Origin: Melampsora larici-populina 98AG31
Lineage: Eukaryota; Basidiomycota; Pucciniomycetes; Pucciniales; Melampsoraceae
Direction of reading: 5' to 3'
Length of the DNA stretch: 64,000 nucleotides
NCBI RefSeq assembly: GCF_000204055.1
Contig: NW_006768786.1
Coordinates: 980,873-1,044,872 of the forward strand
A program made the position numbers and the translations under genes. Each line of letters begins with the position of its first letter. The stretch's first letter is position 1. Below, piece after piece: positions 1 through 64,000 of the stretch. Under the pieces are notes generated by a model. That model did no database searches and was not told the DNA's origin. It worked only from the letters and a program-made list of their open reading frames with translations.

Positions 1-477
1 GAGACTTGTAATGTCCCCTGAGGTGTGATTTAACTGTTGGTTGGTAAATGATACATATCAACTTCAGCTATCATGTACCAGTTTAAATTTCTGCTGATAA
101 TTGTCTATGTAGTTGCAAGCCATGTCAGCACAGGATTTATGATACCCTCTTGAGATCAGTTATTCAATGAAATGATCTAACATCCCCCTTCAAAGATCCT
201 CATTCATCTACCTGTAATTGATCTGTGGGGGTTGCAAACAAATCACTTACCTTTCAAATGTGCTTACATTCAGCTGTTTCTCTGCAGAAGACTCATCCTA
301 CTGCTTTCTCAAACCTTACCATCTTCAATTTCTCTTCCAACCTTCTTTTATCACAAAGTACCCACATCTTCTTTACATATAGTGTTACATTTTACCTTTT
401 GTTTTTCTTATTTGAGGATCATGATTGAACCTGATTGAACCCCTATCTTCATCACCATATGTCAAGTGTCTGCTTTT
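1..477. other. Left flank without a recognisable gene
   Basis: AT-rich sequence with only short chance open frames. I see no conserved protein, RNA gene or repeat. It ends at the TA dinucleotide into which the mariner element inserted. Confidence 0.5.
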
Positions 478-479
478 TA

Positions 480-565
480 CAGCCGTTCCAAGAATTATCG
501 GCAGATTTTGGGCAAAAGCCTGTAAATTTGGCAAAAACTCAAAAGTCCAAAACCCCAGTTAAAAC
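480..565 (+). repeat. Left 86-bp terminal inverted repeat
   Basis: Identical to the reverse complement of 8102-8187 over all 86 positions. Outside it is TA; inside, the sequences diverge at once. Confidence 0.97.
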
Positions 566-1690
566 TGATTTTCGACCCCAAACTGGGTTCCCAGGCCCCC
601 CCATCTCTCTAAGACCACCATAGCACTCCCTCACGGTAGTCCAAGACTCCTTCAATGCATGCTCGACTAACCTTCTCACGGCCGCATTCTCACGCTTCAG
701 CTTAGGTTCAACTTCGGTCGATCGTGCGTGGGTCCAGGCCTCGAGCCGCCGCCTCACCCCTAACCTGATCATCCAACCAGACCCATTTGTCCTATTCTGA
801 CTTCAAACCTCTTAATTCCTGGACAACTCCTTCTGTTCATCACGTTGATAGGACTTCATCTCAAGGTACGGTGATTATTCCCACTGTTGTTTGAATTGTA
901 TTTGACAAATTCTTAACTGACATTGCATATTTTTCATATTACAAAATTTTGACTGTAGATGCCAAAGTTTCTTCGTGAGAACGACTTTCTTTCCTCATTT
1001 TGTTTGATATAAAGGCCGGTTCATGTTCCGATCAACCTCTCGACCCACTCTGGAATTGATTTTTGGATCACATCCCAGGGAGACTAATTCGATTTTATAT
1101 AATGAAAAAGGTTCCTTTTTGCAGCGTCACTGTGAGATACAGTCTGCACCGAAGTTTCTTTGCAAAGACACCCCAAATTATTCAACAATCACATCATATA
1201 TATACTCTGAAGATTCATTTGGTACCGAAGAATTCTTTTGAAGACCTCCATTTTTCAACACCAATGTAAGTACTAAATCTCAAACACCGAAGATTCTTTG
1301 CAAGAAGACCCCAAAAATTTGATACAATTGCTTTTACTTTTACATACGTCTTTGCGCGGATGCAAAATCTCAACATAGCATAGCAAACAGAACCTCGTTT
1401 TCTTTTGTTTTCTTCCCGGCCGCCCATGTTTCAAATCGTCTATAAATTCGCCCTCATCAAGAGCCAAACGTGATTTTTTCCCCCATCAGCTTATTGATAT
1501 TCGTTGTCAGTGTTATACATAACCAGTTTATCCTCACTCCAATTCCACAAATTTTATTAACTGCTCGCGCAATTAATCTTTAAATTCATGTCTGTCATAT
1601 TGTTCTTTACTTTTTTCTCTTGACTAGTTGGTTTCAGTTGACTGATTTTGTTTCTATCATTCTATCATTCTTTCATTATTTAGAGCAACC
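566..1690. other. 5' leader region of the first cargo gene
   Basis: Inside the transposon, between the left TIR and the first cargo start codon. No conserved coding frame is seen. It presumably holds the promoter; stretches resembling a transcript leader occur from about 1500, but no defined regulatory motif can be claimed. Confidence 0.4.
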
Positions 1691-4247
1691 ATGTCCAACT
1701 CAAACTTGTCAAACTCGAACTGCACTGCTTTGTCCTTCCCTAATGAGGACAAAGTCATAGTGACTGTTGAAGCCAAGGATGCCACTCCTCAACCTGGCTT
1801 GAAAGACAACAGTACGTTAGATTTGCAATCTACTGTTCATACTGTTAAGATACTGACCATGCTTTGGCGTCAGTCATCGAGCCTCCTGCAACTAGCATCA
1901 CGGCGACCGAAGGGCCTGGCCAAGTTGGCTGGATGAATGGTCGTAAGTTCAACCTATATCACTGTTTTGCTTTTATGCAACTCACATTCTTCTCTTGTGG
2001 GTTTAAGTCTTTGAAGCTCCAACTCCTCATCTCACGGGTCCCGATGCCCCTGCTCACCTGGTGGATATGGGGCCCTTGCATAGAGTGGGTACTGCTGACC
2101 GGGATCAATTTGATCGCGCCCACGAGGTAGTGATCCAAGTGTTGTTCAAAATACACACCAAGAACGAGGTGGTAATCACCAATTCGAACGATTCGACCAG
2201 CTCCAGTCAAACGAAGCCTTCGACTGCCCGCCGCTCAGTTGGCACCACTGTCAATGTGATTGACTCCAAGGTATTCAACGATGGGGTTGTCCATGAGTTG
2301 CGTGCTTGTGTAGTTGGTCTCTCCTTGAATCAGTTCAAGGAGAGATGCGCTGAGCTATGTGAACGCTACGCGCCTGGAATGCACCAAATGGTGATCAATT
2401 CGGAAGTTGCGCCGAATCTAACTTGGAAGGCGTCTGTGGGCCGTTCAGCTCCCACCTATGTCCTGGCCGAACCCATTCGGTACTTTGAATTTGTCAATAG
2501 TGTGACTAAATCTCGCACTCGCCGGGCAACTCTCTTGATTCACACCGAATGTTCAAAGGTAGCAGCCAAAAAAAAGGCCCAGGCAAGTGTTTTTGGTTTC
2601 GTTTTGGGTTATCTCAGTGCCCCCTTCTGACTTACTGCCGATTTCCTTCTTAGGCTTCCGCAGCTAAGCAGCTGATTGCTTCTGCAAACGGTCCACAGGT
2701 CTTAGAAGTCGAGCTTGCCCAAGCGAACAAGCGCCTGCAAGTAAGTTATCTTTTGTGGCTCCTCCCTTTGCCCCAACCTGTGTCAACAACGTTGACACTT
2801 TGAATGTGCAATTGTACGTGCAGGCCTCTGAAAAACTTGTGGCTCTGCACAAGTTGACGGCGGAACTTTTCCATTTGCATGCTGAAACTGGTAACGTGGC
2901 GATGGAGTCGTCATGGTGGCGCCTTGGGATCCTAATTTTCACTACCGCTTTACCCTGGCTTGTGCCTTCATTTGGGCGCAAAGCATTGTAAGTCAATTTA
3001 TTTGAATAACTTATAGGTGGTAAGTCTCACTTTAAATTTGGTACCTACAGGAACGATCTGAGGCCACCAAACACATGGCCCCAAATACTAGCAAGTACCG
3101 AACTGAAATTGCGAAGACAAGGATCTTGCATCCAGGTTTAAAGTTGAAGGATTGATTGAAATTACGATTTCCCTTGCCAACGAAGAGAAAGCCATTGGCT
3201 AATGTTAGCGCGGCCAAAAGGCGCCCTTTTGACCACTCACCGGCTCGTCAACGTGGCCAAGGTGGGGTTTTTGGGCCTCAAAAGGGCTCTCCATCTTCCC
3301 ACCGTATTGAGTTGAACAAGTTCAAATCTGGTGAGTTTGAGTTCTTTTTCACGTACTTGTAATTAATCCAGGCAGTTGATTTACTAATGCATCACCTGTT
3401 TTTGCCTTCTGGCCATAGAAGAGAAGATGATCAACTTGGTCTCGTCATCGCCTAATCAAGAGGTGAAACCACTGAGGTTTCAACCACGTAAGTCGTGATT
3501 TTTCTGCAACCTCTTTTGGTCTTTGATTACGTCTGCTTGCTTTCACAGGTGAAAGAAAGCAAGGTTCACCAAGCAAACCTCGTGGCCCCAAGAAGGCGAA
3601 GTTGGAGCCTGGTGAGTCTGGTGGTGACCTCATGGGTGGCCTGTGGCAACGCATTAACCATGGTTGTTTTTTTTGTTTTTCTTTTTCATCCCCAGAATAC
3701 AAGACCGAGATCAATTCCGGTATGTCTAAGTCTTTATTAACGTGCGAGGTCAGAAGTATGTTACTTACCACCTCCTTTCTTTGCAGACGGTTTCCTTCCC
3801 CCCGAGGACAAATTCTATTTTTTGGGGGAAGACGAGGCTGTTTACTCGGATGCTGTAATGTCTAGCGCCGATACCGACGAGCTCGAGCTCTTGCAAGAGC
3901 ACGAGCATCTTCTGGATCAGTTTGTCAAGGAATGTGGGGTGACGAAAGACTTCAACCGCATTCGGAACGTCTTAATCAACTCGGGCATCAAATCCTGGAT
4001 TGACCTGGTGCCAAGTGTGAAGATGACCGAAGCGGTCTTGATTGAGCATGGTGTCCTCCGTGAGGTTGCAACCCGCATGTTGCACAAGGCGGAGGAACGC
4101 AATGTTACTGACAACCAAAGTACGTTCCGCATCTTCAAACATCTTGATCAAAACTTCGCAACATCAAGATGTCCTGATCTCTCGGCGGCTCTGCACATCC
4201 AGAAAACGTGGAATTGGCTAAGTAATTCCAAAACATGCTTTGGATAA
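1691..4247 (+). CDS. Transposon cargo gene: orphan basic protein, 11 exons, about 620 aa
   Basis: I do not recognise this protein. Splicing 1691-1811, 1874-1942, 2008-2582, 2654-2740, 2824-2987, 3051-3135, 3186-3330, 3419-3487, 3549-3611, 3696-3719 and 3787-4247 gives one open frame of 620 aa. The third intron is GC-AG (CAG followed by GCAAGT); retaining it leads to a stop. The N-terminal third is hydrophilic. A hydrophobic WWRLGILIFTTALPWLVP stretch lies near residue 325. The middle is Lys/Arg-rich (KRKP, AAKRRPF, GPKKAK) and could be a nuclear localisation or DNA-binding region. The C-terminus (about residues 500-590) is helical, with a pattern SGIKSWIDL...GVLREVATRML that faintly recalls a SAM-like bundle. 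It lies inside the mariner element, same strand as the pseudokinase. The final exon could contain one more intron after residue ~590. Confidence 0.68.
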
Positions 4248-4558
4248 TCGAATCTTTACTAATCAGTTAAGATTCGAATTCCCCCTCAAACTCAAGCCGG
4301 GCTGTGTCCTATCCTCTTGTTCTTTCCTTTCTTATCGCTTTTTGGTCTTACATCATTCATATATGTTCCTTTTATATGATTTGTTATTTTGTTGTAACCA
4401 TCTTGTCCGAAAGCAGAATCTGAAATAGATATTCAGAATCACCCTGGCCCCAATTGAACTTAGTGCGTACTGTCAAACCGTGTCACCTTACACATTGCCA
4501 ATCAGCCCTCAAGTTATATTTACATTAATGATGATTCACATGATTACGTGATTACCCC

Positions 4559-4835
4559 AAAAAGTTGATCATACATGATCAACCAAATGTCGATCATGTA
4601 TGATCAACTTTTTTTTTAAAATCCCCTATTGATATCTCATTGATATATTATAACTCATATAATATATCAATGAGATATAGTTTCGCAATTTGCATGGCCC
4701 ATGAAAATCGCGAAACTATAGAGAGGTTTCTATGGAGTCATGTCATTGATTTGATGAGATACGCATATCAACATATGCGTTTCTCATGAACTCTGAAATC
4801 ACTTGCTCTTCCTTGATGCGAGAGCATCAAGGAAG
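4559..4835. repeat. Array of five consecutive hairpins between the cargo genes
   Basis: Five unrelated inverted repeats lie head to tail: (1) 4559-4580 with 4592-4613, 22 bp perfect; (2) 4632-4650 with 4660-4678, 19 bp perfect; (3) 4676-4696 with 4700-4720, 21 bp with two mismatches; (4) 4754-4768 with 4773-4787, 15 bp with one mismatch; (5) 4808-4819 with 4824-4835, 12 bp perfect. Loops are 3-11 nt. The array ends about 210 bp before the pseudokinase start codon. Confidence 0.9.
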
Positions 4836-5044
4836 CGCAAGGAACGGGATACATAAGGCCACCCTTGTTCCCAGCTTTCATGTGATGGCCCCAGGTTCCT
4901 CACACACTCCGTCTCCAATCTGATACCTCACAATTGCTCTTTCTTCTAAGATTGTTTCACCATCACTTTAAAACATTTAGAGATTTCTTCGAATAAGTAT
5001 CAACTGTATAGAAAAGGTCATCACTTTCTACTTTAGCATCTGCT

Positions 5045-6060
5045 ATGGACGTTCCAAGCCAGGCAGTTACCAACCCAGGTGCAACGAGTAACAGGAGAAC
5101 AGGGCTGTTGTTCGTTACCACCTGGGAAGAGCTCGGCGAATCGTTTCCGCCTTCGACCGTAATGGCTCACGACTTCGATCAAAGCATACACTTTAGATTT
5201 GCTGGTTATGATCAAATTAGCGAGGCGAGAAGGAAATCTGATGGCCTGGCTGTAGCTATTAGAACTACTGTCTGCAGCCAACATTCTCAATCCACCGTAC
5301 GCGTATTGAAAGATTTAATCAATATATTACCTCGGCTCAATCACCCTGCCATTGCTACATTTCTTGGTCACATGGTTGACCCAAGTCAACTCCACTTTGT
5401 CTTCAACTATGATCCTCTGATCACATCAATTGAGGCGCTGATTCTCACGAAGGACTTCGCTGAAGACGAGATTGGCCACTATGGCGCCCAGCTTGCCGGC
5501 GCCTTGGATTACCTACACGCCCAAAAATCCGTTGTTCGAATCCTGGACCCTTTCGGCATTCTCTTGATGCCAGGATCAATCATCAAACTTGTTGACTTTC
5601 CTGCCATGGCCATACTGGGTGCCAACGGCCTGACTTCCGGGAATTATCGCCCAAGTGAGGAACAGGCCCCCGAGGCGCTAGAAGGCCGTGAATATGGTAC
5701 ATCTGTGGATTGGTGGGCATTAGGAGTGATAATGTATTACTTGAGCACAAAGGATAAACCGTTTATGATCAGTATGTTTCAGCCTCAACTTCGTAAAATA
5801 TATATTTGCAACATGGCTAAACCTTGGATTTACGTACATTTGTAGGCTCACGTTGTCTTCCGGCATGGTTCCCCAACCCAATACTCACACGAAGTGTGCT
5901 TTTGCCATCACACATGTCCGAAGGCATGCAACAAGTGATCAAACAACTACTCAATAAAGAACCAACCAAGCGCATATCATCTGAGGTTGAACTCAGAAAC
6001 CTTCCGTTTTATTCAAATGTATGGCCTCCAAGACCTTCCAACAATTCATTTGTAAACTGA
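5045..6060 (+). CDS. Transposon cargo gene: AGC-type protein pseudokinase, 313 aa
   Basis: Two exons, 5045-5771 and 5846-6060, split by a GT-AG intron. The fold signature of an AGC serine/threonine kinase is clear: LPRLNHPAI before subdomain IV, LAGALDYLHAQ (subdomain VIa), an APE motif (QAPEALEGREYGTSVDWWALG) and the C-lobe LLNKEPTKRIS...LPFY. Catalytic residues are gone: the VAIK lysine is Arg (AVAIR), the catalytic loop reads VVRILDPFGILL, so the HRD-type Asp is Ile and the metal-binding Asn is Gly, and DFG reads DFP. The Gly-rich loop is not recognisable. It is therefore probably catalytically dead and could act as a decoy, scaffold or inhibitor of a cellular AGC kinase; that is inference. 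No signal peptide. The frame is intact, so decay from neglect is less likely than selection or recent capture. Confidence 0.85.
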
Positions 6061-6408
6061 GTAGACGTCACGCGGGTTAGGCATGTTATTTTACTTTAAA
6101 ACCAACCAAATACACGATTTTATGTATCTTTCTGGTCTCTTTCTGGTCTCGTTCTTTGGAAATCTTTTTGTTTGAAGACTTCAGATGACTTGAGTTTGTT
6201 TTAAATCTTTTTGGACCTAAATTTTGTTATTTTTCCCTCCTCATATATTGTGGAAGAAATATTCTTCTGTGAAGATTTATCAAAAAGTCCGCATGTACTC
6301 AAAGTAAAGTTGGTTTTGCTTATACTTTGTGGTTGGTCTCAAATACTCTCATAAAAACCAATGGCACAAGTGTGTAGATAAGGTAATTTATTCCTTGGCA
6401 TACCATAC

Positions 6409-6549
6409 AAAAAAACAAAGACTAAACTCAAAAACATAAGTGAGAGCAGGCACGACCAAAGCAAAAAAGAACATCAAAAAAAACAAAGACTAAAATCAAA
6501 AACATAAGTGAGAGCAGGCACGACCAAAGCAAAAAAGAACATCAAAAAG
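6409..6549 (+). repeat. Two-copy 68-bp tandem duplication
   Basis: Two A-rich copies, the second starting 68 bp after the first, with one substitution (ACTAAACTC versus ACTAAAATC at 6421 and 6489). It lies between the convergent 3' ends of the pseudokinase and the transposase, where a terminator would be expected. Confidence 0.85.
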
Positions 6550-6620
6550 GTAAAGAAGATGGTTGACTTGTTTAATTATTTGGTGTGACTACACACATCT
6601 AAAGATAAGATCTCCAAAGC

Positions 6621-7730
6621 TCATAAATAACTGCACCCTCTAAAGAGAGACTCGCATAAGTCCGCAGTGAATAACTGCATACAAGTGACAAAAATCCTGG
6701 CCTCTTCTTCTTCGGCATTCAAACAATTTTGCATTTCTTGAGTTCTTCGTAATCTTGCCTTCATTGGGGAAAACCCCTTTTCGATTGGGTTGAAGTCGGG
6801 GCTGTAAGCTGGAAGGTATATAAGGCACACTCCACGGGCAGCGCAAAGGGCTGCCACGTTCCCCCCGTGATGAATCGGAGCATTATCCATCACTAGTACA
6901 CTATTTCTTTGAGGCCATGGGTTCATCGCCGGTAACTGCAAGAGTGAGCATTAGCAATGTACTAATCAATAATCGACAGAAAAAACCATTTACCAAATGA
7001 TTTTCTAAAAAATCCTCAAAATCCAGTCGGGAGTAACCACCCTTCCTGATTTGAACCGCGAGGATGCCATCCAGTGATATAGCCGGCAATACAGACCATC
7101 GGCTAGCTCGAGTTGGCCTTTGAAGTCTGGCTGTCCGTTCACCCACAGGAGCTCGAGCAAAGTCGCGATAAAGCCTTCGCTTGCTCAGAGCAGTTTTGTC
7201 TATAATCAAAGTGACAGAGAGTCAGAATAAAGAAATGAATACTTAAAGAAATCCATTAGAGGCTCACCTGTGAATACCAAGCACCGAGGGTCAATGTTGT
7301 GAACAGCCGCAATGTAGGCACCTCGGGCCTCGGCAGACTGATTTGGATTCACAGTTTGAGCCTTTTTTCGAGTCCAGAGAAGGCGGTCGCGGAGCTCACT
7401 GGAAAGGGTCTGTATAGAGACTCGAACCCCATGAGTATCTTGAATCCTTTCTTGAAGCTCGTCAAGGTACAGTGTCGGATCATGACGAAGCGATTCCAGG
7501 ACGAATTCGCGTTCGGCCGCGCCTAAGGAGGTTGGTTGACCACGGCGCATGTGGTCAAGTGGATTGGTCACCACTGCACGAGTCGTTCGGTAGAGGTTAA
7601 ACCATCGCCGGACTGATGTGAGGGACACATCCACTCCAAGAGTTCGGACAATATCTTGGAACCGCAGCCCACGTAAGACCAATCGAACCACCACGACCTT
7701 GATATCAGCGCTGTAAAGAGTGACCGGCAT
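6621..7730 (-). CDS. Tc1/mariner-family DD34E transposase, 327 aa
   Basis: Exons in minus order are 7730-7268, 7199-6994 and 6935-6621, joined by GT-AG introns into 327 aa. The N-terminus has paired helix-turn-helix features typical of the family (DIKVVVVRLVLRGLRFQDIV, then RRGQPTSLGAAERE). The DDE triad can be followed: first Asp in LVFTDKTAL, second Asp in VLVMDNAPIHHGG, and the Glu in SPDFNPIEKGF with 34 residues between the second Asp and the Glu. The usual Glu after the first Asp is Lys here, which is a variation. It is convergent with the two cargo genes and should cut and paste the element at TA by binding the 86-bp TIRs. Confidence 0.92.
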
Positions 7731-8101
7731 CCCTAAAAGGAGATACGCTGAGTGTGAGTGATTGTATGAGTCAGAGGCAAGAACAAGAGACAGAAAGGAC
7801 TGACTCTTGAGTGAGCAATGAGGGGAAAAGGTTTGAAAAAGCTTTGATTGAAGTGTTTGATGCTGGAAGGATATGATGACGTTCGATTTGAGGGAAAAAG
7901 GAATTCGACAATTGGAAAGGGGGGAATCGGAAGGATGGCATTTGATAGAAAAAAGGAAAAAAAAACTAAAAAAACATCCGCTTCAATCAGAGAAACCTCG
8001 TGACGACCTCGGGATGGGATACTATGGATATCCCAAGAGAACTGTCAAGGAAAAATGACATTCTCTCACCAAATACGTCAAGACCAGACTTTAAGAAAAA
8101 C

Positions 8102-8187
8102 GTTTTAACTGGGGTTTTGGACTTTTGAGTTTTTGCCAAATTTACAGGCTTTTGCCCAAAATCTGCCGATAATTCTTGGAACGGCTG
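8102..8187 (-). repeat. Right 86-bp terminal inverted repeat
   Basis: Exact inverted copy of 480-565, followed by the TA target duplication at 8188-8189. Confidence 0.97.
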
Positions 8188-8189
8188 TA

Positions 8190-9384
8190 TAATTATCTCT
8201 TGTGTTTCAGTCTAGCTTCACTCAAACATGTCAAAGTTTTCTCCGCAGTTTCACTTTCCAGATCCCATTTACAATCAAGCCCTTGTTTGTACATACACAC
8301 TGTTTTTGTCCAATCTTATGCTTTGAGAACATTCCTCCTAATCATTCATGGAACTTTCTCACTTTATTCAGTACAACTTCTCATCTGCAATCTCATCTTT
8401 GGATATCATATGTAGCCTTCAATATATCTTGGTTAATTGATTTTGGGCATCTTAGATTCCCTTGAAGTGTAAGTAATCAATTCTTAACTTCAAATGTATC
8501 TTGAATGTCTGGAATGATCACCACACAGCAAATTGCTTGTAAATTGAGCTGACATCAGTGTGTCAAAATTGATATACCCGGTGTAATTTCTAAAAATATC
8601 AGGCTGGTTTTATATGGACATGTACACTTTCTGGAGCTCAACTTTTGAGATTTATCAATCATGAGTAAAATGTTTGATCAAAATTCATCTTATCAGTCTG
8701 TCTTGTTTCTTCTATGTAGTTCTAGTCTCATTGATCACAGATAAGGTGTGAAGGAATAGACTTGCTGTGTATTTACCACTTGGAAGTTTGAGAAAAGAAT
8801 CAGAAGATGGAAATTCTTCAAACTTAACAAGAAATTCTTCTTGATTTGTCTTTATCAGATTGAAGTTTTTGGAAAGAAGATTAATTTGAGGGCAAACTGT
8901 ACATCTATCCTTTCTTTAGAGCTTTGTGATTGCTGTTTCAAGTTGAATTTAGTGTTGTTTTCAATTTAAGATGGAAGAGATAAGCTGAGTAGTGTGATGG
9001 TTTTTTTTTGTGTGATTTGGTTTGAATATTTAAGAGTTGTGGTGAATTGAAAAGTCTGATAGGGTTGATTTGATTTTGTGTGGTTGGGGAATCCACTCTT
9101 TATCCTCAGCCTTGGTTTAAAGAAACTACAGTACAACTTAACGTGACTGCTGATGGTTCATTCAAATCTCAAATGATCATGATGACTTGAAGTGACCTTT
9201 CCTTTAAAAATGATTATTATCGTCTTTACACTATAGGTCTTGGTATCTATCACTTTACTATTCACAGACCAACGATCTTTGATTCTCTTTCCTTCCCTGC
9301 TTCTGGTTCTATTCCTAGTCCTGGTTCTGTTTCTTTCCTGAATCGATCTCTCATTCTGAATCGATTACCTAGTATCATTTCGAT
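8190..9384. other. Upstream region of the O-GlcNAc transferase-like gene
   Basis: No gene is seen. The last 130 bp before the start codon are pyrimidine-rich (repeated TTCTGGTTC / TTCCTG runs), as is common in basidiomycete leaders; this presumably includes the promoter. Confidence 0.4.
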
Positions 9385-12300
9385 ATGAATCATCATATTC
9401 AAACTGATCAACAGGTTGCTGCTATCCTTTCTATGCCTGCTGGTGTCCTAGTCCAATTGGCTCGGACTCCAGATGAGGCTCAGCAGCATCAAATCGCTTT
9501 GGATTCTCATCTTGATCCTGCTTACCTTTCGATGATGAAGCTTTCGCCTCCATACGCTCAGCATCCACTCGATCCAAATCAAGCTTCGAATCTCTCTCAT
9601 CCTGCTATTCCTCACATCCTTCATCAAGTTTTTTCCCCGAACTCGCCCGTCATCTTAGCTCCTTCACCAGTTATATATAATAGTCTTCACTCACACGAGT
9701 ATCAGCCCACGTATCGAAGTGTGGATGACTGGGCGATGCAAGTCGCGCAGATGGCTGCCCCTTCAATCGATCGAACTGCTACAAACTATATTGCTTCACA
9801 ACTCAAGCACTGGGCAGTATATTCCCAAGATACACAACTTCAACAGCATGTTCAAGAAGCCAAAGCTAACGCTGTTATCATCGCTGCCAAAGCTCAAGCT
9901 GTCGTTCAAACCGTACAATCTCAACCTGGTTATCTCCAACCTCCTCAGATCTCACAAGAGACTTTCAATTCGGACGAATACTTTCCCGACCTCACTGCCT
10001 ATGCAAACACGTACCAAACTCAACTAGAACAGATCGCAACTGGGTTTTACGCAAAATTACATCGAGAAGCATTGAATCAACTCAACTTTCATACCTCTAA
10101 CCTTACTGTATCATCCACGAATAACCACCAAACATCTCAACATCAACATCAACAACATCAACAATTTCAACACCAACACCAGCACCCTCATCATCAACAC
10201 CCTCATCAACATCAACATCAACATCAACACGGAGCTCAATTCAACCCTCATCCTTCCAATCTCGCTTCACCTCCTAATCCATCTGAAAAAACTACTCAAA
10301 ACGTACAGGCTGCTGCTGTAGCCGCTCTGACGGCCAATGTAATGGCTGCCAGCGAATTGGCTTCAAGAGCCAGTCAAGCGCTATCGACTCTCGGTATGAC
10401 CATTCAAACCAATCTTACGTCTCCTCTTCCTCCACCCGGTCCCACCGCTATCGCTGCTACACGACAGAACCTTGGAATCGTTTCACAACCTCAGCAACAG
10501 TTCAATACATACTCTGGTCCGATTCCTCTTAATGTTCCCACCGATGGCCCTCCGATCATACCCAACTCAACTACCTATTCCCTCAACCCATCTGCGATCG
10601 GTCCTTCCAATCAGCGCCCAATCAGCGCCCTTCCTCATCATATTCGCCACTCCCGACCGCCGTCATCCTTGGCGAATTCATCATCGCCAACTCCAATGGT
10701 ACATAATCCATCAACTTCAACTGCAGTACTACCGCCTTTGTCACATTCCCAAAAACAAGGCCCTTCACAGACTTCTAATCGACCTCCGCCTGCAACGGGA
10801 TCACTGACTACACAAGTCGAGAAGCTCTGGAGATCAGCTCAAGACGGCGAGTGTACCGAACGCACGCGCGACTATCTGCTCAGTTACGCTCATGCAACTT
10901 ATTCGAAAAAACCAAACGATGCAACTGTCGTACTCCCGCTACTACATACCCTCATCAAACTTCATCCAAATCATCTACCCTCACTGCTACTCTTATCGTG
11001 CGTCTATTATTCACAGAATGATTATGTTAGCTCGCTGTTATACAACAATCAGATTTTATCGATTGATCCCGAATATGTTCGTAATTTTTTTCTTCTTTCT
11101 TCCGCTTTACATCCTCATCCTTGTTCTTATCTTTCTCTTATCTTCCTCTTTACCATATTTCCTTCTGCTCCCTGATTTTTGTCACTGCCCATGTCTATTC
11201 TCGCTAAGACCGATCGATCCACTCTCTTCTCCGTTATCGTGAATGTCCTGAATCCACGATCGAATCTTATTTATGATCGTTTCTATGTTTGCTGACAATG
11301 CACAGGTGGAAGCAATGAGCAATCTCGGTACGACCCAACGAGCGCTTGGCAAATGGGCTGAAGCTGAAGAATGGTGGTGGCGAGCGATCAGACTGCGACC
11401 GTAGGTAGTGGTGTAAACTCCATCCATACATTATCTTTGTCTTTCAATCACTACATGACAGCTTTTTTTGACTTGCTCCCGTTTTATTCATGTGCTAATC
11501 GCTACCTGATATCCATCTGCAGGACCTACTTTGATGCATTCGACAATCTTCTTGGTGTTCTGTGTAATCCTCAATCACACCCGGTCCCTGCTCAGTCACA
11601 TTCTAATGGCCAGCAACCTCAACCTCGATACACAGAAGCCTTACGATTATGTACGTTCGTAGAGGGTGAGCTCTTTGGCACACTTCCTGAGCCCGCTCGG
11701 CCACTTCGGCTGCCTGCTATCATTCCTCCGAATCATGGTCCATCGGGTCCAAAACCCTTTTCTACGCGAAAGGCAACTTGCTTATCGCCACCGGGAAGCC
11801 ACTCGAGGCTCGTAATGAATACGAAAAGGCGTTCGAGGTGGCATTTGGGGTCCCACAAACGAAACCAGTAGTCGAAGCTTCCGACAACGATTCACCAATT
11901 CCTGCCGATTCGGTCGGTGCATATGGACTTGTAGATGTTGTTCTGGCAATGTGCTCGGTTGGGTTATTGATGATGGCAGTCAACGCAAACGGGGCTGCGT
12001 CCAGTCATGAACCTCACGTTATCAAGGTGCTCTCCGATACTGGCCTTTGGGACCCGAATGAAGAATCGCTCGATACTGTCATGACAGATCCACTACGCTT
12101 TGCTCGCCGACGACGGCAGGTCATCAAAGATCGTTTGTTGAAACTGGGCGGTGGCATCTTACCCTGCGTACTCCTGCTACCCGACAACCTTGACCAATTA
12201 GTTCGTACGGTCATGAGCGCCTCGAATGGCATACTTCCTGTTCTCAAGCATCATTCACTTTCACATTCTTCAAACGGCTCCGATCTCAGTCGAAACCCCG

Positions 12301-15300
12301 CTCTTCAATCTCCCAATCAAACCACCAGTACCGTCTTACTCACATTGGCGAAAAGTCTGCAGGATATGATGGCAGCACCTATGTCACCCGGAGCCAAACT
12401 CGATGGGATCCCGCCTTCATCAAGTTTTTTGCTTCCACTCTACTACCTGGCTCTCACGCTGCACCCTTCTCCATCGACATGTAATAATCTCGGCATTTTG
12501 CTTTCTACTATGCCGTTGACTCTCACACTTGGAAGTCCGCCAGGTCGTCCACCTCGAGTTATCAACGGTCAACAACTGGCTCATACTTTCTACCTTCAAG
12601 GTCTTCAGCGTGACCGCAATCATCCTCACCTGTACACTAATCTCGGCTCATTACTTAAGGACATGGGCCAGCTTGCTCATGCTGTGTCAATGTACGAAAA
12701 GGCTGTTGAGTGTAATCCGAATTTTGATGTCGCGCTCGCCAACTTGGCAAATGCGGTCAAGGATATGGGTCGAGTCCAAGAGTCGGTACAGTGGTATTTG
12801 AGGGCTGTGAACGCAAATCCAGATTTCCCAGAGGCCGTCTGTGGTTTGGTGAATGCATTGGGCGGTGTTTGTGACTGGCGAGATCGAGGTGGAGTTGGAA
12901 AAGGGCTGATAGTGGATGGATCCGGTAAGCTATTGCTTCCGTCCAGCGAAGCAACGGATATTGAGGGCAAGAAGCCATATTTTGGTCTGATGGGCAAAGT
13001 GGCGAAGCTGGTAGAGAAGCAGTTGGATGAAGGTATGCATTACGGCAAAGGGGTCTTACGTCAAACGGCGAGTCTAGACCACTGGCTAGAGAAACTGGCA
13101 TTGGCAAGGACCGGTGCGACTGATGGATTTTCCCCTGTCGAGCTAACTCATTGGAGATCCAAGCTTGAACCTTTTTTTCCCAATCCCGACGAGTCTCGAC
13201 CCCAAGCAACAGGATCGGCCAGTCACAGGTTTAACGAAGGTGGATTCATCATTAGGTTGGTAGAAAGGTGTGCCCGCCAAGCCCAGCGGCGCTGGTATCT
13301 TGATCTCTACGGGCAGGTGATAGAAAGCGACTCCTCCGTTCAAGTGGAGCCCCAAACGTCAAAGGCGAAGGCTAGCAGCGATAGCTATCACCGACTGGCA
13401 GTACCTAGCTCACTCGGCCTGCCACCTGTACCAACTGTGCTACCGTTCCACACCTTCACATATCCTCTCGGAGCGCGAGAATGTAGGTTGATATCTCACC
13501 GAAATGCGTTACGGATTTCACTTGGAACATTTTCCCAGCCTTGGATTGGTACAACTGTTTATCCGCCCCCGCCTCCGCCCATATCTGGGAAGATCAGAAT
13601 CGGATATGTATCTTCAGATTTCAACAACCATCCTCTCGCTCACCTGATGCAATCTGTGTTCGGATTACATGATCGGAATTCATTTGAAGTTCTATGCTAC
13701 GCGACAACAGCTTCGGATGGGTCAACTTATCGGAAGAAGATCGAAAGAGATGTGGGGGGATCTGGATTCATAGATGTTTCAGGATGGGATACAGAAAAAA
13801 TAGTGAGACGGATTGTCGATGATAGGATTCATATGTGAGTTGGACAAAACTTTTCACTGTGCATTTTCGCGGGGGAGCGATTAATCCCCAATATGTATCG
13901 TTATCGACAGATTGATCAATTTGAATGGGTATACAAAAGGTGCGCGAAACGAGATTTTCGCCGCCAGACCTTGCCCTGTTCAGATGGAATTTGTGAGCCA
14001 TTGTTGAATACCTATGTCGTTTGATGTTGCTCATCAGATACCCTTTTCTGTAATGTAGATGGGCTTCGCTGGCACCTTGGCCAGTGGATGGACTGACTGG
14101 ATCATCGCGGATGTGAGTGTTTTTGAACCCTATGACTAAAGATTGATCAGGCGGTTGATCGCATTATACCCCAAATCCATTAGCCAATTGTCTGCCCCCC
14201 TAGAATGGTATCGGGCGAGAAGTGGCGAAAGAGACATGAAAGTGCGGCCGGAGAAGGGGAAAAGATCACAGAGATCGTAGAAGACCTTGCAACGGATTTC
14301 GACGGGGATCTAGATCCAGAGTGTGCGGACGAAGACTGGGTCTACACGGAAAAGTTTCTCTATATGCCACATTGTGAGTAGAGTTCGTGTCACTATCTTT
14401 TCCTGGCAAGGGATACTAACGAAAGTGGGTCAATGAATCTAGCGTACTTTGTGTGCGACCATAAACAAGGATTTAGGGATGAGACGGCAGAGTCACTCGA
14501 TATAGATGGCTTACCAGCACCCGTTGAAAGAGTAGATCCTCGATCTTCTAGGCCAACAGACGAAGTGTGGGCTGAGGAAGAAGTCAGACGATGGAAGATG
14601 AGGCGAGAGATGTTCCCGGATTTAAGTGACGATACCGTGATATTTGCTAATTTCAATCAGCTCTATAAGGTAAGGTCTTTCAGTTTCAGACAATGGCAGC
14701 TTGGGTTATATCATCTGATTATGATGCTATATTCCAATTGGATGAATCGGGTCTTTTTGTGGCGATGTAGGTTGATCCAGTGATTTTCAAGTATTGGTTG
14801 GAGATCTTAGCATCAGTTCCAAAATCTATCCTATGGCTTCTAAGGTTTCCGGCACCTGGAGAACCTCATCTTAAGCTCACGGCAGAAAAATGGGCGGGTC
14901 CGGAAGTAGCTTCAAGGATCATGTTTACAGATGTAAGGCTGAACTAATGAACAGCACTCTCAAACCACGCACCCTTGCTGATTTTTTTCTTGGTCAGGTC
15001 GCATCGAAAGCACTCCACATTCAACGAGGTCGTATTGCCGATCTTTTCTTGGATTCGACTGAGGTATGTCATGTTTCTTACAGTGGGTATATCAGTTGTC
15101 TGTTTGACTTGCTCGCTCACTTCCAACCACATCTTCCTCAAACGCTTAAGTGCAACGCACATACCACCGCGGCTGAGTGCGTAACCCAAATCCTCCTGGT
15201 TCTTTTTACACTTTAATTGTCGCTAATCTTTGTTTCTGAACTATGTACCTGTGCGGATCAATCTGGTCTTGTCCCAATAGTATCTTATGGAGTGGCACAC

Positions 15301-15845
15301 CAATCTTGACACTGCCTCGCGAGACACATGTTCACAAGATGTGTAGCCGAGTCGCAGCCAGTATCGCTCTGGCCACCGGTTTTGGAACACAAATGATAGC
15401 CACCGATCTCGATAATTACAAAGATCGAGCCATCCAGCTAGCAAAGAGTCTCAATTATCAGAAAATCTCGCTGATGGTCGGTCCCGAGCAAGGACCACGG
15501 CAGGCGCTTACTTATCTGACTGCGGGAATCGGCGAGTTAGCTCTATTACGGCGTTCATTATTCGAGACGCGAGATCGATCCGCTTTATTCGATACATCTC
15601 GCTGGGTCGCTAATCTGGAGAAGGGTTTGAGAATTGCGTGGGAGAGATTTGTGAATGGTACAGATTGTGAAGAAGGGATTGAATGGAAGGAATGGAAAGA
15701 TTTAGAAAAAAAGAAAACATGTTCAATTTGGATTGAAGAGGAAGCAGAAGATGGCAGAGCAAGTGATTTGGGTGCTAGTGATCAGAGAACAAGTTTTATG
15801 AAGATGGAAGATGATCGAGCAAAGAGTGGAAGTGGGTTATCTTAG
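9385..15845 (+). CDS. O-GlcNAc transferase-like protein (GT41, TPR plus catalytic domain), about 1787 aa
   Basis: Transfers GlcNAc (or a related sugar) from a UDP/GDP-sugar to Ser/Thr of nuclear and cytosolic proteins. Exons: 9385-11076, 11306-11400, 11523-11665, 11773-13834, 13911-13992, 14059-14112, 14184-14373, 14443-14669, 14771-14932, 14998-15063, 15151-15176, 15281-15845. The first ~470 residues are Gln/His/Pro-rich. TPR repeats run to about residue 1000 ([58 protein letters not shown]). The GT-B domain has [15 protein letters not shown] with the equivalent of the OGT catalytic His, [25 protein letters not shown] with the UDP-contact Lys, and [16 protein letters not shown]. Exon 11 is only 26 nt. 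The intron 11666-11772 is uncertain, see findings. Longer than most OGTs because of the disordered N-terminus. Confidence 0.92.
10135..10233 (+). repeat. CAT/CAA/CAC-rich run encoding a His/Gln tract
   Basis: A degenerate trinucleotide tract inside exon 1 of the O-GlcNAc transferase-like gene. It encodes about 33 residues that are almost only His, Gln and Pro. Length variation between isolates would be expected. Confidence 0.85.
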
Positions 15846-17073
15846 AGTTAGGTTCACATCGTCACAATAGAAACCAAGCCGCCCTAGGGGAGCATTCAAA
15901 AATAGATTTCATCTTTTTCTCATGTTTTTTCTTTGATTAGTATCTCTGTCTCTCTATTCCTTATCTGGGTATGTGTAATCGGTTTTTCACCGAGTTTACG
16001 ATGGATCAGTTTTTTGATATAAGTCTTCGATATCTCGATTCTTGAATGATTTCTTTACATTCCTGTTTTATGTGTGCGTGTGTGCGTGTGTGTGTTGTGT
16101 TTTGTTGTTATTGTGCTCGATTTATCTCTATCTAACTGTGTGTGTAAGGTGTGATTGATTTTTATTGTTACTCAAACGCTGTGTGTCAACATATTTATAT
16201 CCTTTTTTTTCTTCACAGCCATATTTATAATATATAAAAATATCCATAGAGGTGAAGTTTTTTTTTTCTAAGGTAGCGTGGATTGTTAGTTATATGGGGT
16301 CTTTGTATATATTTGGTATATATGATGAATGTGATGAATTTCTTTTTGGGTTTAAAATTAAATTGATAGTCAAGAAGATTGAATAGAATTGTTGGTTGGG
16401 GCATTTAATTCATTGAGATACTAAACTTTGAGCCTTTTGCCCGCATCTGTCAGGATTGACATGTTCGTTGCTTCGAAACAGATACTCTACCAAGGGAGCG
16501 TGCATAACATAGCTTTGATCACGGTGGTGATCTAGCCTTGAGGTCCAACTCAATCAACTATTTGAATCTGGAAAATCAGCAAAGGCCTTTATTTCAAAGC
16601 TGCCCAAAATTTCTGTGAAGTCATACAAAAATATTCGTGAGCCTATCAAGATATTTCCTTGTTCGGTCTGAACTCCGTCGGACAACCTGAGTCAGTCTTG
16701 TAGTTTCATTATGATTCAATGGGCTCATTGACGATTGTGATTTCTTCTCTCACTCTCTCAAGGATGGATGTGAAAAAAGTGTGTCGGTGAGCTTGAGCAG
16801 AAAGGAATTACGTTTACCTTGAACATACTCAGATGGTAGTGTAGGGCTCTGTGCTTTTGTTGCTTCCTTCTATGGGCACACTGGAAGGGTTATACGTAGG
16901 AGCAAACTGTGAGAGATTGAAGGCATACATTTGAAAGGGTCATCATGTCTCAAACATATACTCGCCATAATTGGTGATTTTACAGAAACAAACAAGGTCC
17001 CCAAAAAACATGACCGATAAATATGATAGTAGCATTAAGTACAAATTCAATTGTCTATAGACGAAGAAGTGTT
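15846..17073. other. Convergent 3' intergenic region, no gene seen
   Basis: Between the O-GlcNAc transferase-like gene and GH9. It contains a short GT dinucleotide-rich stretch (about 16070-16110) and AT-rich sequence. No conserved frame was recognised. Confidence 0.5.
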
Positions 17074-19071
17074 TTATTTCTTTTGACATGGTACATCAAG
17101 ATGGTAACAATCATTGGCCGGGTAATTTGGCTTTAATGCTTGAACTGCATTAGGATGTGACCATCCTAAATCGAGTTTTCCATCATTGAAAGGAACGAAA
17201 GAAGCTCCACGTGCGATATAAAACTCGAGCATTCCCGCTAGGACACCTGTGAATCCAGCATTGTAATCCTCTGTGTGATCAGGATTAAATAGGTTTTGGG
17301 AAAATCAGTGATTTGTATACGCCAAGAATTCAGAAGACTGTAACAAAACTCACGAGTCACTTCGGAATAAGTATAATCTTTTCGTGTGTCTTTATATTGA
17401 TCATTGATATCAGGTCCACCAACCAGGCCGCCATATAGAATGAAGCGTTGTGGTGTGTCCGACTCAAAGTCAGATTGTTGAACCTCAGATTGAAGTCCAC
17501 GCATAGGATAATCAATAAAAGAGTTATAAGAGCTTTTATGATATGGTTTGGTGACCGATTTGCCAAATCCAACCACAAAGGATATCCCAGTATCTCCCAA
17601 CATATAGTTGATTTGCTGAGTGGCAAATGTACGAAGGGTTTGAACGAGAGCTTTTCCTTGTTCTGTTTGACCATCAGTGTATCTCTCCACCGAAGCCGCA
17701 TGAGCGAGGGCGAGAAAAGCATGATTCGAAGCGTATCTTAACACACCCCTGTGACAGTGTCATAGCAAACATGTCAGTATATTATGGTGAGATGACGATG
17801 GTACAGCTCAGTTGACGGCGAGGATTATAAGACTCACCAGCTCTCCTTGTAAGAGAGACCTTTAGCGGTCATCTTAGTAGATCCACCGGACAAGAATTGA
17901 GTGAAGAAGTCGTTTGCCTTGAGGAGGAATTCCTGTTGACCAGTCAATTGGTATAGTAGAACTGTGGCTGCAGCCTCACAATCATCCCAAGAGTACTCCG
18001 AGGCACCTCCACGGATATTATCCTTGGCAGATTGAAAATATGCAACGTCGCCAGTAGCAGCAAAAAGCCAAGTTGCAGCCCAAGCTATCTCGTCAGTATA
18101 TTTAGTAGATGGATACCATTTCTTTGTTCTTCTGAATGGAAGTTCATCTATATCCATAAAGCTTCCTCGAAATTTATCAGCAAAGTTGAAAAGTTCCATA
18201 GCGTGTTTCAAAGCGAGATCAGCGTATGCTGGATCAGATTGTCGAAAGATCACAGAGGTTGCTGCTAAAGCAGCGGCAGCTTGACCAGCCATCTCAGATG
18301 CTGGGCGTGATTCATCGACGTAATAAGCTTCCTTTTGTACCCCTCTTGGTGCCCATTTCTCATACTCCTCACTGAACGTTTGGAAAAAATGGTGACGGAA
18401 ACGTGAGTTAGATATTGGCCCAATGAAGAGACTCCAAAATGCTTACGGTGGACCAAAGTACACTAAGATCAAATTTCGAACACATCAGTCTAATGTCTAC
18501 TTGAGCTCAGCTCGAGAAAAAACTTAGACTCACTAAAGTCAACATCTCCCACTTCGTCCGCATCAAGACCAAACAATCCGACAAGCACATTCGGCGCTGG
18601 ATGAGCATTCATCAAGTAGTCGGCTCCCCATCGTACGACCTTCATTGCTTCTGCCATCTCATTGACCGTTTCCATCGCATTCCCAAATTGATAGACGTTG
18701 TAAGCCAGTTGAGTGACAGTCCAAGAAAAAGGTTGAGTCCATTTCATCGAGTTTGCAGCTTCATACCAACCTCCACTTAAATCTTCTCCATATTTTCCTT
18801 TACAACTTAAACAAGAATCTGTTCTCCAAGCTAATCGATGTTCATCTATCTTTCCAGATCTTTGTGCATGATAGAAAAGGAAAGATTTGTGAAGGGCTTC
18901 TTGGTAAGCGTACTTTGGAGATCCTGGAATCTCGTAAGTACCTGAGAATCCTGGGGCTGATTTGGGATCTCTCTCAGGTTGAGATGTATCTGGTTCATCA
19001 GCTAAACAAAATGAGAGAAAGAAGACGATGAGAAATGAGTATGACAACATCCTGTGCTTAAGTTTACTCAA
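17074..19071 (-). CDS. Secreted glycoside hydrolase family 9 protein with altered catalytic residues, 559 aa
   Basis: Exons in minus order: 19071-18534, 18462-18447 (16 nt), 18371-17838, 17748-17354, 17270-17074; the frame stays open to TAA. Residues 1-24 form a signal peptide (SYSFLIVFFLSFCLA). GH9 features: YAYQEALHKSFLFYHAQRSG, the DLSGGWYEAANSMKW segment, VRWGADYLMNAH, and near the C-terminus GGP....D followed by DTRKDYTYSEVTQDYNAG, which fits the GH9 signature carrying the acid Glu. In typical GH9 endoglucanases the first segment is GGWYDAGD and both Asp are catalytic; here they are Glu and Asn. GH9 enzymes cut beta-1,4-glucans in plant or fungal walls; this one may have changed or lost activity, or belong to a fungal subgroup with this sequence. 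No membrane anchor or binding module is seen. Confidence 0.9.
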
Positions 19072-20715
19072 TGAAAATAGGTTCGGTATGGGAGTTGATG
19101 AGAGGATAAGGGAAAGGAAAGTTGACCTTACATGAATACACGTTGCATGATTGAGCTTTATAGATTGAGGGCGCAGTGAGCGTTCAAAATGAATGAATGA
19201 CCGATCGATGAGCTGGAGGTCGAATTGCTTGTAATCAAAGTGTTACTCATTGAACCTACCTTGCGAAAATGACAGGTCGATCGCATGTTTGTTGCAGTCC
19301 CCTCACTGAGAAAAAGTGATCTTCTTTCCATCGGTTTACGAGGTATGATAAGCTGAGCCGTGACACATTGGTTACCTTCCCGGTTACGATGAATGCAAAC
19401 TTAACAAAGTCCCTCGAGCCGGAATATCAACGAGGTGAATCAGGTCTCAGACTCGGATTGCCTTCCAGACGACCATGAGATAGGATGCCGAATGAACTTT
19501 ACAATATCGAAAGATCAGTCAGATCGCATTTGAGGCAAGAAATCAAATGTTATAGAGATCGAAGCGAGGTAGGAGACAAAAGTCACGAGACTCACCAAGA
19601 AGTCTCAAAACGCGCTCGTTGAGGGGCTTTCTTGAGTTTACATAGTCGGTCGAACTGAGACAGATACCATTTCACACGGTTTAACTTTTGGATCACTTTC
19701 GGGTTGACGATTTCGAATCTGATTCCAGATGGCCCTCATTCAGGATCGCTCCGGTCACCATCTCATATGGAACTATGCAACAAATCACTTTCATACGCTT
19801 CCTTCAATTACCGAGGAACAAACATTAGGGTTTGATTTGTATTGGCACTTCCCTTGAACATGGATGCTGGCATGCTCTCGTATTCGATTTGCCAAAACCT
19901 CATTTCCATCCGACAAACGAGTTGGATCTGTTGGATGGGCAAATCTACATATTGGTTCGAAGTCGGTTTTGTCGATCGCGATGACACAGACTGAGCCCAA
20001 ACAAACTACATCCTTTGTGAATAGGTGGTATGTCGCAAAGCGTCTTGACTTCAGTCTGGAGTTTTGCAATCGATCTCATTCAAGCATATGAATGTTTAAT
20101 TGGGATAGAAGAACGTCAATACATATCTAGACTTTCGTAATATGCATTTTCGTTATCCTCCGCATTTTCAAAGCCGGAAAGATGATAGGTGTAATTTTTA
20201 AAGCTGGCGTAACATATCCCTAGTGCATCGAAATTCCACCGAGACCATCAAATTTGCCTGCGAGCGATTCAGCGAAGAATTACCAGTCTGGACGGTGAGG
20301 AGGGTATATAGGTATTGGAATGCAGCTCGCAGTAAAGCTCTGTACCACGTTCCTTGAGCCCACACCATACATGACTGCGGGTGAAAATTTTCGCGACGTT
20401 TTTGAGCTTTTTTTGGTGAAGGCGATGATTCAAGTCAATCCCAAACCAGAATTCATCACAAGTATAATATCTAATAACATGGTGTGCAGTTTGAAAACAT
20501 TTTTTGTAGCATGTTAGAACCACTGAGCAGTTGATAATCCTCGTTACGGAAGATGATGGTTCGGTCTGCGTATGACCATTTATAATTCTTCTTGTCTCTG
20601 TTGCACAACCTCACCATATACTTCAGTGCTTTGTCCTTCCTACCTCCAGAGCTCTGAATCTAACCTGTTCAGTTCTTCAAAAAAAATCTTTTTCCTACGA
20701 ATTTGCTTCACTACT
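19072..20715. other. Divergent promoter region between GH9 and the secreted orphan
   Basis: 1.6 kb between two divergently transcribed genes for secreted proteins. Short open frames near 19790-20090 have no recognisable protein and no splice partners I can support. Confidence 0.45.
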
Positions 20716-23700
20716 ATGAGGTGGTTCCTTTCCTGTGTACTTCTTTGCGGCTTTCTGCAAAGTATAGCACCAACGCCTTTACAAGTTGTGGAAGACGCAT
20801 TGGACTTGAAAAATGGTGTGCATGGCTCACTCAATGAAGAGCTTAATCCTGGACAACACACTGCCCACAACATAATCAGTACACCACACGAAACAGAATC
20901 ACATCAAGAGGAAATTCCATCCAGCGAGGCTCTTATTCCCTTCACCAACCATCCTGTTTCCGATGACGATGTACCTCTGTCCGATCCGCCATCACCCTCA
21001 GCCCCACACCCACAAGAAAAGACTCCTGAACTACCAAGATACAGTGGATGGTTGATAGATCCAGATACTGTGATTGAAAAGAACTCTCGATTTGGCCAAA
21101 AGTTAAATTCCTTCAAGGTTTGGCGAAAAAATCTCTCGGAGAAACTCAAAATTCTGGCAAACTGGTTCAGAAGGATCTTTGATAGATCTCCAAGGAGATT
21201 TTCAAATAAGAAACCACATAGAGAATTATATGTTGAGGCGGGTGAGTAAAACTTTTCCGCTTTGTAAATTGTAGAAAGATTGCTGACTTTACCACCGATC
21301 AAAACGGGGTAAACTTTCCAGACACAAACTTAGCTACCAAGATTGGTGAGTGATGTTCAACAGTAGGAGTATAATACATTTCCCGGTGAAATCTCTCAAG
21401 ACATCAGGCTGACCATCTTCACAATGCGATTTTACATTATCTCAACAATTTCGCACAAAGTTCTTGATGGTAAGTGATAGCATAGAAGTACAAACAAGAA
21501 GAATTCACACGCAATTGACTGACTGGTGCATTGTGAGCAGGTAATCAGATCAAACAATCGGCGCAGGCTATTAAGTCCGACGTCATCAATGAGTTAAAAT
21601 CATTCATTCCGGACTCAAGAATTGCAATTCATCGTAAGGGGAATGAAGCAGAGGTTATGTTACAAAAATTCGCCCAGATTGAGGATATCACCAAGTGGGA
21701 GGAAGTTTCGAGTGAAGATTCTCGCAGTGTATCTTCATTAGTTCGCAATATCATTAGTTCAATGCAAGATGAGGTGAAGTCAAGCTCCGACTCAGGTATG
21801 ATTGTTGTGGATCTTCAAGTGATGAAATGTTTAGGTTACGTAAACGCCAATGCTGGAGATTACTTTTTGGAACACATCTTTGAATCATTGAATGATATCG
21901 AGGTAGAAAGAATGTGGCGTGCCTTACTTGATTCTGAAGCAGAATTCAAAACGGTTTACCAGCAAGCTTCGTCTCCTGGAAGGTACAACAACTTCTTGGA
22001 ACAACTTCACTTTGGTAAGCTTCTGCAATCTTGTAAAACGTTTTGATCAGATCAGTCAATGAATTAAACTGACCATGAAAACCTTAAATTTCAGAATGGG
22101 CCGAGACCATTGAGAGACGGGCTCATATTCGAGATTTTCAAGCAGCAATCGATAGGGAAGAAGTACCAGAAGAGCTAAAGAGTGACATCTTAAAACTCAA
22201 AGATAACTTTTCTCGTCTTCAAATGTGGAAAAGCTGGCCTCTAATCGACAAAGGTTATTATGAAAACAGTTTCTCAATCGTCTCAAGAATCAAAGCCATT
22301 CTTCGTCATCCAGTCACGAGATACACGGATGATCAAGAGGAAAAGGTATCTAAAACCGTTCGATTGGCATATCAAGCTCTCAATCATATTTATAGGTTTG
22401 ACTTGCAAACTAAAAAGACTCCGACATGGTTGATTGATACACTTGATGATAAAGATGTACAAAAATCTTTGTATTTGCATGTGCTTTCTAATGAGGGGTT
22501 AAGCCATCGCAATGTTGCGGGGATGAGTTTGTTGAATGATTTTGACCTGAAAGCTCATTTGGACCAGAGTATGCAAGAGTATTTGACCAAAGGTACAGTT
22601 CTTTTTGACTGTCTCGACTCTTTTTTCTTCTGTTTGGTGTTTGAGTCATACTATTCTCTGCGAGGATTTGCTGATGCATATGCGATATCTTTTGAAATAG
22701 AAATGGATACAAAGTTTTATAGCGTGCTTCCCTCAGAGATTATAAAGGAACATGGTAAGCCTATCTCAAACTTTTGATATCGTATTAATTTATAGGCTGA
22801 CTATAAGGAACCACTCTATTTCTTCTCTGATTGATCTTATTTTGGGAAATTAGAGATGCCGCACATGCAAGATGGTGAGGTAATTTCCCTCGAATTGGTA
22901 AAAATATACACAAATGCTTACTTGTATCTTGACACTAGGTGATAACAAATTACAAAACTACTTGACATCAAGAGAACACATCGCAGGAATTTATCACGAG
23001 GGTTCATTCCAATTCGACAAAGACTTCAAGAATATGGTAGGACAGTTTTCAAACTTGAAGGTCGATGATATGATCAATACAGAAAAGCCAGACTATAGAC
23101 TTGCTATGAAGCTTGACGACAAATCCAATAGAGAAGACCTCCTAGAAATACCAGCAAAGGAGAAACACGCACAAGCCAGCAAAACCCATGGGGATGATTT
23201 ATCACAAGACAATACAGAAAATTCTGAAGACAGAATATCGAATGCGGTACATTCTGCACTGGAAAATCTTAAAAAGCTTTCAGGCAGGTCACCAACACTA
23301 GGACCCGAAGAACAAGCTTCAATAGAAATCCTCAGCAGCCTTATATCATCTAATTATTTGGCCTGGCACCTGGCACGCTCAGAACTCAAAGATTCACCAG
23401 ACGGAAGCCTCTTGAAGTATCTAGAATTACTCAAGATTAAGGCTATGAGTCTCGAAAGCAGTGATGAGAGGGTCTTTGTGGAAAAACAATTAAATTTCCT
23501 GGTTGATATGAGAAATGGTAAGCCGAGGTCTCAACAAGCAACATTTTCACCATCACTCCGTCAAATAAGTGTAGCTGTGACTTCAGTGTGATATATCTGT
23601 GAAGTGAACGTACATCACCAAACTTATTCTATTTCTTTCCTTTGACAGAGATCGACGAATACGAAAAAATACAAACCACGACAAAGAAATTGAATGGAAT

Positions 23701-24145
23701 GCTCAAAGCTCACAGTAAGTCTAGTAGTAAACCAGGTGATATAACACCTTTCTTCTTACAACAATATTCAGATTTCCTTGAAAGACTTTCTCAAACTTGG
23801 TTCGAGACTCGATGGACTAGAGTCGAAGGAGGTGGTTATGATGTGAATATTGTAGATTTGGCTAAAGACTCTTTGGCTTTGATACAAAGTCAAGCCTTTG
23901 CACATATGCCTAAAGGACTTGATACTGAATTTGTTCATGTTCTATCGGATTTGGAGGGAAAAGACTCAACTGGGTTCTTCAGGAAGTATTATCAGGATGC
24001 GGTTTCTGATACTACTAATTACAACACCTATCAATTTTTCACCAAAGCTCTCTCTCACATAGAAAATTATCAAGCAGAATACCCATTAGAGTCACCAGAG
24101 GCCAAAAGTCTTGAGTTCTTCAGAGTCTTGAAACAAAACAATTAG
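20716..24145 (+). CDS. Secreted orphan protein, about 893 aa, all introns phase 1
   Basis: I do not recognise a domain. The start ATG at 20716 opens a signal peptide (MRWFLSCVLLCGFLQSIA). Exons: 20716-21241, 21322-21345, 21461-21469, 21541-22014, 22095-22592, 22701-22754, 22854-22874, 22939-23517, 23649-24145. Every intron splits a codon after its first base, and in every case that base is G. The third exon could instead start at 21401. After a Pro/Ser-rich stretch (residues ~40-115) comes a short basic region (KVWRKNLSEKLKI...RSPRRFSNKK), then a long mostly helical acidic protein. Few cysteines, no transmembrane segment. Size, secretion signal and lack of recognised family are compatible with a lineage-specific effector-like protein, but this is inference. 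It is divergent from GH9 and convergent with ADE5,7. Confidence 0.78.
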
Positions 24146-24805
24146 TTATTCCTAGATGTTGTAGCTTGATTAGCCTTATTACATTTCACTCCTATACTTT
24201 TGACTAAACATCAGCTTAGATGACATCAATTTTGTTCTTGTCAAGAGGCCTCTTTTCTCAGATTTATTTGGTGCTGAATTGTTTCTTTTACTGGTTTGCA
24301 AGGTATCTTTCATTTCAATCAAGCTTGGAAGCTTGATGTCCATCAAGTTTGGCGGAATCATGAATCTCATTTATGATACCAACTGGTGAATTACCTGAAC
24401 AAAAAGCCTTCTTGATATGGCATCGAACTTGGAGGACTTGACAAATGCAATCTGAAAGATGAGCAAATTCCTATCCGAATATATAGAGACGATTTGAATT
24501 GCACATATACAAAGTTCAGCTGCTCAAGGTGACCATTGAACCTGAAGTTTGTCAAGCAGCAGCCACCACGTCCGCTGACGGGGTCTGTACACACACTTCC
24601 TGGAAGCTAAACCGAGGATCACATGGATATCTAACGCAGAGCAGAGAGGGGCAGGTGCTTACAAGGCTCTAAAGAAGGAGCCAAACACCCAAGATAGATT
24701 TTGTGAAAACGCATACAGATCCTCATGAACATATTGACAAGATAAAGAAAACAAGGGAGTGTGTAAAATGCTAAAGTTTCCAAGTTGAGATAATTGCCAA
24801 TACCA
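24146..24805. other. Convergent 3' intergenic region, no gene seen
   Basis: Between the 3' ends of the secreted orphan and ADE5,7. Only short non-conserved frames. Confidence 0.5.
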
Positions 24806-27779
<2,974 letters not shown>

Positions 27780-28459
27780 CCTTTTTAGGTTCGAATGTCG
27801 TTCCGGTTGATATCGGGTATGAAAGAGATTTAGTCGGAGTTGATTTTTTTTTGGATTCAGCTCAGCCTGTATTTCGAAATTTTTGAAATGATCAAAACCA
27901 ATGATATGGCTTTCGGGTATGGCTTAAGGTTAATGGAATATGCTTATACGTAGATTTCAAGGATTGCTGAGGAATTGCTGTTTCAATTTGAAAAATCGAA
28001 AAACTTGATCACCTTCACCCACGCTATCAGCTGAAACAGTAGGAAACAGGATCACTGCAAGCACGCCCTTCATCCTTGATAGGGTTGTTCTTTGGGTCAG
28101 GTAAAGATAAAGACCCTATAATACTGACAAGCAGCATAGTGTCATGAAAGCTGTTGTAGTGATATGGGCTTCTGGTCATTTTCAAATATGCATCATTGGA
28201 ATGCAGGATCACGAAGTTAGACTTGCTCATATTTTTCAAGCTCTGATGGGATTGTCAACGATGAAGTAGAGGGTTCATGCACCGTTTGAGATAGGAGAGA
28301 AGCAGCGAGTTTTAATTACTAATTTTGGTGAAAATTTGGTGGATATGGAGACTCAGAGCGAGGTCATAAATGGGGTTTATCATTTGGCCTTCTGGAACTT
28401 GAAGGGGTGCCCTCGCCCCATCATTTTACACAATCTTGAAACCAACTCGGACTTCAACG
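27780..28459. promoter_or_regulatory. Bidirectional promoter region of ADE5,7 and the Nudix gene
   Basis: 680 bp between two divergent start codons, so it must contain both promoters. No specific operator or TATA box can be assigned. Confidence 0.5.
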
Positions 28460-30435
28460 ATGGATCTTGCAGCTAGAAACTATTATTCGGGTGGCTTCAC
28501 AAACCGATTATCATGGATGAGAGAATCTCCAGCGTTCCTCAGAGCCGCCCTCGTCTCGCCGAAAGCCCGCTTCATCCTTTTCAACGCCTTAAGACCACTC
28601 GTCAATACTACACCATCCTCGAACGCTTCTGTCGACATGCCAAACCCCTTTATAAGCAGGGCAGATCAGATTCATTCGCTGGTCAAGATATCTTGGAACA
28701 CTCTCTCAGCTGCTCTGGGTGGATCGGCTGTAGGAATACCAGTCACAGCGACTCAAATAATTGGTGAAAAGGGTGTCATGTGGCCTCAACAGCTTGTTGA
28801 CCGTACTCGCGATACCGAACACCTGCCTCTTACACGATATCCAACAATCATCTTTTTAGGTACCGACGAGTCAACAACCGAAGGTGTCACACTTCCATTG
28901 GAGCCTGCTAAAGACAGTGCCCAAGATGTGGATCAAGCCTTTGAAGAGCATACTATTGGCTCACCCATGTGGGCAATCGATGTGACTGAAGTGCCATCAC
29001 TAGCAGACGAGGCTCTAATCACTCAGATATGGCAAAAAGAACAAGATTCTTCAGGAGTCGAGAACGCACAAGGCTTGAGGTTCATGGATCTCCGCACTGC
29101 TTTACTCGGAATTTCAGATGCGTCAATGGCGGCACAATCACGGTCTTTGATTGACTGGAATATCCGTAATCGTTTCTGTAGCGCTTGCGGTCGCCCTACC
29201 CATTCTCAATGGGTTGGATGGAAGCTAGCCTGTACCCCTGATGTTAAAAGGCCATCTGATGGTCATCAAGATCCGAATGCTACAGACCTTCATATCAGAG
29301 CTCAATGTCTTACCACGAAGGGTGGGGTTCAAAACTTTTGGTCAGTCCAGTCTTCATATTTCTTCACGCTGAATGATATGGCTTATCATTTATCATACTT
29401 TCTATTTTCCTTGATCACAGCTATCGTGAGCTCATGATGCTACTAAGCAAATCATGCTTCCGAGACTGATAAACACGAACATACATACAAAAATCATCAG
29501 CTCGGTCTGACCCAGTCTGTATAATGGCTATCACGAACAGCACAAATGACGCTATCTTGCTCGGTCGGAAGAAAATCTGGCCAGAAGGCTTTTACTCGTA
29601 AGTGAAAGCTAACCAGATCACAGACACAATCACTGATCGTGCAAAGTTTTTTACGTGTTTCATTTCCAGATGTCTTGCCGGCTTTATTGAGCCTGGCGAA
29701 TCTCTCGAAGACTCGGTGCGTCGCGAAGCCTGGGAAGAGGCTGGGGTCAAAGTTGGCCCAGTAAACTATCGTCAGTAAATGCATCAAGTGTTTTTGGCTT
29801 ACTATCTTCATATTTGAACTCATTGGGCGTTGGTTCTTGCTTGTGTTAGACTCTACACAGCCCTGGCCATTTCCAGGTGAAGATTCTTTCTGCTAAGGAA
29901 GGTGAACCTAGAAATGAAAACATTTGATTTATCGACCCCTAAACTCCAAAAGGCAGTTTAATGATCGGCGTGTTTGGCGAGGCTGAGGCGAATCCGAATA
30001 TCAGAACAGATCTTGACAAGGAACTGGAAGGTCAGGACAGAACAACTCAACATACAACTAGCCAGTCGTTTACTCTTCTTTGTTTCCACAGATGCTCGCT
30101 TTTTCCCCCGTTCAATCGTACGGAAGGCAGTGGAAACTAGAGAGGTGATAACTTTGACAGAAGCAGAAATAATGCAAATGGATGAAGGCAACGCTACTTC
30201 TGACACGCCGTCCAAAAAGCCCACCACCATCAAATTGCGTATTCCACCACCGGTTGAGTTTCCGCTCTTCACGTTCAGATTGTGTTGGTAGCTTCATTAT
30301 ACAAAACTGACAAGAATCATGCTTTTTGCCTTCTGTTCGTAGACGGCGATTGCTCATCAACTGATCAAGACGTGGGCGTTCGGTGACCAGGTTCCAAAAC
30401 CAATGCAAACAATCGGGCAACGTCCTAACTTCTGA
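28460..30435 (+). CDS. NPY1: NADH pyrophosphatase (Nudix, NPY1/NUDT12-like), 480 aa
   Basis: Hydrolyses NADH or NAD caps to NMNH and AMP; homologues are often peroxisomal. Exons: 28460-29340, 29421-29425 (5 nt), 29501-29597, 29670-29770, 29850-29876, 29953-30030, 30092-30252, 30343-30435. The N-terminal domain ends in a zinc ribbon (CSACGRPTHSQWVGWKLAC) followed by NFCYPRSDPVCIMAI, which is only obtained with the 5-nt exon. The Nudix box GFIEPGESLEDSVRREAWEEAGV fits GX5EX7REUXEEXGU, and TQPWPFPGSLMIG matches the SQPWPFPxS motif specific to NADH pyrophosphatases. The protein ends PNF, weakly like the PNL end of human NUDT12; peroxisomal targeting is only a guess. Start chosen at the ATG before DLAARNYYSGG, the family-typical N-terminus. 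Confidence 0.95.
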
Positions 30436-31206
30436 AGATTGAATCTTGTAGGGCGGGCCTATGTACTCTCTCTAATAATACGTTTTTTTTCAATTTTGGC
30501 GGATTTTATAAGTGAAAGATGAACAATCAAAGTGAGCGTGGCTCAGACATGCCAAGAACGAAACCTTAGATAGACATTACCGGCAAAAATCACAATATAA
30601 GCCTTACACCCTACCGCACTATCGACCTTTTTTGTCCCTTCCTTCCAGATTCGTAGTTGTATGCACATTGAGTAGATAGAATAGATTTGAAGCCAATCAA
30701 AATTGAACAAATCATCGTTGTAGTTCAGTCATGACTCACTTAACGACATGATATATGTATCGAATCAAATACATTATACATCATATATTCTTCAGCTAAC
30801 GCGCGCTGCTGCTGAAGAGCCAACTTTACTCAACACAACAGAATCAAACCAAAGATGGCGAACTCGCGCCATACCGAGCGTATGTACATTGCGACAATCG
30901 CTTGTGTGAGCGAGGTTGACGTGGTTGCCTTCGGCCGGAATGAAGACCGATAGATTCAGGTGTGATAGCTTTGAGGGAACCAGCGAGGCACGAGTTGGTT
31001 ACTAAGCCCATGGGGACTTAGTGATTTGACTGATGAGTCGGGCCGGCCCCGGAGGTAAGAAGGTGGAAGAGTTCCCACACCTCGGAATCGAGATCTTCAA
31101 ACTTACCTCTAAAACCGACTCTCAGATACTCAGCATTTTCAGCTCAAATCTCTAAGTTTAAAATAAACCAACGTTTAAAAGATTTTTTATTTGTTTCAAT
31201 CAGGAA
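30436..31206. other. Gap before the retrotransposon Gag, probably its 5' untranslated end
   Basis: No coding frame. A near-perfect 22-nt palindrome centred near 31007 (ACTAAGCCCATGGGGACTTAGT-type, written here only as its arms ACTAAG/CTTAGT) and GC-rich GGGCCGGCCCC at about 31041 lie here. The left boundary of the retrotransposon could not be placed; it is probably within 30.8-31.1 kb. Confidence 0.4.
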
Positions 31207-33540
31207 ATGGATAACTCATTATTATCAAGAATTGGTAGAGCTGAAGAGAGTATACAACGTGTTACAAGAGCGGCATCGGCAAGGCTAGAACAACAAGAAG
31301 GTCAAGAAGCCGGAAATATAGAGGGAAGAGAATTGACAGAAGGAAACGGGATAGAAAAGAATAGAAGTAGTGGTAATACAACTAGTGGAAGTGGAGGTTT
31401 GTTAAGTTTACTAGAGAAACAAAACTCAGAAGGAAGAAATCAAGAACAAGAGATAGAAGGAAGAAAAGAAGATTATCAAGAAAGAAGAGGTGAAGACATA
31501 GACGGAGCACCGATTATCAAGCTCATTAAAGATGACGGAACTATGGGGGAGGTTGAAGACGAAGATGATGATGAGTCATGGCGTCCTCCGATCTCAAAAG
31601 GGAAGAAGAAGCAAAACTCACCTTATGCATCCGAAGATGAAGAGGAATCAATTATGAATGGACCAGATCCAATAGGTGAGAATCAGTTACATCAATTCAA
31701 ACGTTCAATATTCATACGACACTCCTAGAAGAGGGCAGTTTCTCTATAGCAATATAGAGATGGAGCTGTGGCCCATAGGGCGGCCTTTGAGGCAGGAAAT
31801 TACAGTTTCTCAGAAGAGATGTTGCTGTAGGACAGTTTCTCAAAAAGAGATGTGGCTGTAGACAGTTTCTCGGGAAGAGATGTTGCTGTGGATGTTAGAC
31901 AGTTTCTCGGAAAGAGATGTGGCTGTGAACAGTTTCTCGAGAAGAGATGTTGCTGTAGATTTTGAAGATCTTGGACGGTTTTCTCAGAAAGAGATGTGGC
32001 TGTAGATCGTGAAATCCAGGATGAGCAAACGAAAAGAGTTTAAGTACCTGAAGTTGAGAAGAAGAGACACTTACAAGTTTTTTGGTTGATTGATTCGTTC
32101 TAAAATAGACGAAGGCGATGAATTGATGGCACTTCAAGCCGAGATAAATTTCCTATACTCGACAGGAAAGTTTAATCAAGGTGCAGCTCTGTTAGCGAAA
32201 GCGATGGAGTTGACTAAAGTCGCCTCTAGCCGTCAACCTACACCTCTACAAGAGTCATCCCGCCAGGTGAGACTTAGAAGGACAGGCCAAGAAGAGACTC
32301 CACGAGACGAGATACATGAGAATCGTTTAGACAACCAACGACGCAATGTACCTAGATCGTCCCATCAACAAAATCAAGAGGGGCGCTACAAGATGAATCA
32401 ACCGAAAGAAAGAAGTCCTCATCTTTTGATACAAGAGAATCTATCAGACGTCGATTCAGAATTGAGTAGAAGGGTTAGAGAGACCCAAAACATACCGAGA
32501 ATGGCAATTCAAGCGGGACTAGAACAGGCGACAAAAGAGGTAGAACTGTCTGAAGCGGAAAAGGCGAAAAAGATGATGGACTCAGGAAAAGGAAGGATGG
32601 AGTTGGCTAATGGAGATGTTATCAAAAACGGTAGATTGATCTTGAAGAATACGTCGGATAAAATGGGGAAAGTGTTGACAGCCTTAGGACCAGTTCTGGA
32701 TTATTATTTAAGACATTCAAAGCTTTCATTCCTTTAACTGTTTTTAACAAACACTGGCTATTAGCAGATCAGTCAGCAAGAAGTGGGAAAGAAGCGCCCT
32801 CCGAAGCGAAGATATTAAAAGGAAATCAACAACTTTACACGACTGATCCCCCAATCGATGAACTGACTATCCAGTACGAGCAATGGTTGGATTGTATGTC
32901 CTTATTCATAAGATATGTTGCAGATGCAGGATGGGAGACGCAAGCAAAACGTTTTGAAGCACATAAGTTGATTGTGAGCGAATTAAGAGAGAGCATAGGA
33001 TGGATGGTTGCACTTCGGTACTGTAGGAAGATACGACAAGGTGTAATGAGGACTACGGTGAATAATGAGATTTGCAACATCAGCGAACTTCAAACCCCGA
33101 TCTTAGACGAAGTGAAACAAATTTGTGAGAATTTTGGGGAACGAGCTTACCAGACGAATCCATACGCGGTAGGAGGTCCAAGAGAAAACATGAACCCAGA
33201 AACGGGTTTGCCCAAGAAACAATCAACACCTTTCGCGTCAACATCAACAACAACGATCAATCCAGAGTTCAGTGGAAGTGATCCATTTAGGAAACCGAAG
33301 AGGAAGTGGATTCCTGCTGCAATTTGGAAGAACCAAAAACCGTTTGAAAGAGAACAGTATAAATACAATTATACGAATCAACAAGACTACCGAGGACAAG
33401 AGCGTTACGGGAAGAGCTATGGGAAGAGCTATGATTATCGTCAAGAGAGAGAGAAACGTCCTCGAAGCCGTAGTTGCAGCCGAGATAGAGGCGGAAATTT
33501 GAATAAAGGAGGTAGACCGGGAAAAGGTCGATATCAGTGA
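31207..33540 (+). CDS. Gag-like protein of the YR retrotransposon
   Basis: Starts MDNSLLSRIGRAEESIQRV. The first exon (31207-31675) is Gln/Glu/Gly-rich and acidic; an intron 31676-32108 with standard signals joins it to DEGDELMALQAEINFLYSTGKFNQGA. Then follows a helical core with IPLTVFNKHWLLADQSARS and WETQAKRFEAHKLIV, and a basic tail (YGKSYDYRQEREKRPRSRSCSRDR) likely to bind RNA. Between 32670 and 32720 the frame shifts by -1; either a 41-nt intron (GTGTTG...TTTAAG), slippage, or an indel is needed. The stop TGA at 33538-33540 overlaps a GTGAGT donor site, so splicing can remove it and join Gag to the RT frame. The product would package the element's RNA. Confidence 0.72.
31735..32005 (+). 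repeat. About seven ~31-nt tandem repeats inside the Gag intron
   Basis: Units share CAGTTTCTC, two to four variable bases, AAGAGATG and TTGCTGTAGA or TGGCTGTAGA; each begins with a short TTTCTC...GAGA-type inverted pair. The repeat lies wholly in the 433-nt intron between the two Gag exons. Similar TTCTCGAGAA motifs recur in the 3' end of the element (37205-37235). Confidence 0.88.
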
Positions 33541-33677
33541 GTTTGTAAGACAAACACTATATATGAGAATGAAATAAAAGAATCGAGTAATACTCGCTAT
33601 GTCAGAATTGAGACTGAGAGATCGCCTTTGTGAGTTGAGAGATGTGATCTGACCATGAATGATGGTTTGATTGCAGA

Positions 33678-35401
33678 ATGAGCGTAGAGCTCCATGAGAA
33701 AACACGTGAGATAGATCAAGAAGTAGAGTTCGGAGGAGCCCGTGTTTGGAATGGACTGAAAGTGACTAACAGGAGGTGGCCAACATCAGTGAAATGCGAG
33801 ATGAACTTAAAAATTTGGGAGGAAGAACTCAAAAAGATAGGGAAGTTACAGGAAAATGAGAAGATCCTAGAAGGATTTAGATTGGGATTCCAGAAGTGTC
33901 GATCCAAGGGATGCGATATTTTTGTCCTGATAATCACTCGTCGTCGATCGCAGCAAAAGATGAGATTGAGGAAAATTTTGAGAAGGAGATATCCGCGAAG
34001 CGAATGTTCGGACCTTTTTCCAAAGACGAAGTATACGAGAAAGTTGGGTTTTTCCGGACAAATCCAATGGGGGCAGTTATAAACGGAGACGGATCACTGA
34101 GAACAATAAACGATCTTTCATACCCAAGGAACGATTCCAAGATACAATCAGTGAATGCGACTGTAGACAAGGATGATTTCATCACAACTTGGGATGATTT
34201 CGAGAAAGTAGCTTACCTTTTTACGACGACAGAAGGGAGATTAATACTAGGCGTCTTCGATTGGGCGAAGGCCTATAGGCAAATACCGACAGCACCGAGT
34301 CAATGGCCGTTCTTGATGGTAAAAACCTTTGATGGGTTGATATTGTTAGACACAAGGATAACATTTGGTGGAGTAGCGGGGTGCAGTTCATTCGGACAGG
34401 TAGCAGACGTGTGGAAATTGATAATGAAGACGAAGTTCGGATTCCTAGAGGCGTTCAGATGGGTAGACGACACCCTGTTCGTGAAGAGGGAAGAAGATAA
34501 AAATGAAGTAAAGATGATAGACGTCGTGAAGATGAGCGAAAGGATGGGAGTAGTAACAAACCCAACTAAGTGGAAGGAGTTCAGCAACGAGCAAAAGTAT
34601 TTAGGTTTCGTATGGAACGGGGACGATAGGACTGTAAGACTACCAGAGGAGAAGTTGAAGAAGCGGATATCACAGATCTCGGAATTTATGATGAAAGGAG
34701 AAGCAAACCTAAAGGAAACAGAGAAATTGTCGGGACGACTGAATCATATGACTTTGGTTTACCCTCAATTGAGATGTTACTGCATGGCAACGTATAGATG
34801 GATGGCGGAGTGGCGCCATAAATGGGCAAATAGGAAGATTCCAGAAGAAATGATGGAGGACCTGGAGATTTGGAAGGAAACGCTGGAGAGAGCAAACCCG
34901 AGAAGATTGGTACCAAAGAGAGAGGTGAAGAATATCGGTTGGGTAGGCAATGCGTCGTCCTCGTACGGTATTGGAGTCATTGTGGGGAAAAGATGGGCTA
35001 GATTCAGGCTCAGATCGGGTTGGAATGAAGTCCAAGCAGATGGAACGAAACAAGAGATTGCATGGGCTGAGACAGCTGCGGTGCGACTGGGGTTGATATT
35101 AGTGAAGTCTCTAATGGATGTAGGAGGACTAGAACTGCTGGTACTTACAGACAATGTCGTGACAGAGGGTGCAGTAAGGAATGGGAAGTCCAAAAACCGG
35201 TGGGTAAACCAAGAATGGAAGAAAATCCAGAACGAGTTGATGATGTCAAACTGCAGTTTGAGGCAAAAGCGGGTACGATCGGAAGATAACGCAGCAGATA
35301 AGTTATCTAGAGGGTTTCGTTCTTTGAAACAAGCGGGGGATGAGGTAAAGATAATGATCCCAGACGATCTGACCCCCCTTCATTGTACAAGAATGAAATG
35401 A
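33678..35401 (+). CDS. Reverse transcriptase-RNase H of the YR retrotransposon
   Basis: Begins MSVELHEKTREIDQEV, directly after a splice acceptor (AG at 33675-33676). RT landmarks: NPMGAVINGDGSLRTINDL, LGVFDWAKAYRQIP, DTRITFGGVAGCSSFGQ and the active-site FRWVDDTLF near 34460. RNase H landmarks: VGNASSSYGIGV, WAETAAV, LTDN and DNAADKLSRG; the first RNase H Asp is Asn here. The frame changes by -1 at about 33885 (between EGFRLG and IPEVSIQGMRYF), so this copy needs slippage or is a slightly damaged copy. Downstream reading is intact to 35401. Confidence 0.85.
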
Positions 35402-35556
35402 ATGGTGAAACTTTTTCTAAGCAGAAGGTTTCGGTCGTGTATTTAAAGACCAAGTGAGATTGAAGAGACAAAAGACAGAGTTTACACTACAAAAGACCAT
35501 CATAAAACCAAAAAGGTTAGTCAACCACAGAATTGAACTGCAAAGGAAAGACGAAC

Positions 35557-36615
35557 ATGTCGGAGAGAAACACCATGAGGAGATTACCGAAACATTTTGA
35601 AATTGCCAGAAATAACGCTTCAGTAGCAGGAAGACATGTAGCGACAAGCGGTTGGGCAGAAAAGACTCTATCAGGTTATTCCAGTGGGATGTCGAAGTTC
35701 ATAGAATTTAAAGAGAAAACGGCAGGAGGTTTTGATGAAAAACAGATTATAACGGACGACGAAATTTATGAGTTCATAACATGGGCGGGGAGATCAAAAG
35801 TGACTGAATTAAATGGTCCAGAGAGGTTCATATCGGCAGTTACGATTAAAAAGTACTTAGATGGTATTAGGGCATGGCACATAGTGCGGCATACGTCTAG
35901 ACCAACGGCAGATAGAGAAATAGTGAACACGCTACTACAGGCTACAAAAAGAAATGAAGAAGAAGTAGAGCTGGTGACAAAGAAAAAACCGGTGATGATT
36001 AGGAACTTGTTCGAGTTGTTTAAAAATTCTATAGGGAAATCGACAGAACATGAGTTAATGGGAGCAGTAGCGGTAATTGCTTTCTGGGGGATGGCACGGT
36101 TAGGAGAATTGTTAAGGGAGACTGAGGAAGAAGGAGCAATCCTAAGACAACACGTAGAGTTCGGAGAAAAAGATGGGAAGCGATTTGTGAGACTTCATCT
36201 AAGGAAAGCCAAAACAGCAAAAGCGAAAGAAGTCCAAGAGATACATCTACAACAGCAATCAAATGTTCTTGACCCAGTAGCAGCAGTGGAAAGGGTTTTG
36301 ATGATGAACCCGAGAGGAGATCGCGATGAAATACTGTTTGCAGTACCAAGTCATGGAGGAGTGAGACCAATGTCGAAAAATAGATTTCTACGATTAGCTG
36401 AAGAGTCCTGGGGGAAAACAGGAGTGGATACGTGGTCCGGCCACTCTTTCCGAGTAGGGGGAGCATTGATACGCTTCAACTTGGGAACGCCAGTCAAGTT
36501 AATAGCAAGGCAAGGTTGCTGGAAGTCGATGACATATTTGAGATATTTTAAAGCATACACAGAGAGTGAAAGACAGGATACAATTGCTTTCCTGAGAGCG
36601 ATCGATGGCATTTAA
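35557..36615 (+). CDS. Tyrosine recombinase of the YR retrotransposon, 352 aa
   Basis: A single uninterrupted frame from an ATG at 35557. The catalytic residues of tyrosine recombinases can be placed: Arg in GMARLGELLRE, His-x-x-Arg in SGHSFRVGGAL, and Tyr in MTYLRYFKAY. The N-terminal half resembles a core-binding domain (GYSSGMSKFIEF, TIKKYLDGIRAWH). It would integrate the circular cDNA by strand exchange without target-site duplication. Confidence 0.93.
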   Translation: MSERNTMRRLPKHFEIARNNASVAGRHVATSGWAEKTLSGYSSGMSKFIEFKEKTAGGFDEKQIITDDEIYEFITWAGRSKVTELNGPERFISAVTIKKYLDGIRAWHIVRHTSRPTADREIVNTLLQATKRNEEEVELVTKKKPVMIRNLFELFKNSIGKSTEHELMGAVAVIAFWGMARLGELLRETEEEGAILRQHVEFGEKDGKRFVRLHLRKAKTAKAKEVQEIHLQQQSNVLDPVAAVERVLMMNPRGDRDEILFAVPSHGGVRPMSKNRFLRLAEESWGKTGVDTWSGHSFRVGGALIRFNLGTPVKLIARQGCWKSMTYLRYFKAYTESERQDTIAFLRAIDGI

Positions 36616-37260
36616 AGGTAAAGGGTTTGAAAAAGAATAGATTCCAGAGATGAGCGTAGATAAGATACATGGAATATGTTTGATAGAAAACATAGATAAA
36701 CTCCACAGAGCATGATTTGGCATTAGGCGAGAAATTGAAATTGGAATGTTGTAAATCCATGTAGGGTTGTCGCTGCAAGGAATATCCCTGTAGAACACAG
36801 GTATAAAAAAAACAGCAAAGTTAAGGTTCTATTCACAAAGTTTTTGGGAAGGAGAGCTCGGGGGTATTGATGAATGAGGGATTATAAAGTTTTCTCAGAA
36901 AGGTGAGCTCGGCGACCGGTTCCAGCGTGGAGGGGTAGCTCTAGGAGGCTAGGCGCTAGACCCGAGACGCCTAGATTTGGGAGTCCTAGAGCTACAGGCA
37001 AGAAAAGACGGGGAACACTCGGAGGGTGGGCGGGATGATGGTGTGAAGCACCTACCTATCAGCCTTGGTTCAGATGAACCAAAGGAAGGCGGGAGGTAGG
37101 GCTCCGCCACTACCCCCACATGCGTATCCTTTGACCACGAGGTAAAAGGATACCCTGGGTGGTGTTCTTGCATAGCCGAGAGATAAGATCTCTAAACAAA
37201 CAGAGTTCTCGAGAAGAAATAAACTTCTCGAGAAACAAACTCCAAACCCATCAGCTCACT
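36616..37260 (+). other. 3' end of the retrotransposon with several hairpins
   Basis: No coding frame. Inverted pairs: a 12-bp stem GTAGCTCTAGGA / TCCTAGAGCTAC around 36936-36995 with an inner GGCTAGGCG / CGCCTAG pair; GTATCCTTT / AAAGGATAC at about 37120-37155; and TTCTCGAGAA occurring twice near 37205-37235. These may belong to the terminal or recombination region of the element. Confidence 0.5.
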
Positions 37261-37640
37261 AACTGAGGAATGGGTGAGTACGCGCTGTTCCTCACTGCCT
37301 CGTTGATAGCACAAATCCTGACATCCGAGAGCCTCGGAAGCCTTGACGCTTTTCCATATATGGCGGTGTTGATGTACTCGTCAAAGTCGAAGGTATCAAC
37401 CGAGGCTTCCCTCCAGAATTCTTTTCATCAACATCGAAAGGAATATTCCAGTCTCTCAATCTCCTGCTTTCACCATTATAGTTGACACTTAAGTTGGCTC
37501 AAACGAGTGACTGCCTGAATTTGTATATCGTTCATATGACCATCAACATACAATAATTTTAACGTACTCCCAGTGATTGCTAGATCTTCTGAAATAAATC
37601 ATATTCGAGATTTTTTTTCAACCTGCATAAATATCTCATT

Positions 37641-40600
37641 ATGCTTAAATCATGGAGACACTGTTTGACTGTTTCCGTGCTGTTGTTCTGGCCTGTTGTA
37701 CAGTCTGAAGAACAATCTATCGATTTAACTGGTTTAACTGATCTTACTCAAGCGCAAACTCCTATCATAGCTGGCGTTGATCAACTCGGACAACCGCAAG
37801 TCGTCGATGACATTGGAAATGAGAGCGGCGGGACCAAAATCACATTGTCAGATAAGCCCTCGCATAAAATTCCGAAATTGTATGGCATGATGTATGAAGA
37901 CATCAATGTGAGTTCAACTAGTTCCTACAGTGACCAACTCCTTGAGATATCATCACAATTTCTAATCAAGTTTTCTCAATTTCGATATTTTTCATCAATG
38001 GTTACATAGCACTCCGGTGATGGTGGCTTATATGCTGAATTATTACGGAACAGAGCTCTTCAAGCGAAAGATCCGACCAAAAATCAAGCTGGGGCTTTAG
38101 AGGCTTGGTCTGCCGTCAATGGCATCAAATTGAAGGCTGTAGATTTATCTAAATCCTTACCACTCTCTAAAGCTATACCGAATGCTTTGGAAATCACGGT
38201 TAAAGCTGGTGAGAGGGGTGAACTAATCAATGAAGGGTACTGGGGTAGGCTTGTCTCTTCATTATGACTTTGCATCTCTCTATCACTCAAGTATCAAGCG
38301 CGACTAGAATTGATCTCATAATCTGACATATTCCTTCGTTGACGATTTTTAATCAACTCTAGGTATCAAGATTGACAAAGACTGGGATTATACGGCATCA
38401 TTTTATGCCAGGATGTCAAAAAAAGGGGATGTCAGCTGTGGTCCAGAGATGTCAATTCATCTAAGTAGCAAATCTAAATCTTCGGATGCCTTTGCAGATG
38501 AACGTGTAAAAACTCCTTGTCTTAATGAAAAATGGCAAAAATTTAAAGTCAAACTTCGACCTAGTAGGTCTGCTAAAAGTGCTAACAATGTATTCAGCAT
38601 CAAATTCAAATCTACTTCAAAAAAAGATGAGGTGGTTTATATTGCGTTGGCTAGTCTTTTCCCACCAACATTTAAAAATCGTAAAAATGGTGTTAGGGTT
38701 GATTTGGCTGAAGTGAGTTGAACTTCGATTACTTCTTGAAGACTTTATCCAAGTTGATCACTCCTCTGATATTCTTACCTCTTTTTGGCGATTTGTTTAG
38801 GCCACAGCGGAACTCAAGAGATCTTTTTTTCGATGGGGAGGGTAAATTTTTGAGCCTTTTTTCTTGCAACCTGATAATAAAGTTTTGACCTTACAAAACT
38901 TGTAGTAATAATATTGAAGGTTATAGTGCGCAAAATCGTTGGTTGTGGTTCCAAACTATTGGGCCATTGACTGATCGACCTGGACGCGTAAGTTTGATCA
39001 TGAACTTATGATATTTACTGTGTGACATAGAAGTCTTACTCAATTTCTTGATACACAGAAAGGGAACTGGGGGTATGTAAATACTGATGGTAAGTTATGA
39101 GAGATGATTCACAATCAAACCATTCTAAAAAACTGATTTAGTGTTCGCATATCTGTTCAGGCTTTGGATTGTTCGAAGTGTTGCAATTCTGCGAAGACTT
39201 GAAGATGGAATTCATTGGATCCGTCTGGTTAGCCACTTTTCATCAACCTTAAACACGCAGATAAACATCGATGTCAAAGAACCCTTGACCAAAACCTGTT
39301 CAACCTTTCTTCCTCGGTACATCATTAGGGCTGGTCTCAGTTTGTCACCATTCAAATCAGTACCTGAGAAGGAGATTGATAAATACATACAGGAAGCCAT
39401 AGATATGGTGAGCTATAATTTGATCGAGATGACGAACAATAAGTTGATAATATTCTGCTCAGATTGAGTTTATCCAGGGCCCCGAATCAACAAAACAAGG
39501 TGCCTTACGTGCAAAACTAGGCCATCCGGCTCCTTTCAAGATGCGATACGTTGAGATAGGTAATGAGGATTTCTTTGATGAAAAGACGTATGTATGTTCA
39601 AGATCCGAAATCCATGCAAGTCCACAGCAGATTATCTGATTGTAAGATATTTTTGTTTTCTACACCCATTTTGATGGGATCTGTGCAGTTATGGGTACCG
39701 ATGGAAACATCTAGTACCACCCCTCATGAAAGCATTCCCTCATCTCAAATTTATAGCCACCACACTCCCACATAAACCCGAGCTATCTCCGCTACCAGCA
39801 GGCTGGGATATCCACACCTACAGGGAACCAAAGGGATATTGTAGGTTATAGATTTCCATTTGTTGATGATAACAAAGGTGACATCTTTTTCCTTGTTGCG
39901 CAGCTGGGAAAACCCAAGAATATGACTCCTACTCCCGAGAGGAACCTAAAATATTTCAACTCGAAGTAAGTTTGACTAGGATATATATCAGACTACTAAA
40001 AAACACAGAATAATCATTGACTTCAATCAACACCTACAGTTTGCTGCAAATGGACCCAAGTTAGGGCAAGGTCCCATTTCTCCGACCCTGGAAGGCGCCC
40101 TATCCGAAGCTGCATACATGACAGGTTTTGAAAGAAGTGAGTCTTTTATTCTGCGTTGGAGATTAGATGTTTTTTATCAATACTCACCTCATATTTGAAA
40201 ACAAACATGGTTTTGGTTTTAAATTTCAAGATTCAGATATTGTTGAAGGTTTGAAAATTTCTTTATCCCTTGGTTTCTTTCACTTTCATATGTCACAATT
40301 CAAATTCAATGTGAATCAAAATAATGTATAGGTATTGCTTATGCTCCAACTTACTGTAACGTTCAGACTCGTGAGGCATCACAATGGGTAGGTCATTTCT
40401 TGCATGTCTAATTGCCACTTTTTGTTTGTGCTGACAATATCTTGTTTATTGTTCAAAGCACCCAAACCTCATTGATTTTGAGTCAGTGCTACTATTTTTG
40501 CAGTCTTTGCTACAGCCATTAGGTTTGGGTATATGATATCTTACAAATTCAATATATTTCAACTTCTTTAGCGCTCTCAGGGTCATAAGGACACCTTCAT

Positions 40601-41086
40601 ACCATGTTCAACAGGTCAGTCAATGTCTTGCATATTCATTTTACCGTAGAGCAGAGGATGTTCAAGTAATTCTGTTTCAAAAACAGTTGTTTGCAGAACA
40701 CTTGGGGGACAGATATCTTCCTTCCAACCTGCCCTCAAAAGATGGTGAAGTATTTTGGTCAGCCACTGTGGATTCATCTGATAGTAGGATATTTCTAAAG
40801 GTTGGTAACATATCATAAGTTTATCAATCTTTAAACTCTTATTAAATTGACTGACTTGATTTCCATATTGTAGTTAGTGAATATAAGCCCTAAAACAGAA
40901 CACAAGTTCAGTGTAGAGATCCCCTATACTGCTGCTTCAAAATCAACAGTATTCACATTGAGAGCTTCAAAAAATTCAGAAACACCACCAAGAAAAAGTA
41001 GTCTTACAATCAAGGCCGAAAAGAGGCTTTCATATACCCTTCCCCCTCAAACATTTGCTGTAATAATCATAGAGAAGGCTTCATAG
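37641..41086 (+). CDS. Secreted alpha-L-arabinofuranosidase (GH51), 18 exons, 684 aa
   Basis: Removes arabinose from arabinoxylan or arabinan outside the cell. Exons: 37641-37907, 38010-38244, 38363-38712, 38801-38841, 38906-38987, 39059-39089, 39161-39227, 39329-39407, 39463-39587, 39689-39840, 39904-39965, 40040-40136, 40231-40248, 40332-40387, 40459-40481, 40572-40614, 40687-40800, 40874-41086; all frames join. Signal peptide at 1-22. Motifs: [44 protein letters not shown], the acid/base Glu in [20 protein letters not shown], the probable nucleophile Glu in PKIFQLEFAAN, and [11 protein letters not shown]. The C-terminal beta domain ends [10 protein letters not shown]. Length fits fungal GH51. 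A decayed copy of its last exon lies near 45.6 kb. Confidence 0.93.
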
Positions 41087-41604
41087 GAAGTTGATAGAGT
41101 TGTTTGGTTTAATAGATTTGTCAAGGGAGTAAAAATATAGCATTTGAATGTATCTCCCAATCCTTTCACTCAATTGTGTTTTGCTTATGAATAATGTTGT
41201 TAACTGTTAATGATTGATTGATTCAAGGAAATAAATTGGTAGTTTTTGTTAGTATCTCTTTGTGTCCTTTTATTTTGAGCAAGGATTTTGATACCTTTAA
41301 CTTTACCTCTTTGTTAATATGATCTAAAACCTTGAAAGCCTTGCACACTCCACTCTTAGATTTTTGGGCTTGTTGGATTCATTCTTGACTATTGTGAGTG
41401 GCATTTATTTCTCATCTGAGTGTTGTGATGAATCTTGCCATGCCATATACAAGTGATTTGGCTTTGTAAACTCTTGTAGGTGCCCGCACTGGATGCAGGG
41501 TACAGACTAGAACTTTGATTGTGGGTCAGGATTTGGGAGAAGAGCCAATTCCCTGTTTGGGTGCACATGAAGTCAGGGGGGCAGGTGGGAGATAGTGCAA
41601 CAAG

Positions 41605-41929
41605 TCAAGACTCATTTACAAGGGAGGGGTGCTGAGAAGTGTAATTTAATACTAAATCCTTTTTGTAATTATGATTTCTCATCAGTGAGCCCATTAAGAA
41701 AGCTGGACCCAAGGCACAGAACACAACAAATTTGCTCAACAGTTGCAGGGTTAAGTGTTGATCTTGAATACTGGAGGACAGCACAACCATCAGAAAAGAC
41801 ATGCTCAGAAGTGCAGCTGGTAGCTGGGATAGCCAGGCATTCCATTGCCATTGCAGAGAAGGCAGGGTAAGTCTTCACCCTGCCCTTCCAGTATGCAAGT
41901 ATATTGTTCTCCTTGTAAGGAGGTAACAT
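41605..41929 (-). pseudogene. hAT transposase C-terminal relic
   Basis: The minus strand reads NILAYWKGRVKTYPAFSAMA, then LAIPATSCTSEHVFSDGCAVL and RSTLNPATVEQICCVLCLGS, which is the hAT dimerisation region. No upstream catalytic part or TIRs were found, so it is a fragment. Confidence 0.85.
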
Positions 41930-42368
41930 GTGATCTAATTTGTGATCAATCCTTTGTCACTGTCTGCTGGTATCCCAAAAAAATTGTTGTCAAGCAAGGC
42001 AGAGGGTGTGAGAGCTGGTGATTTGATGATCATGGTTTCATGATTTGAAAAACTCTCTTAAGTCTGAGAAGCTTAGATGAAATTGGCTTTCATCAAAAAA
42101 TCCGCCATGTTCCCATAAATGGCAAGAGAGTCAAAATGGGTTTTGTAAAACACCAATTTTACCCAAGGGTCAAGAATTTTTTGACAGACAGGACCAGGTT
42201 TCTCCAAGGCGGCAATGATATTTCAAGCTTTTTAATCATGTCATCAGCCACTGGAACAAGCTGATTTATGTTGTATGTGTTGTATATCTGGTTTTTGGGG
42301 TGTGTACAATCAGCATCACAGTATGGGAAATACATGAGCCAATGAGCTTATAACTCACAGCATGTAAC

Positions 42369-42560
42369 ACTGCAAAAATAATGTATTTTTCCAAGGTGAA
42401 AAATGATTGACATTAATGCACAAAATGATTAATAATGCAGAATTAATGCAGAAAAATGCAGAATTAATGCAGAATTAATGCAGAATTAATGCACTTTTAA
42501 TCATTTTGTGAAATAAATGTAATCATTTTTCACCTTGGAAAAATACATTATATTCGCAGT
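42369..42560. mobile_element. 192-bp foldback/MITE-like element
   Basis: Two inverted arms of about 64 bp beginning ACTGC (42369) and ending GCAGT (42560) match with few differences. The loop (about 42437-42492) holds four to five 11-nt GCAGAATTAAT repeats. The target duplication is not resolved. Confidence 0.85.
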
Positions 42561-43088
42561 ATAATATATTGATCATATCAATATAGATTGGGATCACAGT
42601 TTTGAGTGTAGGGCATGTGGTGTAAAACTTATAATCCGACAAGGGTTATACAGAGCTGGGAGGGTACAATCTGGAAGCAAAAGACTTGACAGAAAGTGTC
42701 TATTGGCAGCCCTTCTAAAACAAGGCAATCAAAAACAAACTTCTGATGAACTGAGTACTGATAAGGACAAGGTAAAAGTATCTCAGTATGATTCAAAGGA
42801 CAAAAAGCATGAGTTGTAAAAGTGGGAAGTGCCTGATTGTAATCATTCTCAACACTTTTAGTATTGTTCCTGTCAGGTAAAAATTGAGAGTAGCTCAATA
42901 TCCTTTGGATATTATTTGCAAAAGACTTTAAGTCTACAAACTTCACTACTAAAGTGAATTCCTCTTTATGATTGTAACAAAGGGTGTATTCAAGTCACCT
43001 GGGTACTTATTAAAATATGATTATGATGACAAATGATATGGATAATGTTGTGAAAGATAAAAAAGATGGGGAACAACCCCAAAGATTC
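42561..43088. other. No gene seen
   Basis: AT-rich spacer; one minus-strand frame of about 105 codons (42629-42946) has no recognisable features and is probably chance. Confidence 0.4.
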
Positions 43089-44032
43089 TCCTCTCCATAG
43101 TATCAACACTGCCACAATCACTCTACCAGTATTGGTATTATAGTGGTATCATAGTTTTTTTGTGAGTATTGTATTGTCAGTATCAGTATCTAAGCCACAG
43201 ATATGTTACTGCCCAACCCTCCCAGAAGTATTGTGTATAGAGATAATAGGGGTTGGGCAAAAAACCAACCAACCAGTTTCTGAAGTCTTCATTTTTTTAC
43301 AAATGCTTAGGAACAATTGCTAGAACAATGACAAAGCTGACAAAAAAACTTGTCTTTTGCTTTGCTTTGCAAAAGAATCACCAAAAGTTGACTGGTGGGC
43401 AGTGTTCTTGATCATTCCAAAGCCCAAACAATTCAAAAAACCATGCAATTTGTGCCACTCAAGCCACATAGACAACATCTTTCCACCTTTCACAAAGGAG
43501 AGCCAGGGACCACCTAGGCTCTTTTGGAGCTCAGCTCAGTTGAAAAGGCCTGTCTTCAGACCCAAACACCGACTTAGAATGACCTAGCAGAGCAACAGGT
43601 CTGTGTAAACTGCACAGTCATTTCCAGCCATCTTTGACTTCCTTTGACTTGCTTCTCAAAGGTGCAAAACTGGTTGGTTGGTTTTTCGCCCAACCCCTAA
43701 TGTATTGGGTATTGTATTGCGCCCCTGGTACAATACCAGAATGGGCCCCGCAAGTATTGAATTGAGTATACAATCAGCCCCTGCTCTAGTGTTTATTGTC
43801 TGGGAGTTGCAATACTACAATACAGTATTGGTATCTGATTGTTATTGTGACAAGATACACTACTAGGTAATGGGTGGTACAGTATTGTCATTGCAATGCT
43901 GTACTGGGTATCATGCCTTGGGTACAGGTATGCTACTAGAGCTTGGATTCCCTGGTATTGTCAACTAGTTACTTTAGTGGGTATCATTGATACAGTACCA
44001 GTATTGTAATTATGGCAGTGTTGATAGTATAT
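43089..44032. repeat. Degenerate GTATTG / AGTATTGGTATC repeat block
   Basis: Irregular repetition of AGTATTG, GGTATC and their variants fills both sides of a MITE (43249-43697). No period is strict, so this is an old microsatellite or the decayed core of another repeat. Confidence 0.75.
43249..43697. mobile_element. 449-bp MITE with GGGGTTGGGC termini
   Basis: Terminal inverted repeats of 31 bp with one mismatch, starting GGGGTTGGGC and containing CCAACCAACCAGTTT. TA stands directly outside both ends, and the wider context could also be read as TAAT/AATA. This suits a Tc1/mariner or PIF/Harbinger MITE; family not settled. No coding capacity. Confidence 0.85.
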
Positions 44033-46350
44033 AACATCTATCACAAAGTTTGATTAATGGTCAACAGCCTTGAAAAACAATTATTCTCAACAAAATCCTC
44101 CTCACAAATTTTAAGAACTCTCCTAATCTCACTTTGATCTTGCCAGCATTTCAGTAAAACCTGCAAATAAGTTATTTGTGTTAAGAACTTATTCTCAAGA
44201 TGTATCAAGATTTTTCATTGGTACTAGAGGAGCTGAAAATCAATTTTGAGATTACAAATTTTCACTAAAGTGCTTCAATTTATGATTACCAAATCCTGTT
44301 TTCAAGATCTCATGATTCTGATCAATGTATGACAGTACCTATGTTTGATGAGTAATGACAAAGTAATTAAGTTGTAAAGATGCATAACACTAAGTTTCCA
44401 AAAGACATGTGAATAAGCCATATTACAAATGGTAGTGTAAGCCAAAACCCATGATGCAGCCAGGTTTCCTCAATTACATATAAGCCAGCTTTCAAATTTG
44501 AAAACCACTGTTTTGTCATTTACTTCTCATACCCTCTTCACAACCCCTCTGATATTGTTGAGTTACAGGTTGTACATTTTCATCACACATTGATTGAAAG
44601 CTTACTTGGGTTGATTGGACAAGATTTGATTTATTTAATTTTTACCAATAAAAATTGGCTCATTCTGGTGATTTCTTACTTTTGAAATCACATTTTCTTC
44701 TTCACATCTCAAATATAATCAGCCAATCTATTCTGGTGAACAAATCCAAAAAGAACCCTTGAAATCTTTCATACCAGTTATAATTACTAATAACAGCTCT
44801 AAATATTGAAAATCACCCGTGAAACACCTGTTTACCACTTTTTGTAAGTTTTTCTTCCCATTATTCTTTCATTCTTTTGCAATCAACTCTTTTAATTAAA
44901 GTTATTACTAATCAATATGACCCTCCATATTACCAATGCAAACTTATTAACCCATTAGATCCTCTTTTCATACCCTGAAAACCTGTTCCAAATCTTTAAT
45001 CAAATTTCCTTCTTGATTACCCCTTAACAGATAATGATCAATGATGTTGATGTATATACTGTAAGGGCTTGATAACCAATTATGTAATGACAGATTATTA
45101 CAAAACCTAAATACTTATACTTAAATGGTAAGATGAGTAATCAAAGATGTCTTGTGCTAAAACTTGATATTGATCAATGATATAAAAATGTTCTGAATTT
45201 TCTTGCTTAATGATATAAATTAATCACCACAGCCGCTCAACAGAGTTGTTTGGTATCTTTTCAAGAGGTTTGAGGAATTTCATCATTCCCATGAGTTGCA
45301 TCCTTCCAATTGCTGCACCGCCAACAAAGATGACTGGGATAGGAAAATCTGAGGTATCCTCAGATGGCAATAGCCTCAGACACAATGTCTGAGTCAATGA
45401 TCCGAGGCAATCTTTAGGGGCAAAGGAAACCTTGGATGAACTCCTTGGACACACGTTAAGGGAATATATCTCCAAGGATACCTTGTATTGGAAAATCTGA
45501 GGTATCAACAGAAGATTGTAGGTTCCTCAATACTTCACTCCTTTTAAGAGATCAATCATGTTCATGATGAGATTTTTTTAAGAATATCCTAATGATACAC
45601 CACCAATGCAAACTTTCTCATATTCTGCCCCTCAGAGAATAGCTGTGATAACATGAAAAAGAAAGCTTGATAAGGATGTGGTAGAGTTGTAAATCTTGTT
45701 TAATCTGATTCTTTCATAATTGCTGCTTCTGAATCTTGCCGTGTCAGACACATAAGAGAGCTTTGCAGACGATGCTGACTTGCACAACATCTCAACATCG
45801 AATCAATTATAGCAGAGCAATGTAGGTAAAGACTCAATGTTATCCACACTTTGAGTATCTGTCCAATAATGATTACTTTGTGATCTGATTCAAGATCCAG
45901 GTCTAATTAATAAAAGGCTGGGCTAAGTATATATCAAAATAACGATTATAGAAAGTTCGAATAATGCAACAGAATATCAGCAAGGAAACCAATTAACAAA
46001 GATTATAAAGAATATATAAAAAACTACAATTGATTAAAATAATGATATGTTCTACGCGATGAGAGAGAGAGGGATTGAGTGAATGTAAATGCCACAGTAA
46101 AATTAAAAAACAAGAAAAGATGCGACCCAAGGAAGATGTGGAGATAACAAGAGTTTCGACAACAACCTTAAACACACATGCATAAACCTTCACATTGGAT
46201 GATGATAGAGAAAGAAGAAAGAGTTGATTGAATGAGAATTAAGTTTAGCTCAATTTGTACATAACACCAAACAGACCATCAATGTGAAACTTCTAGAGTC
46301 TACTCGCCTATTACTACTTCTACAACCGACATACTTTTCCTTCCAATAAC
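44033..46350. other. AT-rich gene-poor spacer with one gene relic
   Basis: Apart from the GH51 relic at about 45560-45790 I see no gene. A minus-strand frame at 45224-45508 has no recognisable motif. Confidence 0.45.
45560..45790 (+). pseudogene. Decayed copy of the GH51 3' end
   Basis: Aligned by eye to 40960-41100 and beyond: CACCACCAA, TTTCTCATAT..CTGCCCCTCA, ATAGCTGTGATAACAT, AAGCTT.ATA and GGTAGAGTTG follow in the same order as in the GH51 last exon and its 3' flank. GAATCTTGCC..GTC..A.ACA at about 45730 parallels 41430. There are many substitutions and gaps, so no protein could be made. Confidence 0.5.
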
Positions 46351-49300
46351 TCACTTCCAATCTAATGCAATACTTTCCAAAACATCCATCATCACCTCGA
46401 CATTAGTCATCAAACTATGATCACCACCCTCTACTACTTTCACCGAACAGTTTCCCATAGCACTTTCCATCCATTTAGCAGCACTTAAATTGATTCTTTC
46501 ATCTCGATCACCATGCCAGATCTTAACACCCCTCTCCACATCTTTATAACTAAATCCCCAAGGTTTTGAATTTCTTTCAAGAATTGCCATCAAATCTGAA
46601 GTTCCACCTTTTAGGGATTCCGAGTAAGATGCTCGTAAAAGACTTAAACCCAATTCAGGATATGAACTGACACTTTGGTTTTGACTTGTAGTGGACGACG
46701 TTGACCAGTTTGCTTTTGGCGCCGAGCGAGCCGATGGAGGTCCAGCCTTGGTAGGTTTGGACGAACCTCTCTGAAAAATGATAATAGGCGATTTCTATTA
46801 TCAGTATCAAGAACAATTTTGTGTCTTGATCAATCGAGCAGCACTTACCGAATTACGATATCCTAGTTTATCACTCATGGAACTGAGCGTCCTTGAACGA
46901 ACTTTCGGTTCTCCTTGATCTGTGCTAGCAGAGTTGTTACGATTCAGGAGAGGAGCCGCGCCTTTCATCGCCTTGACCTTGGGTGATGACGAGACGGTTG
47001 TTGGAGAAGTAGGTGAACCGCGAAGACGATGATGAAGCGATTGTGTAGAGGTTTTTTTCTTGAAGATAGTTCTATTCAAGGATATGTCTACCTTTGTGTG
47101 AGGATGATCATTTGTAGGAGTTTGGCTCCAATTGGACTGAAGGTCAATCGGAGGTGATGATGACGTTGTAGATGAGTATGCCCAATGGGCATCCGAAGAG
47201 AGCCGACTCCAATCACTAAGCCGTGATTCTATAGACGGACGAAGAGGGTCTGGCATATTGTCGCCTAGCTCCGCTTCATTTGACCCTTGTTCTTCGTTAT
47301 GCAAAGATGAGAACGCGTCCTTTGAGGATAGCGGTGCACGAATGTCATACCCGACTGGAGTTCGAGCTAATGTAGGAGGTTTACCCAATCTCCAACCTTG
47401 CATCTTCCATTCAGCGGCCTGGGCTGTCTTGATCATCGAGTTCGGCAAATACTTAAGCCACTTGTAACCACCCGCATTCAGACCGTTCTCAGCTGTCATC
47501 GATACCCAAGGGGCCAACAGATGAATAGAGCCTCGTACCCTTTGATCGAGTCTGAGAGTGGTGGCTAGTGCATAAGGGGCGCCCGCTGAATGAGCAAGGA
47601 TAGAGAACTGTCCCACGTTCAATTGATCAGCTACCTCCTCAACAACGGTGGACCACTCGAGGAAGCCTCTATCCGCGTCCGGTACCTCGGTCGTTTTTCC
47701 CAGACCCCATCGATCGATGCAGATCAATCTCAATCCAAGTGCGACCGCCAGTTCATCATAAAGACCGACTAGATATCTCACACAGCCTAAACCTAGAAAC
47801 ACAATGACGGGGTGTCCGGTAGATGAACCGACGTCTGCCAATGAGACAGTCATGTGAGGATTGGGTTGTTTTTTAAGTCTCAAAAGAGTGGTGAGGCGTG
47901 GTGATTGGAGATAGTTGGCAATTTGTTCATCGGCATGAGCAGTAAATGACAGGCTCTCGAGATTAGGTGGACATTCGCCGCGGACAGACTTCTTCAGCTG
48001 CCTGGCACTTGGAGTTGCATCAGTAGAAGGGGGAATCGCAAATGGTCTGGAAGAGTCAGATTGGTTTGAACGTCGGAGTGGGTCAGGATTTGAAAAGGGA
48101 CGGGAATGCTTGGAGTGTGGGTTTGATTCATCGTCTCGAGCAGACTGGACGGAAACACACTGCAAGGCTTCCTTGGCGATTGAATCGATAGATGACACAG
48201 TGTCCGAAGACTCGTACGATTCTCCTCGGTCGTGGCTCGGGGGTTGAGACGTCCTCAGGGGAATATTTGAATGGTGAACAGATTTCTGTGACATTCCAAG
48301 CTGTCCGTTTTCTGAGGAGGGTTGATCGATCATAGGCGAGTATTCTCGAACGATTTCGTCTATTGATCGGATAGCACCACTAGCTCTGGTGCCATTTAGT
48401 GGGATTGCGGATCGGTGAGTGATAGCAGAGGGAGGTATCGGAGGATTAGCGGTGTAACGCGCGACAATCTCACTTATGGTAGGGATTCGGACTTTGTCAC
48501 TCATCGATGGGACGATGGTAGTGGGCGAGGTTGATGCTTGAGACGCAAGGGTGGTAGAGGAAGTCGAAGATGACAAGGGGTGTTGATCTTTTGAAAAATG
48601 AGATATGGCTGTTGGTGTTAGGTCATTGTCTTCACATGTTACAGATTGAAGACTTGATGAACGAGCCAAACGGAAGGATGAGGGTGATAGACGATGCGGG
48701 TCAGAGCTAGGGGATGATGGAAAAGGGATCTCGCAGCCGTTCTCTTTAGGTCTACTCGAGCGGACCGCAAGATTGAGGGTCGGTTTATTCGTGATTTCTT
48801 TGGTTTGTTTGTTACGATGAGCCCTGGGGGTGGGAGTGGGAGTGGGTATGATGCTGTATTGATCTGATTTAACCGTTCGTTGCTTGAGCTCTTGCGAGTC
48901 TTGATTCTGATGTGATTGATCAGGGTTGCGTGTCTTTTTTCGATTCGCACGTTGAGCTTTCTCAAACTGATCGCGTTGAGCCAATAGTTTTGAACGTTGT
49001 TTGTTCTCTCTTCGCATGTTGCGTAATTCAGGAGGTAAGGCAGTTTCCTGAAGAGTATCAACTAAGGCGTCCATTGCACTGACTTCATGTGCAGCAGAGA
49101 GAATTTCGCCTGTGCGGGTATCGTATTGTAGAGAGGTGCGAGGACCAGCGAAAAGGTCAAGTGAGGAAGAGGTTGATGCGCAAGATTCGGTTTCGAGGTA
49201 AGGGTAGTGATCAGGTTTCGGAGCTGAGACTGGGAATGGAAGTCGATTTGAAGATCGAATGGTAGTATAGAGGTGAGATGGTGAGATGAACGGTGCCTGA

Positions 49301-50070
49301 TCAAGTGAATTGAGGGGATGTGATGGGGAATTTGCAGGAGTTGACTCGGATTGGTGATTAGTTTTTCTAGACCGGTGACGGGGTGATGTGGGTGGTGATG
49401 ATGAGAAGGAATGAGCAGTTGGAGATCTTGTTGCTGAGAATTCATTGGCTGATGGAGACTGAAGTGATGTAGATTGTAGCGATGTAGATGGTGATATAGG
49501 TGAAGGAACGACTAAAACAATATTTGATATTTTTGGAATCCTTGGTAGTGGTTCTTGTTGTGATATTGAAGGTGATGTTGGTAGTGGTAGGGGTAATGAT
49601 GGTGGCGGTGACGATATTTTCGTACGTGTTTTGTTGAATGATGGAGCAAGACTGTCTTTTGAATGTGAATACTTGATAGTTCGTTCATCGTCTGAGCGTG
49701 GTTTCGATCCACGAATTCTTTCTCTGAGTGATAATTTAGATATCTTGGTAGCAAGTGAGGTTGGTGTTTGAGAAGATTGAGGTGATGATAATGATGGTGG
49801 CGGTGATGTTGTTGCTGTTGTTGATGATGATGATGAAGGGTTGACTAAGATTGGTTTTAGTTTCTTAGGCTTCAATTTGAGTTGTTTATAAGGTTGATGA
49901 TTGTAAGTAGTTTGAAATGAACCAGCAGGATAAAGATCAAAGTAAGAAGTTTTGATAGGTGATAATGAAGGTGTTTGAGATGAAGACGAAGCTATTGAAT
50001 AACAAGTTAAGAATTTGTTAGTTTCAATCAAGATAGTTTGGATTGAGTGTTTCAAGTGGTACTAACTCAT
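46351..50070 (-). CDS. Alpha/beta hydrolase with long disordered N-terminus, 1188 aa
   Basis: Exons in minus order: 50070-50067 (ATGA only), 49991-46849, 46770-46351. The 4-nt first exon follows from ATGA|GTTAGT, a CTAAC branch site and TTCAATAG, which joins M-TSSSSQTPS in frame; without it no ATG opens the frame. Residues ~1-690 are Ser/Pro/Arg-rich and disordered. The hydrolase domain follows: GHPVIVFLGLGCVRYLVG, RLICIDRWGLGKT, the nucleophile elbow ILAHSAGAPYA (Ser ~797), then a disordered ~130-aa insertion (lid position), and in the last exon the acid in IWHGDRDERI and the His in VEGGDHSLM. The triad is complete, so an esterase, lipase or acyltransferase activity is plausible; substrate unknown. 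No signal peptide. Confidence 0.88.
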
Positions 50071-50147
50071 TTTATGATTTAGTTTGATGATGATGATTAG
50101 TTAGATGAATAGTTTCATGATTTGTTATTTCTTTCAACTTGGTTCGT

Positions 50148-50197
50148 TGTTTGATGATGATGATGGTGATGGTGATGGTAATGGTAATGGGATGGAT
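50148..50197. repeat. GATGAT/GGTGAT microsatellite
   Basis: Trinucleotide and hexanucleotide repeats (GATGATGATGAT then GGTGAT and GGTAAT units) about 80-130 bp upstream of the hydrolase start. Confidence 0.85.
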
Positions 50198-50347
50198 GAG
50201 TTGCTGAATGGTCATGAAGAATTAAATTGAATTAGATTTAATTTTACATACAGAATGTACATTCTGCATTTTAATTTATGTAATTTGTTTTCTGTCCTTC
50301 ACTTCTTCTCACGCTGCAAGTAGCTGTTGAAAATATGTTGCAAAACC

Positions 50348-51963
50348 TAAACTCAACTAAGTCCCTCGCTGAGTCTCGCACGCTTCGAGCGCAGCGAGGG
50401 ACTTATGACTCCCAAGCACATTTTCGCCTGTGAGGGGATTGCTTTTTGGCTGGTGGAAATTGGTGTCCTTATAAATCTTTTTCATCTATTTGTGAAAATC
50501 CTTGAGCCAAAGAAATAATCTGTTCGCCTCTATGAGGCCCTTTGAACCATCGAAAAAAAAACCGAGGAAACCGAGGAACCCTTCCTCTAAGGGCTCCTCA
50601 AGTTCCAGCTTTTGGTGTAATTTCCGACTGTATCCACTTGTAGCAATTACATATGACGGCTTAAGAGCATCCGCACTCGTGCGGTAAGTCGGGTGCGGTA
50701 AGGTTAAATTTACCGCAAACGCGGGGTCTTTTCCACACCGGTGAAAAATTAGCCCCGCGGTAGTTAATTTTCGGTCATTTTGCGTTAGCGAATCGGTAAA
50801 TTTACCAATTGGCTAACGCATGCGGTATCACACATCACGACTTGTTCCCGGCAACTCGACTCCAAAAACAAAACTCAACCAGACCTCCAACACCAAAGTC
50901 AACAACCAATATCTCCTTTTCACCACTCACACACGATGAATTCCAAGCCTTACAGTTGCATGAATCAACTCGAGAACGTTCGACACCGATTGATGTCTTC
51001 AATTGAAATAAGTCAATCAACCATCTTGAACTCGACTCCAAACCATTCAGATGAAACTGAAAGATGTCTAGATTCATATAGCTATGTAGAGGTCAATATT
51101 TAAGAAAATCAACATTAAAAGACCAATCATTGGAGGACTTTTAGGATCAAGTGATACAAATTAAAAATTGAAGTTTGGATTTTTATTTCCTAGTTTTAAA
51201 TCTTTAAATCTTTTACAAGATCATTATGTGTATTCAGACTCATTAAAAGCTTTCTCGATGTAGTAAAGCCTTTGTTTTTTAATTGGAATTCATGTATTAA
51301 GATCTGAACAAACTCATGTTAAATTTGTAATTTTAAATTAAGATCTATCGATCGAGTAGATGAACAGGATGATATCGGGTCTTCATGTGTAGATGGAGTA
51401 TTAGTATCTTAGTGCAAAGAAGAGAACAGTGCCTCTATCACATGAAAACTGGCCATGAAAGCAGGTGATGTGTACTCAAAAAATTAAAACTTTACCTTAC
51501 TGCACGACCGGTGCGGAGTACATGCACTATCTGTAAAGTTATAAAAGTTACAGCGCTGCTAATGCAAACGAGTGCGAAATTTGGTTGAGTTAAGTAACTT
51601 TTTACTTAATGTTGTGTTTGTTACCGCACGTGACCAAATTAACAACCGCAAACGAGTGCGGATGCTCTAAACAAGACAAAGTCCCAGAAATTACCCTCAA
51701 ACGTGAAACTTCAGGAGCCCATAGAGGGAGGGTTCCTCGATTTCCTCGGATTTTTTTTTGATAGATCGAAGCGGCTCAGGTAGGCGAAGAAAAAAATTCT
51801 TTGGACCAAGAAATTTCACAAATAGGGGAAAACGTTTCATAAGGAGAGAAGTTTTTCCCTGCCAAATTTCATTTCCCTCACAGGCAAAAATGTGCTTGGG
51901 AGTCATAAGTCCCTCGCTGCGCTCGAAGCGTGCGAGACTCAGCGAGGGACTTAGTTGAGTTTA
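50348..51963. mobile_element. MULE-like foldback element with 9-bp target duplication
   Basis: Long inverted arms, 50348-50661 and 51671-51963, start TAAACTCAACTAAG and end with its complement; the outermost ~90 bp are nearly identical and the rest is diverged but alignable. TGCAAAACC flanks both ends (50339-50347 and 51964-51972), a 9-bp duplication typical of Mutator-like elements. The arms are almost the whole element; a PIF/Harbinger-like element sits exactly between them. No transposase. Confidence 0.9.
50665..51667. mobile_element. PIF/Harbinger-like element nested in the MULE (1,003 bp)
   Basis: Termini GAGCATCCGCACTCGT...and ACGAGTGCGGATGCTC flanked by TAA (50662-50664, 51668-51670). 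The left ~110 bp match the right end, inverted, of the related element at 62597-63645. No transposase frame, so non-autonomous. Confidence 0.85.
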
Positions 51964-51972
51964 TGCAAAACC

Positions 51973-52259
51973 AACCTCATGCTTTGTTCATTCTGACTTC
52001 TGAGAGCATCGCCACCAGTACATTTCGACCTACTTCATCTATATTTCAATTGAAGCATGTTATCGGGATTCGGCGAGCAAAATGTGGCGTGATGCGCTCG
52101 AAGCGTGCGAGAAGCAGTGTGGGACCATTGACCAAACTTAACAAGTCCCTCCTCGCCAAAGGCCCAAGGCCGAATGGGACTTGGATAAGGATGGGAAAAT
52201 AACAACAAACTGACACGTCAGTCTGTCAGATAAACTTATCCAAATCCCACGCTGCTTCG
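51973..52259. other. Transposon-derived spacer between nested elements
   Basis: No gene. Contains CGCTCGAAGCGTGCGAGA near 52100, like the MULE arms, and at 52226-52267 the start of another MULE-like arm interrupted by the next element. Confidence 0.5.
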
Positions 52260-52303
52260 ATTGCAGCAGGACCCTGGCTATCCCCTATTGAGGCGTCTGA
52301 TCT

Positions 52304-52440
52304 AAAATCCGACCTTTCCGCGGAAAATTCCCAAAAAAAAAATGAAAATCTGACCTTTTTGGTCGGATGCCTTGACCAAGATCTGGGAAAATTCCTAAAA
52401 ACAAATGAAAATCCGACCTTTTTGGTCAGAAGCCTCGAGA
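52304..52440. repeat. Left subterminal palindromic repeats of the 5.7-kb element
   Basis: Three copies of AAAATCCGACC..TTTTGGTCAGAAGCC-type sequence, that is TCCGACC facing GGTCGGA across four T. The first copy is truncated. Confidence 0.85.
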
Positions 52441-52461
52441 CCCTGAAAAGACCGGTCCGGG

Positions 52462-52610
52462 GCCGGGGCCGGGTAAAGACCGGGTAAAGACCGGGTAAAG
52501 ACCGGGTAGGGACCGGGTAAAGACCGGGTAGGGACCGGGTCAAGACCAGGCAAAGACCGGGTCAAGACCAGCCAAGGACCGGGTAAAGACCAAAGGCCAG
52601 GTAAAGTCCA
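52462..52610. repeat. GACCGGGTAAA minisatellite
   Basis: About twelve imperfect copies of an 11-12 nt unit (GACCGGGTAAA, with GGG, CAA or CAGG variants) just inside the left end of the 5.7-kb element. Confidence 0.92.
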
Positions 52611-52795
52611 CTTTTTATAGTCTTTCATAACTTTGAGCTGGGTTTATCATTCTTTTGGCAAATGTTAGGTTTTACTACAAGCTTCTATCTAAAAACAAGT
52701 AAAACAATATTGCAGGTTTTGATTCCCAATATGATATATGGTTCACATTGTTATGAACAAAGACAATAGGCGAGTAGATGCGCCTCAGAGTATCA

Positions 52796-55700
52796 TTAAG
52801 ATGTCTCTTCATCTTCTGCAGCTTGCGCGTTAGCCTGGAGACGAGTCCGTTCATTTTTGTACCGGCCAACCAAGTCGTTCATCTTTATGTCTCGGAACAT
52901 TCGTTGTATCACTGACGGTACAGAATAACACCCCTCACCAAGTGAAGCAAAATTCGAACCATCCGATGGCTTAAAAACATAGATGATGTCCACTGCGTCG
53001 AGGAGACAGAAGGTCCAGCTGTATGGGGCCGATTCTGTAGTGGCAGTCGCAACAGGGTAGGTGTAATGCAAGACTTGCGCACCCACATGTGATAATTTGC
53101 GCCTCGACGGTGCGCTGGTGACAAAGGCGTGTTTTTTCGAAATGTACTCGTACACAACAACAGTGCGGCATAGGTGCATTTTCTTCATCAGGGAATTTGA
53201 TATGTCAGCAGCTGAAATGAAAAATATTCGGCACAAGGAACTCATGCAACTCACTTTATTTTTAATTGCTAGAAGGAATTTACCCGGCTCAATAGGGTTC
53301 TCTGAACTAATTATACCGCCATCAAAGAGTTGCTGCAATTCAACACTCTGATGGATGGACTTATTTGTAGTTATACCGGTCAGATTAAGCTTCACATTGA
53401 TGTTCCAACAGTGTCGGCGTGCAGCACCGGTAGGTGTGCTGACCAAATCCTTCATATAGACTGCTATTGCCTTTGAACAGGCGCTCGGATTCATTTCGCC
53501 ACTGGAAGTTTTCTCGCCATCCAATCGCAAGTCATCTGGATTGATCAATGTATGTTCGTTTCCTTTATGCCGCGGGAGCTGACTATCGTGCTGGGTGCGG
53601 ATGTCAATGAGATTCTTGCTGAGGAGTTTTCCTCCCTCGACTAATCTCCAGCGGCTTGGATCGGACCAGCTGGCAGCCGAGCTGTCTTCATGATAAGCTT
53701 CTTCTTGAATCTTCATGTCAGTTTCCATAAGCTGGGAATCATGTATCGAGCAATAAACTTACCATCACTGTTGAGCAAGTTTGCAATCACCATTGCTGCA
53801 TTTTGAACTGTATCAGTTTCAACCTCGTCTGGAACTTGATCAAGTAATATGTCGAGTGAATTTTGTTCCTTTGCCAAGGTAGCAGCTTCGGCGAAAGTAA
53901 CATTTTCGGGAAAGTCCCCAGGCTGATGGTTGTATTTGACCCGATAATCTTTTGTTGCACAGGTTGATACATCTGATCAAGGGAAACAGTAAGTAATACT
54001 TTCCGCAGATAGAAAAGAAACAGACGTACCTGGAGTGGTATCATCAAGATCGGGCGGGAGTCCATTGAGGATATCTTGAACAGGCAGGTCTTCGTCTTCT
54101 GGCTCTAATGGTCCCATTCCGGCTAAATGAGCAAGGCTATTTGCAAGCCGATTAGCTATGGTGAGCTCTTCACCAATCTCAGCATTTGTTGGAAACTGTT
54201 TCAGCAGTTCAATTGCTTCAACAGCCTCCTCGTCGCCCCAAGCATATTGATAGCCCGAGTGCATGTGTTCAGAAGGTGGTATTTTAATCTTCCCACCCAT
54301 CACACTCTTGACAACAGCGTGTATCTTGGGCATCATGAATCGGGCATCCAGGACAGTGAAACGAGGAGCGATTACTCGCATCCATCCGAAGATGTGTTCA
54401 CATGATTCGGTTCCGTGCTTCCAAGGGCATAGTGGGTAGTCTGGATAGTATTGTCGGTGAGAGATGATCAAAGCAAGGAGGGATTCAGGTAGTGAAGAAA
54501 ATATCTTGAAGCTAGCGTGTGAAATGCAATTAAGATGAAATGTCATGAGACCGTTTGTTTCGGTCTCGCGTTTCTGTAGATAAGCTTTCCATCTTCTTAG
54601 AAAGAAGCCTGCCGTCCATGCAGATCGAATCCTTTCGCGGTGGCCGATTTTTTTGTTCAACCAAGAGTCTACCAACTCCCCGATTACATAGAGAAAAATT
54701 GCTAAGCCTTCGTTTCCCGGTAGCCTAAGCGAGGCAGCCAGTGTTAGGGAGTTGGTTGTTCGAAAGGCTCGACCGTCTTCCTGTTTATCACAATCGAATA
54801 CGTCTTTGGCCATAAGAGGACTATTAGGCATTTGGAGGATCTGTGCTAATTGTTGAATAGTCATGACATGCATTCCAATCACAATCAAACGGGCTCCGGA
54901 TAGTAATTGATTTGCACCAGTCTTTCGTGCATGTTTTGGATCCTGAACTGTTACAACAGGGCGAGGAGGATCCCCAAAGAGTGGGACTTTCACATAAACA
55001 TTCAAGCTTGATTTTGAATAAGTCAGGTATTGATCAGTTTTGTTCTTGAGCTTTTCTTGAGCCGAGATTTCAGTAGCCGCTCCATCAGCGCCCATTGACA
55101 TGATGTTGATTCCAGCCCGAAGAGCATGTGTGATGATGGTGTAGTGTTCTTCAGCAATTTTTTCAGCGGATTCTTTCGATCGACTGGAAATCAAAGCTAC
55201 CACATACGTAGGTATGTTTGGTAAAGGGACTTGTATTGTATAAGCTCGTATCTTAACAAGTAAAGCAATCATGTCAGATTTGTAATTTGGATGTATAAGA
55301 GAATGTTGTGCGACTTACTTCAGAGCACAGCTTATCACCCTTGACTATCTCTTTCATCAAATCACGCAGCTCATCTGCATTGCTGAATTTGACATCGCCA
55401 CCTTCGGCTCCAACCAGACATCCATTATGGTGTCTCAACGCTTTTACACAAACAGTTTGATCGGATGCTGCGGCTATCGGACCGTCATAACCAAGTTCCT
55501 TGAGGGTTTTGGCGATGCGTTCGAAGTTTGCCGGATGTATCTCGGCTTCCATCTTCCCATTCTTGGCCTGAATAGCACGTTGACTGCGAATTCCACGACC
55601 AGCAAATGTGCTATTGAAAAGTTCCAAAGCACTTCGACTCATGGCACCAAGAGTGGTGAGAGTATCATCAAGGTAGGCATCGATTCGCAATCCTCGAAGC

Positions 55701-57452
55701 GACTTTCCGGCTGCCTCTCGCTCCGCTCGTAATGATACCTGTTTGATCAGACCTTGTACAACCTCACAATTTTGAAAAAGTCCTCTCCTAGCGTGGGCAG
55801 CAAGACGAGTGAGGAAGTCGCCAAAATCTCCATCTCGTGAACTCTCCAGTGACTTATCAAACATCTTTAATTCTGCGTATTTTCTTATAGTGGCGTGGAA
55901 AGCATCGGTAGACATGATATGATCGTTGATGAATTTGAGATTGTCATCGTCGGCATATTTGTGGTTGAGTGCGCTGATCAATGCATGGTTTCCTTTGATC
56001 TCTTCACATTCAGCACAAGGAACATCATCTGAATTCTTCTTTCGTAATCCAGTGCGAAGGCACTTTTTTGAGTACACACCGCTTCGTTCGCCATGTCGCT
56101 TCACTTCCCAAATCGCTCGGCTATCGAGAGTGGATATTAGCTGTGCCTTTTGAGTCTTTGTAAGTGAGGACTCGGTTGCTTTTTCGCCAAACAACTCTTT
56201 GCGAATAGCATTTCGATCATTTCCTCGATAGATAGTGCAGGTATGCTCAATGAAGTATGCAATTGAATATGTTGCTTTTGGTCGTTCCCAAGTCGCATCG
56301 GTCAGGCCAGGACATGGTACTTCTTCATAACCTTTTTTCTTCTTTGGCTCGGCTGGTATCGTGGCATAGAAAGACGTGAGAACGGCACTGGATTGTATAT
56401 GACGTGTCTTAACTTGACATCTTTCTGTCAGAAAAATCAAACAACTGTGGTAAATTCTCTGACCATTCACAAGAAAAGAGGCGAACTACTTACTTGATTT
56501 CCAGTGTTCTGCAGCAGTCTCAACTCGACCATTCGACAGAACAAGTCTCTTATTACTACAGTGGCACCAAAAGTATTTGTTGCCCAATACTGCAGTCTCC
56601 ACGCGACATCTGGTGCAAGGCTTGTCGTCTTTGGATAAAGGGCAGAGTCGAAGGATATCGGAGATCTTGGAGATCTTGGAGATCTTGTTGGAGGTCTTCT
56701 GGTTGCTAGTTTTATTTGCTGATATGCCGGTAGAACAGCTGCCAGGATGTTGATTTTCATCATCATCGGAAGAGATGACCACAACACTAGACGGTGCTTC
56801 AGGTTGTTGACGTTTCGCAGCCGGCTTATCGATATTGCTTACACTTTTGTTGGAATTTATGTCAGGTGAAGGTTGAGAAACAACTCGTCGCTTCTTTCCT
56901 TTGGGAGTATTCTTGGAAGCTGTCAAGCCTAGTCAAATCGATATCAGTCAGATTACCAGGCTTACATGATAATGAGAAGATTTTTCGCGTCTTACCTGCT
57001 CTAATGGGACTATTGTTTGGAAGTAAACCACCAGAATCTTTCAAAAACAAAAACATGAAGATTAGTTATGACGTTAATTGAAATCATATGTGTTGAATCA
57101 AACAAGACTCACCAATCAAGTGGGTGCGTATCCTTTCCAGTTTTAATTTTAGAAGTTGATCGGAACTTTTATCCCAAGTCTTGTGCTCTCGTGCTTTGTC
57201 CGACCATTTTATAACAAGATCAACTCCATAGGGCCCGGTGAAGACATTTTTGTTTAACAATTCGGCACCAAAGACGCTGTCCATCGTTTTGTTTACCGAC
57301 AAATACATCCCTTCTTCAATGTCTTCAGGATCAATTTTGGGTGGATTTACAAAGCAACGATAGATCTCATCGTCTGTTGTAGCTGGTCGGATATGTTCAC
57401 AGGTTTTCGATAGATGCAAGATCTCTGACTTGATTTGCTCGTATGAAGGCAT
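52796..57452 (-). CDS. Large DDE-type transposase, P/KDZ-like, 1420 aa
   Basis: Exons in minus order: 57452-57113, 57037-56996, 56928-56494, 56424-55319, 55251-54030, 53972-53763, 53703-52796; all junctions keep frame. A Lys/Ser-rich linker precedes a zinc-finger-like CTRC...WCHC near residue 220. The catalytic core seems to contain Asp in AAASDQTVCV (~591), Asp/Glu in MGADGAATE (~697), TVQDPKHARKTGANQLLSG, which resembles the DPxHxxKxxRN element of P-type transposases, an insertion with KQEDGRAF and FGFFLRRWKAYL-like helices, and Glu in ESCEHIFGWMR (~927). The C-terminal ~400 residues are not recognised. No broken frame, so possibly active. The family name is my motif-based inference and hAT/KDZ cannot be excluded. 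Confidence 0.8.
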
Positions 57453-57816
57453 GATGAGTTGGTATCAAGTGTTTATTTTGCTGTTTTTGTGTTTTTTTTT
57501 CAAGACTGTCTGTTTGAAATTATTGGACGCAATCAATTTTGTTCAAAAAAATGCTAAAAAATGGCTACGTAAGGAAATCATTTGGCATCCGTGGATAAGT
57601 TGACTTAGGTTTATAATTGGCAGGGCTCAGCCGCATTGGTCTATACAAAATTTGATAGTCGAGTGGCTAAAAGTAAAGCCGGCTCAAAAATATTCCTCCT
57701 ATATGCAGGCTTGAACAGGGTCATACCACTTTTGCACGACCCATACTAGGTCCAACCCAGCACCTACTGTAAGCCACTATACTAAACATCGGTATGGAAC
57801 GACCCGTCAGACTTTC
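57453..57816. other. Leader/promoter region of the P/KDZ-like transposase
   Basis: No gene; lies between the transposase start codon and the right subterminal repeats. Confidence 0.4.
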
Positions 57817-57975
57817 TTGAATCCGACCTTTTTGATCAGATGCCTAGTTTTGACCCGGCCCGTTTCCGACCTTTCTGGTCAGAAGCATTTTGGTCAAAAT
57901 CTCAAAATCCGACGTGTTTGGTCAGATGCATCCGCTTCGAGGACGTCAAAAATCCGACCATTTTGGTCAGACGCC
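57817..57975. repeat. Right subterminal palindromic repeats of the 5.7-kb element
   Basis: Four copies of TCCGACC-N4-5-TGGTCAGA-type sequence with 3' GCC or GCA, same family as the left subterminal set. Confidence 0.85.
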
Positions 57976-58007
57976 TCAATAGGGGATAGCCAGGGTCCTA
58001 TCGCAGC

Positions 58008-58420
58008 GGGCTGCCAACGAGACACGCTTTCAAGTTTTGCCTGTGAGGGGAATCAAGTTTGGCTGGGGCAATTTTCATTCCTTACTTACAGTCAAATCAC
58101 AAAGGCTTGACCAATTTCGCCCGCAAAAGTCGAACAAGTTGGCGGGGAATTGGTGACAAGCTTTTCCGGTTTAAATCTTTCACCTGTGGTATCTGTGGAT
58201 TTTTGTGAACCGCGTGATCCACTCACATTTTGTGGGTAAAAAGATAAGTGGGAAGTAACTTGTGGATGCATTTCCTTGGGAGGTGGGAGCTCCTTATATG
58301 GGCAAACATCTCTTAGGTGGAATACTAATACAAACTTAACCTGTCCCTCTCTCCGCGCCAAAGCACGTCCGAGAGAGGGACTTACGCCCAAGCGCAAATT
58401 TCAAGCGTGAGATCTGTCGG
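58008..58420 (+). repeat. MULE-like arm sequences flanking the 5.7-kb element
   Basis: 58008-58085 (TTTTGCCTGTGAGGGGAATC, TTTGGCTGGGGCAATTTT) continues the MULE-arm order seen at 50425-50475, so the 5.7-kb element split a MULE-like arm whose outer part is 52226-52267. At 58330-58410 a further diverged arm start occurs (AAACTTAACCTGTCCCTC ... GAGGGACTTACGCCCAAGC). Confidence 0.65.
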
Positions 58421-59543
58421 GGCATCTAGCCCAAAACAGTCTCGTCTTATAAAACTCTTTTGCCTCTCAACAAATCTCACAAGTCCAAAAATAAAAGATA
58501 TTTGCCTCTGGTCTGCCGACCAGCTCCCGTTTTCCATTCCTCAAAAAAGGAATTCTCTGAGGAATTATCCAGAGAAAACCAGGCGGGCTGAAAGTCGGGG
58601 CTAACAAGCGTTCACAGCCCCCAGCTACTAGGCTCTGGCAGGCCAGAGATTACCACGACTTCATGAAAGATTCATGAAAGATTCAGAAAGATTTCAAAAT
58701 GACTCCAACATGATATCATACTAGAGACCATGCGGGCGCGCCCGCAACAAGGGAACTCTTATATTTATCCAATTGTTCTAAAATAACATACTGTAACTTA
58801 ACACCACTGTAGAGATTGAATACAACTCATCCGTATTTCTCAGCCTATTCTTGCAAGGCATTCAACGGCCACATTAATATGGTATGTGCCAAAATGTGAA
58901 ACTACATGTATCATTATTATTTACACTTGGTGAAAGTGTACTTCAAACCAGTAATGTTACATAAAGTTCCTATCACACTACATGAACCATGAATGATTAT
59001 CTACCTACATATAATCAAAGAAAGTGGTTTAGGGAAAAAAGAGGATACCACACCTCTATGTAAAGCTTGAATCCTATTTGGAACCCCACTTGACCATTTG
59101 GGTGATCCCACAACATCTCATTGCATGTCTCACACTTACATTTCACATTTCACCTCTCATGGTACATGTTCTGATTTGGTTTAGAAGCTTTGAAGAAAAA
59201 AAATTTAAAGAAAGATTCTCATCTTAATGTTTATCAGTATTTTTATCTTATAAGGTTGTTTAGCATGAGTGTCAAGAAGAAGAAAAAAATGTTCAAAATG
59301 AGTGATCACCAATTACGGAAAACCTGATCATTTGATTTGGAAGGTTTTTTTTGGATTTAGAAAACAATTAAGATTTGATGCTCTTGCTTGAACCTATGTG
59401 GCAGCTGGGCACCAAACTACCTACTACAATGATACTGAAACTTCCCACACAAATTGCTTTATCATGCATATCCCCTGGCCAAATGGACAGTATTAGGGGA
59501 ACATTAGTATCCCACTTCAAGATCCGTAAAGAAAGACAATTGC
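58421..59543. other. No gene seen
   Basis: Repeat-derived and AT-rich sequence. A 14-bp palindrome GCGGGCGCGCCCGC occurs near 58733. No conserved frame. Confidence 0.4.
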
Positions 59544-59698
59544 GGTACTCAAAGCAAGTATGTACGTGTACATACTTTGGGCTCTGTACTTTTTTTTGGC
59601 GGGGAAAATACTTTGAAAATACTTCTTTTGTTCTTTTCCCCGCCACAAAAAACTATACACAACAACTATGTATGCGTACATATGTAGCTTTGAGTACC
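59544..59698. mobile_element. 155-bp foldback element
   Basis: Arms start GGTACTCAAAGC and end GCTTTGAGTACC and pair over most of their length, meeting at the TGGCGGGGAAAA / TTTTCCCCGCCA pair near 59600-59645. It lies directly beside the pogo-type MITE. Confidence 0.85.
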
Positions 59699-59701
59699 AT
59701 A

Positions 59702-60214
59702 CAGTCAAACCTGTGCAAATGCATAATTTGGGTGGACGAGTTTTTCTATGCAATTTGACCGTTCATTCATTTGCACAGGTTTTCTGTTAATGCATAACTT
59801 TATGCATTATGGTCATAGTACATAAAAATATGCATTAAGACCACGCTCAACAAAACCAAAAAAGTTATCTGTATGTATTGGGTCTTTCAAAGGAGGCAAC
59901 GAGTGCGGCGTGTATTGTAGATGTGTACAATGATCCTTAAAAATCGAGTTCAGGAAGTTCTATGAGATGTACAAATGTACAGCTTGCTCATTTGACAAAT
60001 TTTTGTCTTCCAGATCGCAGGAAGCCCCGGGGCCGGCCCCGGGGCTTTATGCATTATGACCACCAACATATGTATTTTTCTGCCAAAAGGCTATTCAGTA
60101 TTATATCATGCATTAATCTGAATTTTGGCCCACACCAGCTTGGTGGAACCCAAGCCTTATGCAAAATGGCCAATTATGCATCTGCACAGGTATGCATTTG
60201 CACAGGTTTGACTG
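59702..60214. mobile_element. Pogo/Fot1-type MITE (513 bp)
   Basis: 24-bp identical terminal inverted repeats starting CAGTCAAACC, flanked by TA on both sides (59700-59701, 60215-60216). CAGTCAAACCT is a familiar start for pogo/Fot1-type elements. No transposase remains. The interior has repeated ATGCAT/TGCATTA motifs and the GC palindrome below. Confidence 0.88.
60022..60047. repeat. Perfect 26-bp GC-rich palindrome
   Basis: Starts AAGCCCCGGGG and ends with its complement, without a spacer, inside the AT-rich pogo-type MITE. Confidence 0.97.
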
Positions 60215-60216
60215 TA

Positions 60217-62596
60217 AATACTTCAACAGATAATCTTCATTGAACCCCTCAACTATCATGTGTCTTAATGTCTCAGTCCCATAAGGCTCACAAAAAGAAA
60301 AATTTGTAAGGCAAACAAAGTTTTCTAAACCATTTACTGATAGTCTAAACAAACAATAGTCTAAACAAACAATACATGTTCAGGTGTGTTTTGTCACAGT
60401 ACATAGGAGTAAGAACTTATGCAGCAGAATTTATATTTATGTTCAACTCTGTGGCTGAATCCATTTTTTCAATGATGATTTAAACAATCCTGTTTAGATT
60501 TTCACCACAGCACGGTGTGGTGATCAGAACCCACCTCATCCTTCTTTATTTATACACAAAAAGAATCATATTTGCTCATGCTCAAGTTTACTCGCTATGG
60601 TCTCCTCAAGTGCCAGGCAAGACACAATCCTCACACAGAACTTTAAAGAGAATATGAATTTATTTTATTTTATTTCATTAAAGGTTGGTTAAGAAACTGA
60701 GTCTAACAAACTCAAAACAACATAGATATTCTGAAAGTTTAAATCAAGAAGATAGTCTGGTAAAACAAGAGTTGATTGATCATAGTTACATAAAATAGAT
60801 TAAAAATGGAAAATTGGGAGAGATTCGAGTAGGGAGGCTAAGAAGCTATAGGAAGAGTTAATAAAACAAATATCAGAATAAAAGAAAACAAAGATAATCA
60901 AAGAATTGATTTCACGGTCAAAAGCTGAAGCTAGATCGGTTTCAGGATTGGAGATCGAAATCGGATTGAGTATGTTGAAGTTAGTATCGATGAAGGGATT
61001 GATTTTGAGAAGCGAACAGTTCAGAATCAAGCTAGTGGAGGTATAGAGATTGAGTGTAAAATAGAGATGGAAGTGAAAAGAAGTGAAAGATGATCAGCAA
61101 CACAAGTAGGAAAAGAAGATCAAGTAAAAAAAAAGTACTTACATAGCGGGTAGATTGAAAGAGATCGAGTTAATGTGTGATAAGGAAGTGGAGGAGTAAA
61201 GGAAAAAATCTATGATGAGAAAACAAAGGGAAGGAAAGATAGATATCAGTCTTAGAAGATGATCGATGCAAGGAACAAGTAAGATAAGGAAAAAAAACAC
61301 TCACATATTGTATAAATGATAAATCGAATTTGAGAAGGATAGGTCAGAGGAAACACGTTGGGGTTGGGAATTAGAGGACACGTCATGAGCTAAAATTGGA
61401 CAATCGAAAGGTATAAGAAGGGTGTTGTTTGAAGGGAAAAGAAAAGGGGGCACCAAATTATTTGTGTGTTTTGATTTTGTGTACGGATTGAGTAAGATTC
61501 ACATCAAGTGTAGTTATTGTTCCGTTTTTTGTCTATTGTAGTGGATCATTCTAGAGTGTACATTCGAGAGTTGGTTCGAGTTGTGCGTTGAAGTCCGAAA
61601 GCGTTCTTTGCTGTTACTTGTGTGAAGTCTTTATCAAAAGCCTATTCGAAAGTTAGAAGGATTATTATTAGTGTTGTTAGTATCAAGTTCAGAAGCAATT
61701 TTTTTTTGTGTGATTGTGTTAGGTTGAGAAGGGAAGAGAGAAAGCAATAGCGTACCTGTGTTTTTTAAAGTTGTAATTGAAGAAGCGGTTGAAGTCTTAT
61801 TTTTGTTGATTAGTGTTATTTGTTGAAGGGTTATCTTATAAAACCTCACCTCAAAAGTTGGCCCTGAGTCCGAGTATCTTAATTTCTCCGGATAAAACCC
61901 CGCCGCCGACAAAACTTCTTCCCCTCCTTGCTACACCAATTTACGCGTTACAGGTATCTCTCACCTGTGACAGGACAGTACAGTTCTGTGTGTAGTATTG
62001 TTAGACTCCGCCAAACGCTGCGCATCCAACCGCGTGGTGTAAAATAGGTTTTGGAAGACCTTAAAAAGACAAAGAAGTGAAATTGAGAAGCCTCATCTTG
62101 AATTTTGAAATCATTTTTGAAGGGCGAGGGCAGCTTCACAGCGCCTGTAGTTTCATCCGCTCTCACGAGTGGTGATTCTTCCCCTCTCCGGCTCAGCCTA
62201 CCCTACACTGCGTAGAAGTTCTACAACGGAATTCAAAGTGGAGCAAGAGTAGAATGGGCAGATAATTTTTTTATCAAGTTTTCATTATGATGAATTATAG
62301 ATAAAGAAAATGTAGTATTTTCAATAGATTTGGACACTGAAAGATAATTATAATCTGAGTTCAATTTATAATGATTTTGATTAGGAGATCTATGGAAATT
62401 ATTGCCAAAAGTATTGATAAGTTGTGATTAAGTTGAAGTAGAGACATATACTTGATGTCAAAACTGATGATCACCATTTTGGTCATGATTCTAACTAAAT
62501 TAAGGTGAAAACAAAATTGAAACAACTCCCTAAACACCCATATCCGTGTGTGTACGTATGATAAAAAACAATGATTTGAGCAAAAAAAGATACTGA
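60217..62596. other. No protein gene seen; GA-rich tract
   Basis: 60.6-61.8 kb is purine-rich with only short frames. Minus-strand GTAAGT/GTGAGT-like donors at about 61140 and 61302 might belong to an untranslated or non-coding transcript, but nothing decisive is visible. Confidence 0.35.
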
Positions 62597-62887
62597 GAGC
62601 ACCCGCACTCGTTTGTGGTACGTTTCGGTAACTTTTGTGGTACCGACCTGTACGGTAAGTTAAAATTTACTAATTATGTACAATTATCACACTCGTGTCC
62701 AGTATCTGCCATGTATCATTAGTTACTTCACCTATACTGTACAAAACCCACAGCGGTGAAAAGTTTGTAAATTTGTAAAACACAGAAGTAAGACTAGTAA
62801 ATTTTGCGATCCAGAATGCCAGAAAGCACATTTTTCTCAAGACACCTCAAAAGAACAAGAGAATTTTTCAGGGAGGAGCTCGCATAG

Positions 62888-63073
62888 TGGAGTCAAGATT
62901 CAAGTTCAGATGATAATTCAGATCAAGACAATGAAAATGAACGACCAAAGAAAAAAATGGTACATAGGGATAGAGAAGCAGCAAATGCCCAACTTTTTGC
63001 CGACTACCTCTCCCCAAACCCAGCATATGACAAAGAGACTTTCTACCGCTTCGGGGAGCTCGTTCGATCTTAG
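62888..63073 (+). pseudogene. PIF/Harbinger transposase N-terminal relic
   Basis: Reads DDNSDQDNENERPKKKM, then HRDREAANAQLFADYLSPNP and AYDKETFYRFGELVRS, then stop. RDRE..x(n)..DYLSxNPxYxxxTFxRRF is the entry of Harbinger transposases; here the frame breaks just after it and the DDE core is missing. Confidence 0.68.
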
Positions 63074-63179
63074 CGTAGCAACTAGAAAACTTAAGTGTGG
63101 AGGTTCGGAGAGAGTTCCAGCTTCAAGAAACAACAATGAGCCATTGTATATGACTCAGTAGACAACATACTCAACTCAC

Positions 63180-63391
63180 CAGGTTTGGACTTGCTCCCAA
63201 TCACGTTGATGGAGGTCAATCTTTGAGTTGAAGTGATCGGCAACCTTCTTGAAGAGCATCTCGGAGGATTGATTAGTTCCTATCTCCGGTTCGGAAGAGA
63301 CATGTATCCAAGACATGGCCAATTGCTGCTCTTCTTTTGGTGTCCAGTTCGGAGCGCGTGGCTTGCAAGATTTCGATTCTTTGGGTTCCAT
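63180..63391 (-). pseudogene. Myb/SANT-like exon of the PIF/Harbinger element
   Basis: Starts MEPKESKSCKPRAPNW; PNWTPKEEQQLAMSWIHVSS and SSEMLFKKVADHFNSK match the Myb-like partner proteins of PIF/Harbinger (WT..EE..L...W...S.D...G..Q....F...V...F). A donor site (GGTGAG) ends the exon at 63180 and no acceptor exon remains before the left end. Confidence 0.65.
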
Positions 63392-63844
63392 CGGTCAGAT
63401 TGTGGTGTGTATGAATATTGTTGAGTGAGATGGAGGTTGATTCGAGTCGGAAAGCTACCGGACCCGAGTAGTTACTTGAGATAAAGTACGAGGTAGGCTA
63501 TGATTATATTTACTTCTGTCTTACTTCAAATCAACCTTAAAATTATGTACCGCGGGTCTACTTTGCTCCCGGTGTGGAATAAGCCCCGCCGTTGCAGTAA
63601 ATTTACACTTACCGCACTCGATTTGCCGCACGAGTGCGGATGCTCTGAGTGCTTTTGTTGGAATATTTGTGTATCTCTTTCAAAAAAGATAAATAAAACC
63701 GGATTTATTTCAAGTGTGAAGAGCACATTTTGGTATAGAACTTTGACAGAAACACACATATATATATTAGTCAAAATATGATCTTGTGAGACATTTGAAC
63801 TAAGGGGAATCTTGTACTTCTGGAGGTACATTGAAACAAACTTA

Positions 63845-64000
63845 TCAAACCTCAGGAGAACCTATATACATATCCAAGTCATTGGAGGGATTAAATCTAA
63901 CTGAGCTTTCTGTCTCAGAATCTTGCAAGCCATCTAAATTGGAGTTAATTGTTGAACCTTCCAAGGTGTGTTTACTAGTACTTGCGTAAGGTATCTGAGG
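63845..64000 (-). CDS. Possible 3'-terminal exon of a gene running off the window
   Basis: Open minus-strand frame from the window edge to TGA at 63847-63845. It reads STSKHTLEGSTINSNLDG, then ETESSVRFNPSNDLDMYIGS, acidic and Ser-rich like a disordered C-terminus. No family recognised; only 52 codons, so it may be chance. Confidence 0.35.
   Translation of the reverse strand, partial: PQIPYASTSKHTLEGSTINSNLDGLQDSETESSVRFNPSNDLDMYIGSPEV

Follow-up and report, generated by a model that had tools for sequence, protein, structure and literature searches.

A two-gene Tc1/mariner element and its probable pseudokinase passenger in the rust fungus Melampsora larici-populina

Tc1/mariner elements are the textbook one-gene transposons, and several of them serve in gene delivery, since nothing beyond the transposase is required. 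The window considered here (the whole 64,000-nucleotide stretch of Melampsora larici-populina DNA that was analysed) holds a 7,708-bp Tc1/mariner element at positions 480–8187 that carries two further genes alongside its transposase, one of them kinase-like. Is such an element a vehicle for host genes, as an earlier note on this DNA had proposed, or a transposon with a second gene of its own that has acquired a passenger? It probably belongs, as a single copy, to a two-gene Tc1/mariner lineage found in Melampsora and made up of the transposase and a gene referred to below as gene 1, with the pseudokinase as a later addition.

Anatomy of the element

The features of the element, in window positions, are these:

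478–479: left TA target-site duplication
480–565, plus strand: left terminal inverted repeat (TIR), 86 bp, identical to the right TIR
1691–4140 (approximate span), plus strand: gene 1, a multi-exon accessory gene, broken in this copy
4559–4613, 4632–4678, 4676–4720 and 4802–4841 (span 4559–4841): four short inverted repeats upstream of the pseudokinase gene
5045–6059, plus strand: pseudokinase gene, exon blocks about 5045–5770 and 5847–6059, intron kept
6404–6539: 68-bp tandem duplication, 96% identical, in the spacer before the 3' end of the transposase gene
6621–7730, minus strand: intact DD34E transposase gene, exons 7730–7268, 7199–6994 and 6935–6621
8102–8187, minus strand: right TIR, 86 bp
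8188–8189: right TA target-site duplication

The earlier note's outline was borne out by this anatomy: identical 86-bp TIRs and TA duplications bound 7.7 kb, the inverted repeat extends to 94 bp at 97.9% identity, and the hairpin array consists of the four short inverted repeats. When the genome was searched for the TIR end (TA plus 25 bases) with at most three mismatches allowed, 42 matches were returned, compared with none for a reversed-pattern control, and the window TIR is therefore not due to chance. When an empty site was sought in the assembly with the right flank, the sole match was the right flank itself. TA duplications are also found at the C7, C129, C17, C11 and C2 copies of the element.

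The transposase is encoded by three exons on the minus strand and is intact (327 aa), with 34 residues from the second D to the E, in agreement with the DD34E assignment made in the note. Compared with Pfam in pieces, it matches HTH_33 above the cut-off, HTH_32 just below it and, for one piece, DDE_3 above it; the PDB match to Sleeping Beauty is weak (E 0.0067). TA duplications, TIRs and an HTH plus DDE_3-type transposase with a DD34E motif place the element in the IS630–Tc1–mariner group. A typical single-gene member carries the transposase alone, whereas gene 1 is also present here.

The start codon of gene 1 is read at 1691, and its conserved blocks lie at 2007–2582, 2648–2743, 2818–3002, 3048–3173 and 3783–4127. 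The note had counted two intact multi-exon genes beside the transposase, which is correct for the pseudokinase gene (an open frame with one intron) but not for gene 1. In the window copy, the frame of gene 1 switches around 2893–2898, where the C7, C129 and C53 copies keep a single frame, and an in-frame stop read from the sequence lies at about 3153, in the exon after the switch. The exon chain is taken from a model of the C2 copy, which has an intact seven-exon reading of 518 aa. The window copy retains an intact transposase and perfect ends; since its gene 1 is broken, movement would at most be possible with help from the gene 1 of other copies, if that gene is needed at all.

Gene 1 and the transposase across the genome

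Linkage between gene 1 and the transposase is lineage-wide. The main exon of gene 1 has 107 matches in the genome, merged into 101 loci, and at 79 of these a convergent transposase lies downstream within 15 kb (within 5 kb at 65); other arrangements are confined to two divergent pairs, with none in tandem on either side. The order main exon, C-terminal exon, transposase is seen at 73 loci. Among the best 150 of 409 transposase candidates scored, gene 1 is present beside 79 of the 93 that are at least 53% identical to that of the window and beside none of the 57 that fall below this value. The two genes have also diverged together: identity to the window sequence is correlated between gene 1 and its partner transposase (Spearman 0.53, 79 pairs). 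A single outgroup locus with a less similar transposase (C7:421547) lacks a clear match to gene 1 (best E 0.009), and TIRs were not recognised there.

Both genes are enclosed by TA-flanked TIRs in seven copies (window, C7, C129, C53, C2:2345134-2350809, C11:356588-362798 and C2:1630878-1636451), so that the note's claim of further genes beside the Tc1/mariner transposase stands. An eighth candidate, C51:182861-197418, is less secure: the TIR identity of one end is 73%, and a clear TA is missing from the other. The C65 and C57 copies are partial (C-exon or TIR). A search of the M. larici-populina genome with the TIR gave 13 matches; the TIR-bounded copies inspected or placed (C7, C129, C53, two on C2, and C11) share with the window element the order of gene 1 and transposase, but the pseudokinase is absent from those inspected. 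The conservation across copies that the note's own check asked for consequently holds for gene 1 and not for the pseudokinase. The description 'giant' fares no better, as 7.7 kb compares with 5.57, 5.68 and 6.21 kb in two-gene relatives without large inserts.

Not every locus is paired: 22 of the 101 gene-1 loci have no related transposase within 15 kb, and 14 of the 93 close transposases (among the best 150 of 409) have no gene-1 match. Decay and nested insertions account for some of these. The 22 solitary loci would suit a reading of gene 1 as a separate selfish or host gene, captured repeatedly by Tc1/mariner elements and not their partner; this is most improbable in view of the single orientation and order at 79 loci, the abrupt identity threshold that separates elements with gene 1 from those lacking it, and the co-divergence of the two genes.

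Both genes are under purifying selection. For gene 1, dN/dS is 0.07, 0.13, 0.20 and 0.14 in the four of ten pairs with measurable dS, and for the transposase it is 0.06–0.12 in 13 of 15 pairs. The gene-1 protein would seem to be needed by the element itself: the copies have diverged to synonymous saturation, and a gene of no use would not have lasted so long intact. Selection on gene 1 could partly reflect use in trans or a host role. Indeed, a low dN/dS does not tell who benefits from the protein, and related proteins are annotated as genes in both M. americana and M. larici-populina, as would fit a gene kept for the host (domesticated, or a host-beneficial passenger) and not for transposition. 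That explanation is nonetheless very unlikely, since about a hundred divergent copies of gene 1, many with stops or broken frames, look less like a gene family maintained by the host than like copies of a transposon. The hypothetical proteins of the gene-1 family in Melampsora are probably transposon genes.

The gene-1 protein is an orphan of about 500 codons. It has no significant match in Pfam at E up to 10, and when it was searched together with 18 relatives (19 sequences, E up to 1) the matches were weak and none was significant (FIVAR in 6 of 19, best E 0.0096; Haemadin in four; others single). A PDB profile search likewise gave nothing significant, with two matches at E 0.75 and 0.97. 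The gene-1 profile search identified 17 proteins, 16 of them with a species name, in every case a Melampsora; relatives outside Melampsora were sought among 7,999 scored candidates and none was added. SUMO-type motifs number 23 in the gene-1 proteins compared with 13 expected (highest of 1000 shuffles, 24), in sequences that are related to one another.

The lineage can thus be described as a DD34E transposase gene and a convergent, multi-exon orphan gene lying between TA-flanked TIRs. The product of gene 1 would most likely be an accessory factor that acts with the transposase, on the element ends or on the chromatin state of the element. More tentatively, and with the balance somewhat against it, gene 1 may be indispensable, as a second component, for transposition or for escape from silencing. 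These elements would then be a two-component Tc1/mariner machine whose orphan protein differs from described transposon accessory factors and which has multiplied to around a hundred divergent loci of a single rust genome. A second gene held under purifying selection through deep divergence in a large fungal lineage provides a natural setting in which to ask what an accessory protein can add to a mariner.

The pseudokinase and the variable spacer

The kinase-like gene at 5045–6059 was rightly called a pseudokinase: when compared with Aurora A, it has Arg, Ile and Pro at the positions of the VAIK lysine, the HRD aspartate and the DFG glycine, and the catalytic residues that mark an active protein kinase are lost. 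It was seen in no other inspected copy of the element, and no pair of pseudokinase-bearing elements was found. Within 20 kb of its two nearest located relatives, which are 62% and 58% identical, there is no match to gene 1 or the transposase, and DNA similarity to these relatives covers 4743–4806 and about 5115–6061, that is, the upstream region as well as the exons. Its absence from other inspected copies and the position of its nearest relatives outside elements of this lineage argue for chance capture. The pseudokinase is apparently a one-off, accidental, copy-specific capture at the DNA level, and the proposal that the element mobilises it finds no evidence of movement. The source may have been a host gene that was copied, upstream region and intron included, into the spacer separating gene 1 from the transposase; gap repair is one way in which this could occur. 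Among fungal Tc1-like elements, Ant1 of Aspergillus niger offers a lead on the capture of genes. Mapping of the insert ends against the C129, C7 and C2 spacers gave no boundaries, as the spacers are not alignable.

If the element were instead a vehicle for host genes, the pseudokinase included, this spacer would be its cargo bay. Its length is indeed variable: the distance from the C-terminal exon to the transposase exon is 1.26–2.33 kb in 57 of 73 ordered copies and longer in the other 16, among them the window (3.02 kb). The C53 spacer carries other gene-like ORFs, which recur in related form at a few further genomic sites, and a protein annotated on a contig as long as C3, MELLADRAFT_90812, is 94% identical to the pseudokinase (its locus was sought and not found). 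Apart from the solitary occurrence of the pseudokinase, what fills the enlarged copies makes a cargo system unlikely. Nested transposons account for at least part of the size of three copies: a Copia-like one in C7, one bearing a phage-integrase-type recombinase gene in C129, and one of 1.6 kb, bounded by perfect 52-bp TIRs, in C14. The weaker eighth copy, C51, holds Gypsy-type genes; the C53 ORFs have no significant Pfam family match and may be another repeat. As one copy of a two-gene lineage, the window element illustrates how a complete host gene, with its intron, can be taken up, and exemplifies how easily a one-copy passenger is mistaken for conserved cargo.

Comparison with known elements

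The earlier note had likened the element to Starships and Polintons. No integrase-type Pfam match that would denote a Starship captain (a tyrosine recombinase) was found in the eight window ORFs scanned, which are a subset of the element ORFs, and these ORFs plus gene 1 gave no match to a Polinton/Maverick protein-primed DNA polymerase or retroviral-type integrase. With neither a captain nor a Polinton gene set among the scanned ORFs, the comparison was rejected.

Multi-gene and cargo-bearing Tc1/mariner elements are already known, going by the accounts cited here. The TBE elements of the Oxytricha germline are ciliate Tc1/mariner transposons with three ORFs (PMC4724952, PMC7325037). They encode proteins of 22 kD and 57 kD, and resemble the rust lineage in having extra genes conserved lineage-wide (here gene 1), a likeness at the level of gene content; they differ in that the rust lineage has two genes, with the kinase-like gene in one copy only. 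The Tec elements of Euplotes are likewise multi-gene Tc1/mariner elements with DD34E, but are described with TIRs of about 700 bp and a site-specific recombinase gene (PMC7325037), neither of which was seen in the rust element. Mariner elements with Fanzor1, endonuclease or methyltransferase genes also exist (PMC3627910); they share TA flanks and a transposase accompanied by further genes that vary between relatives, whereas gene 1 and its 18 relatives have no significant match to Fanzor/TnpB or any other Pfam family. A TIR-Tc1Mariner family retained within Melampsoraceae has its superfamily and host family in common with the window element, and a second gene does not figure in the description available (PMC12210899). 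ToxTA (formerly ToxhAT), a 14-kb element with TA duplications, 74-bp TIRs and cargo (PMC12506042), is similar in its TA duplications, its TIRs and its fungal plant-pathogen host, and possibly in its cargo; it is, however, described as non-autonomous and nested in Starships, whereas the rust element encodes an intact transposase and a lineage-wide second gene.

The element in the window and its relatives

The earlier note had read 480-8187 as a giant Tc1/mariner transposon carrying two intact genes besides its transposase, one of them a pseudokinase. The element is real and unusual: it is 7,708 bp long, an identical 86-bp stretch is found at both of its ends (the TIRs), and TA lies on either side. 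Its transposase is intact, with three exons, 327 aa and a DD34E triad, and matches HTH and DDE_3 in Pfam. As for the two intact genes, the pseudokinase gene is present, but gene 1, a multi-exon accessory gene found across the family, carries a frameshift and a premature stop in the window, whilst intact copies exist at other loci.

Features of the window element
480-8187: Tc1/mariner element
about 1691-4140, plus strand: gene 1 (main exon 2007-2582, separate C-terminal exon)
4559-4841: row of hairpins
5045-6059: pseudokinase gene
minus strand, convergent with gene 1: transposase

The M. larici-populina assembly (98.3 Mb, 243 contigs; C plus a number denotes a contig, or the copy on it; the window is C22:980873-1044872) gave 13 matches to the element's first 141 bases, which comprise the window element itself and the following copies and single ends.

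Copies and ends matching the first 141 bases
C7: 15.1 kb, TA both sides
C129: 13.4 kb, TA both sides
C17: 3.9 kb, TA both sides, a deletion copy
C11: 2.1 kb, TA both sides
C51, a distant copy: 14.6 kb, TIR identity 73%, right flank without clear TA
C65: single TIR end
C57: single TIR end, 98.3% identical to the window for 1,159 bp, then breaks off

A 27-base TIR-end pattern had 42 matches in the genome against none for the reversed control. These form 18 pairs, 12 of which span 220-225 bp (MITEs), the other six being C11, C17, C51:552543 (6.9 kb), the window element, C53 (10.2 kb) and C7. The corresponding pattern of a more distant copy on C2 had 13 matches and no control matches, and three pairs among them enclose two-gene copies, that is, elements with gene 1 and a convergent transposase. 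The MITE family, seen in 12 places (for example C14:653454-653682, C2:1762234-1762462 and C19:1014916-1015144), has TIR ends resembling those of the window element and was probably mobilised by its transposase lineage. The C129 transposase has Lys at the place of the expected catalytic Glu, and for this reason that copy is probably inactive.

Gene 1 as probable partner of the transposase

The conserved novelty is an orphan partner gene within a large lineage. By translated comparison, blocks of window 1651-4127 recur in the C7 and C129 copies with their order kept and with 35-89% amino-acid identity per block, and the C51 copy holds a C-terminal piece. Used as protein queries, the main exon gave 107 matches, merging into 101 loci, and the C-terminal exon gave 90. 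Linkage was scored against the best 150 of 409 candidate transposase exons of the same family: of the 101 gene-1 loci, 79 have such an exon downstream of them, in convergent orientation and no more than 15 kb away (no more than 5 kb at 65), whilst tandem-downstream, divergent and tandem-upstream arrangements number 0, 2 and 0. Main exon, C-terminal exon and transposase exon follow a single common order at 73 loci. Among the same best 150, gene 1 stands beside 79 of the 93 transposases at least 53% identical to that of the window and beside none of the 57 below that value; the 14 close transposases without it include those of C57, where the end is truncated, and of C17, a deletion copy. The less similar transposases could have a gene 1 beside them that has diverged beyond detection; at the one locus of this kind examined there was no clear gene-1 match (best E 0.009). 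The two genes co-diverge: across 79 pairs, the identity of gene 1 to its window counterpart correlates with that of the partner transposase (Spearman 0.53).

An uninterrupted gene 1 of seven exons and 518 codons (GT-AG splice model) is found in the copy at C2:2345134-2350809, an element of 5,676 bp flanked by TA at either end. Both genes are under constraint: dN/dS in the main exon of gene 1 was 0.07 (window-C7), 0.13 (window-C129), 0.20 (C7-C129) and 0.14 (C7-C53) in the four of ten pairs where it was measurable, the other six being saturated at synonymous sites, and was 0.06-0.12 for the transposase exon in 13 of 15 pairs. The gene 1 protein has 20 relatives among 7,999 database candidates scored, and the 19 that are named all come from M. 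americana or M. larici-populina; it matched no Pfam family at its cut-off and no PDB chain significantly. The encoded transposase would move the element by cut-and-paste, and gene 1 would serve the element either in transposition itself or against silencing.

A pseudokinase, probably a passenger

The gene at 5045-6059 matches Pkinase (Pfam). In an alignment with Aurora A, three of its residues are missing: the lysine of VAIK, the aspartate of HRD and the glycine of DFG. Since its six closest relatives (on C59, C67, C8, C3, C69 and C63; 62% to 36% identity) likewise have no standard HRD-type loop, as far as that stretch is readable, it belongs to a small family of pseudokinases; within the trio of window gene, C59 and C67, dN/dS comes to 0.34-0.45. 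Its intron is retained and DNA similarity to C59 and C67 covers both exons plus an upstream stretch (window 4743-4806), so the copying took place at the DNA level, in a capture that would have proceeded by gap repair or a similar process. An annotated protein, MELLADRAFT_90812 (listed on a contig as long as C3), is 94% identical and may represent the donor or a second carried copy; protein and DNA searches of the assembly did not find its locus. Also upstream of the pseudokinase, at 4559-4841, stand four short near-perfect hairpins in a row, for which a DNA search with that region found no second copy.

The pseudokinase did not prove to be conserved cargo. Only the window gene, out of 40 kinase-like matches in the genome, lies inside an element; a C9 match, 28% identical, lies upstream of a gene-1 locus at a distance of about 9 kb. 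Translated comparison found no pseudokinase in the C7, C129, C11 and C51 copies or the C65 and C57 stretches, and in the C17 copy only 17 residues matched, on the opposite strand; it is absent from the C53 copy as well. On present evidence it is a one-copy passenger.

Known multi-gene elements, mobility and nested inserts

Multi-gene Tc1/mariner elements are already on record, as extracts of the following sources describe. TBE elements carry, besides a 22-kD gene, a 57-kD gene of zinc finger and kinase type (PMC4724952), with a DD34E transposase and TIRs of about 80 bp, and Tec is a further example (PMC7325037); some mariners carry Fanzor1, endonuclease or methyltransferase genes (PMC3627910), and ToxTA is a fungal TA-type element with cargo (PMC12506042). 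A 2025 survey of rust transposons reports a Tc1-Mariner family retained within Melampsoraceae, with no mention of a second gene in the extracts available (PMC12210899). The word mariner is absent from a giant-transposon review (PMC6431247), and literature searches brought up no two-gene Tc1/mariner of Melampsora, as judged by titles and abstract openings.

Near-identical scores and spacings are shared across contigs by several sets of copies, for example by C22:345307 and C33:243408, and by C4:1392888, C14:1549563, C21:1215144 and C50:510826. These sets suggest recent multiplication of two-gene units, although some could be alleles. For the empty-site check proposed in the earlier note, a search of the assembly with the right flank of the window element found no such site.

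The slot, or spacer from the C-terminal exon of gene 1 to the transposase exon, measures 1.26-2.33 kb in 57 of 73 ordered copies and is longer in the other 16, including the window (3.02 kb). The C7 copy contains a Copia-type pol (RVT_2), the distant C51 copy contains Gypsy-type genes, in the C14 slot lies an insert of 1.6 kb whose 52-bp TIRs are perfect, and the C53 slot holds minus-strand gene-like ORFs (5845-6842 of the extracted stretch) with relatives on C29, C19, C5, C27 and C7 and no significant Pfam family. The slot therefore tolerates insertion, chiefly of other transposons. The C129 copy contains a phage-integrase-type recombinase on the transposase's other side, outside the slot; a large ORF without a Pfam match adjoins it within the nested element (5070-8039 of the extracted stretch), which we take to be, perhaps, a DIRS-like retroelement. 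The C14 insert (888-2514 of the extracted stretch) is a separate element, nested in a two-gene copy, with a 282-aa ORF, which has no Pfam match and contains an AT-hook-like stretch.
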